From Albugo candida (lineage: Eukaryota; Oomycota; Peronosporomycetes; Albuginales; Albuginaceae), in contig CAJNAR010000150.1 of assembly GCA_905220665.1 (NCBI GenBank), positions 62,001 through 126,000 on the forward strand: a DNA stretch of 64,000 bases. Direction: 5' to 3'. Shown in pieces: positions 1 through 64,000 of this stretch (positions are counted from its first letter, which is position 1; each line of letters opens with the position of its first letter). The position numbers were made by a program, and so were the translations under genes. Below the pieces are notes generated by a model. That model did not search any database. It saw only the letters and a list, made by a program, of their open reading frames with translations, and was not told where the DNA came from.

Positions 1-1560
1 AATTACTTGCACTTAATCACAGTCTACAAGGATTGACAATCTAGGTCATCACTAAGCCGCTGCTGGTACTGTCGATGAGCTGCGTGCATACCTGCTACTG
101 AAATCTTTGCCATAACCTCTGAAAACATGGAACCTAACTGCATCGTGAAGATAGCCCGCTGCTTTGCATTTTTCTGCACAATGACAGCAAGCTGGCCTTC
201 GCAGGCAAGGCGAGCTGCTGAATTCACTCACTGAGCGTAGATCCCCTGCAATGAATGAAATTTCAGACATATATGGCTGTTTCTGGCATATTCAGCATAC
301 AACAAAACTTACCTGTCGACACAGCGATCCATTTTTTTAGGGTAGCATGGGTTCTCTCCACCCGGGATGTTGGTACATGCCCATAATGACACTTATTGTG
401 CAGGAAAGCAGCAACAAAGCGCTTCTTCTAAACCAGCAAATTTGTCTCAAGGTATCTCATTGAAGTTGCAGGAAAGGAGGCATGCACTACTAAAAGTTGT
501 GTCTGGAAATCGGCAATTGCTGTGGCGGCAAAAAGTTGGTTCCAGGCTTGATTGAATTCTTGCCAGGCTTCTGAGGTTTTGAAATGCTGTCCTTTGCTTG
601 GCAAGAATGTTTTTGCTGATATGCCAGTGCCAAAGCAAGCAAGATTCGTTAGGAAATGTCTCCAATCGTCTTCGAGTTAGTTTACTCCGCACAACTTTCG
701 AATGGACGCCTCACCAAGTTTCAACAACACGAATGTACGTTATTGTTGAATGGAACGCTTTCACCGAAAATCACTTCTTCTAGGTGAAGCAAGGTAAAAC
801 TCCTTTAACATGGAGCATTGCCCATAAGTAGTCTGCCGAAGTCTCGTTTTTCATAAAGCAGTATGCGAATGTGAAGGTACTATTTGCTTCTGTGATGCCA
901 ATAATATGGAGGAGATAGAGTCCATATCTGCTGGTTTTGTAGATAGCATCAATAAGCCCGACACAACCAGCACTGTACTTGTGGAACATCTCCTTTGCAG
1001 AAGGTGAGATAGTCAGTAGATCAGTTAGCCGCTACAGACCATCAAACTTAGAGAAGTAGTCACCGAGAGAAAGACCATCTAAGAATGCTACAAGTGAAGA
1101 TCGGCCTGCCAGCAACCTGTTGCGTTCTTCACGACGCAAGTTGTAGATATCTTGAGCTGTGGTCATAACATTATTGATTTGGAGCAGTGAAGTGCCAAAA
1201 CGGCCAGGTGTCATACCAGAACGACCCATCATCAAAATTAATTGCCGGCTTTTCTTTCTTGAAGCGCGCCCTTTTGGTTGCGCAGACTGGTGAGCAAAGG
1301 GAGCATGATTGTGTTCTCAATTCTCAATATGCACTTTCCATTGACCAGACTTTTGTTTCCGTATGCTGGCCTTAAATAAGAACCCACAGCTGCGACTAGA
1401 AGATACACGTTGGCGAGTACCTACACTTATCACTGGGGGGTTTGATTGCGAGCACGCAAGAATTAAAGCTTTCACTTCATCATCTGCCTTGTTGCCTATC
1501 TTTCTTTTGTGCTTCATAACAACAACATAGTGTTGTAGTGCATGATCTTCAATTGCTTCT
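1..1560 (-). pseudogene. Decayed MULE/FAR1-type transposase, cut by the window edge
   Basis: Several short minus-strand frames read as successive pieces of one Mutator-like transposase. From its N-terminal side: 1317-1517 (a FAR1-like DNA-binding stretch ending in GQWKVHIEN), 1032-1235 (DIYNLRREERNRLLAGRSSL, then FLDGL), 780-989 (the DDE-type core LIDAIYKTSRYGL followed by LLHIIGITEANSTFTFAYCF), 447-692 (FPNESCLLWHWHISKNIL, matching the family's FPxxxxLLCxWHIxKNV signature) and 24-227 (a later helical part). The pieces lie in different frames with stops between them, so the element is dead. The assignment rests on remembered family motifs; the order and strand of the five pieces support it strongly. 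The 3' part lies beyond base 1. Confidence 0.75.
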
Positions 1561-1679
1561 TTCGCCTATTCCACAGTAGCGTAGGCTAGCTGGGCTAGTG
1601 GTGCAAAGCTGTTCATTGTGGTCTCTAGAGGTGATAAAAGCGTAATTTTATTGTTTTCATTTCGTTGCATTTATTCAGA

Positions 1680-2590
1680 CCAACCAGAGGCCACGATTTC
1701 CATTAATTTATGAAGGGTGGGGGCTGATTAACGATTCCCGTAATTTTATTCTGCTATACTTATTTTAACCAATCAGAGGCCACTGATCTATTAATTTATG
1801 AAGGCTGAGTGCTGATTACAGAAAAGGTGAGTGCTGAATAACGATTCCTTTCAAATTACATCATGCTTACTTAAATAATTACTCCCACAACTTTTTTGAA
1901 ACAATAAATAATGGATGTTGATATCCCGACAGCTTTTTTTCAAATTAGAGCATGCCTAGTTACATTATCACTCTCACAACTTTTTCTTTTTGCAAAATAC
2001 ATAAATGATTTTACATGTCTAACTAATTACATCCATACACACCCTGAATTATTACTCCAACAACTTCAATCGAAAATTATTTGTGATTCGCTACTACACA
2101 GAACGTTCAACTGTGATAGGCTGATACATATGACAATTTCCATTTGACACATAGCATTTGAGCATCAGACACAAGAAAAATGCAGGTGCAGCAATTGCGG
2201 AAAAATCGGCCGTACGAAACAGTCTTGTAGAATCGCGGTTACAAGCTTAGATTCAGGACAGGCTTTAGTAAAAGTTGGATTTCTTCACAAAACATTTTCA
2301 TAATACATTTTATTTTCGGCGTTAGTGTATAATAACCTTTGCGTCTTTACGACGCATTATATCTCAACAAACTGGCAATGAATCGTCAATTGATGATGAG
2401 GTATTTGCTCAGTTGAAAGTATCTATATTACTAGAATTAGCCTTAGACGTAAATGACTTCTACTAGTTAGAAATGTAAACTTATTTATTTTTCAGAAAAG
2501 TTTTGGGAGTAATAATTTAATTAGGCATGACGTATTCTGAACTAAAGAGGATTGTAAATAAAAAAAAAGTTGTCGGGATATGAATACCCT
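1680..2590. repeat. Inverted-repeat element with internal duplications, MITE-like
   Basis: The block around 1918-2025 (core GATATCCCGACA at 1920-1931, then CATGCCTA near 1951 and a TCTAACTA stretch near 2018) reappears in reverse complement at about 2464-2585 (TGTCGGGATAT near 2571, TAGGCATG near 2522, TAGTTAGA near 2464). The motif ATTACTCCCACAACTT or close variants occurs three times in direct orientation (about 1878, 1965, 2048) and once inverted (near 2500). A second local duplication is seen at 1680-1740 and 1773-1848 (CAGAGGCCAC, then TTAATTTATGAAG and AACGATTCC). There is no coding capacity. A non-autonomous DNA transposon or a nested cluster of such elements is the likeliest reading. 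Confidence 0.55.
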
Positions 2591-5500
2591 AAAAATATCA
2601 AGGATATGCCCTACACGTACTGGTATACACATGCCTAGGACTATAGCGAGGAACTAGGAGCTTCGGCCTAATTTTTTCTGGTCGTCACTGTGTGTGTTAG
2701 TTCTCGTGGACACTTCATGGTATAATACCATCACATGCTACAATTTACCTATTATTTTTGTAATTTGATTTCGGGCGCTTTGGGGCACAGTTTCCATCTT
2801 CAATGTACTGATTCGTGGCATGTCGGTCCATATTTAGGTATTTCAAGACAGGTCTTCAACTGAATTTGCAATTATAGTTATCGACTCTCCATGTTGCGCT
2901 AAAATTTGCGCCGTAGTGGCACACTTGTCTATTGGCAATAAGATGAAGTAAGACATGCTCGGTGCTAAGGAATTCATCTTTAGCATTGCCGTATGTCATC
3001 ATCTATGATGAAGGGCGATACATCGTCTAGAACTACATCCTCATTTAATGAAGAATATGCTTGTAATAAAGATAACGAAGCATGCAAGCATGCGTCTTAT
3101 CGGACCGGTCCTAGGATTGTGGCCAAAATGGGCTCAGATTCCACATCATTTTGTTTGGAACATTTCCGTTTCTCAGTAGCTTGTTGCGATGTAATCCACT
3201 TTTTCTTTAGGCGCCTTCTTATTCTCGAAAAATTACCCAAAACTCTTGTACGGACATCCTTCAGCGCCGGTGGCATTATTCTATCTTCTGATCTCTCAAA
3301 ATAGGCGGCTGCACACGTCGATGATTTTCAGGAGTCGTAAAAATACGTGACCATGTTGAGCAATTTCTTGGAATTCTTTAGTGCTATAGTCGTAGACCAT
3401 GAATGCAAGGCGAGGCTCCATCTTCGAAGTACCCGCATGAGCATCGTACAACGTCATCACGAAATTAAATTATAACTTCACCGAAACATTTCCCACCACT
3501 TAGCGGGTTGTGACGATTTATCAACAAGTCGAGTGTTCCTTTAATTCACCTCAATTTACAGAGGTCATTTTTTATCAACCTTCCGCGATGCATATAGAGT
3601 GAGAATTCCCACTCTTTCACTTTGCTTTTTTTTCGGCCTACGTGCACGTCATATACGCTTCATCCCCAATAGGTAGTCGATTATAGGAAGAATAGTAACA
3701 TCCTTTATCATGCTATTTACCGCTTCCACCGTATTTTTTGAGACTGAAAGTGCTTTATATTGGACATGTGGACATGGTTAAGCTGTTGAATATTTTAGCG
3801 GCCAGCATGGTGAAGCTACGCCGACACACTGCTGCCCAAAATGGCGCTATTTTACTACCTCCTTCTCTTGCTCCACTGCTGTCCTTGATATCCAAACCAA
3901 ATTATTTAGCTTCTTGGACTTGTATTTCTTGCTAAATTTTTCTATTCAATGCCGAAAGCAGAAAACGTGTGGGACGTGTGGTGCCATTGTCAGCATAGCT
4001 TTCACATTTTTTTGTCTCTATCCGATATTACAAATGCAGGAGTTTGCTTATGGTGGTATAGTGGAAGCTACTAAAGCCAGCTGCAGCTATGTTCATTCTC
4101 CAGCGATACGAGCCCAAATCTGATAATTTGGATATCTTTGTTTCCATTTCGATGGCAGCTACAAAGATACTCCTACTGACGCCTGCATAAAATGTGCCGT
4201 CCACGGATAACCACATCAACTTTATAACTGTTATGCCTTAGAGTCCTTCTCAGAAATTGATGCTCAGCCTCATAAATTTATTATCTGCGATATAGAACTT
4301 GTCTTCGCGACCTCAAGTCTTCAGTTCAGCCATGTAGGATGGAATGAGACTGTATTGCTCAATATTATTATCGAATAACTCGATCTCCAACCATTTGAGC
4401 ACTTGAGTACAGTTCATATAGCGGCGGAAATACCTTCTTCAATCAAAAATTGATTTGGATCATCACATGACACGCCACGTTCAATTCTATAATTCCAGGG
4501 ACACTGATGTAACCCGAGTGCAAAGAGAGGAGCCATGGAAGAGGTCTCGGTCGGTGGAACATACTGCTCGTAGAAATAATAGTGAGGCACAATGAGTAAG
4601 AAGACGTTCAAGAAAAGATTGGAAATATTATCATGCAGAAATATCTACGAGTTTTATCAAATGACCCGAATGTGAATCGCGTCTGCAAACACGCTTTGTG
4701 ACACAGGGAGTGACTTTGTGCTACATAAAAAGCGCCAAGAAAGCAGATACAGTCTAGGATATGATAGCGACGCATGTTTGAAAATATGATGGTAATGTGC
4801 TTGTGTGGATGTTTATCCAATTTTTGATTAGAAAGGCATTTCATTAGACTACTCCATGGTTTAACAAGCACAATCAGCGTCGCATTTTCGCCAAGTTCAA
4901 GTCTAGACACAAGTATATACCGTTGCCAGCGTTGGTAAGATTGTTTCTTTATCCATCACGTTATTAAGCAAATCTGCATGAGAAGCTGAGAACGCACCGC
5001 ACCGTCCGATGATTTCAACACCTCGTTTGTGAGACAGAATCTGCAGACGCCCTTAGCACCTGACAGAGTAACAAGCTTCTAAGAGCGCAGTTATCGGTCG
5101 ATACAATCAAAGACAATAGAAGCAGTCAAGAAAAGTTTCTATGCTATGAGAGTATGCAGATCCAGGGGAATAGGAATGAGCGACGTTGTATCACCCACGA
5201 CTAAAAGTTATGTTAACTTGAGGAAAAGATAGCATTCGAATCGCTAGTAACAAAGGTCATTCGCAAATGACCCGCAGCGAAATGAGTTCAGCTGAGCTAT
5301 TGCCCGTCTAATAAAGGAACGCCCTTAGCTATATAAACACGAGTCGCGCTACTAATCCAATTCCCGCTACCTTGGATAAGCTGCTTAAAGAATTCAAGGC
5401 TACGACCTTTTTTTTTATCACTTCGAGCGGAAGCAGAGTCAGAACACATATCAGAAGGAGGGTTAGACTGAATGTTACGAAACACACGAGACAACGCACT

Positions 5501-6511
5501 AATTGTTCTGAAATCATAGTTATTGCTTTTCGAATCGTGTAAAGGTGGATGGATTCTCGAAGCCTTATATGTATTGGTTGACATCAATTTTTGGATACTT
5601 CCTCGATGTGCTTGACCATTTTGAGTAGTTATTTTGCAAGTGCGCTTGCGTTGTGGTACCCCAGCCACGCTTTTGATCGGACGCAGGTCGAGTCTCCATA
5701 AGAAGATTGAAAAGGAACTCTCCGAGCTGATTAGTATAAGATCCGCTCCAAGTAGTTCACTTTTGTCGCATTTATTACAGTACGCACTAAACCGAAAGAT
5801 AGAGCTTTTCAAAATCGGAAATAGACGCAAGATGTCGTGTCATGGCAATTGCAAAAGCTTACTTGTAGAACGCATAAGGAAAGCTCTCAGAGCTGACCCA
5901 CTCAGGTCCGATAACAAATGTTTGCGGTCTACCACACCCGAAATTCACGTTTGATTTGTTGAATCGTTTCAAGCTGCTATTCAAACCAATCTGACATGTC
6001 GTGTGCTCACTAGGCGAATCCGAGTTGGAATATCCGTGATCACAGCCACTATCCACCCGCATTACACAACGACAGATCAATCTGCCCATTTTTTGCGGTA
6101 TTTCCAGCAATAGGAAAATTATATCTGTAGTCTTTGAGCTAATCAGGCTATTCGAGTGTTCACTATTCCCAAGTGTCGCCGATGGATCAGAATTGAACCC
6201 GCGTTGGATTCCAATGAGCCTGCTACAAATGTCGACTACCGGTACTGACCGCTGTTATTTGTGTGCCTCTAACAGAGTTTCGACGATTTGTAAGCACAGC
6301 ATAGAAAAATATCAGTCACGGTTGTAAAGTAATTTTAATTGTCCTCCAGCATTACAGACAGCGCATTAGGAGTATCAAAGCTATCCAGAAAGTTGAAACA
6401 GCATGGGATCGGGTGAGCCTGCTAAACACATTAGCGCACTAGATCCCCCAAGGTCGATTACTTGCTCAGCTGTCGTCTCCAATGCCCTTTGTCATCGATG
6501 CCCGTATAGGC
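2591..6511. other. Gene-poor stretch without a supportable gene
   Basis: I see only short frames on both strands. The largest (5297-5830 minus, 177 codons, no ATG at its start) overlaps another frame on the plus strand (5634-5954), and neither has a recognisable domain. A fragment at 4028-4219 (minus, WLSVDGTFYAGVSRS) could be one more transposase remnant, but it is too short to assign. The stretch is best treated as decayed repeat DNA. Confidence 0.5.
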
Positions 6512-7850
6512 TCACGACACCTTGACAAGCTTGTCTACGGTATCTTGACTGTCCGTCAAATTTTGAGCCACCACAAGGATGCTTTTTGTCATCACTTCAA
6601 AGATGCGATGGTATAAACCTGTATCCGAGAAGACAATGCATGCTTTGACCGCGCTTATGTACGTGACGGCTTCACGCAACCGAGCATTGAATTCCTTCGG
6701 ACTACTGTGGTCCATACGAATCATTCCATATAAGTCGCCAGAATTGTATATGGACGAGACTTGACCCAAGTCGTACGCGACTTTACAGTGACAGACTCAA
6801 ATCCTGGTCTATACAGAGTGTAATGTATGATCTTTGAGAATTGCATATGTGGTGGAGATGCGATGATCTCCGAGTAATATATCTTTGGTCTGATGGCGAC
6901 ATTGGAATACCCACTTCTTTCCACTACTTATGAGGGCATCCCCTTTTCTTTGAGAAAATTGATCAAATTTAGCGCTTTAGGTGGTGGGGAACAAGCCCAA
7001 ACTCCACAGGTACTTTGACGCCATAGACTAGGACCTTGTCCTTTACCGTCACGTTATACTTGAGTTTTTCGTAGTAATCCTTCGCTGCATTCTTTAGCTT
7101 GATGATAGCTAGATCCTCCATTCCATATTGTCATTTGCTCATATGAGCAGTTGCTAACGATGCAGGTACTTTTCCGCATGTATTAGCTTGCTTACTTCCT
7201 GGTGTTATAGTAGCATCATTAGCTGGAATCGTCGGAGTCGTTCCCCCCTTCTTATCCAATTGAGAACCATTCAAGCTTCTATACAAATAAGTGTACTCAT
7301 AATCCATTTCTGATGGAAGAGTACTCAACATAAACGTGTTTCTGTACTCGTTCACCGTCACAGCTCCAATGCTTGGTTCTTTCAGCTTCTCGTGAAATTC
7401 GTGTTTGAATATACAGGCCCAAACGAGAAGTTCCTGTGTATAACCGCGAATTGCATTACCAAAGTTTGAAAGTGTCAGACACGAGTCTAGACGGAACCTT
7501 CGAGCACCTTTGCTAAATTTCACAGCTGAATACCAGCAGCTTCAAATGCAATAGGACGGTCCACATACTGAACACTGACGCTGAGCAATACAGTCTGATG
7601 TTCTTACATAGCTTCAGAAAGGTACTTTAGTAACGCAGCCGATCCTTACTTTGCAACTTTTAGTTCATCTTTTACCATACACACCGCATGCAAACAGAAT
7701 ATTGCGTCGAGTCACTGATTCGGTAGATAAACCCATCAGATTGCTGAGATATGAAGGGTGTGAGATAGAGTTACTGAAACACAATTCATTCTGAAGCTTG
7801 ACATCGAAGAACAGCCGTGAGATATCAGTTGTACTTCTACTAGTCATTCA
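6512..7850 (-). pseudogene. Broken multi-frame coding remnant, function unknown
   Basis: Protein-like frames follow one another on the minus strand: 7665-7847, 7131-7523 (130 codons, ending in a low-complexity TPTIPANDATITPGSKQ stretch), an ATG-started 50-codon frame at about 6980-7129 that continues the 7131-7523 frame after one stop, then 6721-6924 and 6512-6769 in two other frames (MDHSSPKEFNARLREAVTYI in the last). Composition looks like former protein with frameshifts rather than random sequence. I recognise no domain; a retroelement polyprotein is possible but not shown. Confidence 0.3.
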
Positions 7851-8555
7851 TTAAAAGCGTGCTTTTTGCTGTAGCTGATGAGCAAATTAGAAAGCAGGCT
7901 GCATAACAATCCCAACACGTAAGAAGTCTGCCACAATTCGAAGCGAAATTGGGCGACTTTGCCATACAAATGTTAAGACACTAATTCGTTGATTTGTCTC
8001 ATTTAGCAATCAATGCGCGAAAATAGAGATAGAAGTATGGATCTCATCACCGAAAATCGAGCTTGGTGACACCCGGAGCTTTCTTTGAGATAGTCGAAGT
8101 TTCTCCAAAGAATCTGTAGGAGCCAAGGGGTCAAGCAGGTCACTCTTATAATTACGTAGGTAGGGATCTGTGGTGAACATCGTGGAGCAAGCTCATTGGT
8201 TATACATGCGGAGCGCGCTGTGACCACGTTGCAGATCGAGGTTTATATTTTGTGCATTCACCACGTGCGATCATCTCTCAAGTGCTATGAGTGTATACAC
8301 CACGAGCGCAGTCTTATTAAGAACGCACTCACAACCAATCCAACTTGATGCATGATACGCTTTTAACGGCTACACTGGATAAATAATCACGCCAGAGTCC
8401 TGTGGCGAAGCCACTTCCAGCAAGAAGCCATATGTTTACGATGAACTACCTGACTGCCAAAAAACGATAAATGATGCGAATGTGCTTTCCACGTCAACAG
8501 ATACTATGTTTGTTACAGAGCAGCAAATAACTTGTAGATTGATGCATCAAAATGC
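7851..8555. other. No gene seen
   Basis: Only short frames without recognisable content; this stretch separates the broken remnant from the decayed hAT copy. Confidence 0.4.
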
Positions 8556-9390
8556 GCTCAGTACAAAATGCTGCAACCGACAGCAACCCAGCGCCTCAAT
8601 ACTTTTTGGTGTTTGTGATGGATGTGAAACTCGAAACAGTTCGAAATGTCAATGAATCAGCCCGACTCGAGTTGCAGTGCAACAAAATAAAATAAAGTCA
8701 TTCCCACCTGCTCATTTGGAAGCTTCCTACGTAGAACAGATTCCTTATGTATGACACCTACAGACATCTTTGTAAGTATCTCGACCATATCATGGAATGC
8801 GAACAGTGCGATCTTGATTCAGCTTGAGAGTGACGAGATGCAATTACCCTTCACGTACACCTCTTTGTTTACTTTATCCACATTTCTCTACGTCTAAAGC
8901 AAGTGCCAAACTATCGACCAAGAATAGAAAAGGCATGACGTCGTTGCATCTGCAAACTCATGACACGCTGAATTCGCGTGAATGTTTTGCGGAGGATGGA
9001 ACACGATTGTCAATATTTCTCATGCCATAGATTTGAGGCATTCTTTGATGATGTATGAACGCAAGCTGGAAGAAGACAGTAATTCATCCCGAATACCCAT
9101 GCAGTTCCGATTGCGTGTTGTGAGATCACAAATGACGAGTGGAATAAGCTCAAGGAATTGGCTCGGTTACCAGAAGAACGCCATCGTCTGAAGAGCCCGC
9201 ACGAAGCTGATATGTCTAATTCACGGGCGATAGACCCTACTACGTGGAATCCTGTTGATTCTTACGCTCTAGACGCAAAGGCTGACAAATCAAAGCAAAG
9301 TTGTGATGGAAATGATCGAAGACGAAGCGCAATTAGTCACAAAAGTGTCCCTTTTTTGAATATGTTGGAGCGCAGCACACTTTAAATGGC
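8556..9390 (+). pseudogene. Internally deleted, frameshifted copy of the hAT element at 12.5-15.9 kb
   Basis: Two parts match the intact element downstream. Around 8600-8770 the encoded GVCDGC and the later SPTRVAVQQNKI resemble KVCDEC and SPIQVEVRRKI of the 12485-12685 frame, and CACCTACAGACATCTTTG near 8758 resembles CACCTATGGACATCTTTG near 12732. Around 8982-9120 the encoded WNTIV...MYERKLEEDSNSSR matches WNTIV...MYKRKLEEDSNPSR of the intact protein. At about 9165 the copy jumps from the LARL position to a stretch equivalent to 15420 (LKSPHEADMSNSR against PKSPHEADLSDSR), so roughly 0.3 kb is missing; the BED region and the C-terminal dimerisation domain are also absent. Frames are broken. 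Confidence 0.75.
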
Positions 9391-10466
9391 GTAAGAGGTC
9401 GTCCTAGCCTTACATTTGGCTTGGTTAATGCGCCATTAGTTTTTTAGTTATCTTCCGAATGGTTTGTGCTTCTTGCGAATCTCAAAGCTGTTCCAGCACT
9501 TGCATCTCGATCCTACAATAGAGCTGATCTGGTCACTCGTCGCTGTCAATGATTCATTTGGTATGGCTATGAACCCCAGCATTCATCCACAACATACAAA
9601 CAGTTTTCTTAAGCTACTTTATAGTTTCTAAATTTTGCATCCTCGTAAAGATCTATTGTGAGTGTACTACAATCTGCAGTCTAAATTTCTTTGTCAAAGA
9701 TCTTGGCAGCCCGTGTGCTTTTCAGAGCACCGTCAAATGGTGCAGATCGTTCTACTGCTATGCATACATCTAATCTTGCAGCTGAATGCCGCAGTTTCGT
9801 TCCAATAGAAATTTTCTGCAAATTCCTACTTCAGCTGCTAGGGACGAGGATTTGCGAGCGAGAGACAAAGTGCTACCGCGGTCACTTCTATTAGATTGCA
9901 TTACATCACGTAATTGCCGGCAGTATATATCTCGAACAATCTTGCATTAATAAAGCCCCTACCATATGTGCCGATCAAGTGACCAGCCCGGCGCACTTGA
10001 TGAGAAGTGTTATTAAGCACTTGGAGAAAGCGGCAACAAAGTAGGATGATTGCGTGTGCTACATCATTTTTGCAAGCCAAATATGTACGAAGCGAGCGGA
10101 TTCTTTGGACCAAAGGCACAGTATCACCGCTTCATTTAAAGGTCAATAAGATGATGCTCATAACAGTGCGTTCTGTTAAATTCCATTGCATAAATGGCCA
10201 CAAAAGAATACGCCATGACTCTTCGAAAGCGCAGGCACGTTGATGCGATTGATCCAATCCTCGCTTAAAGCCACTTTGTTCGGCTTTATGCAGTGCACGT
10301 ACCAAAATCATCAGTCGGGTTTTAGTGAAGGTAGAAGAGAATGTGTGGGGCGCTCATCCGGCGTATTGAATTGAGAATTTGAAATGCTTGGCGTCTTGAA
10401 TGTGTACATAGGTGGTCTGAACAAATGTTACTCTTACTTAGAGAGGAAAGACGAGAAAAGAAATGT
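9391..10466. other. No gene seen
   Basis: Short frames only; none has a signal peptide or a motif I recognise. Confidence 0.4.
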
Positions 10467-10991
10467 TTATTTGTATTTATCACAGGCGTGATTAGCCTCA
10501 TAATTATAAATGAGGAACAAGATTACTTCCTGATCTGTACTCAGCCCAAATTTTCCCAGTATGCCTCCATCAAATGCTTCTATAAAATGCAAAATAGTGG
10601 GGGCAATCCGAGACTGACGAATTGGTTGTATTTCGAACAAATTACCGAGTGCCCCACTAAATAGTTCACCCATTATTGGTATTTGCAACGACTGTAAAAC
10701 AGTAGCATGCAGGTCGTCAAAGGACTTCTTGCATTGTTGGTTGAGAAAACCGTCAGAACCGTGTCGGGGTCCCGCAGCGATACATTTGTAGACAAATGAT
10801 ACGCGAACAATTTCGTTCAACGGATGTAAGCTGCAAAAGTGGCTTGGCATGAATACCAACATCTGCTGATCATGCCACTTGGTATCATACCAGGTGATAT
10901 TTTTTGTCTTTGAATCATATACGGGATTCGCAGCAAGAGTTTGGAGTACGAAAACGGTGGATGTCGCGAAAAAAAGTGCTGGAGAGACCAT
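10467..10991 (-). CDS. Predicted secreted protein, 174 aa, effector candidate
   Basis: A single ATG-started frame with no visible intron. Residues 1-20 form a convincing signal peptide (hydrophobic core ALFFATSTVFVLQTLA, likely cut after the Ala-Ala pair). The mature part has four cysteines (about residues 53, 70, 87 and 170), an even number that would allow two disulfides, and one N-glycosylation sequon (NIT at 31-33). I recognise no domain and see no RXLR or CHxC motif. It stands alone in a repeat-rich, gene-poor stretch, which is where fast-evolving secreted proteins of plant-pathogenic oomycetes are often found. That it is an effector is inference from the signal peptide, size and setting; whether it is expressed cannot be seen here. 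Confidence 0.55.
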   Translation of the reverse strand: MVSPALFFATSTVFVLQTLAANPVYDSKTKNITWYDTKWHDQQMLVFMPSHFCSLHPLNEIVRVSFVYKCIAAGPRHGSDGFLNQQCKKSFDDLHATVLQSLQIPIMGELFSGALGNLFEIQPIRQSRIAPTILHFIEAFDGGILGKFGLSTDQEVILFLIYNYEANHACDKYK

Positions 10992-12480
10992 TGTATGTTC
11001 AGTTGCTGAAAAATCGAAAAGTGATGCACTAAGTCACAGAAATGCTTATCCAAAAAGCATATGATTGTCTCGCCTTCTACGCCATTAAGGGTTTTTGTAT
11101 ATGGTGAAAGAAAATCTGAAAGTATAAACTAACAGGGTCCAGCTGAAACTTACAGTGAGATTGGCTATGTAGTATCGTAGAAGAAATCTATATATATATA
11201 GATTTGATACGCCTATCTGGAGATATAGGGCAGCAATCTACATCTAGGTGCATGGTGCAGGTTGCAGAAGCTCATTGCAAGCTCATGGCAAGCTCCTAAA
11301 TATGTTGATGCAACGTTTGCCTGAGGATATGACGGCGATATCCACCCTTTATAGGATGAATAAGGGTATGTATTTTGGGAGAGGTATTGAAGCCACTTCA
11401 CTTCTTTACCAGAAAAAGCGCTTGCCCTAATTATAGATCCCATTGTGTTCTTACATTATAGATTTGCTGCGACACACATTACGTAATCCTGTGCGTTAGT
11501 GACCCACGCATTTTCAAGACTCCCTATGTATGTGACAGCTGAGAGATCGCACAAATTTGAAGAATTGTGCAAAGGCAAGCCGAATGAGTAGATCAGTACC
11601 TCAACTTTCGAACCAGTTTGTTCTAGAATGAGCATAGCGAGCATCGCATGAATAGAAGAGCCAGCCACCTCATTCATGTCCATTTACGCCTGTCTAAAGA
11701 AGTAGGGAGAAATACATCAAACACATGGTTGCAGATTACTGCGACTATGTGCTGGTCCAAGCTCATGGCAAGCTCAAGCTCATGGCAAGCTCGTGGATAT
11801 CACGATGCAACGTTCGCTGGGAGATATGGTGACGATTTAGGGTCGAGGTATAATTTTTCTGAAGTTTTCGTAGGTTAGAGTTGCATGTTAGTACCTTTTT
11901 TTGAAGTCATTATTTACTTTAATATGTCCGTCCGTGTCTTTGACATTCTCCAATATGGTTTTATTCAATCTTGACATTAACGACAGCGAATTCGACAGCT
12001 GCGAAAAACGCGTCATACAAATAAATTACACATCATGCAGTGTACTGTCACATGCGAGACACTGAAGCAGTGAATAACAATAGCTGATTCCTTCCTGCAC
12101 GTTTGTTACATGAGTAAAAATTGCGAAGGCCTGTTTCCAGTATGCTTGCGCAGGGAGACATGCTGCTTGTAGATTATTAATGATCAGCACTGTTTTCCCA
12201 AGATACTCGAGACCTATACAAAAATCCAATGCCACCTGTGGCTGGGGACGTCGGGTATCGCTACCGAAAGCAATCGAATGCGGAACGAACACTCTGTAAT
12301 CTGCGGCTGTTAGGCTTTCTTTACGGCATGTTCATATCTCTTCAAAAAGAAGACCAGTAATAATTTCAATGTGATTGCTTCGTTAACTAATTGCTCCACG
12401 GCACCGAGTAGCAATTAAGGTGCAGATCGAAACATCATAACGTGATACTGTGACATTAGTACAACTGCTGTATCACTGGA
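10992..12480. other. No gene seen; holds a short direct duplication
   Basis: Minus-strand frames at 11456-11683 and 12026-12292 are open for 75-88 codons but show no domain or signal peptide. The only structure I can point to is the repeat pair listed separately at 11268-11836. Confidence 0.4.
11268..11836. repeat. Imperfect direct duplication built around CAAGCTCATGGCAAGCTC
   Basis: The 18-mer CAAGCTCATGGCAAGCTC occurs near 11278 and again near 11758, where it is itself partly doubled in tandem. Both copies are followed by a related stretch containing GATGCAACGTT, then a GAGATATG or GAGGATATG segment and GACG.CGAT-like bases, so roughly 70 bp are shared about 480 bp apart. No gene or element is visible that would explain it. 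Confidence 0.5.
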
Positions 12481-12484
12481 TACA

Positions 12485-12685
12485 ATGCACCCCAGTACCG
12501 TACACGAAACAAAAGTCTGCGATGAATGTAACATTCTAGAACCCCTTAAAAATGCGGAGAAAACCAGCCCGATTCAAGTTGAAGTGCGAAGGAAGATATT
12601 GAATTATTCCTCGCTTTTGGACAACTTGACTCGCGAGAATCGGTCGCAATTCTACCGCAGCAAGCAGAAGAAATTGTCGCTGTAA
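12485..12685 (+). other. Short frame upstream of the hAT gene, shared with the decayed copy
   Basis: This 66-codon frame (MHPSTVHETKVCDECNILEP at its start) lies 246 bp before the hAT start codon. Related but broken coding sequence occupies the same relative place in the decayed copy near 8600-8710, so the segment belongs to the repeated unit rather than to a separate host gene. It may be a leader exon or a second small element product. It has a CxxC pair but no domain I can name. Confidence 0.4.
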
Positions 12686-12931
12686 CACAATTACCATGGA
12701 AGTGATCTGAAACCACGCGCCACTACTCATGGACACCTATGGACATCTTTGCGAGTATCGACTGGCAGTATCTATATCTACTCAGCGAGCCACTGCATAG
12801 ACAGCAAATGCAAAGCTGGCGACAAGAACACGACAAGGATCGTGACACGCTGCATTAGGATAAATGTACTAATTTAGGCTATTTGTACTAGCATCTTCAA
12901 AACGAGTCATTTTCCAACGCCGCTTAAAAGA

Positions 12932-15900
12932 ATGGACGACGATCTGATGGCGGTCCCGGTTCCTACGTTGAGAGCTGAACCGGCGCCTGTCACTGACGCA
13001 GACGCGTCTTCATATTCGGACACACATCGAGCTCAAGCTCACAACACAAGCGATGCTGCAGCACTGAGTCATTCCGTCGATTCTTCTTTTGCTTTGCATG
13101 CATCCGACGAAGACGATTCTCATTACCGTATCACAAATCACGTAGCCATCGCCACAGACGACTTTCCTATCGTCTCCCACTCGGATGACACCATGCGTCA
13201 TGAATCTGGCACGACTACATTCACAGCAATAGAGAATACACCTTCCAATCACAGCAATGGAGATGCTTGCAATTCAAATCGAACGCGGCGACAAAGACGC
13301 TCCTCTAAGAGCTGTAGTAAGAAAGATGCAGCGATGATGTTGCCAAGTTATATCTGGAATTACTTTGTCAAGGATTCCACCGGAAAATATGTTATCTGTA
13401 CCTTATGTACGGATCAAACCACCCGATTTGCCTATTCTGGTGGAACCAGCACCATGAACCGACATTTACGTAAAAAACATCACAAATTTGCTCCGGGAAA
13501 ATCAGCGGCAGACTATGAGAAATCCAAATCGTCTTCAACTTTCCGACGATATCCATCGAATCAGGGAACCAATAACATTGGATATAACAACATTATGGAT
13601 GCCGCAGTGTTGAATGGCGTCTCACTCAATGAATTGCAAGCACAACGCCAATTTGTGGATCTGCGAAGACGCGGCAATATAGTGTCAGGAACATCATATT
13701 CGAAACGAAGGAAACTATTCCCTGGATTAGTGTTCCTGGATACCACCACCGACTCGAGCACAAATGGCCTCACCTCATTACCAACTGATTTCGACCCCAC
13801 AGGCTTTGTAAATCTTACGGCCAATGGATCCATCGGGACTCAACTCTCTTCAGCCTTGGATTTCTGCCCAGAATTGGACGCTTCCACGGCCACAAACTCA
13901 GGATTCATGTCGACATCCTCGTCCCCGAGTACTGCCCCCAATTCCAATTTGACAGCCTCGACTTCAGCTGGGATGTATCAGCCAAGTACGATTGATCACA
14001 CTGCACTGATCCATGGGTCATACGCTCTTCGGAATCGTGTCCATCAAAGTCTTTCCACTCAAAAGCTCCTCGCACATCGCGTATTAAAGTATCTGATTGC
14101 TCAATATGAACCGCTCCATTTATCACTGCGCATGCAATCAGAACTCCATCAGCTTTTGTTCGGAATGGAACAATTTCTACCGTCAATCCCTTTCCCCACT
14201 GAAGAAGCGTTGAAAGTCGCATTAGCCAATTTGTACTGCTCACAACGAGAGCTTTTGAAGGAGTTTCTCGTCAGTATCGATCATATGAGCTTTTCATTGA
14301 ATAATTGGACATCAAAGTATGGTCAAAACATACTCACAGTCACAGCCCATTGGATCTCATTGGATTTCAAGCGTCGAGACTGCATATTGGAAGTGTACAT
14401 TCTTCCTCTTGGGGAACATATCAATACTGTTGCGCTATTACATGACGTCATGTACAAATGGGACATTCCAGCTTCCAAGCTTGTGGGATTAGTGATGAGT
14501 CAACAAGCCAAAATCGGCCAAGAAGACAACTCTATACCACAAAGTGCATTACATCAAGAATTCCCAATGCTTTATGTTGTGAATTGCTTTACACAAATGC
14601 TCGATACGTCAATGTCGGAAGGATTATCGAAATGTGAAGAATTGATTCGACGATGTAGGAATTACGTTTCTTATTTCATACAGAATCCATCCGAGTATCA
14701 GATATTCCTATCTCTCAAAGATTTGTCAGCACATTTGCCTCAAGAAGCCTCAACTCTCGGCCATGATACAAATGGTCAAATGTGTGGGCATTCAGCAGAA
14801 GAAACGACAATGAAAACGGAATTGAATGAGACTGTACCTCCATGTACTCGGAATACGTATCCATTGACACTCCCAATTTCATTCATTTGTGACTATGACG
14901 GACAATGGAACACCATTGTCGATATGATTGTTCGTATTGTGGAATTGGAGCCTTATTTGAAGATGTATAAACGCAAGTTGGAAGAAGACAGCAATCCGTC
15001 ACGAAGACCCATGCAGCTTCGATTTGCGTGTTGTGAGATCACAAATGACGAATGGAATGATCTCAAGGAATTGGCTCGTTTACTGGAACCCCTAGGTGAT
15101 GTCGCCCATCTTGCAAAACAGCGCACGGATTACTATCCGGGGCTTTCCATAATGTATCCGATTTGGCACAGTATCAAAGAGCATTTGAGAGATTCCACAC
15201 TTTGGATTACAACGCCTTTGGCAGCTGTTGTCGCAAACACTATCGCAAGTTGTTATGAACGCGTGGAGCCTTGTGCTATGGGCTCCTCAGCTACTCGATC
15301 ATCGTATGTAGCGTGCTTACTGGACCCGCGATTCAAATCACTCGAGTTTTTGAATTCCACTGAGAAGGAACGTCTGATCGATGAAGTGCGTACTCTACAG
15401 CACGAAATGGTATCTGAAGAACGCGATCGTCCCAAGAGCCCGCATGAAGCTGATCTGTCTGATTCACGTGAGGTGGATCTCACTGCATCGAACTCTGTTG
15501 CATCTCACGATGTGAACGCCAAATCGGACGTATCCAAGCAAAGTTGTGAGCAAAGACGAAGCGCCAGTAGTGGCAGTATCTCCCTCCTTCAGCAGTACTC
15601 TCATGTCAAAGACAATCAGACACTGTATCCACCAGATAATGAAAAAGCGGCTCAAGATCATGTCACACAATACATGGAATCGCCTTCATTGCCTGCAACC
15701 GATGATCTCGATAATGATCCGTTAGAGTGGTGGAATCGCTATCAGCGTCTGTACCCGTGGCTTGCGAAATCCGCTCGACGGTATTTGTGCGTTCCAGCTG
15801 TCTCCATCCCATTCGATGAAGTCTTTACAAAAGTCGGACAGCTTATGCGCGAGAAAAAGACCCGACTCGACATTGAGGTCGCTGCCCAAATGTTATTCAG

Positions 15901-15952
15901 TCGAAGCGTATCGAACATTGCGGAAATGGATCGATTCAATCTTTCCGCGTAA
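12932..15952 (+). CDS. BED-finger/hAT transposase-like protein, 1006 aa
   Basis: One uninterrupted frame. Residues about 134-185 form a BED zinc finger (Trp142, Cys156, Cys159, His178 and His183/184, after MLPSYIWNYFV). The middle has the helical and RNase H-like character of hAT transposases (TSKYGQNILTVTAHWISLD near residue 463), and the C-terminus (about 930-995) carries the hAT dimerisation pattern: WW, PWLAKSARRYLCVPAVS, then the FDEVFTKVGQ stretch and R-x-L. The first 130 residues are low complexity. A damaged relative lies at 8.56-9.39 kb, so this is a repeated element. The intact 3-kb frame means a recent active transposase or a domesticated gene; I did not find terminal inverted repeats or target-site duplications that would decide this. 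The next gene starts only 26 bp after its stop. Confidence 0.85.
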   Translation: MDDDLMAVPVPTLRAEPAPVTDADASSYSDTHRAQAHNTSDAAALSHSVDSSFALHASDEDDSHYRITNHVAIATDDFPIVSHSDDTMRHESGTTTFTAIENTPSNHSNGDACNSNRTRRQRRSSKSCSKKDAAMMLPSYIWNYFVKDSTGKYVICTLCTDQTTRFAYSGGTSTMNRHLRKKHHKFAPGKSAADYEKSKSSSTFRRYPSNQGTNNIGYNNIMDAAVLNGVSLNELQAQRQFVDLRRRGNIVSGTSYSKRRKLFPGLVFLDTTTDSSTNGLTSLPTDFDPTGFVNLTANGSIGTQLSSALDFCPELDASTATNSGFMSTSSSPSTAPNSNLTASTSAGMYQPSTIDHTALIHGSYALRNRVHQSLSTQKLLAHRVLKYLIAQYEPLHLSLRMQSELHQLLFGMEQFLPSIPFPTEEALKVALANLYCSQRELLKEFLVSIDHMSFSLNNWTSKYGQNILTVTAHWISLDFKRRDCILEVYILPLGEHINTVALLHDVMYKWDIPASKLVGLVMSQQAKIGQEDNSIPQSALHQEFPMLYVVNCFTQMLDTSMSEGLSKCEELIRRCRNYVSYFIQNPSEYQIFLSLKDLSAHLPQEASTLGHDTNGQMCGHSAEETTMKTELNETVPPCTRNTYPLTLPISFICDYDGQWNTIVDMIVRIVELEPYLKMYKRKLEEDSNPSRRPMQLRFACCEITNDEWNDLKELARLLEPLGDVAHLAKQRTDYYPGLSIMYPIWHSIKEHLRDSTLWITTPLAAVVANTIASCYERVEPCAMGSSATRSSYVACLLDPRFKSLEFLNSTEKERLIDEVRTLQHEMVSEERDRPKSPHEADLSDSREVDLTASNSVASHDVNAKSDVSKQSCEQRRSASSGSISLLQQYSHVKDNQTLYPPDNEKAAQDHVTQYMESPSLPATDDLDNDPLEWWNRYQRLYPWLAKSARRYLCVPAVSIPFDEVFTKVGQLMREKKTRLDIEVAAQMLFSRSVSNIAEMDRFNLSA

Positions 15953-15978
15953 TCGGATCGTATTCGCATACGGCACAA

Positions 15979-16778
15979 ATGATTTTCTTCCACATTTCGA
16001 CTGTCGCGTGTCTATTCAGCGAAATGGGATCCGTCCGATTTGCGCTGTTTCAAGCGATTCTGTTCAGCGCAATTGCCGCGTGTTTGACGAGTGCATTTAC
16101 GAATCCATTGAAGCGAAATTGGGACGAGAAGGATTATGTGTTTGTGCTCGCAGTGTTCACGACAGTGTTTCTCGATCGCATGCGTTCCAAACGGATCGAA
16201 AGTATGGTTCAAAAAGCACATTACGAAAAGCGACGAGAAGCGGCTCTGCTGGAATTCAACGGAATGTATCATGGAGAAGCGATGCAAATTGGAAAGAATG
16301 CCACGACATGTGTTCTCTTCTTCGTACGGCGTCTCACTCGGAGACTCCATCGCTTACTCATTGGAATTCTGTAGGGCTCCTGGTGTCGTGCATCTCGGAA
16401 AGCATTACAAACGTTTGATTCCGTCCGAGCGACTGTATCGAATGACATCCAATTTGTAGCTCTCACGCAAGAAACCCGCGAGGAATTGGAAATGTATTCC
16501 GTCAAAGGCGTTAACGCCGCGTACTTCAAAGATTTGCGAGATTTTGACTTTACAATTGCGATGGAGGATGGACGAATGAGCAAAGAGTATCTCGTGCGCT
16601 TTGATCTCACAACGGTGCCGTATGTGTTTATCGTCGGGAGAAATCGTATGATCGAATGGTACGGCCGCGTCGACGATAAAGCCTTCAAAGTACGTCATCT
16701 CCGTTGATGAGTTGGCAACGTGACAGAAACACTTTGTAGCAAATGCTGGAAATGAATGCGTCGAATTCGTCTGCGTGA
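15979..16778 (+). CDS. Membrane-anchored thioredoxin-fold (redoxin/TlpA-like) protein, 232 aa
   Basis: Three exons, 15979-16323, 16375-16689 and 16740-16778, with 51- and 50-nt GT-AG introns. Splicing joins VLFF to GSWCRASRKAL, rebuilding a thioredoxin active-site strand and helix; the cis-proline loop follows as TVPYVFIVGRNRM. The N-terminal 60 residues have two hydrophobic stretches (about 16-38 and 49-60), so membrane attachment is likely, followed by a basic helical linker. The active-site motif is WCRAS: the second redox cysteine is Ser, so classical dithiol chemistry is not expected and a monothiol or structural role is more likely. An alternative start is the Met at 16024. The frame would be broken without the introns, which supports the model. 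Family placement is by fold motif only. Confidence 0.7.
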
Positions 16779-16853
16779 GCGCCGCGCCCGGAAGATACAC
16801 AACGAAGCAAGTAGAAGAGAATGCTACGATAACGTGAAAGAGCTGATTACATC

Positions 16854-18968
16854 TTAGTACCGACCTCCATATCGTCGAAATCCGCCATCTGAATCGCCTC
16901 TTCCTCCTCGACCCGGTCCACGATCGCGAGAAAATGGAGCACGACTCATATCTCTATCTCGATCACGACTTCGTGAACGTCCATTTCGATTATGTGAGCG
17001 TGAGGCATTTCCACTTGTTGGAGGATTCCCCATTCCCGGCTGGAAATATGTCTTGGAAAAGGAGACGCGCATATGTGAATCGGGATACGAGAGATTATCG
17101 AGGCAAAGGAGAGCCATCACCGCTTCGTCCATTGTGGCCATTTCAATAATTGCCATTTTGTTGTTTTGTTTGATGAAATGAAAGTTTTTCACAAAGCCGT
17201 ACGGTTGAAACAATTCCACCAATGCATTTTGATTCCGTTGTAACTCCATCGGAATGCCGGAAATGTGTAATAGCGGACACGGTGAGACAGCTTCCTGTGG
17301 ACTACGTCGACGATAACGATGTAAAGGCGATTGTGAGAAATCCCGCGTGTTCTCCAGCTCAAATAGATCGACTTCTCCGCGCGGCATGGACACATTCTGA
17401 TGCTTGGAATAATCGACCCGGAGTTTCTTGTTGAATAGATAGACGCCATCCAAATGATCGAGCGCAGAAGTCGCCTGAGAGTTCACGTCACTTTCTTGTG
17501 CTCCAAACAAATACAAAAACTTACATGAAAATCGTCGACAAACTGAATCAAAGCTGTGTCCTGTTTCCGAAACATAATTTTCACTCGCACGACATCGCCA
17601 AAACATCCGAAAAATGTGAATAAGCGATCGGGCGTCTGTGAATGGAATCGCATAAGTCGCAAAAGGAGAACGAGTGTACGATGACATACCACCAGCTTTT
17701 GATCCATATTGCTGCAGATAAGAACGGGTGAGCGACGTTTGTCTGGACGTAAGGATCGACCTGTCGAATGCGGAGGTAAGCTATAACCGGGCGGCATGTG
17801 TCCAAACGAGTCGTCATCAAAGCGATCCGGCCCTGGACCTCGCGTGTCGAAACGCGGACCTTCCATGTAGCCCTCATGTTCGTCTGTGAAATCATTTCGT
17901 GGACCGTACACACCACTACCTCCTCTGCCTTGTGAATTCGGTACATCACCGAGCATTCCTGGCATTGGTCCTTCGTCGTAATTGATATCAGGGCCGTTTC
18001 CGTCGGCAACAGAGGGACCCGGAGGCAAGCCCGGATTCATGTAATCCCAAGATCGATCGTTGTTGAACCGAACGCGTAATTCTGGATGTCGAGAGAAGAC
18101 GATACCCAACGTGTTGCATCCAGTGTATATATCTCGTCCATCTAGCGCTTGCTGCGCAGCTTGTGCCTGATCGATGGATTCCATTTGCACCAGCGCCTTA
18201 AATTCTTCGTTTTTCCAAAATGTGACCACTTTTTGTACATTGCCAAATTTCTGGAAAACCTATCGATTTTCAAATGTAAAGCAAAGAGCAGCCAAAAAAA
18301 CGACTCAAAGACCTGCTGTAAGACATCCACAGTGACGTCATAATCGATTTTGGTCACAGTGACCATAAGAATTGTGTTGGGTGCACCCGCATACCCTCCT
18401 CGTCTTCCCATTGATCCATTGCCACTATCTCCCGAACGAGAAGAATGCTGATTTTTTGTCATATTCTCATAGTCAGACGAATGTTCCTGACGCGTATTCG
18501 GTCGATTGGATCGATGGGAATGATTTTGGTCGATCGAATGCTCGTCCTGAAATCCAGCGCGAGTGGTGATTTCACTCCGATTACTATACTCGAAAAAGAT
18601 CCTAGCTCCTCGTATCGTCGCATCTCGAGTTTGGTAAAAGTTTATGAGATTTGTCGCTGACGAAACATCCGGTAATTGCACAAATGCTTGTGATTTCTGT
18701 GTGATAAGTAGAGATTTCTCGACAACAGCGAATGGACAGCACAATGCGAGCAGCTCGCTTTCAAGACAGTCTTGTGGTAATCCATGGACGAATACAACCT
18801 AAGCATGCAAGAATTTGGAAATAAAAGCTGTCATGGAAATGGAGTACAACGATGGAGGAAGGAAATGTGTACCCGGGACTCAGGATTACTAGAACGTGCG
18901 CGTTTGGACATTGGTCTGTTATTTTCCAACTCTTTTGCACCACGTTTACCAGTCGCAGGCTCTGTCAT
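16854..18968 (-). CDS. Polypyrimidine-tract-binding (PTB/hnRNP L-type) RNA-binding protein, 627 aa
   Basis: Five exons: 18968-18873, 18798-18313, 18259-17690, 17635-17525 and 17474-16854; introns of 74, 53, 54 and 50 nt, all phase 0. Four RRM-type domains can be traced in the PTB order: the first begins VVFVHGLPQDCLESELLALC, the second TILMVTVTKIDYDVTVDVLQ and is completed over an intron by VFQKFGNVQKVVTFW, the third VLICSNMDQKLVTPDRLF, followed by the typical SKHQNV and then SPLHRY linker, and the fourth begins LLHISGIPMEL. The N-terminus has a KRARSS basic stretch as a possible nuclear signal; the C-terminus is an RS/RGG-rich tail ending GGRGDSDGGFRRYGGRY. Such proteins bind CU-rich RNA and control splicing, stability and translation. 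A Gly/Pro-rich linker separates RRM2 and RRM3. Confidence 0.9.
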
Positions 18969-20441
<1,473 letters not shown>

Positions 20442-21038
20442 TTTAGTGCTTTCGTTTGGATATACACGATCATTGCTTTACCATTTGCTTTGAAAGACGG
20501 ACACATGTCTTTGTTTTCTTATTCGTTTCCGCTGTTTTCTACTTGCTGTTTCACGCTTTACCGGCATAATTGTGTTAGCTGAAAGGGAACAAGCGATTCT
20601 CAAACAGCGTTCTTCTCCTTAACGCGCGATTAAGAATTCTGTCAAATTGAAAGGCTGATGTGCTATTTTGGTAAAAAGTAACTTTTGATGAATACTCTTC
20701 GATCCGCTAATATGAAGAGTGATGTTCTCGATGGAACTGGCAACTACGGGGAATTGTATGAACCGATAGAAGCATGTATAAGTGCACATCACATTACAGG
20801 CTAACGCATATGGCTTGGTAACATGATTCGACAAAGTTTTACTACTGTGTAGTATAGTGCATATGCGCCTGGAGCGTCATTTATACCTACTACTTTTTCT
20901 TGGAATAGGGCCGCACCAAGTAGATCACAAGAAGGCACAAGACATTGCACATTGCACCAAATACACATCATGAATTTGGCTCCTCAGCGCAACGCTTTTA
21001 AATATATATCCTGCAAACGTACCTCTCCTTAACATCAT
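20442..21038. other. No gene seen
   Basis: Contains the 3' flank of ARF1 and the upstream flank of the first tRNA gene; frames here are short and unrecognised. Confidence 0.4.
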
Positions 21039-21109
21039 GCGCCGTTGGTTTAGTGGTAAAATATCTCGTTGCCATCGAGATGCCCCGGGTTCGATTCCCG
21101 GACGGCGCA
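21039..21109 (+). tRNA. tRNA-Gly, anticodon GCC
   Basis: The 71-nt sequence folds as a cloverleaf: a 7-bp acceptor stem GCGCCGT/ACGGCGC, a D arm with GGTTTAGTGGTA, a 5-bp anticodon stem TCTCG/CGAGA around loop TTGCCAT (anticodon GCC, reading GGC), and a T arm with stem CCGGG/CCCGG and the GTTCGAT loop consensus. There is no intron. The internal A and B boxes of an RNA polymerase III promoter are intact, and a TTTT run follows shortly downstream (21122-21125). An almost identical gene lies opposite at 21854-21924. Confidence 0.96.
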
Positions 21110-21853
21110 CATTTATCTCTGTGTTTTCAGGTGAGTCTCATATTCTCAAGAGTTTCCGTTCACATCGTATAATTGCTTTAAACCCACGTCGGCATCCATT
21201 ATAATTGCAATTTCAATTCACGATGTTGCGAAAGAAGCGTCAAATCTCATAACTCCTACATCATTATAGGATTCTGCGTTAAGAGAGATTTATTGAAGTC
21301 TATTAACAGTCCTCCCTTCACTTGGGTTGAATGGACAGAGTCTGCATTCAAATTAAAAAAAAAAGCTACCAGGGGAGCGGGACAAGCGGTCTCTATATAT
21401 TGATGCAAAAGATAGAGGTAAAAAAGTACTTCCAAAAAGTGTCGCTTTCTAGCTCAATCAAATCCAATCATGATCCATGTGGAAATCAGCACACAGGATC
21501 AACTCCGACTATGAGCCCCACACGGTCAATTGCGCGAAAAAACACAGTGTAAGACGTAACAACCGTCAAGAATGAATGTATTGGTCACATTACAAAAACT
21601 GCAAGATGACTATGTAGTCTCGCGCATTCTTAGTATTCAGATATTAAAGCCCAGGGCAATGATATTCTACTTCTTCGCTGGAATTATACAGAGCCTACAA
21701 GTCACTCTATAGGTGGAGTTACATAAATTCTTCTACAAAGCGAGCCAAACGGTAAGCCGAACTGGAGTACTGAATTATAATCTAGCAGAGGACACTACAG
21801 AAACATCACCAAATATCATTCTACTTCCACTCATTCATGTCCGAGCGAAAATG
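21110..21853. other. Spacer between two convergent tRNA-Gly genes
   Basis: The 744-bp spacer has short frames only (for example 21331-21552) and no recognisable gene. The two tRNA genes face each other across it, making a 71-bp near-perfect inverted repeat. Confidence 0.5.
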
Positions 21854-21924
21854 TACGCCGTCCGGGAATCGAACCCGGGGCATCTCGATGGCAACGAGAT
21901 ATTTTACCACTAAACCAACGGCGC
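21854..21924 (-). tRNA. tRNA-Gly, anticodon GCC, second copy in opposite orientation
   Basis: Same cloverleaf as the gene at 21039-21109: anticodon loop TTGCCAT, identical D, anticodon and T arms. The only change I see is at the acceptor end, ACGGCGT instead of ACGGCGC, which turns the first G-C pair into a G-T pair. Flanks share no similarity with those of the first copy, so only the tRNA itself is duplicated. A short T run follows its 3' end. Confidence 0.94.
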
Positions 21925-22940
21925 TTTACATACACTGATGTCATATATAGTATAAATAAAGCGTAACACAGCATTGTGGCTTTTTTGAACGGCGACCAAG
22001 AACTTCTGCTCTTTTCGTGGTCTACACCCGAATTTTGTGCTTATTCTGTACTCTTAAAGGCAGCGTTACGATCAATACAAACACATTAAGCTCAGCAAGG
22101 TCTGGATTAACTCGCAAAGTATCACTTGTTCTTTTTTCGGAACTTGACGGTTGTTGCTGTACGGCATCGACAAGCAGAAGTGCAAGTGCACCTCGGACAA
22201 TGCGTGAATTTAGCCACAGGTTGGACATAGTCTCGTATTGTTCTGGGCCACAATGTAGGAGTGTCAACAGTAAGACATATTGTCAACTCAGAGGTATTTT
22301 CATGGAAGTTTTATATGTATTAATAAAATTCAGGACACCCTAGGCACGTAGAGATATTTCGAGTCATATCAACATTTTCACTGATATGACTATACCTGCA
22401 CTCAATATATTTTGTGGAACTTGATTATGCGAAGAACAAAGCCCTAGCAGTGTATGGGTATTTTCTGTGTGACTTGGCCCTTTTCCTTTGTAACGATCCT
22501 ATACTGTTGTTATTTAATATCAACAGCGCTTACGCGGCGGAATCGAGTCCGTTTGAGAGATCCCTAGCTTTCGCTTGCGCCTGTCGGATTCAAAATGCGG
22601 TCAGCATTGGCTGTTTAGTTTTCATCCTAGGTTTGCCATCACACCCAAGCACTGAAAAACTGGTACTAGAATAAACGATCGAAATATGGAAATTTCTAAC
22701 TTTCTTCCTCCTGGCACGACTGCGCAAAAGGTGAAACAGTATTTTCGTGGACCAGATCAGCTCGCACGGCTTCTTCAATATTTCTACAGTATCCTCAAAG
22801 CCTGTCTTTCACGAATAAAGTTAGCGGCACACGAGTGAAAGGAGAGGAAGAGAAGTGAATGGAAGCAAGCCGAGTATTGAGAGATGTTAAACTAAGGTAA
22901 CAATATAAAGGATGAAAGCGTCAGAGTCTGTATATTGCAA
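21925..22940. other. No gene seen
   Basis: Short frames on both strands (22017-22343, 22414-22674) lack motifs and do not form exons of an obvious protein. Confidence 0.4.
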
Positions 22941-23168
22941 TCAATGTTGATTAGGTCCATGTGATATATCGCTTCTCTTCATAAGCAGTTTTCTGTTTGG
23001 TGGTGGTGGCTCGGGTTTTTTGGGGCGCGCTTGTTTAGCGGGTCTTGTATCTGACGGGGGAAGCCTTATGTGCACAGAAGTATGTTTCTTGGGTCCAACG
23101 TCTTTTATTGAACAGACTTGTACGTTTACGATTGAAAAGCCAATGGCGAGAATCAAATAGAATTGCAT
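22941..23168 (-). CDS. Small predicted secreted protein, 75 aa, basic and proline-rich
   Basis: The first ATG of the frame (23168) opens a signal peptide (MQFYLILAIGFSI, then VNVQVCS), after which the mature part of about 55 residues is strongly basic and rich in proline: LPPSDTRPAKQARPKKPEPP, then PPNRKLLMKR. Only one cysteine is present and it lies near the cleavage site, so no disulfide is expected. No RXLR or CHxC motif is visible. I recognise no homologue. It lies alone in a sparse region. A small secreted effector is a fair hypothesis, but the frame is short enough that chance cannot be excluded; the clean signal peptide is the main argument. Confidence 0.45.
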   Translation of the reverse strand: MQFYLILAIGFSIVNVQVCSIKDVGPKKHTSVHIRLPPSDTRPAKQARPKKPEPPPPNRKLLMKRSDISHGPNQH

Positions 23169-25771
23169 TGGTACCAATTCGCGAATAGAGATATTGGAGA
23201 ATGCGCAAAGACCTGCTACTCAACTTGAAGAAGTTATGGAGTAACTGCATAGAATACTGGATGATAGAAAGCCAACTTCGATAAAATTAAATTTAAACAG
23301 CTTTCTTCTACATTGTACTTGAACATGACATGCAAATTACGCATGCCGCCATTTCTGCCGCTAAACCATGATTGTGGCAGGAGTTATAGGTCGTAGAATT
23401 CCACCCATCGTTCCCGTTAACCCTCATCAGGAAGCGCCTGAACAGAGCCGGATGAGATATAGGCGAAATAGGTTACATGATAGATAGATGCTCACAGCCC
23501 TGGATCGCATTTCTTCGTTAGTGTTTTCTATTGTTATAGTTTCGAAGAAAATTCGTTTATAGAGAACACATTGTACCAAATAATTCTATCAGCGTTAAAT
23601 TAGTGCAAGCTGAAACTCCAATGTCACACTAGAAAGATACTCTATGCATTTAATGTCAAGCAGAAACCTGCCCCACGATGTCAGCTGAGTACATGATACA
23701 TTACTAGATCATGAAAGAAGTTTTATACAGGCAGGAGGTTGAGAGAGTAAATTGCTGCTGTTCGCTGGCAGAGTACGTGATTTTATTTTTACTATAAACC
23801 AGTATGGATTTTACCGCATTCTAAGAAATTCCGCTTATCAACTCTGCGATATTGAGATGCCTTTGACCCATTTCCAATTTCTTGGTGGATGGCTTGTGCG
23901 GAAGGAAGCCAAGCGTTCGTCTCAACAACGCCATGCCAAATATAAGCAAGCTCGTAACCATAAGGAAGTATGGGGCAGACAGCCTACATCGTTGAAAGGC
24001 TGCACAGAATGAAGAATGGGAGCGAAGTTTCTACCACGCGTGAGCGACAGTCTACAGCGTGCTAATAGCTTTTACAAAATATAGGAGCATTATAGCTTAG
24101 AAACGTTGTTGCCTGACACTCATTTTGCTTCGGCACGCATGAGTTGCCGTCTCCAAAGCATGTCAACTTGAGCCAGAACAATTCTCCTTAGCTCGAAAGA
24201 TAATCAAATAACTAACGGCTAAAACGGAAATGTCAGCACGACTTGGCCAACCAGAAAAGGTTCAATTTCTCGCAATAAGAATGCCATTATAAATTGGCAT
24301 CATCGGAAGCAATTGCGTTATGAAGTAAAATTAGACGCCGATAATGGGTCATTCCAACGAATTGTTTGAAGATGCATCAAACAACATAAACAAATCGACA
24401 AATAGGCGAGAAAATGATCACTTTGCACATTACATTTTTTGCGAAATCAAAGCCATTCATCACCTGCATCGAAACTCATTTGCATTGACGATACATTGCA
24501 TCTAATCTCTTGACAAAGAAAATCCACATCTTACCTTATCTGGCCTTAAAATCTGCCGAAAATCATAGACCCTCACATCCAATTTTCTCTCTCTCAGATC
24601 ACGTATTGCAGAAACCAGGCTAAGGATGATTGTATGTACCTAGATTGGCACATTGATGCCAGCTTTAGAGCTCGTACTGTTGGAGCTGAATTAACTTTGG
24701 CACTTTTGACGTGCTCATGACTCTAATCTTATAAGATATCCATTATTATATTCTTTTAGCTCATGTTGCATACTAATCAAAGAAATAGTCACATACGGCT
24801 TCCGTGATAGTAGTTGCTTCTCAGTGTTAGAAAGATATGTGTATTGGGTTGATACGTACCGTGCTTGAGCTACTCCAGCTCTCATAAAAGGAGATCAGCA
24901 ACGATTACGTAGCTACTTGTTCCAACAGTTCGTTGTTGTCCGAATGCAGAAGCCTTGTGGCATATGTCAGCAAAAGAAGCTCGCACAAATGGCTCTGTTC
25001 AGAACGCGTGATTTGAACATACGTCAAGCATTTTTAGTACCGAGCGAGCCGACTAAAGGAAAAGTGACCACCGTGACGAAAGCAAGATCAGCTTGAGAAC
25101 TAGCGTGTCTAAAGTCTGCGAGAAATGATGTGTTTTTGTGGCTGGACTTCATACGCTTGGAGGCCCATGTTAGAGATGAACCATATTATTGTCCAAAGCG
25201 CTTCAAGAATGTCCTGACTCTGGGATTCTGCTGGCAGAATCGATTGTAATCGAATTCGAATTCGCGTCAAGACCACATTATCACCGAGCTTCATTCGCTA
25301 TTTTGAAAAGCAAAGAGAGCACACGAATCCTTCATTATGCTCGGCAGTTAACCGTCTTGGCAGGAGCGAATGAACACCAACCTTGGCAACTGTCGTCAAA
25401 TGTCGGAATGTTTGGGCACATAACAATCTGCTGAATTGAAGTACGGGATTACACCAGATGCTTTCGGTTTTTATCTATTAAAGTGCATAGAGGCTGAACG
25501 CAAAATGTGGTGAAAAGTTGGCGTAAATCCCAAGCAAACCGAGCACGGACGAAAACCGAAAAGCGCATACAGTTAAGTTTGTCAGTTCCCGAAAACCTGC
25601 CAACACATACAAACAGTAATCTGATCCGACTGCCCGGCTGGTCCACTACTGTTTTGTCTTTCAAAGTATTGAATATGTCAAGCTTGATAACGACTCTGTT
25701 GAGGAATGCACACGGTTTGGGAGTAAAAGTATGTATTGAATTATATAAAGGAAAAAGGGATAAGGGATTTT
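23169..25771. other. Gene-poor stretch; contains one copy of a dispersed repeat
   Basis: Frames such as 23752-24012 (plus) and 25507-25788 (plus) have no recognisable content. The repeat copy at about 24788-24865 is listed separately. Confidence 0.4.
24788..24865 (+). repeat. Dispersed repeat, copy 1 (copy 2 near 28880-28982)
   Basis: The stretch from CACATACGGCTTCCGTGATA through TAGTTGCTTCTCAGTGTT and AAGATATGTGTATTGGG to TACGTACCGT recurs at 28880-28982 as a diverged copy (CACAGACGGCTCCCTTGATT, GTAGTTGCTTCTCAGTGTTG, AGATATATGTATTAGG, TACCTACCGT). Copy 2 carries about 20 extra bases after the CAGTGTTG segment. No coding potential is visible. It may be the end of a larger element. Confidence 0.6.
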
Positions 25772-26734
25772 TCATTCGGATTTTTTGAAAGATAATCTGT
25801 TGAACGTACCTGTAACTTTCTTCGTCAGCTGCTTCACTGCTTTTCTCCCTTTTTTTTTTGCGGACTCCTGTAGCTTTCCAATTCGACTAGGCTTCTTGTC
25901 ACCTTGGGACGAATCAGAGTCGGATTCGGCCGCGTCATCCGAATCGTTTTCAGGTTCTTCATAGTTGGATACGGCCATGTTATTTCTATGGTCACCAATT
26001 TCACCAGAGCGGGATCCGTACGCACGATCAATGTGGTTTCCAGATTCATCCGAGGAGTCAGATGCATCAGAGTCGGCATCGACCGCGCTGGATGAAGGAC
26101 CTTCAGAACCGGGTTCGGGTTGATAAGGTTTGTATGGAAGCATGGGAGGTGCCCGTTGGTGAGTATGAGGTGGTCCAGGGAGGGGAGCTGTATAACCACG
26201 AGCGGGTGCACCATTTTCGGGCTTATCATAAGGAGATGCGATTGCAAGTGGGAGATGATTCTGATGAGTGGAAGAGTGCTGTGAATATAGTTGTTGGCCA
26301 GAAGGGAGACGTGGATACTGTTGATGGTGAACTTGTGCTTGTGGTGGTGCTTGATGTTGGCGTAGAAGATACTCATACATCTCCCATTCATTATTTTCTT
26401 TCACAGCTTGCACATTATGCAAATCATTATGATGATAGCTATGCGGTATTAAAGTGTCCTCTCCCTCGAACTCGTCATGTGGTACCGAGTATATATTACC
26501 ATAGTCCATAAGTTCATCTGTTCCGACTGGATAATTATACGAGTAATGGCTTTGGTGATTCATTAGATTTCGACTGGAGACGGGATTGCTTTTGATGACT
26601 TTTGCGCTGGAGTCCATTCTTACTCCGTCGATGTTGCTTGTATCCTTTTTTTCTTCAATACCTTCTCGCAGTGCCATTCCATGAGACGTGGTTGCAAGGA
26701 CCAGCATATTCGCGACCGAGATGTGAGCTTTCAT
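25772..26734 (-). CDS. Predicted secreted low-complexity protein, 320 aa
   Basis: One long frame starting with ATG. Residues 1-20 (MKAHISVANMLVLATTSHGM) look like a modest signal peptide. The mature part is rich in His, Gln and Pro between about 95 and 205 (for example HQAPPQAQVHHQQYPRLPSG), then has an acidic Asp/Ser block (AVDADSDASDSSDES and a second one further on), and ends in a strongly basic helix-prone tail (KKKGRKAVKQLTKKV). There are no cysteines. I recognise no domain. The opposite strand is also open for 149 codons here, but composition and the signal peptide favour the minus strand. Its position in a sparse region fits a lineage-specific secreted protein, possibly acting in the host. 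Confidence 0.6.
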   Translation of the reverse strand: MKAHISVANMLVLATTSHGMALREGIEEKKDTSNIDGVRMDSSAKVIKSNPVSSRNLMNHQSHYSYNYPVGTDELMDYGNIYSVPHDEFEGEDTLIPHSYHHNDLHNVQAVKENNEWEMYEYLLRQHQAPPQAQVHHQQYPRLPSGQQLYSQHSSTHQNHLPLAIASPYDKPENGAPARGYTAPLPGPPHTHQRAPPMLPYKPYQPEPGSEGPSSSAVDADSDASDSSDESGNHIDRAYGSRSGEIGDHRNNMAVSNYEEPENDSDDAAESDSDSSQGDKKPSRIGKLQESAKKKGRKAVKQLTKKVTGTFNRLSFKKSE

Positions 26735-29437
26735 CGTATTAGGAGATTGTTTTGGACAAGGAAAATTGCAGAATGAGTAGAATTGAACGCGATGCAGATT
26801 TGTAGAATGCCGATCAATCCAGTAGAAGCCAGATTGCGGAGTGGTTCGATGTCGCTTCTCTACGACAACAGAGTTGTACCCCTACGTGCATGCAACCGGA
26901 GCGAGCTTTCCGGTCTCGTTCCAAGTGGTCAATGCTCTTACATTTATCGCGTTGTAAATTTTACAACTTCGAATCAGTAAATCGATGCCACGTTTGAGAT
27001 TACAAGCAAGATATATATGCGATGTTGTTACTCGAATGTAGCACAAAACGTTGATCAACGAAAATTGCTTGAATCAAGTCTTTTCTTATTCTTGCGCTGA
27101 AAGAGAGCTTATAACTTGACAGACTCTACTTCGCTTGAAAGCAGTGATTACATTCATAATGATGTTTACGAGCTCCTGTTTACACGCACAAATAGTTGCA
27201 ACAATATTGGCGCTTTACATTTTTTACTACAATAGCAGAAAGAACCTCGTCAGGTTGGTACGGAAAGATGGTTATAGTGGTACACTTCCGAAGAAGTAGG
27301 CGACCTCATCCGCTTCCGAAAATTCAGCCTTCGTCGTGCGTGATTCGACGTGCTCATTACAAGAAAAAAAAAGTCCAGGCACAGATAGTGTGCATCAAAG
27401 TCCGTATGTTTGTGCTCAAATTAGAGGACCCTCCAGTCGATTCACTTTACAATAATCACCAAGGTTCACCCATGCCAAACAACACAACAAAGGTATTTTG
27501 TAGCTTTGATTCTTATCAGTATTAGTCATGCTGAAAGGTGCATTGGAAACTTCATCATCATCTGTCAAGCCATTGTACAGACCGTTCATATACTGATACG
27601 ACTCGCATTTCAATTAGACCGAGTAGGTCGTCTGTTTACATTCATATGACATCATGAATTTTGACGAATATGTGTGTTCCTACAAATACAAGCATGCAAT
27701 GTGAGAAAGTATGTGTCGTGACAATAAACGCGCTCTTATTCTGCTCCATCTATTTACGCTGAGCAAAGCTTGGACTTAAGATCACATAGTTGGAAGTATA
27801 ATAAGGTATAGAGATTAGTCAGTCTCGAGATATTTGAATGATGGGTGGACGTCGATCATTGCCTTTTAGTTGACGGTGAATGTTCTTATTTAGATACGAT
27901 AGGGTTATTGAAGCAGGCTTTGCTATGAACAGCTACTGCTTTGTAGCCTAAAAGCATTAATGATGATTCTGATTGTTACTAGTAGCACATTATTTGTGAT
28001 AGGAGATGCTTATGATTGAAGCTGCAGACTTGAACAAAGCGTGGATCAAGTCGTCATGCCTTTTTTGAGGTCAAATGGAAAAAGTAACATTCTTGTCAGA
28101 ACTGCGTACTGAATCGCTGAGCTACTTGATACAAATCTCCTGCGGGGTGAGATACAATTCTGAAGACTTGTTGCACATAGGTGTGGACTGCTTCATCTTA
28201 GAATGATGTCGACTTTGTGGCAGCAGAACTGTAGATCCCGTAACCAAAAAGGTAGTAGTTCGCCAGCTAGTCGTTTTGCTCCAGCCTCGATCAAATAGAG
28301 TCTCGGATAGAAAAGCATGCTAATATTCCGATGTTGTAGTGTAGCGGCCTTGAACTATCCCGTATCGAACTGTGTGGAAATCTGCAAACGATAATTGGAA
28401 GACTCGATGGGACAACGTGCTGCTTCGACGTGCTGTAAGATTTGGTTAATGTTTGCCTCGCCCTGGCTTGACTCCAAACATATATAGCTACAGACTTGCC
28501 AGTTTGTAAGAGCTTTGTTGCATTCTAACTGATGTAATGATAGAGAGAATCATTTAAGCAGTAGCCATATTATTATCAGAAAATCAAGTAAATAAGAGTT
28601 CTGTATCATGTTGAAGAGCTACCTTAAATGAAAACGTAGATGCCACTCTTATGCGCGGTGCAATCGTTCGAATCTGTTTGGATAATCGTATTGAAGCTGA
28701 TGATAGGTAAGGAATAGGGATGGATGAGAAGGACACATTTCCTACCCACAATGCATTTCGGCGCTGTAGAAGATAATTACGCTTACGCTTTGAGTATATT
28801 TCCTTGTAAGAAGTCGATCTAGTTGCGCGCGATCGCACAGAAAGAAATATTGTTATCTATCTCTCAGTTTCGACGCTACAAGTCACAGACGGCTCCCTTG
28901 ATTGTAGTTGCTTCTCAGTGTTGATCACCGCAAAGCTCAAGCAAGAAGATATATGTATTAGGCTCTTTATACCTACCGTTCTGTCACATCAATTCAATGA
29001 TTAGATTCCTGAACAAACAGATCTCAAATGAAGACCATGCATATGTCGAGACAACTCTGTAAGCACCCCATTGAAAGATACTGCCTGGTGAAACCACAAA
29101 TTGATTTACTTCTCTTTTCTTGTCAGACAATCTATACATTCACCTGAGGCGCGCAACTCAGTGTTTATTATAACGCGTCAATATTTCTAAAAAAAAATTA
29201 TACTATAGTACTCTGAAAGCGCTGCGCTCGATGCAAGAGGGCCTGCACATGGGAATCAACGAGTACTTTAGCAGTTTCTTGTAGATGTCTCATTGAACGC
29301 ACAAATTCCACTGTGCACGGTCTCCGAGTACTCAAATCAAGATACTATCACAATATTAACGCTACTCCCATAAGCGTACTGACTGTTTTGTCCTTTCTGA
29401 ATCGTACAACCAGCACGCATACATTCTCATACGCAAC
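26735..29437. other. Gene-poor stretch upstream of the large secreted protein
   Basis: Only short frames are present (27196-27525 is the longest, with no motif). It contains the second copy of the dispersed repeat. Confidence 0.4.
28880..28982 (+). repeat. Dispersed repeat, copy 2
   Basis: Diverged copy of the sequence at 24788-24865, in the same orientation, with about 20 extra bases in the middle (around 28924-28948). Both copies lie in gene-poor DNA some 4 kb apart. Confidence 0.6.
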
Positions 29438-31693
29438 ATGGTGTTCTTCTCCGTCACCCTTCTCGCAATCATATTCCTCAGCATTCAATGCATCCCAACT
29501 CATAATGCGTCTGAATCCCTTCAGAATACTTTCTTCTATCCAAATTCATCAACTTCCCCAAATCAGAACATAGTCGAGTTACCCTCTAAAAACTCTTCAA
29601 TAACAGAACTCTCGGAGCATCAAAATGATGAAAATTGCGGAAAACCGCAGCCCGGGCAAAACTTTGCATTGTTTTATCTCTTTTGTTACCGTCAGAGGTA
29701 TCCCATTCAGGATATAATGAGCTTATATTTCGGCATCGGAATGAAAATCAAACACAACATGGAGCACATTTATAGGGACGGAATGTCTGTTGTCTTCAAA
29801 TCGACGCCTAAAATGTTCAATCGCGCTGCAAAGAGTTTCGGTGCGTATACGATGAAAACACTCGTTTTTCCAAAGTTGTACGCATACGGAAAGTCCTTTG
29901 TCGACTCACTCGCAAAACTTTATGTTTCTTTGTGGAGAAACGAATTGGAACAAGCAAACAATCGATTTCAAAGTATGACTTTCGATGAAAAAAGCAAACT
30001 TTGGAAGCGGCTGACTGAAAACAAATTCGATCAATACGCCGTCCTCGTGCAAGAACGCAATAAAAGCGGTAGAATCGAAGCGTATAAAGCGGATGGAGTG
30101 TATCGAGTCTACGGCGCATACGCGACGCATTATAAAGCGATAAATAGTGAGTACGAGGCTTCCGTGTATTTCCGAGAAGATGAAGAGGAAGAGATCAGAT
30201 TTAGAGCTTCCGATCGACAATTTCTTCCGAGGCTATCATTACCTCCTTCCATCGCGTTCCCGTGGCCGTGGTCAAGCGAACTAATAAAGCGGAGAAGCTC
30301 AATTCTCATAATGAAAGAGTACCTGGAAGCATTCCAACGCTCTTTCACCACCTCAGAGCCCAATAATGGTACCTCCAGCAACGATACAAGCTCGAATACA
30401 AATGACTTGGCCCATCAATACCTCCGATATGTTCACGATATGGATCCCGAGCCCAGCGGTTTGAATGAGTTGAGATATTTGAGTGACGGTGGGAGTCTTA
30501 TGAGTGGAAATGGAGCATCGAATCGCTCAAAGTGTCTGAATGAACAGCTTTGGTCATTCCACTACGCTACAGGGATCCCTGATCTCACCATCTACAAAGT
30601 TGCTAATGCATCCGATGCGATATTTCCCAATTTTACAGAGTTCCTGGCCACAACATGTAACAATACCACGTCTTTCTTACAATCACTCGATATTGAGACA
30701 GCAAATTCCTCCGAGAGCGATTGGAATGACGAGAATGGAGATTGTCCTTCAAATTGTGCACCAACGATTCCAAACTATTCTTTGAATCGATCGATTGTGT
30801 ATGAAGCCTCCATTCCCTTTTATACGTATCCATTCTTCCGTTTTTCTAAGAAAATTGAGTGGAGGCGATCAGGAGTGACCATTTTCACTCCGAATCTGAT
30901 GGAATACGTTCTTTGTCAGCGATTCTATCAATGTGCAAATGGGAATCGAGTCCAACGCGTCCTTCTTATCAAGGAAATCATCCAAGACGCAACTCTGCAT
31001 GAGCTGAAAGGCATTTCCAGTGGTATCCAAGCGTCATCGACGGTCTGGTTTTCTCAAGAAGATCGAAATTCGGACGAGTATGCGGACGCAATCCTCGGCT
31101 TTGCGTCCAACATTCTTGAAAACCTCACTGTCAAACAGCCTGGGGACTCATCTCCAACACTCGGGGAAGCGCTTTATCGCCGCATGGAAGCGGCTGACTC
31201 GATTCTCCATTCGGACTCATACTATACGTACTCCACTGAAGCGCGTGCATCAATTCAGCAGTACGATATCGCTCCGCTGACAGAATTTTCGGAAGACGAA
31301 CTACTCAATTTGATCGATTTCACTCAATCCATCACATACAAATTGTCAAATGAAATCAACGCATATGTCCAACGACGTCGTGAAAACAGCCTTTACAGCC
31401 TCCTTTTGAATGCCACAAAGCATCGACAGCGATATGACACTCGAAAAGCGTTGACAGAGATCGCCATGTTGTCAGATCATCGAGCAGCGGGCTTTTTAGT
31501 TTACGAAACCAATCGGCTGAATGTTGTGTACCGAGACCTGAGGGTACCGCATCCATTTCACTTCATTATGCGCTTATTGATACGCCTTCACGAGAGTCAG
31601 TTGCTTCTCTTAAAAGAATCCAAAAGGATTGTGATCTGTGGTACGCTCACAGAATTCAATTTGTCGTACGTTCGCTGTCAGCGAGCGCACTGA
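29438..31693 (+). CDS. Large predicted secreted protein, 751 aa, no recognised domain
   Basis: An uninterrupted ATG-started frame. Residues 1-18 are a strong signal peptide (FFSVTLLAIIFLSIQC). I see no transmembrane helix afterwards and many N-glycosylation sequons (for example at NAS, NSS and NNT sites throughout), so an extracellular or vacuolar glycoprotein is likely. Cysteines are spread through the protein, with a pair CPSNC near residue 436. The sequence has a mixed helical character with no repeat. The frame is intact over 2.2 kb, which argues for selection. I cannot assign a function; in this setting it could be a host-directed or cell-surface protein. The next downstream frame starts 40 bp after the stop. 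Confidence 0.7.
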   Translation: MVFFSVTLLAIIFLSIQCIPTHNASESLQNTFFYPNSSTSPNQNIVELPSKNSSITELSEHQNDENCGKPQPGQNFALFYLFCYRQRYPIQDIMSLYFGIGMKIKHNMEHIYRDGMSVVFKSTPKMFNRAAKSFGAYTMKTLVFPKLYAYGKSFVDSLAKLYVSLWRNELEQANNRFQSMTFDEKSKLWKRLTENKFDQYAVLVQERNKSGRIEAYKADGVYRVYGAYATHYKAINSEYEASVYFREDEEEEIRFRASDRQFLPRLSLPPSIAFPWPWSSELIKRRSSILIMKEYLEAFQRSFTTSEPNNGTSSNDTSSNTNDLAHQYLRYVHDMDPEPSGLNELRYLSDGGSLMSGNGASNRSKCLNEQLWSFHYATGIPDLTIYKVANASDAIFPNFTEFLATTCNNTTSFLQSLDIETANSSESDWNDENGDCPSNCAPTIPNYSLNRSIVYEASIPFYTYPFFRFSKKIEWRRSGVTIFTPNLMEYVLCQRFYQCANGNRVQRVLLIKEIIQDATLHELKGISSGIQASSTVWFSQEDRNSDEYADAILGFASNILENLTVKQPGDSSPTLGEALYRRMEAADSILHSDSYYTYSTEARASIQQYDIAPLTEFSEDELLNLIDFTQSITYKLSNEINAYVQRRRENSLYSLLLNATKHRQRYDTRKALTEIAMLSDHRAAGFLVYETNRLNVVYRDLRVPHPFHFIMRLLIRLHESQLLLLKESKRIVICGTLTEFNLSYVRCQRAH

Positions 31694-31733
31694 GTGGCTT
31701 TTGTAACGCGATAATATAAAAAGAGTCATTTGA

Positions 31734-32339
31734 TTGATTTCTTACAAACACTCTTTTTATTTTGTATTTTGTGGTTTGCATTTTGTACGGAATGAAAGAA
31801 TTTGTGACAGGAAAAGTGGCAGAGAAATTGCGTGCGAAAGGATCGTTTTCATATCACTCGACAATGAAAACTTTCCATCGCGTGTTGAAGCTGTATGGAA
31901 AAAGTATTGTTCTGTGTATTTGGGAGCAAATAGAGACATTACATTTGTCAAATCGCAACGAAAAAGCAATTACACTTATTATGACACCACATATCGTCTT
32001 ATTGGGTGTATTACTGCTGAAATGTATCGGAAATTCACACATGCAAGTGATGGTGAGGTTTTATACACAATGTATCGCTTTTTGACACGTTCGTTACAGT
32101 GTCGTGTTGGCATTGCATTGGTATTGGTGTCGTCCACTTTATTTACAATCATTCACTCGGCACTTCGTCTCTATATGAATATCTGTTGCTGTATACCATC
32201 TCTTTGGTATGTATTGAGAGCTCTGCAGTGTGTAGGAACAGCACTTTATATGTGCACAAGTGTTCTGCCTTTAGCTCAGACGTCAGAGTCGCAATCGGTA
32301 AGCCACAAATTATGCAGCGATTTGATTGCAAACTGGTAA
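31734..32339 (+). CDS. Possible membrane protein, 201 aa, unrecognised
   Basis: The frame is open for 201 codons. Its second half has two hydrophobic segments (about residues 121-140, VGIALVLVSSTLFTIIHSAL, and 145-180), while the middle is soluble-looking (VEAVWKKYCSVYLG). No family is recognised. A second plus-strand frame overlaps it at 31762-32085, and either could be spurious, or the real gene could be spliced from parts of both. It lies directly downstream of the large secreted protein. Confidence 0.3.
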   Translation: MISYKHSFYFVFCGLHFVRNERICDRKSGREIACERIVFISLDNENFPSRVEAVWKKYCSVYLGANRDITFVKSQRKSNYTYYDTTYRLIGCITAEMYRKFTHASDGEVLYTMYRFLTRSLQCRVGIALVLVSSTLFTIIHSALRLYMNICCCIPSLWYVLRALQCVGTALYMCTSVLPLAQTSESQSVSHKLCSDLIANW

Positions 32340-32552
32340 GCAGGTGATAGTAAACCATATGCAACCTCACACAATCTTATTCGTGCAGCGAGATGGGCTT
32401 TTTACGCCGTCTGAGTCATTTTATTGGCGCCATACTTTTCCTTGAGCTCATTTCAATACTTTTGCTGTGTGACGCAATTCGATCATGTCGGAGCTTTTAT
32501 TTGAGACATATCCTCTCACAACAAACATACAAATTTTCAGACTAAGATTGTA

Positions 32553-33461
32553 TTAGAATTTGTATACATTTTTCGATGAGTATTCGAGCTCCTTAAGTAA
32601 TCCCTCGAGATCGCCTTGACTCATGTCTTTTGATCGCTCACCGCATATCAAATGCATCATTCCGGGCGGTCCACAGACACACACAAGTATCTCATTGCTG
32701 GGTGACGGCATTACTTCTTGAATCATCTCTTTTGTAATTGTCCCTGAAAGACCCTCCCATTCTTTTGAGGGACGAGATATCACATGATGTACCTCAAATT
32801 GAGGATACAAAAACTGCATAGCATCCAATTCATCTTGCAGGTACATGTCCTGTTCCGTCGAATTGGCAAACAGTAACACCACTTGCGTTTGATCGTTTGG
32901 ATTCCGGCAAATCTCTTTGGCAATTTGTAGCATCGGTGTGAGTCCCGAGCCTCCCGCAATCAAACCGATTTTTTTATAAGTGTTTGGCTCATACGGTAAC
33001 TTCATTTTGGGTCCTTTGATTTCCACAGTGTCGCCAGGTTTGAGGTCGCACAGATGTTTACTCATAATGCCTTTTGGGTACTCCTTCACCACCAACTCAA
33101 TGTATCCCCGCTCGCTGTTGAGGTTGACGGGAGTATACGGTCGTATAGTTTGTTTATTATTGATTTTTGCGCGGGTGAGGAGACAACTCGCAACGGGTAA
33201 ACCCATTTCGTGTCCCTCAGAGGGGAGATCCAGGATAATTCGCTTTACGTTATGATTCAAGCGCTCAATGCTGCGTACAGGGAAGGAGCGGAATTCATTA
33301 GGATCAAGTGCGGTCGTTTTATCCGATTTCTCATTTTCACAGTCCGCGACGGTATGATGGAAGGCGCAAAGCGAGTAGAGACTCAGTGAGGATAAACCTG
33401 AAGTATATGAGAGTTTTTTTAAATTGAGTGTCGAGCGGTAAAACTGACTGGCGAATCTCAT
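32553..33461 (-). CDS. NADH-cytochrome b5 reductase, 302 aa
   Basis: A single exon. The N-terminal 40 residues (MRFASQFYRSTLNLKKL, then a hydrophobic stretch) suit an outer mitochondrial membrane anchor as in the MCR1 type. The FAD domain has the RPYTPV motif that contacts flavin, GIMSKHL, and the G-D-x-V-E-IKGP segment; the NADH domain has GGSGLTPMLQ and, near the end, CGPPGM. The final residues KNVYKF match the usual C-terminal F of the family. The enzyme passes electrons from NADH to cytochrome b5 or related acceptors for fatty-acid desaturation, sterol synthesis and ascorbate recycling. Its start is only 81 bp from the divergent gene at 33543. Confidence 0.93.
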   Translation of the reverse strand: MRFASQFYRSTLNLKKLSYTSGLSSLSLYSLCAFHHTVADCENEKSDKTTALDPNEFRSFPVRSIERLNHNVKRIILDLPSEGHEMGLPVASCLLTRAKINNKQTIRPYTPVNLNSERGYIELVVKEYPKGIMSKHLCDLKPGDTVEIKGPKMKLPYEPNTYKKIGLIAGGSGLTPMLQIAKEICRNPNDQTQVVLLFANSTEQDMYLQDELDAMQFLYPQFEVHHVISRPSKEWEGLSGTITKEMIQEVMPSPSNEILVCVCGPPGMMHLICGERSKDMSQGDLEGLLKELEYSSKNVYKF

Positions 33462-33542
33462 TGAGGCGTCTCGATTGCGATTTTCCCCTCAAAAGGTGGG
33501 TGCGTAAATACCTGTCAGAATTTATTATACGAACAAGGAGTG

Positions 33543-34063
33543 ATGGACGCACACGCAGCAAGAAGAAGAATGCTCGTATTATGGACGGCGATGGAGCGCG
33601 CATCTGTGGGTATTGTGACTAAAGATCGGTATGAAAATGAGGTGGAAGTAGGACTACGATGATGAGAGTGTGTACAGGACAGTTGTGACAGCGAAAGCAG
33701 TGATTCCGAATAGATATCAAACGCTTTTCGCGGTGGAAAAATTGGAGACACCGCTTGGGGTGTATCCTGAAGCGTTATTGCGGGAAAAGGATATATCTCA
33801 AATGTATTTGGAGCTGACAAACGAGCAAATAGGCATGTTGCGTGAGGATATAAATCGAGAGGAGACAATTTGATTTGATTTTATAGTGAGTGGGAGGATG
33901 AGGCTACCTCAGAGAAATCAATGAGGTGGAGGAACGATTAAACAAACTTTTGGATAGTGAAAATGCAGTTTATTACTTATCCCATCGTATTGCTGCGACT
34001 TGGCTTGGTTCCTTCCCAGTTGACATAAAATCAAATACATCGCTCATTTTTCATTCGATATAA
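33543..34063 (+). CDS. Small protein with coiled-coil character, 137 aa, unrecognised
   Basis: Model of three exons: 33543-33605, 33652-33841 and 33903-34063, with introns of 46 and 61 nt. The second and third exons clearly read as protein (NRYQTLFAVEKLETPLGVYP, then LRYLREINEVEERLNKLLDS). The last part ends in YYLSHRIAATWLGSFPVDIK. The first exon is the least certain; its intron starts GTGGGT. No known domain is evident to me. The gene shares a very short divergent intergenic region with the cytochrome b5 reductase gene. A small helical subunit of a larger complex is a guess only. Confidence 0.5.
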
Positions 34064-34104
34064 TTAGTATTGTGTCCACAGACTACACGTCCGGAAATGA
34101 ACTA

Positions 34105-34319
34105 TCAGGGACATCCCATTGCATCCAATACATCGACAATCCATTCAATGTTTTCAACGGGAAAAATACTTTGAAGTTGCGACTCATCGATCACAAACAA
34201 ACATGTAATTCATAATTGCTAACGTGAATACTCCGAGAAAACAAATGACTACTCACTTCCTCTCTATATACACTCATCACACTTTTTACTCCACACTCAA
34301 ATCGTCGCCCTTCCCTCAT
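34105..34319 (-). CDS. Possible small spliced gene or 3' exons of one, unrecognised
   Basis: The last exon 34182-34105 reads SQLQSIFPVENIEWIVDVLD before the stop and looks like real protein. A 74-nt GT-AG intron (34183-34256) would join it in phase to 34319-34257 (MREGRRFECGV). Upstream on the minus strand there are Cys-rich open stretches, but I could not join them in a consistent phase. Treat this as the 3' part of an uncertain gene, convergent with the gene ending at 34063. Confidence 0.25.
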
Positions 34320-34601
34320 GCAGCCACAATTACCTGTTTCACATTTTATAAATCATTATCCCGTACGTATTAATACACCCCCAATTCCAATCCATTCACG
34401 CAACTTTCATCAATGCGACACTCCACGCAACAGCAACATCACATCGATCCTGCGGAAAGGTACATTTCCATTCGTATCATTCTCTCCACGACACCACATT
34501 ACATCCCTCTTTTCTTACTCATAGCGATACTCTCAACGAAAGCGTAATGTTCCCATCGTAAGAGAAAACCTCTTTCTATTTCATAAAATAAAACAAAACA
34601 A

Positions 34602-35646
34602 ATGATAAAAAGTGACAGGATTCTCGATAGCGATGACGAGATCTTTTACGAAGCGCTACATGGCGAATATGACGTCTCCTTCATCCCCGAGCGCGTCGAT
34701 CTCCACGGATACAAACCCTCCACGTACACAGTTGACATTTCTGCTTGAAATACGCACTCTAAACGCTTCTTTGTAGCAATTCCCAACCAAATAACGAGAA
34801 TCGACAACCGTCTCCACGCGAAATGACTCCATCGATCTGCCGCTTTTACGTCCTCGGAAAGTGTCGATATGAGAGTCTCTGCACATATTCTCACAATATT
34901 GAGATCCGCGACACCCAACGACCCACAGAACCCTCCGAAATGGTCGATGCTGCACGCTTTGTCGATTGTCCATTTTTCTTACGCGGCAATTGCAAATTCG
35001 GCGACTTTTGTCGTTTGCGTCACGCTGTTCCTCGTCCATTGGCGCATCGGTGTTGCACGCCCGTGTTCTCAAAACGCATTACAACGTATCCCAATACTCC
35101 ACTCTCTGCGTATACGTGCGGTATCTGTTTGGATGACATTGTCGATAGCGGGAAACGCTTTGGACTTTTGAGTATGTTTCCACATGCATTTCCATACAAA
35201 TTTCAAGTGTTTTTGTAGCGGGATGCGATCATTGCTTCTGTACGGAATGTCTTTGCGAATGGCGTCGATCCAAAGATTTGGACGTGGAAGTGACTCGAAC
35301 ATGCCCGGAATGTCGTCAGCCAAGTTTCTTCATCGTTCCATCGATCACATTCTGCAAGGGAATCGAGAAAGAGCATGCAATCCGAGCGTACAAGCATCAT
35401 CTCGGGAAGCGGAAATGCAAGTATTTTGATGGAATGTTTGGATCGTGTCCGTTTGGTCAGCATTGCTTCTATGCGCACTTGGATGAGGATGGACGTGATG
35501 TCAAGACGTTGGATTATCGTAAACGAGCATTGAGTCATCTTCACACGCGTCTTTGGAGCAGTTATTCACAGCTTTTGTCGTTTCTTCAGAGCTTTGGTTG
35601 GGTCGAAAATGATACATTCGAATTGGAAGATTTCGATGGAGAATGA
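34602..35646 (+). CDS. Makorin-like CCCH/RING ubiquitin ligase, 314 aa
   Basis: Three exons, 34602-34723, 34777-35171 and 35219-35646; introns of 53 and 47 nt. After an acidic N-terminus (DSDDEIFYEALHGEYDVSFI) come two adjacent CCCH fingers (CRFYVLGKCRYESLCTYSH and CPFFLRGNCKFGDFCRLRH), a RING finger started by YTCGICLDDI and completed across intron 2 (CDHCFCTECLCEW ... CPECR), and a third CCCH finger (CKYFDGMFGSCPFGQHCFYAH). This order is that of makorins, which bind RNA and ubiquitinate nearby proteins. All zinc ligands of the fingers appear present. The first exon was found by reading the frame upstream of the first CCCH finger; without it the protein would start at 34823. Confidence 0.88.
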
Positions 35647-35674
35647 GCGATTGTAATGTGAAAATGCGATGCTG

Positions 35675-38600
35675 TTAGTTGTGTTGTATGCAATTGATTG
35701 CGATTGTAATGCACGACACACATAAAACCATTGTGTTGAGACGCTGATGACATATTTCCTCTTCTTTCGCGCCACATAACACACAACTGCCCAATGATTT
35801 CTCAAATGGAAAACACATTTTTATGAATTGTGTCCAAAGTGTTGCGTCATATTTTTTGATTTCAGCGCGAGAACAGTTGTATTTCGCTTGAATTTGATCG
35901 AATTTCATTTGAATGCTTTCGATGGATTCGGTATCGCCTTCGATTCGCTTTGTCGGCGTCACTGTCACCTCAACGCTTTCAGCTGTCTGCGACTTCTCAT
36001 CCGATTCTCTCATCGTTTCGCTCTCCTTCTCATCCGATTCTCCGACTGCTTCACGCCCATTCTCCGACTTTCGAGTCGTTTCGTTGCTCCCAGTAAAAGC
36101 GTCCAATGCCGAAAGCGTCGGCTTCCTCGGGTCAATGTCAATCCCTAATTTGTGCGTGTGAGATCTCTCTGTTGCCATTCGCATTGAAAGCAATGGAGAA
36201 ACTTTGTGCCACGTCAAATTGGAGAGATTCCCTTTGACACATAAGCGAACGAGTGATTGGATGCCACCAATGGATTTCGGTATGTGCGTAAGGAGATTTC
36301 CGCGAACATCCAAACACTTTAAATTATGAAATTTCGTCCATGTGACATTGGAAATGTTCCACAAATTGTTATATGAGAAATCCGCTGTTTGTAGAGACGA
36401 CAATTGACTCAAACTCGGTGGTAGCGCCAAAAGCGAATTGTTTGCGATATTGAGAGTCACAAGTCGATGCAAAAGTGAGATTTCTGACGGAAGTTCCACC
36501 AGAAAATTGTTTGAGAGTTGGAGTTCTTGCAAGTTGGCAAATGCAAAGAGAATTGTCGAGCGTGAAAGTGATGCAATTCCATCGATCGGTGAGACGTGCT
36601 TTTCGTCTGAATGTTTTGCGTCGAGTCCCGCGAGAGCAAAAGTGTCGACACAGACGCCTGCTTGTTGGATGCTCGTTACCAACGCCTTTGATCGATTGGA
36701 ATCCTTCTTTCCCAGCATCATTTCAAGGCGGAAGACTAGTTCCCATAAGGCTTTACTATTTGTATGTCGATGTAAAACGTGTTGGAGTGCATTCCAATGC
36801 CATTCAGTGAGCGGAAGCTGTTGCTCCAATACGCTAATGAGAAACACTTTGATCACAGAACGACGAATTGACATGTTGGACGCATCGAAAAGAGACGTCG
36901 ATACGATCAAACTCTTGTAACTCGCTGCAAAAGTCTGTTTCCAATCCCATTCGTTCTTCGCCAAATGAGCCATTCGGATACAAAATGCTGGTAAATGACC
37001 CAAAGGAGACGCGTATCGCGACATGAAAGCCATGCGTTTACTCTGTGGAACGAGAGATAAAGTCATATCAAAGACTTTCCATAGCGAAATGAAAGTGCTC
37101 GGGACACGAAAAGTAAGTGCTTCCACGACAATTGACTCGATTTTCGGCATTGTGTCTGCGTTCCAATTCTCCGAACTGATTCGCCGTGTGAGAATTTCCG
37201 ATGTATTGACAGCTTCCGTGGAAATGATATGCTGAAGGAATCGTTGCAGATCGCAGAGTACAGTGTCATTGGGAGCTTTGACGTCACTTGTTCGGACACT
37301 CAGATACTGGAGCCATATTCTCTCTTGTTGGGAGATCGATAGACGCGTAAATTGATCCGATTCGAGGAGTACGTTGAAGAGATCGCTTGCATCTACAAGA
37401 GAAGAGAAGCGTCGGAGCAGCAAACACGCCGACAACGGGATGTATATATCGATTCCGAGTGAGCTTTCTGTATCGTAAAGCTTCTGCATCCACGCATTTG
37501 TGATATCGTGAAGGATCTGCTTGATTTGATCGTTCTCAATCGTCGATGAGGTTTGGAAATTGTATCCAACAGCGACCGCAAACTTCTCCAAACACCTTTG
37601 TATCGAGCAATTTGACTGTAATGAGAATGGCTCATGCGAGTTCTCTTTAGATCCGATTGCGTTTGCTGTCGATAACAAATAGTAATAGAGATGCTGAATG
37701 AAATTTGCAGTGTCTTCGGAAGTCGTTTCGAGTGCTTTGGCGTTCAAATCGGTTCGATTTTCGATCGATAAATGAGTTTGTATCTCTTTGAGGATCCAAC
37801 AGGCTCGCGGTGCATTACGCAAAGAAGCGTCATACTCACTACCGCGAGCGTCGATGCGATTTGCGTTGGCTTCAAAAAGCAATCGACAGGTCCACATGAT
37901 GTTCCCATACGCAATGACGGACGCTTTCTCACAATTCTGAGCGTCTGCTTTCTCCAGCAGAGTACATCCACGTACAAATGCGCGCTCCATACGTTCTCTC
38001 ACAGTCGGATCAATCAATTGGTGTCGCCAAAAAAGCTCGCGAGTGAATAAAAATTGCTCTATGACAAAGCCAAGTTGTTCGATATCCGCTACATGACAGC
38101 TTTGTACGTTTCGGAGTGTCAGAGACGGAAGCTCATCGGTCAATAAGACGTGAATGTAAATGAGTGAGATGTAAAAGCGTTCGCGATGATGCAGAGCTTT
38201 GGATGCAGCAGGAAGCCACGATAAGATATCATTGTCGGATGTTTGAGTGTCTTCTTGTAGACAATTGAGAATCGAAAGCGCTGATTTTGATCTTCCCGAA
38301 GCGCAATATTGCGAGCAGAATTGTAAGATAATGTTTGTGATTGCAGCTGATCGCTCTGAATGATCGATAGAGTCATTGTTTCCATTCTCTTGACGCGATA
38401 AGAGGAAATGGAGGACGCGTGGGAACAACGCCTCTGCGATTTGAATGGAACGAATCGGACTGATGGAAAGATAAAATAGCCACAAATGATAGGAAGACGG
38501 AAGGAATTGAAGAGCTTGTTCGGTCATTTCCAATAACTGATCGTCGTTTTCTTCAAGTTTTGCCGTATGACGAAAGAGATTGAGATACAGCAACCAAAGT

Positions 38601-40756
38601 GACTCGGAGAACGCTTTGCCATCAACTTCCAATGCTTTTGACAATCGATTTAATGCAAATTCTTGACCACAAAGCGTTTCTGCATCGTTGAGACGGTTGC
38701 AACACAGTCGATGTAAAGCGATCATTTGCATCGTTACAGTCTTTCCAGCATGCAAACACGCGCCATGTAACGTCAATGGAGAGTTGGATTCCGGCCATTC
38801 AATTGCTTGTAAAGCGTATAGAATCCAAGCGTCTGCATCCTGTGGATCTTCCGAGACACGATGTTCCAATTGCGATAGTGTGATCATATGATTGTCGTTG
38901 GCCACAAAGTATCGAGAAGTGCTTTGTGAATTGCATACTTGTTCATTTGTGTCGTGTTTTGTTTCTAGAGCCAAATACTCTTCATTCCCAGCGGATTGCG
39001 TGTGTTCCGTCGGATCTTCCCGCTTTTCCACCGCTCTAACGCCTTCGTTTCTCATTGTTACAGCCTATTAAGCACATACCGTAATGAGAAATAGCAATTG
39101 AAAGAGAGGATTTCGTAAACCTGTGGAGCCAAAAGAACAAACTTTTCGGAGATACTTTCACGCAATTGGAAGAATGAGTCGAGTTCCATCATTGCCACTG
39201 GTGAGAGAAAGGAAAAGCTATCGGATCCGTTTTGTGACTTGCTCTCTGACACATTTGAATCGCTGGCTGCTGAACGCTCGATATCTCCCTGGTGCTGGAA
39301 TTCACAGTTTGTATCATTACAGACTCCATTCAGCTCATAAAAACATAAAATTCTGTGCAGAAAGAATGTGAATGTGACGTTCTCCCATAGAAAAGACACA
39401 ACTTCGTACTTCATTGGATCGATTCGCTCAGATCGCGGCTTTTTTGAATGCAATTGTAAAAGGACCGAATCTCTTTCTGGATCGAATGGCCGTTTGTATG
39501 TCTTGTAGTAATTCTCGATACATCTTAGCGACACTTGTTCGTTTCTGCAAGTAGCGGCATTCTCGTTGACAGTTGTTTTCGGGATTTGAGACGTTTGAGA
39601 ATGGAGAGGAACGGATCGTTCAAGAGCCCAGGCGAATTCTAAAGGAGTTGCGTCCTCATGACAATCCATCCTGTCGCTGCCGAATTGCAAGTACGCTCTG
39701 AATAAACGCGTTTTTAGGTTTTCGTCGACGGATTCGGAACTCTTGAGAAAAATCATAAATCGCCAGCATCGACGCATTTGTATGATCTCTTCCGTTCTTT
39801 GATGCTGATCAAATGTGCCTTTTGTTGTGTGCTTTTTAATCCGTTGGAAGGCGCAAGCAATCTGATCGAGTTCTTCTTTACCGCTTTCGATGACATCTTG
39901 AAGATCTATTGGAGCGAGATATCAGTGTCAGTTTTGGCGTCTTCTGATCCCCACGCACCCAATTGAACTGTATCATCGCATGTCCTCTGTTGTGAGTGTC
40001 CGTGTTCTGCTACAATTCCCGCATCCTCTCGGCCTTCAATCACCTGCAATCGCCTAAGACTCTGTTTTGCCGTTTTTTTCTCTTCCTGTGCGATCTGAAT
40101 GTTTCCTTGAGGGCATTGATTCGCACAAAACTCTAAAGCATTTGCCAATTGCTGCCATGTGAGTTTCTATAGGCGAATGGATCATTTTTCCACTATCCGA
40201 ATACGAGCAAATAGAAGCGACTTTCTCACATTCCCAGTGAGCAGCAGGCTTCGAGTTGCTATACGATGTAATAGCGGAAACAGCAGAGTCGATTGTTGAG
40301 TGTCATCGCTCCAATTTATTAATTGTCCTTGCTTTACTTTGAGAATTGATATTTGTTAAATATCAAAAGGAAAAAGGTTATTAAGTAACAAAACTTACGT
40401 GTGGACATGAACGAATTAAATTGTGTCACATTTTTATTGTGCTGATCGATTTTGCGCTTTTTGGATCGATTTTCTGGGGATGTTTGTGGGTTGGTAGGAT
40501 GAGAAATGGGTGTGTCGCTAATGTTAGGGCATACGTTTCCTTCTGGTCGCTCTGAGGTACCATTTTCGTGAGAAATAACGTCATTGTGAATACCATTTCG
40601 CATGTTTGAGCATTTGAGTTGTGTGTGTCTCTCCTTTAGAGCTTTCTCACGCAATAAGAGACGTTTCCTTACGATTTCCAATTCATTTTTTTCGCTTTGA
40701 AGCTGTTGCAAACGCTCTTCCAGTTGCCTTTTGGAAAGATTTGCGTGCAGTATCAT
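35675..40756 (-). CDS. ZFC3H1-like protein with HAT-type repeats and a C-terminal leucine-rich repeat domain, about 1615 aa
   Basis: Five exons: 40756-40399, 40336-40230, 40166-39959, 39905-39121 and 39064-35675; introns of 62, 63, 53 and 56 nt, all in phase. The N-terminus is a charged coiled coil (NLSKRQLEERLQQLQSEKNE) followed by an NLS-like KKRK. Near residue 430 is the short zinc finger CFYELNGVCNDTNCEFQH, the hallmark of ZFC3H1-type proteins, which in animals act in nuclear RNA decay with MTR4. Then comes a long helical region with TPR/HAT-like repeats (for example DAWILYALQAIEW, SESLWLLYLNLF). Unusually, the same frame continues into about five leucine-rich repeats (LQELQLSNNFLVELPSEISL and following) and ends with paired CxxC motifs. 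No stop or clear intron separates the parts. The start could lie further upstream. Confidence 0.75.
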
Positions 40757-40895
40757 AATCGCAAAAGCAATGTCAACGTGTCGTTCTTAACATGTTATTG
40801 CAGTTAAAGATAGCTAATGGGTCTAAAGGATATGTTAAATGCTATTTATATGGCGCGATGTTTGGGATCAGTTTGCTGCTTCTTTGAGATAAATA

Positions 40896-41699
40896 ATGAA
40901 ATCGGTGCAAGTCATTACGGATGGAAATCGTCGGCAAGGTGATATGAATGATAACGAGCAGAAGCAGTGTGTACACGGTGCAGTAAAAATGCTATTATGT
41001 TGTGATTAAAGCTTACAGGTATTATTCAAGATGTTGTGAATTGGTTTATGAGGAATGCACAATTGAATGCCGAGGGCGAATGTAAAGATGGTAAGGATAC
41101 AGTCATAAAGAATGGTAATCTCTCTCATCGTTTCTCATCCCTTCAGATCTGAAAGCGCTCGAAGAACAGTTGGAAATACAACTTCCTGCGGTACATCAAT
41201 GTTTCATGATCATGTCGTATCTGATTACTGAACTGATTGAATAAAATGATAGGGGTTATTAGCTTTATTGGAAGCCCAAAGCGGTGGCATATGGTTTGAG
41301 GAATCAAAGGTAAACCTCTCGTCATTGTGTACTATATAAATTTTCACCCCAAGTTCGTAGCTGTTATCAGCAAAGGTAAAAACAAAGCATATCGTATCAA
41401 CTCGTACTTAAACGGACATATAGGGCATCTCTGATACAACTTCAACTGCAACCTCTCACAGCGATTGGAAAGCAGCATACATTCCTTTTGCTTCTGATTC
41501 GGATGGATCTTTGCTGATTATCGACACGTCGGAAGGCAACGCTGTCTATTTTTTTCACGAGGACGGGAAGGGCAAGAAAGTGTCTGTATCATTCTCCCAA
41601 TTCCTGGAAGACTTTCGCAATCAATTACTATCGAATCGATTCAGCTTTGTTCAAGATGTCGGACTTGTGGAACGCTCGTGTTCTCTCAAGAAAAAATAA
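40896..41699 (+). CDS. SMI1/KNR4 (SUKH)-like domain protein, 168 aa
   Basis: Six exons: 40896-40938, 41019-41090, 41147-41190, 41253-41309, 41361-41375 and 41424-41699. Splicing yields DLKALEEQLEIQLPAGLLAL, then GGIWFEESK joined through a 15-nt exon (LLSAK) to a loop and YIPFASDSDGSLLIID, ending in VSFSQFLEDFRNQLL. This follows the SUKH pattern: acidic helix, LP-x-x-L, GG-x-x-F, W-x-x-A-x-IPFA-x-D, and a closing helix. In yeast SMI1/KNR4 links cell-wall synthesis to signalling; in bacteria SUKH proteins are immunity proteins. The role here is unknown. The gene starts 139 bp from the divergent ZFC3H1-like gene. Boundaries of the 15-nt exon are the least certain. Confidence 0.6.
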
Positions 41700-41808
41700 T
41701 ATCTAAGCAATTAAGTATGGAGCATTAAGGCACACTTTGTTTTTTCCCTAAAAACATTACGCTATTTGTGTAAAATCTTATCACTTGAGATTTTGTTCAG
41801 AATGTATG

Positions 41809-42591
41809 TCATACAGTAATCTTTGCCTCAATACGCTCCAAACACTTTCGACGGAACTTTTGGAAGGGCCAACACGCCATACAATTCTCAAATTCCGCAG
41901 CATCAATGTCATCGGAAGCCAGATTAGTGGTAGTACCGTGATTCCCGGCCGTGTGTTCAGCAGTGATTGCAAGTGCCTCATACCATTCGAAGAAGTGGTC
42001 GTTGCTATTAAACAGAAAAAACTCGAAAATTCGACCGGCAGGATCGAAGACGAACAAACCTCCTATTGTGGTTGCTTCCACACGCGCTACTTTCAATTCA
42101 AGTAATGGCTCAACTCCACAAATTGGCTGTTCGACGATTGTTAAAAGACGATTATTCAAAGTGGCAAAGACTTTCACCCATGATTCTGATTTTAAAAGAT
42201 CTCGTTTCCAGAACACCCAAGTCTCTAGAAATGGTCCTTCTCCAGTATCCTCTGATGAAGTCGGAGAAGTAACGAATTTTCGAGTATTCTCTGTCTCTTG
42301 AGCTGCATGATGGGCGCTTTCTCTCGATCCAGAGCTTATTTGCGCGGTCGTTGCAACGGATGTTCGGCTATTGGCAAAATTTGGCGGTTTGCTATGGAGA
42401 AGTGTGTTCGTAACAGCTGATATTCGTGAGCGTGTCTGCCAAAATCGATCTTCTGTGTTCTCACACTGCATCTCCACAAAAAGTGTCTTCTTTTGTTTCT
42501 TCTTTTGCACGTTCGAAGAGCCAATCAGAAAAAAATTCAAACCTTTTAAATCTAATGAATTGGAGTGACTTGAAGTTGCAAATGAACCCAT
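41809..42591 (-). CDS. Pleckstrin-homology domain protein, 260 aa
   Basis: A single frame from an ATG. The first 110 residues are Ser/Thr-rich and likely disordered. Residues about 120-210 have the PH-domain pattern: FLETWVFWKRDLLKSESWVK with the opening strands, FATLNNRLLTIV, the core GGLFVFDPAGRIFEFFLFNS, and the final helix with its conserved Trp (HFFEWYEAL). The Lys/Arg positions of the first loop (KRDLLK) would allow phosphoinositide binding. A C-terminal Cys/Arg-rich tail ends CWPFQKFRRKCLERIEAKIT. It neighbours the INPP4 fusion gene, which would act on PtdIns(3,4)P2, a common PH ligand; a functional link is speculation. Confidence 0.75.
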   Translation of the reverse strand: MGSFATSSHSNSLDLKGLNFFLIGSSNVQKKKQKKTLFVEMQCENTEDRFWQTRSRISAVTNTLLHSKPPNFANSRTSVATTAQISSGSRESAHHAAQETENTRKFVTSPTSSEDTGEGPFLETWVFWKRDLLKSESWVKVFATLNNRLLTIVEQPICGVEPLLELKVARVEATTIGGLFVFDPAGRIFEFFLFNSNDHFFEWYEALAITAEHTAGNHGTTTNLASDDIDAAEFENCMACWPFQKFRRKCLERIEAKITV

Positions 42592-42796
42592 TTCGCTTGA
42601 AGAAACACTTGGTAGCTAATACCCCTTACAACTCGATTTCGAACTAGTCAGTATCGATGCAGTACAATGACAGTTGCCTTCCACTTTTAATTCTTTAACT
42701 AAAGACAATAAATTTCACTCCTATTCAACATTCAAGGTATTGCACGTTCTAGCACGTTCTATAATGACATGACAGTACAGGCACTTCCATAAGCTT

Positions 42797-45700
42797 CTAA
42801 CTAACATTTCCCACACCACCAAGTTGATCCGGACATCGATACTCTTCAGGCAACAAAGATCGCTGTAATTTATTAAAAGCAAATTGTCGTTTACCGGTAT
42901 TTTTGAGCGCATTTTCGATCCGAACGCCATGACTTCGCATCACCGAAACAGTCGCAGGGATACGATGTTCTGGTAAATCGTGATGTCGATGCAGAATACG
43001 CACTTGTTCTAACGTCACTGACATTGCTGTACGATCTTTTGCACTTTTACACACAGTCACACGCCCTCCACCAAGTTCGCGACATAAATCAGACGATTTT
43101 TGTAATATTTCGGGTCGTTTCGTCTTGACCAAACTCTGAGCAGCATCCAGTACATACGCTTCCAATGCGTGAAATTCCTGTGCGACTTGATCTTTTGTCA
43201 ATTGTAGCGATAATTTAGATCCATTGCGATTCAATCGAGCGAATGAGTGCGTCGAATCCGATAACGCGACAGCCAAGCGACAGTATCGCTCACAATACGC
43301 GCGCAATGGCTTCAGATTGTTCATATTGATCATATCTTGAAGCTCTGTTTTGGCTCGTTCCGTGTTATTCGCAATCGTTTGCATCTCATTGATTCCTTGT
43401 GTGAATAGTAGCGGAATCACTGAAATTTCTCCACCGTTCGCTAGTCGTTCCGGTAATTCAACCAATCCTGTCACGACTTGCACGGTCACGACGTATTTCA
43501 TTGGATATTTTACATCAGAAGACGGCTGTGAAGACACTTGAACTTTAACAATTCCCGCGTCTTCGTTCGGATCTTTGACACGTCTCGACACGCGAAAGGA
43601 AAACCGACCTGTTGGGCGATCGCGAACATCTTGGATCACAAACGATACACACGACAAATTCGCGATGGCACCGGCCATATCTTCAATCATTCCAATCTCT
43701 TTTCCATGCGTTGAAAGTAGTGACTCTACTTGAAAGAGAAATCCCAATTTGGAAAGCATACGAAGCACATGAACACCTGCATCGGCGTCAAAACTCTGTA
43801 TTGCGACTTCCACTTTCCGCACAAAACTCGCAGTCAATGCAGCCAATGCCTGTGCAAAGCAACAGTCCATACGAAGCTGCAAGTCCCACTGAAGGTCGTC
43901 ATATTGCTGTAACTCTTCTGGCCATTTCGCTCGATCTAATTCCGAATGCGCCATTTTCTCTTGCATCTTTAGAAGTCGAGCTTGAAATGACATAATTCCG
44001 CCCTTATTGAATTTGTAGCAATGTGCTGCAAACGCACCGACGGTCGTGAAATCGTACACAGTGATATCTTTCGACGACCGTCGTTTTTCCTCATTCAAAA
44101 ACGCACTTGTTGGACCAATGAGTAAATCTTGTATATGTAAATTGATTGGAACAAATCGTAAAGCTTCATTTTTCTTCTCCACACTCGCTTTAAAGTATTG
44201 TTTGTGTTTATCACGACCAACCAGTAGTTGTACATTCTTTCGGAGTGTTGAAACGTATTCTTTCCTTTTTTTCACACGATTTTCAAGCCATTCTTTAGCC
44301 AATGCGGTATCGCCTTCATCCTGTATTTGACCAATCAGCGTCCCATAAAACCCTCGAGCTTGCTTGTCTTTTTTCTGATTCAAAAAGGATCTCAATTCTT
44401 CTCGAGCCTTTTCGGCTTGTTCCTGGCGCTGAACTGCGAGAATCTCCAGCAGCTGACGTGGAATACAATTGGCATACGTGCTTTCTTGCAGATCTTCGAC
44501 CACAAGTCCACCAATACCGTCGTCTGAGTCGTATTGAAAGAACCGAATCAGATTTCCAATTGATTTGTGCGCGAGCATATCGTCTTTTACGTGCACATCA
44601 CCGGGCATCATCACTGTCTGAACACTCAATTCGGCATTTCGTTTATCGCCTTCCAGAATAGCGTTCATTTCTTGGAGAAGCTTATTGTCTTTGCCCATTA
44701 CATTCGATAAATTTTCATCGTGAGGATACACGTGAAGCGGTTGACTGCTGGCGGCTGCGTCCAAGACTGCTTGTGACGATGTGACAAATTCCAATACGGG
44801 CTGAAACAATGTCATTTCGTACGAAACAGCGTCTTTTGTATCCATTGAATTCACATCTGATTCCAAATAATCAGCTGAAAGACTGGAAGTCTCGAGTCTT
44901 TTCTTCCGACTTTGAATGGTGCTCGCATGAACCATGAAATGGAGTAACGTATTGGATGCTGGACCGACTACAGGAACTTCGAGAACAGCCACAAATGGGA
45001 ACACTGCATGTTGTTGTGTTTGTGCACTCACACGCTCAGTACTTCCCACGCAAATCCAAGGCACATTTTGCTCAATAGTTTGAAGTGATATTGAAGCCGG
45101 TAAAGGACGTCGCGATGTGAAGAAATCCAATGATACAAAACACGTGCGATCGAATTCTGCGGGTAATTTAACTCGAACAATAAGACGGAGTTTGGTGCTG
45201 GGATCATCGCTTCCTAAAATCGATTCGGAGATACTTAATCGATTGGATTGAAGTTTGGCGTAATGATGCGTGTTTGGCGATGCGACTGACGAGCGCGGGG
45301 TGAGATTGAATACGTCGGCTTTGACAGATATACGTGCGACCGAATTACGAGTCTCATTATGTATTGCTTCAGTTTGTGGATTCCATTGTAAGAAAAGCAA
45401 TAGTAAAGGTGGTAATCCTTGTGGTAGCCAGCTGATGAATATGTACCACACTACATCCGATAATTCGCTATGTTCGCCTTGAAACGAGACGTATTGAGCG
45501 ATGTAAATAACTTGTGCAGATATGTATAGTACACATGTGGTTGCGATGATACTGTAGAAGATAGCCAATGACTTTCGGATTTGCGACTCGGAGGGATCCT
45601 CATTTAGCATTAAATGACGACCACGACTCATAACCATACATCCTAGAATCATGAGTAAGACAGTGTACACAATAAAACCAGCGCCGAGTAAAAGATAGAA

Positions 45701-47575
45701 AAACTGCATTTGGCACTGGATGACACTTTGTCGAACGGTTTTACCACCGGCAGCCAATGGAATTTGACATTCTTCCACTGAATCACAACGTAATGTTTCA
45801 ATATCGTAGACACAGTATAGTTTGTCGTGAATCATGCCCATGGTTACAATCAAACATGCAAGGATAACGCCATTTACGATAAAATAAGCGAGTACCACCG
45901 GTGATTTGATGGTAAGTTTCTTAAATCCTCGGAAAGATAACACGGTTGCCCTACAAAGTAAATGTGAGTAATGAGTTAAAAAAAGTGTGAACGCATGTAC
46001 CAGTGAAAGCATAATGATAGAATCATAACCGTATTGAAAAAGTATTGAGCCGCAAACCAGTAAACATAAAGTTTAGATGGTTGTATAACCCACAATAGTG
46101 AGCCCGCACACGCGACCGCAAAAGAGAAAAGCGCTGATATCGCAACCATATCGGTCCATAACGTCGACATGGTGAGGGGTAACCCATGCTGTAATTCCTT
46201 ATTAGTAAAATACAATACGGTAAAAAATGGTGTCTGCGTACCCATTTGATAATAACCAAAGACGATAAAAAGCAAAACCCATACACGACGATGGAGATTA
46301 CATCTAATGGTGAGATCTTGATTGCTCGTTGTGCTACATAACAGTCATGAGGTCTATATTCATACCGCACCTAGCTGGTTCCTTACCTTTATTCACAGAA
46401 AAAAATGGAAATGCCGTGTTATCGACAGCCAAACTCAGACCTTGATATGCAGCCAAATACACCGTATCGATCTGATCGAATTGCTTGCTGGGATTCATAA
46501 AGTGTTTAAATTGTATCTTCAGACGATCGCCATTGTCTATGGATATATTTTGTTGAGTGGGAATCGTAAAACTGATATTTGCGTAGCCAACTCGCAAGTC
46601 CAAATCTACCGATTGTATCGATTTTTGGGCTGGAAAAAATAGAGTCGCACTATCGATTGAACGAATTAGCGGGGAAAACGTACTTTCCAGATTCTGAGCT
46701 ACCCGAAGAAGGAAAAAGGCCCCGGGATATAAACTTGAACCACTACGAAACGATAACGAGATGGTTGTGGGTCGCATCATTTCCAAATTATCAGCAATAA
46801 CTTTGACGTTTGTGAAAGTTCCAATTAGTTTATAGGAGGAAGACGTCAATGTGATTTGAAATGCTTGCTTGGCTGCTGGCATCTTTGATTGTAATGTATC
46901 AAAACACCCAACTCCTTGAAATTTGAAAACCAATTGATTTTGCTCGGAAAAACTTCCAGGATTGGAACGTGTGGAAATCGATTTGACTTGGAAATTGTAT
47001 TGCTGCCTTGATTCAATCAAAAGGCGGAGAGCGTCCATGCTCATGGTAAATGTGGATACGTTGTTTCCGTACACACAAGGCACATTCACGGAGCCAATGG
47101 AGCACGTGACCTCGGTATCTGTCGGTCCCCACTGTGACGGCATATCAAGCGCAATAGACGAGTCGAAAACGCAACTACTTTGTCGTAAGGAATCATACGT
47201 AAGATCCAGATCGGAAAATAGACGTGGGAAATTGTATTTAGTGGTGGCGGTCAATGCGCAATGACGACAGGTTCCATTGGCCGACGAATCGATCTCCATC
47301 GAAGGCAAATCACTCAAAGTGAAGCCGAGACTCTGAATGTGCGATATGCCACAAGCATTTATACAGGAAGAAATATCAGTGAATTGTGGTTTTTTGGGTG
47401 TGTACACACATTTGGATTCCTCACAATGGTAACCAAATGTGTCCTGCATTTCAATTGGAGGGATATATCCAATGAGAAAGGTTGCTAGTAAAATAAGGCC
47501 AATGGGAAGTTGAGTGCGATGATAACGTCGTCGTGCGATTTTGGTAGGAACGCAAGACTGAGTCCCACTGTTCAT
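42797..47575 (-). CDS. Seven-transmembrane receptor fused to an INPP4-type inositol polyphosphate 4-phosphatase, about 1552 aa
   Basis: Three exons: 47575-46387, 46316-46001 and 45950-42797; introns of 70 and 50 nt, in phase. A signal anchor (QLPIGLILLATFLIGYIPP) leads into a Cys-rich, glycosylatable ectodomain of about 350 residues. Seven hydrophobic segments follow, among them VWVLLFIVFGYY, MVAISALFSFAVACAGSLLW, VVLAYFIVNGVILACLIV and YIFISWLPQGLPPLLLLFL. The cytoplasmic 1000 residues end in a phosphatase domain with CKSAKDRTAMSVTLEQ (Cys near 1469), the exact active-site pattern of type I/II inositol 3,4-bisphosphate 4-phosphatases, and the family's terminal GVRIENALKN and AFNKLQ segments. 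It would turn PtdIns(3,4)P2 into PtdIns3P in response to an extracellular ligand. A longer start at Met 47686 is possible. Confidence 0.88.
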
Positions 47576-48122
47576 TTCTATAGACGACCATGCGTGGAAA
47601 ATGAGATAAAAATGTAACCTGAATGCTTCGATGTAACCATTCTGTAAATGACTCCATAACGAACATGTAATATTCGATAAAAGCATTCTTGTTTGCTTAT
47701 GTGTAAAGAGTGGAGCACGTGAAGGTCCTTGACGCACACGGCGAGTATATTTCGTTGCTGACTGTAGCGTTCCGAGTATGTGATTTAGTCGTCTCTGTAA
47801 ATCTGAATTTGATTATGTAGACTCCGTGTGGAGGAATAGAGACACAGCAGATGGGGGAGCGACTGGAGTTTTCACTCTGGAATTCAATAGGTTTTTGAAT
47901 TAGTAATGCGCAAATTGTCTTTTTTTATAAATCACTATCCTTCCGTCGGTATTAAAAGAGATAGAGCTATCGCAGTCACAAATAATCATCTTATACAGCG
48001 CCAACCCTAGTTGCCACACTTTCGCTCTATTGTCTGCACGTTGTTACCTTTCCCTACCGCTCCATGGAGACTAGGGTCTGTAAGTAGTGTGTAGCTCACT
48101 ACACACATAATTCGAAGTCGAT
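47576..48122. promoter_or_regulatory. Divergent upstream region of the receptor-INPP4 gene and NAR1
   Basis: No further gene is seen. The receptor frame stays open upstream to about 47737, so part of this stretch may be coding if the Met at 47686 is used. No specific promoter motif could be identified. Confidence 0.35.
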
Positions 48123-49726
48123 ATGGTACGTGTTTTATTCCTTTGGTTTATGGTGCGTGACATCATTGCACATATCTGATTCGACCTCTTTTGACGAATT
48201 AGGCGTCTGTTTTCCTTGGGGATTTGAATGATTACATCCAACCTTCGCAGGCGTGCGTCAACCCGCTTTTCGTGGGTACGCAAAACTTACCCGAATCAGA
48301 AGCAATATCGGATTCAAAAAGAGTCACACTCGCGATTGAAGACGATTGGAACCAAGATAGCAAAGCACTCGAAACGAAACCGAACATTATACGTCAGACC
48401 GCACAACAACGAGCAACTATTACATTGGATGATTGCTTAGCGTGCAGTGGTTGTGTTACGTCTGCTGAAACAGTTTTGATCACACAACAAAGTTATGTAG
48501 ACATGTTGGAAAAACTACGACTGACACCCTCACCATACTCCAAAAAAATCATGACTGTGTCGTCGGCCTCACGTGCGTCCTTGGCGGCACATTTTGATCT
48601 CCCAATTCATGTAGTCCACTGCAAATTGGTGAAATTCTTTCGAACATTAGGTTTCGACCTCATTTTCGATACCGGCTGCTGTGAGAATATGATGTTGCTT
48701 GAAGCCCGTGAAGAATTCCTATACCGGTATCAGAATCAGACAAACCCAACACCTTGGAATCGTTCTCAGACAGAATCAGATGCTGACCAAGCAATTCTCT
48801 CCCCGTCGACAGCGCTACCAATGTTGGCTTCTTCGTGTCCAGGCTGGATCTGTTATGCAGAGAAGACCCAACCAAACGCCCTCCCATTCATCGATACCAC
48901 CAAATCGCCGCAACAGATCGCTGGGACAATCGTTAAAGAATTTCTGAGTCGAGATTTCCACATCGACTCAGAACAGGTGTTCCACGCCACATTGATGCCG
49001 TGTTTTGATAAGAAACTGGAAGCGTCCAGAAAAGAATTCCAACGATCTGAAGACACTTGTCGTGATGTGGATTGTGTGCTTGCAACTAGCGAATTGATAG
49101 AACTCTTTCAAGCTTTGCAAATCGATTTCAAAAAGTTAGAAGAAGCTTCTTTACATGAGAAAGAAGCTCAGTACAGTGGAGTTTCCCCAGACGGTCGGAT
49201 TGTGTACGGATCCAGCCCATTAGCTACGTCTGGCGGTCAACTTGAGCATATTTTTCGATATGCAGCCAAAACGTTGTTCGACATTGAAATTCGTGGTCCA
49301 CTGGAATATTCCGTCGGGAGAAATCCTGATTTTCGTGAGGTTTCTCTGTCCATTCAAGGGAAAATGGTCTTAAATTTCGCGATCGCATACGGTTTTCGCA
49401 ATATTCAATCAATTATTACAAAACTTCGACGTGGAAAATGCTCGTATCATTATGTGGAAATCATGGCGTGCCCCGGCGGTTGTCTGAATGGCGGCGGTCA
49501 AATCAAGCCTTCAAGCAGTCTAGAGTCTTCTGCATTAGTATCGACCGTGACAAAACGCTTCCAAGAATTGGAAGAATGTGATCCAGAAAAAGACAATTTT
49601 TGCAAATTTATTTATGGAACGTATTTGGGCAAACCATTTTCCGAAATGGCACAAAGCGCTCTTCACACAACATATCGAGCTGTCCCGAAATTAGAACAAG
49701 CCAATCCGCTGGGAATTCGATGGTGA
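48123..49726 (+). CDS. NAR1: Cytosolic iron-sulfur cluster assembly factor NAR1 (CIAO3/NARFL), 508 aa
   Basis: Two coding exons: 48123-48125, which is the ATG alone, and 48203-49726, across a 77-nt intron that begins GTACGT. The join gives MASVFLGDLNDYIQPSQACV, the normal NAR1 start. The cysteines of both Fe-S sites are present: Cys19 with CLACSGC (79, 82, 85), then Cys213 in SSCPGW, Cys268 in MPCFDKK, and Cys424/428 in MACPGGCLNGGGQ. The protein relates to iron-only hydrogenases but works in the CIA pathway, passing 4Fe-4S clusters to nuclear and cytosolic proteins. It ends in a terminal Trp (GIRW), as CIA-targeted NAR1 proteins do. Its stop is 4 bp from the stop of the convergent COX10 gene. 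Confidence 0.95.
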
Positions 49727-49730
49727 GCAT

Positions 49731-51176
49731 CTAAGCGGAATCTGATTTCTCATCCACTTTTCGACATAACGCGGTCATTTCCTGCGTGCTTTTACTAACG
49801 TATCCGGGACACAGCATCCGACTTGCATCGGCTTTCGACACGGCGTTTTCTTTTTCTCCCCAAAGTTTTTCATGAATACAAATTTCTTTCAAATAAAGAC
49901 GCAGTGAGCGAATTCGATCCGATATGACGTTTCCTTCCGTTTTGATATTTCCCGCAGACAGTTTATCCGATCGGTTATCAGAGTCGCTACTGAAAGCGCT
50001 TTTCGACTTTGTTTCTATTCGCTCTTTGTCACTCAACCAGTTCTGACTATGAAGCACCATACACGTCAAAATAACGGGAAGGTACCACAACGAGCACATA
50101 AACACTTTATGTGCCGTTGCGTTTGTTGGGTTTTGTGCAAACTTTCGAGCCAAATGGATAGCATATGCGTTGATAAGCGTTCCTTCGACCGCAAACATAC
50201 AACTGGTGGCGTCTAAGAGGTATGCAGCCACGGGAATAGGAAGAAGATACAGAGAGTATCGAAGCGCGATTGCCGATGTGCGTGCGCCAGTTGGGTCCGC
50301 ACAAGGAATCATTTTGTAGCCTCCACGTGCATAATCCTTTCGCGATTTCCAACTCAGTGCGAAGAAATGAGGCATTTGCCAACAAAATAACAATGAAGCT
50401 TGAAGGGCAGCTTCTACACTCAACACAGAGCCCGTTGCCGCTGCCCAGCCCATCACTGGAGGCACAGCGCCGACGATCGACCCGATCCAAGTATTCCATT
50501 CTGTCCGTACTTTAGAAGGTGTATACACGAGTGTATACAGTCCTATGTTGAAGAGACCCAAGGTAGCTGTTGGGAAGTTACACCCAAGCCCGAGAAGAAT
50601 CGTACTTATTGCGGCGGTGGACGACCCGAATGCAATGGCATGGCGATGCGAGATTGCTCGAAGTGGTAAGGGACGCTTACATGTTCTTTTCATCTTGGCG
50701 TCTAGATCAGATTCCATCACTTGGTTGAATGTGTTGGCAGAGATCGCAGCGAGACCGGTCCCCAGTGATAAAGAAGCGAAGGAAACCCATGAGACTGGAC
50801 CACCCGCCATCAGAAACCCGGCACCAGAAGACATCACAACCAACGCACTAAGACGTACTTTACCGAGTTGGTTGTACACACCAATTTGATGCTTTGTCCT
50901 TGTTTTCCAGTCGGATGATTCTACCACCTGAGTTTTTACATGATCGAGCACTGGAAGACTGCTCTGATATCGAGCGTAGTTTGTGTAGAGTGAAGTATAC
51001 CGAATAAAGGCTCTAGACTCCATGCAAACAAGACGGTGAATTTGCATCCGATTGCGTAATTTCGCACAAACTCGTACAGTTTTGTTCTGGCTCAATCCAC
51101 TAAATTTATGTGGATCACAATAGAACGACAGAAAGCCTCGCATCGTGTGCATCACATCATAATATTTTCCGTTCAT
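49731..51176 (-). CDS. COX10: Protoheme IX farnesyltransferase COX10, 481 aa
   Basis: A single exon starting at ATG 51176. The N-terminal 110 residues are basic and suit a mitochondrial presequence. The UbiA-type core follows with the first Asp-rich motif NTFNQVMESDLDAKMKRT and RPLPL, the second conserved block YTPSKVRTEWNTWIGSIVGA followed by PPVMGW, and later the WQMPHFFALSW and DYARGGYKM motifs, with about eight hydrophobic helices. The enzyme farnesylates heme B to heme O for cytochrome oxidase in the inner mitochondrial membrane. It carries a C-terminal hydrophilic extension of about 110 residues with four cysteines that I do not expect in the core enzyme. The stop is 4 bp from that of NAR1. 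Confidence 0.95.
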   Translation of the reverse strand: MNGKYYDVMHTMRGFLSFYCDPHKFSGLSQNKTVRVCAKLRNRMQIHRLVCMESRAFIRYTSLYTNYARYQSSLPVLDHVKTQVVESSDWKTRTKHQIGVYNQLGKVRLSALVVMSSGAGFLMAGGPVSWVSFASLSLGTGLAAISANTFNQVMESDLDAKMKRTCKRPLPLRAISHRHAIAFGSSTAAISTILLGLGCNFPTATLGLFNIGLYTLVYTPSKVRTEWNTWIGSIVGAVPPVMGWAAATGSVLSVEAALQASLLFCWQMPHFFALSWKSRKDYARGGYKMIPCADPTGARTSAIALRYSLYLLPIPVAAYLLDATSCMFAVEGTLINAYAIHLARKFAQNPTNATAHKVFMCSLWYLPVILTCMVLHSQNWLSDKERIETKSKSAFSSDSDNRSDKLSAGNIKTEGNVISDRIRSLRLYLKEICIHEKLWGEKENAVSKADASRMLCPGYVSKSTQEMTALCRKVDEKSDSA

Positions 51177-51781
51177 GAGTCTTCGGGTACAACGCAACCA
51201 ATTTAGATCGAAATGTCCCTCTCATTCTTTAGCATTAATTACATTTCTATTCATATCATTCTTTTTATCGACATTCTTCTCAATGCTTTGTTCGAATATG
51301 AGGCAGTATTTATAAATGCGTCGACTCTCCTTTCAAAGTAACTATTCGCTCTCTTTGTGTCCCTCGCTTATCGCATACACAGTTTTCAGGTTTTTGTACA
51401 GCTATATGGCCTCGTGACTATTTTATTATTAATCGGAACAACGCGGAATTTCCAAATCGGTGCGTGGAGAAAAGTATCCCGTCAATTTCGAGGAGCGATC
51501 ATTGCAAATGTCAGTTATGTTCTCATCACGATGGCACTGGTATACAACGAAATAAATGCAAACTATGTTCGTAACGTAACGTCCTTGCAGCATGTTATAA
51601 CGCATAGGAAATACGAGCATTTCTTATTGCGGCTCGCAATCTCATTGGCACAAAAAGCAAGTAAGAATCTCATAAACCAATCAAAAAACCAGTCTCATGA
51701 TCAGCAGTGTCTCTATTGTATTACACTTGTAGCATGAACACGTTGACACAATGCCAATCAAGATGAATTTCAAAAATGTAT
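51177..51781. other. Spacer with one doubtful frame
   Basis: A plus-strand frame at 51357-51737 (126 codons, two hydrophobic stretches, first codon GTG) is open but unrecognised, and I could not build a convincing start. Otherwise this is the upstream region of COX10 and the 3' flank of the aminopeptidase gene. Confidence 0.3.
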
Positions 51782-52921
51782 TTATAAAGGACGTTGTAAT
51801 TTTGCAATATTCCATTCCATCACTGGTTCGTTCTCACGAGCAGTTAATATCTCATAACCGGTATCCGTGACCAAGAGCTGATGCTCGAATTGAGCCGATC
51901 GTGCTCCGTCCACTGTGACAGCGGTCCAATTATCTGGCCACGTTGTATCTTTCCACGAGCCCATGTTGATCATCGGCTCAATGGTGAATATATGGCCAGG
52001 TTTCATGATACCGACAGCTTTGTTTTTCGCATAATGAGGCACATTGGGCACCGTATGAAATAATTTCCCAATTCCATGACCGCAATATGTCTTGACAACT
52101 GAAAAGCCCTGAGCACTTGCAACAGACGCGATACGTTTACCAAGTTCACGATACATCGTTCCAGGTTTTACTAAACTCACAGCTGCCTGCAAGCATTCGA
52201 AAGCTGTCTTGACCAATCGAACGCCCTCGGGATCCACATCACCGACAAGAAAAGTCTCGTTCAGATCGCCATGATACCCGTCCTTGTAAACGGAAATATC
52301 GATATTTACGACATCGCCATTATGAAAAGGACGTGAGTCGGGTATACCATGACAGATGACTTCGTTCACTGAAATGCAGCACGATTTTGGGAATTCATAA
52401 TAATTAAGAGGCGAAGGATAGCATCCAAACTCCACGCACGCATCGTGAACGATGCGATCAATCTCATCTCCGGTGACACCGACAGCAATTGCATTACCAG
52501 CGATATCCAACACCTTGCGTCCAAGATGACAAACAGATCGGATGCCCAGAATATCATCGGCCGAATAGATTGGAATTTGTGTGGAGGCATTTTGCTCCGA
52601 AATTGGAATGCCACTGTCACTGTAATCAGGCCGAGAAATGTGTGGCGGAACATAAAGTTTGGGTGAGACGAGACCAGGACGAATAGAGCCAGTGAATGGG
52701 TAATCAGCAAACTGTGGAGTGATGTTAGAGGCACTGCTAGCGTTTACACTGAACATCGTGTGAAGTGATTTGTGATGGGACCAATACCCTTTAAAGCATT
52801 GTTGAGAGCAGAATGTGCTAATGACGGGCGGAATGCCGAGTTTCTTGCATGTGGGACAGACTAACGTTCCGCTTTTGCTGCATTTCGGTGTGGTACATGG
52901 CGATGGTGCTACGGTAGCCAT
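51782..52921 (-). CDS. METAP1: Methionine aminopeptidase type 1, 379 aa
   Basis: A single exon. The N-terminus has the paired zinc-finger region of eukaryotic type 1 enzymes ([19 protein letters not shown] and [17 protein letters not shown]), which aids ribosome association. The catalytic domain carries the metal ligands in order: [20 protein letters not shown] (two Asp), [10 protein letters not shown] (His), the IEPM motif (Glu), and the final Glu in the [11 protein letters not shown] segment. The substrate-side His in VICHGIPD is also present. It removes the initiator Met from nascent cytosolic proteins. Length and layout are those of the family, and no residue appears lost. Confidence 0.96.
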
Positions 52922-53077
52922 TAGATTGGTTTATAATAATGATAATGAACCAATCGGAGCAGATAGGAGAATAGTTGTACGAATGTGCGCATAGCGAGCA
53001 ATTCGTTGGCTAAAAAAATCCAAAGTATCATCCCTCTCAACATCAAGGTTGCAAGAATGTACACGAAACATGACACC

Positions 53078-54304
53078 TCATTCAATTTCGACTTTACACA
53101 ACGGACAAGCGGAATTCTCCAGCAGCCATCCCTGGACGCAGCCTACGCCAATAAGGGTGATGTTACAGTCGTGAGCGATATGCTACATACTTGAGTGAAA
53201 GATGTGAGTGCATGGAAGCGTCAGCGCATGATCGTTTGGCTCGAAATTGTGTTGACAAATAATACACCTGCAAGACTATTGAATGGTTGGTTGTCGAATA
53301 CGAAATACTTACGAACTGTAGTCCATATATTGTTTCCATCGACAGGAAGGAAGACGTTCGATTCTACTTGGTGCGATTTGTCGCCATCGGTCTTTTTTGA
53401 CATCGCCAACACGCTCACCGAGTTCTAAAAGCTCTTCATAGGTCATCGCGTCGGGGTTGACATCAGTTAAATGTCCATGATTTGGAATGAAATTTGACGA
53501 TATCAATGAAGCGTTCATCGCATATTGCGATCGAATCTCGTACTCTTCCAATGCGAAGCTCTAGACAGCACCCATAAGAGATGATAACTTGGTGCAAAGT
53601 TCATCTACCTCTTCTTCTTGCAAAGACAACGCCAATGCAATAGAAGCGTCTTCTTGATCCGATACAGACCGAATGTGATTTGTCGCTTCCTGCGATAATT
53701 CTGTTTGATGAGCAACCGCATCCTGTTTTCTCTCTAAAGAACGCAGACTCGATTGAAACGTTATACCCGTTTCTGTTTGCCCATTTTGCAAAGTCATGTT
53801 TGGCCGTGTGGGATCACAAAGCAAGGCCGAGTCCGTTTCAGTAGATTGTATCTGAAAATCCGAAGGTGACATATATACATTGTCACTAGTGTCTCCATTC
53901 AGTCTTGGGCTTGACGAGGTCAAATCGATCACATTTGACTACAAATAGTTCTATCAATTGTGCTAATGCGGGGCCACAAAGATCAAAACACAAAGATTCA
54001 AGCGCAAAATAGTACATTGGCAACCGTATGTATCGACCTTGATTCAACTGCATCTGGCGGTGTATCATTGGCGCTCTTCTGCAGAATGATATGAGCGAGC
54101 TACCAACGTAATCTTCGTGTGTATACCAACCGTGGCACGTTTTCTAGATAGAATTGTATACTCTCGATGTAAATTTCGATAACGTCGTTGCAAAAGCGTA
54201 TACTTTCGAAGGATAATTATATGCGCTTCTTTCTCATTCTCATACGCTTGCTCGAGTGTGTGCACGCGTTGAGTGAGAATTTCCGCGTGAGCGATCGACA
54301 TCAT
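53078..54304 (-). CDS. RING-H2 ubiquitin ligase with a UIM-like motif, 318 aa
   Basis: Six exons: 54304-54131, 54078-54016, 53938-53609, 53560-53313, 53267-53191 and 53142-53078; introns of 52, 77, 48, 45 and 48 nt. The N-terminus is a coiled coil (RVHTLEQAYENEKEAHIIIL). The middle has DASIALALSLQEEE, the shape of a ubiquitin-interacting motif. Then comes MTYEELLELGERVGDVKKDR, known from BIG BROTHER-like plant ligases, and a C-terminal RING-H2 rebuilt over two introns: CIICQHNFEPNDHALTLPC, THIFHSSCVQGWL and CPLCK. All eight zinc ligands are present. The joins around exon 2 are the least secure; those around the RING are compelling. Confidence 0.8.
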
Positions 54305-54351
54305 TGCAAAAAATAACGGTGTCAACACCGTTTACTCTAAATTAGAGTCTT

Positions 54352-54929
54352 TTATTTAGTTTCAGATACGGTCGAAATTTCGTCTGCTAGCTGTAAGTAG
54401 AACACGATTGTCTCAAACAGTCTGAGACGCGCCTTTGGTTTACTGATGTTTTCCAGCTTGCTTACGACCGACTGAAGAACAAAACCTTCATTGTTTTTGT
54501 AGCGTTTTTGTATCTTTTGCTTCGCTGTGCTGTCCAATATCTGAAAGGAGTATGACGAGTAATTCTCTAGCTTCGTCAAATCCTCTACCAGAAGCTGTAA
54601 GTCATCAAATGCAATAAAATTAAAAATAGGTGAAAACTCTTCAACAGCTTTGATCAATTGCTGAAAAATGTTGAGGATGAAAGCCTACATAGAACAATTA
54701 GAAACTTGAGTTCGCATTTAATTTGCACGACCTTGAGTTGCTTTCCATCCATTTTGATATTAGAGGACTCGTTGCCATGATCGTTAGCTTTTGTTGCAAG
54801 GAGAATTGAGAAATTCTCCTTATCGTGTAGAAAGTTATCTTTCAACTCCAATTGGTGTTGCACGATATCCGATTCTCCGTGGATGGATGAAAACAGTTCT
54901 TGCTTTTTTAAACGTTTCAATAACAACAT
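54352..54929 (-). CDS. Helical protein, 176 aa, unrecognised
   Basis: Two exons, 54929-54732 and 54684-54352, joined across a 47-nt intron in phase so that MDGKQLK runs into AFILNIFQQLIKAVEEFSPI. The protein is helical and charged, with FDDLQLLVEDLTKLENYSSY and RLRLFETIVFYLQLADEIS near the end. No domain is recognised. The start ATG at 54929 is the first in frame, but an upstream exon cannot be excluded. It diverges from the biotin ligase gene with 285 bp between them. Confidence 0.6.
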
Positions 54930-55214
54930 TCGTTTTGTTTCCTAATGATAGCAATCATTTAGTACGTTTCACGAGTTGGGTCACACTCGAACCGGTATCG
55001 TATCATCCAAACGGGCGTCAAGATGGGACGGAGGTTTCGGAGCTTGCGGCAGATGATTGCAATAGGGACCATCTAGACTGCTACAGGTTCTACTGGCGCT
55101 GAATTTCACGGTTGAAAACGCTATTGTGCATAGAAGAAGGTGTTGATGCATCGTACAGACAGTTGACGAATGATGAATAAAGCCCACTTATGTGCGAACT
55201 TATTGCTACATTAA

Positions 55215-56258
55215 ATGCGAAGCGCAATTAAACAGATGTCTGACACGTTGTGTTTTGTTTGTTCAGAGCGTTTGGTCCCTGCGGCTACCACGTGGCAGAA
55301 AGCCCTGATTAGCTCGATTGTTCTCTACCGAGTAGACGAAGACAAGCAGGGAACCGGTGTTAACGAGGTTGATATGTGTCTAGAGGAGTATCGTCGGACG
55401 TTGAATACCGAACAACTAGGACAATGTCTTCTTTATTGTAAGCGACTGGGTTCTACACAGACGTACCTTCACCTAACATTGAAGCCACGTGCACCTGATG
55501 GTTTCGTCTGCTTTACAAAAAGTCAGACAGATGGTAAAGGACGTGGAAAAAACAAATGGGAGTCGCCCGAAGGTTGCTTAACATTCTCTTATAACAGCAC
55601 ATTTACCGATGGCAATACGTTGCCTTTGATTCAGTATTTGGTTTCTCTTGCGATAATAAAGTGTGTTGAAAAATGGGACCCAACGTGCACTTGCGTCCAA
55701 ATCAAATGGCCCAATGATATTTACGCAAATGGACAAAAAATCGGCGGCGTGTTATGTCAGTCCGAATTTTCTAACGGAACGTTTGGCGTTACAACAGGTA
55801 CGTAACGAATCGATTACAGTGCCTAAATCTGATTTGCAAAATAGGTGTCGGACTCAACCTGTCAAACTGCGAGCCTACAACGTGCTTGTGCGACGTCATA
55901 TCAAATGCGTCTGGTCTCACAAAGTAAAATGCATCCGTCGTATTCCCACTTGTATTTATAATATTCATTTAGAGAGGCGTTTTTAGCAACTTTTTGCAAC
56001 ATTTTGGAACCGATGGAAAAGCAATTCAAAATAAGCGGATTCGAGCCATTTCGACGGGAATATCTACAGAAATGGCTTCATACCAACCAAAAGGTCCAAT
56101 ACCGATACGATAGAGACAGCCAAGCCATGCCGGCGGTCATTCGCGGTCTTACACAAAATGGCTGCTTGTTGGCGGAAGGATCAGCTGGCCAAAAGCTAGA
56201 ATTGTATCCGGACGGGAACTCGCTCGATTTCTTTTCAGGATTACTGACACGTAAGTAA
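55215..56258 (+). CDS. Biotin-protein ligase (holocarboxylase synthetase type), 315 aa
   Basis: Three exons, 55215-55797, 55845-55923 and 55973-56258; introns of 47 and 49 nt, in phase. Motifs in order: LGSTQTYL, the biotinyl-AMP loop GRGKNKWESPEGCLTFS, IKWPNDIYANGQKIGGVL, and VGLNLSN after the first intron. A C-terminal SH3-like part (VIRGLTQNGCLLAEG) precedes FFSGLL at the end. It attaches biotin to carboxylases such as acetyl-CoA carboxylase. It is short, lacking the long N-terminal region of animal and fungal enzymes. Its stop lies 20 bp from the stop of the convergent katanin gene. Confidence 0.93.
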
Positions 56259-56278
56259 AATTTGACCAAATGCAGCAG

Positions 56279-58075
<1,797 letters not shown>

Positions 58076-58152
58076 TTTGTATAAAAAGATATTTATAAGA
58101 TATATTGAAATTAGAACAAAATATACTTTTTGACCCAATGTGCTCACAATCA

Positions 58153-59787
58153 TTACGATTGCGTTCGATCAACAATTCCTTTCACAAGCACTGGAATCGT
58201 TTCAAATAGATTCTTGAGCACGACATCGGGAAGATTGGCGATTTCTGTCTCTGCGTCCATTGGATTTTTATCGAGGATTACGCGAGTGGACCAGAGAAGA
58301 AGACATCCAGCGCTTGATGCATCTTTATAATCTTTTACCAGTACGCTACAAAAGCGTTATCAGGTCAATATCGACATACTTTGGGTTACGTACGTGGTGT
58401 TCTGGTTACGTCGAACGTGATTGATCGGTTTGTTTTGACTGGCATCATGCAAAATACTTCGTGAGATGAAAACACTTTTATCGGGATAGATGCGTTTGTG
58501 CTGCACACTGAGACGCTCCTCTTTGATTGCTCGATGACTAGAAGAGGAGTCGTTGATGATGAGGTTGACCACGCGACGGATATATTTCGTATCGGCATCG
58601 AGTTGTTCCAAAACTTGAACACTTTTCGTAAACGGATATTTACCTTCAAATTCCATATTTCCAAAATTAGCCCAAATGTGATCCATTATTTTCTTTGAGT
58701 CGAAATTGATAAAACGATGTCGAAAGAAAATATCCATTTCATCTTTTGATGTTTCGTATTGTACTTCGAGTCCGAAATACGCCATTGTCGGATTCTTTGG
58801 AGATCGAAACGATGCATTGCATTGCTGAATTTGCGCGTCAACTTCTTCGATCCCTTTTTCAACGTGTTGTAATAATGTGCTCCGAATAGGATAAAGTTGA
58901 GATTGTGTGGAGGAAGGTGACCGTATAGCTGCTGGTAGCGATCTTGGCGATGTACTTGTGGAAGACGGCGCATTCAAAATCATGTCTAGAGACGGGATCT
59001 ACAATACAGACAACATTTCAAGTTTTACAGGATGAATGACTCAAATTGCTGTGCTTACATTCAAAAGTGGCTGCTTGGTAAAATATTCTTGAAGTCGCTG
59101 AATAAATTTCATCTGTTCTGTTAAAGTGCGACGCAAAAAATCGTTTTCTTGGTCGACTCGAGCCCGAACGTTGGCATGCTGCTCGGCTTCTTTCTTCCAT
59201 GCAAGCTCAGTGTTGTATTCAGAAGGCTCGGATGACTGCAAAACCTCAATCTGTTCTTTTAAATCCTTCACTTTGGCACGCAGAGCGATCAATTCGTTCT
59301 ATCAAAGAGAAAACCTGTGAATATATATAGCCTTCGGGATATTATAGTCGAAGACACACACTTTTTGACGTTGTCGATGTTTTCGTGCAGCTTTTGCGAT
59401 TTGCGCTCTTCGCTTTGCTTTGGGATCCTCAAATTCATCCAATCGATGATCGTCCATGTATAACTGCCCTTTATGTCTCTTGTTAAATCGATCTGATATC
59501 ATACTGGTAGTGGGAGACGAGCTATCCGAAAAATGAGCGTGGGAAGAAAGCTGGTGTGGCACATTGCTGATAGGCGTCAATATAGAGCGATCCAGTGAGG
59601 ACGATAATGACATTACTCGTGAGTTGCCGTTGTTTGAGAGTGCTGAGATTACATTCAGATTATCCGAATTCGACAAAGGTGTGAGGGAGTCCACTGTTTG
59701 TGCTGACAGGTCAGCCGGCCGCGTGTTGCTTAAAGTAGAATTCGTTTCCGAATTCGCTTGGCGTAGTGAGTCATGAAAAGCATCCAT
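58153..59787 (-). CDS. bZIP transcription factor with a START-like C-terminal region, 487 aa
   Basis: Four exons: 59787-59362, 59298-59059, 58998-58394 and 58345-58153; introns of 63, 60 and 48 nt, in phase. Residues 1-120 are Ser/Asn-rich. The basic region DPKAKRRAQIAKAARKHRQR joins across intron 1 to the zipper NELIALRAKVKDLKEQIEVL. The C-terminal half has MAYFGLEVQYETSKDEMDIF, RRVVNLIIND and the final LVKDYKDASSAGCLLLWSTR, resembling the START-like region seen in oomycete bZIP and related regulators. At the position of the invariant DNA-contacting Asn of classical bZIPs I read Ile, with His in the usual Cys/Ser place, so its DNA specificity may differ. It shares an upstream region with RPT2. 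Confidence 0.8.
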
Positions 59788-60236
59788 TTTTGGTTGGCGT
59801 CGGGCGGGTTACTTGTCGTTAGTAAGGATCGCGAGGAACTGAGTGGATTCTGTGAGAGGTACAAGCTGTATAGCTGTATATACCAGATTGTTGCTCATGA
59901 ACGATTACGTAAAAAAATCCGTTTCTACTCAGCGCTTTTGCCATGGATTAGCCAATCATAATATCTGTTCAGAATATGCGAGCGTGGTTAGGGTAGTGAC
60001 GGGCTGGCTTCCACATTTTGTGATTACGTTGAAGAAACGTATATCAATTTGTATAGTGAAATTTTGGATTCTCGCGTTAGTTGTCTTGATCAGATACAAT
60101 AAATTAATTATATATTACATCATCGATTACGTAATACGAGTTACTATCCATTCGCAAATCTGAGTCTGAATTGCATTGGTTAATAATCAACACGTCTATA
60201 TCTGTAATTTGCACAAGCCCACCACACGAATAAAAA
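59788..60236. promoter_or_regulatory. Divergent upstream region of the bZIP gene and RPT2
   Basis: 449 bp without a gene between two divergently transcribed genes. I could not identify a proteasome-type control element by eye. Confidence 0.35.
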
Positions 60237-61677
60237 ATGGGCCAAAGCCAAAGCGGTTTGCCTCGCGAAGGCGCGAGGAAGAAGAAACAGGATGACGCGG
60301 AGAAGAAAAAGAAGAAATTTGAGCCTCGTAGCGGGGTCATGACGCATAAAAGACGCAAGAAGAAGGGACCCTCCGCAGCAGTGCGAATTCCAACAGTGTA
60401 TCCGACCGCAAAATGTAAACTTCGACTTCTCAAATTGGAGCGAATCAAAGATTTTTTGTTAATGGAGCAAGAATTTATTCAAAATCAAGAAGTTATGAAA
60501 CCAAAACACGAAAAAGACGAAGAAGAACGCTCCAAAGTCGACGATCTTCGCGGGAATCCAATGGGCGTCGGTACTTTGGAAGAGATCATCGATGACAACC
60601 ATGCGATCGTTTCATCATCGGTTGGTCCGGAATACTACGTCAGCGTCATGTCTTTTGTGAATCAAGATATGCTTGAAACAGGCTGCTCTGTTTTATTGCA
60701 TAATAAAGTCATGTCTGTTGTTGGAATATTGTCGGATGATACAGATCCGATGGTAAGTGTCATGAAGGTGGATAAAGCGCCCCTGGAGTCATATGCGGAT
60801 ATTGGAGGCCTTGACGCGCAAATTCAAGAGATTAAAGAAGCTGTGGAACTACCGCTGACACACCCGGAATTGTACGAAGGCATTGGTATAAAACCACCGA
60901 AAGGTGTCATTTTGTACGGGGAACCCGGAACAGGAAAAACCCTTCTGGCTAAAGCAGTGGCCAACCAGACGTCTGCGACATTCTTACGAGTTGTTGGATC
61001 TGAATTGATTCAGAAATATCTTGGTGATGGTCCGAAATTGGTTCGTGAAATGTTCCGTGTCGCCGAAGATCTCGCGCCATCTATTGTTTTTATTGATGAA
61101 ATTGATGCTGTCGGATCCAAACGATACGATTCGAATAGCGGTGGTACACGTGAGATTCAACGCACGATGCTCGAGCTTCTTAATCAATTGGATGGATTCG
61201 ATGAGCGCGGCGATGTCAAGGTATGAAAACCTTCATTAATCAATACACTGTTGATAATGCATGAAACACGCAGGTGATTATGGCGACAAATGCGATCCAA
61301 AGTTTGGATCCGGCGCTTATTCGACCTGGTCGCATCGATCGAAAGGTTGGTTGTGTCTGTCTAATCATCTACGTTCTCTTGGTTTTATGACTGTCAAAAT
61401 GTAGATTGAGTTCCCTCTGCCTGATACAAAAACAAAGCGTCGTATCTTCCAAATTCACACTGGCCGTATGAGTCTATCAGACGACGTGGATCTCGAAGAA
61501 TTCATCATGTCGAAAGATGAGCTTTCTGGAGCCGATATTAAGGCTATTTGCACGGAAGCAGGACTTTTGGCGCTACGTGAACGTCGAATGCGTGTCACAC
61601 ACGTGGACTTCGCCAAAGCCAAGGAAAAGGCTCTCTATCGAAAGAAAGCGAATATTCCAGAAGGTCTTTACCTTTAA
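60237..61677 (+). CDS. RPT2: 26S proteasome regulatory subunit 4 (RPT2/PSMC1), 442 aa
   Basis: Three exons, 60237-61220, 61274-61345 and 61405-61677; introns of 53 and 59 nt. The N-terminus MGQSQSG is the known myristoylation site of RPT2, followed by a Lys-rich stretch and a coiled coil. The AAA domain has Walker A GEPGTGKT (residues 228-235), a [13 protein letters not shown]alker B, and [14 protein letters not shown] running over the first intron into MATNA and RPGRIDRK (arginine fingers). It ends in LYL, the HbYX tail that opens the 20S gate. Walker A carries Glu at its second position where Pro or Ala is more usual. All catalytic residues are kept. Confidence 0.97.
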
Positions 61678-61868
61678 GCAGCGCATAATATAATTTCACT
61701 CAGAAATTTGTGAGGTTTATGTATTGTATTACTGCATTTTTTCAACAACTCGGGTATCATTAGCAGTGCCAACGAATCAAAAAATGCACCGACTTTCTAC
61801 AAATTGTAAACTGCAATTGTACTTTTAAATAATAAGATGGAATGTTTTCGCAAAGGCTTTCGAAATCT

Positions 61869-63643
61869 TTAGCGTTTGACGTGATAAGATACTGGACGTG
61901 AAGGTCTCCTGCTATGTTTGATCCAAACCCTCCTACCGTTGTGGTCACTACGCGCTGCATGAGACAGACTCTTGTTCGTCTCACAGACATCTTCCTCTTC
62001 GTCACTCATTTCTTGAGCGATCGCATGCCGACGGGATGTCCTTGTTTGCTGTACCACACAATTCAAGTCGTCCACAAAATCTCTACTTCGTTTTCGGTTT
62101 CTAAATTGCATATCATTTTGATCCGCAGTTGCTTCTATCTCATTAGTATCTGTAGATGTTTGTTGTGGCATAGCCTTCGCTAAGCTGCTATACAAATCAG
62201 CTATGTCATAATAGCTTTTGTATGGGCTTCGTTCGTGTAAACGAGCCAGTAGTGCTTGCGCAGCCAATTGCTTGGAGATACGTTTGGTTGAGCCCACTCC
62301 CTTCACAGCAACAATGAGCATTTGCATACGGTTCAATGCGCACAACGGGTACCTCGCCCGCTTTTTTTCCACAGGATGCGACTGTTTTGAAGCTATTGCA
62401 TCCATTCTTTTCCGTCATCAGCGTATTGTAAACCACCGAGATGCCTCGATTCCGATTCTGATATTCTTGCAGTACTTGTGCGGGCGTTCGTATCGATAAT
62501 GCGAGGCAAGCCTCGAGTCAACTGTCAATGTGTATGAAATCGAGACGAGTTATCTTACGTACAGAAAGAACACGATCGTCCGACATTGACAATTGCTTGA
62601 AGTCTTCGAGACTCTACGAGAGCGCATGAGAACATGAACCTACGTGCTTTTTCAATGACTCAAACCATCGACTTGGAATCCATTCCATATGACATCATTT
62701 GATCGGTATAATCGACGCTTTTCTCGCATGCATTGGTGTCCTTCTTCACCAAAAGCTTTTGGAAATCGGGAATTCTATCCAACCGTTAGCAATGTATTGT
62801 AGGATGAGAGCATGAACGAGAGTGATGTACAATTTCTTGAGCGCAGACTCCACCGCCGCTTCTCTTGCCAGAACCTTGGATGGTCGGCTTTCCATCGAGT
62901 ACCGTTTCTCGTGCACGTAAATCGCACACGTGACTGGATTTATTAGATCTATAGTACACATTGAGAATCACTTCCTGAAATCGATTCAACTGATTGACCT
63001 CACCATCATTCTTGGAAAACTCGTAGCGAGGGGTGCATCGTAACGCCGCTACTATATAATCCTACAGAAAAGGATGTAAACAAAGTATACAAGTTACAAA
63101 ATGAGCAGCCAACCCGAAGCAGCGCTTTTGCTGATTTTCCTTCTGGATTCTCAATTCGAACGCCATTTACAAGAATTGTGTTGAAGACATCAATAGTCTC
63201 ATGAAGTTTTCCAATTCCCACGATGCGCTTGATGCTCTAAAGTGAGGTAAATAACATAGTTATACGGATGGCAATGCTGCTATTGTGCTGATAAGTACTG
63301 ATTCGCTGGTAGGAAGAAGAGTGTGGTCGAAATGCGAATGTTTATGAGTCTCATAAACTTCATTTTCATTGCAAGAGCGAAATATATTTAGAGGAGGCAA
63401 ATGTGAGCGAGCAAATGCGTCGAAATCGGCCTCTGAATTGCAGCTTCCAATGCGATACGGTCGAGACCAACAGACGACTTTGGTCTTTTCATGAACAAAA
63501 AATCGAATTCCGGAATCATGAAGCATCTCCACCCATCCTTCAGGTAGCACAGAGTCATATTCGCTGCATGCTGATATATCTGTTGATAGTTTATGTCCCT
63601 CAGAAGCGCTCAAAGCCACCGTCGTATCATTCATGTTAATCAT
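61869..63643 (-). CDS. DGCR8/Pasha-like protein: WW domain plus two dsRNA-binding domains, 462 aa
   Basis: Eight exons: 63643-63299, 63236-63114, 63061-63004, 62948-62818, 62755-62666, 62613-62563, 62511-62353 and 62300-61869; introns of 51-62 nt, all phases consistent. Residues 33-63 are a WW domain (LPEGWVEMLHDSG ... VVCWSRPY). NPEGKSAKALLRDYI opens dsRBD1 (about 144-219; Y-x-F-S, then SRPSKVLAREAAVESALKKL). SLEDFKQLSMSDDRVLS and RTPAQVLQEYQNRNRGISVV lead into dsRBD2 (about 250-345; GVGSTKRISKQLAAQALLAR), followed by YYDIADLY and a basic tail. This order and these linkers match DGCR8, the RNA-binding partner of Drosha. The heme-site Pro-Cys of DGCR8 is not exact (PPLNIFRSC). Family assignment is from remembered DGCR8 features; RNA function is inference. 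Confidence 0.8.
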
Positions 63644-64000
63644 TGTGGTTCCAGTAAACAATTATGTGAGGCACCTTATTATAGAGGAGGCGTTGATTGG
63701 GTGCGACTCTTTGTCGATCTTTCCAATCAAATATGACATAGCTAATGGTGATATTTGGACGCTTAATGACAGACAGCTTTTCTGACAAGTGTTAATGAAT
63801 GCATGCTTCCGAATTGTCGCTTATAGAGAAGCGGTACGACATAGGTATTTTGTCATCCCAGTAGCTGTAAAGATGTGAAAAGCAGATGGAAATGCAATAC
63901 TAGTGAAACTGAACATGCGGGAACGGCTACCAAAGCGCGGTATACGTTGAAGCGACAGTATCTAAAATTCTATTCCGACAATTTACGATATTGCATATAA
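63644..64000. other. Upstream flank of the DGCR8-like gene
   Basis: No gene seen in the last 357 bp. A further 5' exon cannot be excluded. Confidence 0.35.

Follow-up and report, generated by a model that had tools for sequence, protein, structure and literature searches.

A DGCR8/Pasha-like protein in the oomycete Albugo candida and a Drosha-type gene in the same genome

The genome of the oomycete Albugo candida contains a predicted gene (63643..61869, minus strand) whose eight exons, separated by seven GT-AG introns, form a continuous open frame, and the encoded protein of 464 amino acids is predicted to carry a WW domain, two double-stranded RNA-binding domains (dsRBD1 and dsRBD2) and a following helix. 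We regard the relationship of this protein to DGCR8/Pasha, which takes part in the recognition of microRNA hairpins in animals, as practically certain. Positions are those of the window, the whole 64,000-nucleotide stretch of DNA that was analysed, which corresponds to C148:62001-126000 in the searched genome of 38.9 Mb and 196 contigs. We propose that this oomycete gene belongs to the DGCR8/Pasha lineage, with a WW domain and a double dsRBD, and that its product would act as a hairpin-RNA-binding subunit together with the Drosha-like protein DCL2, probably without cutting RNA in Albugo. To this explanation as a whole we assign a probability of about 0.72.

The sequence-only reading that preceded this analysis had described a gene with WW, dsRBD1 and dsRBD2 in eight exons, and the same gene was recovered at the same place, on the minus strand. 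Exon 1 (63299..63643; all exons lie on the minus strand) encodes residues 1-115 and carries the WW domain at 63458..63547, which reads LPEGW...WSRPY as in the DGCR8 type and is called by Pfam at E 4.5e-6 and 27.0 bits, barely exceeding the cut-off of 26.9. Exon 2 (63114..63236) encodes residues 116-156 and provides the entry to dsRBD1, which starts in exon 3 (63004..63061), continues in exon 4 (62831..62948) and ends with IPDF in exon 5 (62666..62774), where the linker begins. The linker preceding dsRBD2, LEDFKQLSMSDDRVL, is located in exon 6 (62563..62613). The initial part of dsRBD2 follows in exon 7 (62353..62511), while exon 8 (61869..62300) holds its end, the helix after dsRBD2 (about 62181-62228), the C-terminal tail and the stop; the structural model of the Albugo laibachii protein predicts this helix followed by a disordered tail. 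Three features singled out by the sequence-only reading find their counterparts here: the NPxGKS entry to dsRBD1 is the NPEGKS of exon 2, the DSR/DDR segment ahead of dsRBD2 is the linker of exon 6, which aligns with the human ELEYFNHISIEDSRV segment, and the helix after dsRBD2 is a segment of exon 8 within the region matching DGCR8.

Two acceptors are possible for exon 4. The acceptor TATAG, ending at 62949, includes the residues DLINP and yields the 464-aa protein, and the alternative one, with the exon starting at 62933, yields a protein of 459 aa. We prefer the 464-aa form because the additional residues are found as DLMNP in A. laibachii and as DLQNP in Pythium oligandrum. Its introns measure 51-62 nt (intron 3, 63003-62949, has 55 nt); the 459-aa form has introns of up to 70 nt. 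The sequence-only reading gave a length of 462 aa. Six of the seven splice junctions are consistent with the A. laibachii protein, itself a prediction; the first disagrees because the annotation there uses another frame for the WW exon, and that frame is interrupted by stops in the A. candida genome. The public annotation of A. laibachii CCA21638.1 seems to run in the wrong frame over the WW exon, hiding the WW domain. A second copy of the gene's DNA was not matched elsewhere in the genome in a search that diverged copies would escape. A plus-strand gene (60237-61677) that looks to us like proteasome regulatory subunit 4 (Rpt2/PRS4) lies about 190 bases from the DGCR8-like gene in tail-to-tail orientation, and a minus-strand open frame at 59302-59808 contains a bZIP-like basic stretch, KRRAQIAKAARKHRQRQK, and perhaps encodes an oomycete-type bZIP factor.

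The kinship with DGCR8 is seen in sequence and profile searches as well as in the predicted fold. The 459-aa form finds human DGCR8 first (E 1.4e-23), in two stretches covering the WW domain and the dsRBD1-dsRBD2-helix region, respectively. A profile of four oomycete proteins (the window protein, two from Peronospora and one from Aphanomyces) matches human DGCR8 at E 2.1e-42 in a single colinear stretch (profile positions 34-380 against chain positions 84-509), followed by Staufen (1.8e-9), a NEDD4-like WW match (4.2e-6), PACT (3.5e-5) and TRBP (0.0019). The E-value of DGCR8 in this search is over 30 orders of magnitude lower than those of Staufen, PACT, TRBP and Loquacious, and no HYL1 chain occurs among its 51 rows. 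Such a profile comparison had been suggested as a check on the sequence-only reading, and its outcome, DGCR8 at 2.1e-42 against TRBP at 0.0019, agrees with the DGCR8/Pasha-like protein proposed there. Using Foldseek, the seven best matches of both AlphaFold2 models are all DGCR8 chains; the whole-chain TM-scores over these seven rows are low (0.13-0.43) owing to uncertain domain placement, and the predicted fold leans towards DGCR8 because flatworm DGCR8 is present in the AlphaFold alignments. The top five rows obtained with VIA-align for one of the models are likewise DGCR8, and the absence of a WW chain among its best 50 rows is uninformative, as the model used misreads the frame of the WW exon. 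Taken together, these comparisons support DGCR8 as the nearest solved family of the predicted protein, well before Staufen, TRBP, PACT and Loquacious.

Each of the domains was also assessed individually. A search with the WW domain alone gives 4e5r as the best match (E 3.7e-8; listed as MGC78846 protein, which we take to be frog DGCR8), then human DGCR8 3le4 (1.5e-7) and NEDD4-like chains (1.3e-6). PCIF1, considered as a possible source of the WW domain, appears unlikely, since WW chains of the DGCR8 type match best and the full length fits DGCR8. The tandem dsRBDs with the DGCR8 linker and the following helix are present in the window protein: dsRBD2 is called by Pfam dsrm at E 2.8e-10, whereas dsRBD1 with its NPEGKS entry receives no dsrm call and reaches only E 0.034 with DSRM_2. 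A scan of the genome with PF00035 found two places and missed the DGCR8-like gene, in which an intron interrupts dsRBD2; the scan is therefore no census of dsRBD genes.

A likeness produced by chance, or by introns chosen by eye, was rejected on the basis of unspliced reading frames and independently annotated proteins. Against all 1,665 six-frame open reading frames of at least 25 aa in the whole window (limit E 10), the WW piece of human DGCR8 has a single match (E 1e-10) inside the DGCR8-like gene, and the human dsRBD piece likewise has one (E 0.003), the last-exon dsRBD2 of the same gene. Among solved structures, the annotated proteins of A. laibachii and Aphanomyces stellatus both find human DGCR8 first (E 5.1e-15 and 9.6e-20, respectively). 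Contamination with animal DNA was rejected as well, as the gene is situated within a contig of 858 kb and its nearest relative is from A. laibachii.

The window protein shares with DGCR8/Pasha the order of its parts, namely the WW domain, dsRBD1 with the NPxGKS entry, an LExF linker with DxRV, dsRBD2 and the following helix, as well as the KRxxKQLAxQ motif in dsRBD2 and a WW domain of the DGCR8 type (LPxGW...VVxWSRPY). Over trimmed pieces it is 32% identical to human DGCR8 and 28% to the Schistosoma protein. Staufen, TRBP, PACT and Loquacious have the dsRBD fold and double-strand RNA binding in common with it, but score much lower in the profile search, with the best stretch limited to dsRBD2. 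Compared to animal DGCR8, the N-terminus, which in DGCR8/Pasha carries a segment that binds ERH, is short (32 aa ahead of the WW domain), and so is the stretch between WW and dsRBD1. In animal DGCR8, a Pro-Cys following the WW domain is the site of the haem ligand. While IPCL is present in all nine animal-type proteins examined (P0011 left out), the Pro-Cys is missing in each of the five oomycete proteins whose WW region is readable; the window protein has a Cys near this site, without the Pro. The C-terminal tail helix with which DGCR8 binds RNase IIIb of Drosha is not recognisable in Albugo, and in the A. laibachii model this part of the chain has pLDDT values below 50. In the Aphanomyces protein (P0006), a C-terminal helix is predicted with middling confidence at residues 582-603, which might be a counterpart of the Drosha-binding tail.

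A search of other oomycetes, likewise proposed at the outset, returned relatives from at least six further species in five genera (A. laibachii, Bremia, two Peronospora, Pythium and Aphanomyces). The homologue searches were directed at 5.8 billion proteins, and the two alignment-based ones scored the roughly 8,000 candidates with most shared words. All five matches of the window protein are from oomycetes. The oomycete profile has at least eight matches, five oomycete and three flatworm, and the mixed oomycete-animal alignment at least 16, amongst them five oomycete proteins, eight flatworm proteins and one from Clytia, together with a fragment encoded in the window (P0017) and an unnamed piece with a DGCR8-like WW domain (P0018). 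Three of the nine flatworm and Clytia proteins are named DGCR8, the others being unnamed, hypothetical or designated 'DRBM domain'. Vertebrate DGCR8 is absent among the matches listed despite the human letters in the mixed query alignment; given this and the roughly 8,000 candidates scored, little meaning attaches to other lineages missing from the lists. The A. laibachii protein is 81% identical to the window protein (288 of 354 columns), and both dsRBDs contain long stretches of identity. Pfam WW scores the Bremia relative under the cut-off (E 0.17) and makes no call in Peronospora effusa, Aphanomyces, Pythium and one flatworm DGCR8. As annotated, half of the six oomycete relatives, those from Bremia and the two Peronospora species (P0003, P0004, P0005), lack dsRBD1, which may reflect a real loss or a gene-model error with skipped exons. 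The proteins of Bremia, the two Peronospora species and Aphanomyces each combine WW-like and dsRBD2 parts in one annotated protein.

The same genome also encodes a candidate partner. RNase III domains were matched four times, in three genes (on C1, C13 and C168). The gene at C1:94582-94908, an RNase III gene of the Drosha type, has open frames and a clean intron; it was modelled over 747 aa joined across that one intron, with its upstream exons outside the model. Residues 237-736 align with human DROSHA (E 7.2e-14), colinear over the connector, both RNase III domains and the C-terminal dsRBD. No Dicer chain is found for it up to E 10, the matches after DROSHA being RNase III chains with a single domain and an unrelated chain (E 2.3). 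By these alignments, the double RNase III region of C1 groups as kin of Drosha rather than of Dicer. As a control, a 684-aa part of the C13 gene, which has two RNase III domains in one long frame, finds Dicers first (E 6.5e-26) and DROSHA at only 4.8e-6. The third gene (C168:274715-275038) contains a single RNase III domain and is not called Drosha because its scores for DROSHA (1.7e-21) and Dicer-2 (2.5e-19) are too close; it retains the first acid motif and has G instead of D in the second. The earlier expectation of a Drosha-Pasha-like pair in an oomycete is borne out to the extent that a DGCR8-like and a Drosha-type gene share this genome. Further matches in the genome comprise a Piwi domain in three places, ERH in one, one Exportin-5 gene and one place for RdRP.

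In RNase IIIa of C1, the residues E and D of the first motif of human DROSHA are replaced by A and N, respectively, and the E of the second motif by K. RNase IIIb has the acids of the second motif replaced and D changed to E in the first, where two alignments disagree on the other acid. The printed human DROSHA chains have Q at the E position of the second motif, for which we assume E to be the natural residue. Both RNase III domains consequently look to have lost their metal-binding acids in these alignments, and the open frames and clean intron suggest an intact pseudo-enzyme. According to one study, DCL2 of A. laibachii varies in both motifs of RNase IIIa and in the second motif of IIIb (PMC4791657). 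We infer that C1 is DCL2, in which case the catalytic change would be common to two Albugo species. The sequence-only reading had mentioned reports that oomycete DCL2 proteins fall near Drosha, and the literature is divided on this: DCL2 is described as most similar to Drosha (PMC10080066) and grouped with Drosha (PMC12857978), whereas it is held to be more Dicer-like owing to its PAZ domain in PMC4791657. DCL2 of P. sojae is reported to be located in the nucleus.

In the mechanism we envisage, the two dsRBDs would bind the stems of hairpin RNAs, and the WW region, judging from its kinship, would serve dimerisation. The partner would be the Drosha-like RNase III called DCL2 in oomycete papers, and the presumed site of action would be hairpin transcripts in the nucleus. 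We lean moderately towards such a pairing of the window protein with the Drosha-type protein. As the metal-binding acids of the partner seem to be lost, the pair in Albugo would bind, shield, sort or route hairpins without cutting, or hand them to another RNase III, whereas cutting would be expected in those oomycetes whose DCL2 is intact; we put the chances of a non-cutting role in Albugo at about even. The term Microprocessor component, as used in the sequence-only reading, derives from kinship: the relationship to DGCR8 and the presence of a Drosha-type gene support it, whereas the haem motif is absent, a tail is not recognised in Albugo and C1 seems to have lost its catalytic acids.

Another reading makes the protein a general cofactor with dsRBDs that serves the Dicer-like DCL1, comparable to HYL1/DRB or TRBP, its likeness to DGCR8 being silent on a Drosha partner. 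In favour of it, the genome has a Dicer-like gene whose product contains two RNase III domains, the dsRBD fold is common to DGCR8 and the cofactors of Dicer, and a tail for binding Drosha is not apparent in Albugo. We nevertheless consider this improbable in view of the wide lead of DGCR8 over Staufen, PACT, TRBP and Loquacious, the alignment of WW domain and linker with DGCR8 within one stretch and the Drosha-type gene in the genome. Even less credible, to the point of being nearly dismissible, is a division in which the WW exon would belong to one gene and the dsRBD exons to another. It could appeal to A. laibachii, where the annotation uses another frame for the WW exon, and to the annotated Pythium protein without a WW domain, but that frame has stops in A. 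candida, and WW-like and dsRBD2 parts reside in one annotated protein in four other oomycetes.

Alternatives that accept the DGCR8 kinship carry more weight, although each remains doubtful. The Albugo protein and a Drosha-like partner with seemingly broken catalysis may be relics that are in the process of being lost, or may have been reused, for instance for RNA binding in splicing or transcription. The changed acids in both RNase III domains of C1, the similar changes reported for A. laibachii DCL2 (PMC4791657) and the tail helix not seen in Albugo would fit this, whereas the 81% identity of the DGCR8-like protein between the two Albugo species and the long open frames and clean introns of both genes argue against it. 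Similarly tentative is a transfer in which an oomycete ancestor acquired the DGCR8 gene, and perhaps that of Drosha, from an animal relative. Among the matches listed, the only named non-oomycete relatives are indeed animals, but the relatives span Albugo to Aphanomyces, so that any transfer would predate these oomycetes, and it would have involved two genes that lie on different contigs. The broader view that the Drosha-DGCR8 pair is an old eukaryotic hairpin-recognition complex retained by oomycetes rather than an innovation of animals, with a non-cutting, RNA-binding form in Albugo, is in our opinion a possibility of about the same modest standing. Our preferred reading remains that of a DGCR8-lineage subunit acting with a Drosha-like DCL2.

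DGCR8 seems to be restricted to animals according to PMC10605862, and Drosha and Pasha are reported in ichthyosporeans in PMC8061703. We found no description of an oomycete DGCR8 in the open literature, in a search that excluded bioRxiv and covered few subscription papers, and the words Pasha and DGCR8 do not occur in the available text of four oomycete silencing papers (PMC4791657, PMC12857978, PMC10080066 and PMC3804510). Oomycetes are far from animals on the tree, and the animal-type hairpin machinery may thus be older and more varied. A DGCR8 homolog together with a Drosha-type gene in a stramenopile genome would indicate either a much earlier origin of the Microprocessor or an old gene transfer, and the question of origin becomes testable by protein and small-RNA experiments. 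Work on oomycete small RNAs gains a candidate partner for the DCL2 protein, on whose role opinions have differed. With its apparently inactive Drosha, Albugo would provide a natural test of the non-cutting roles of the complex.
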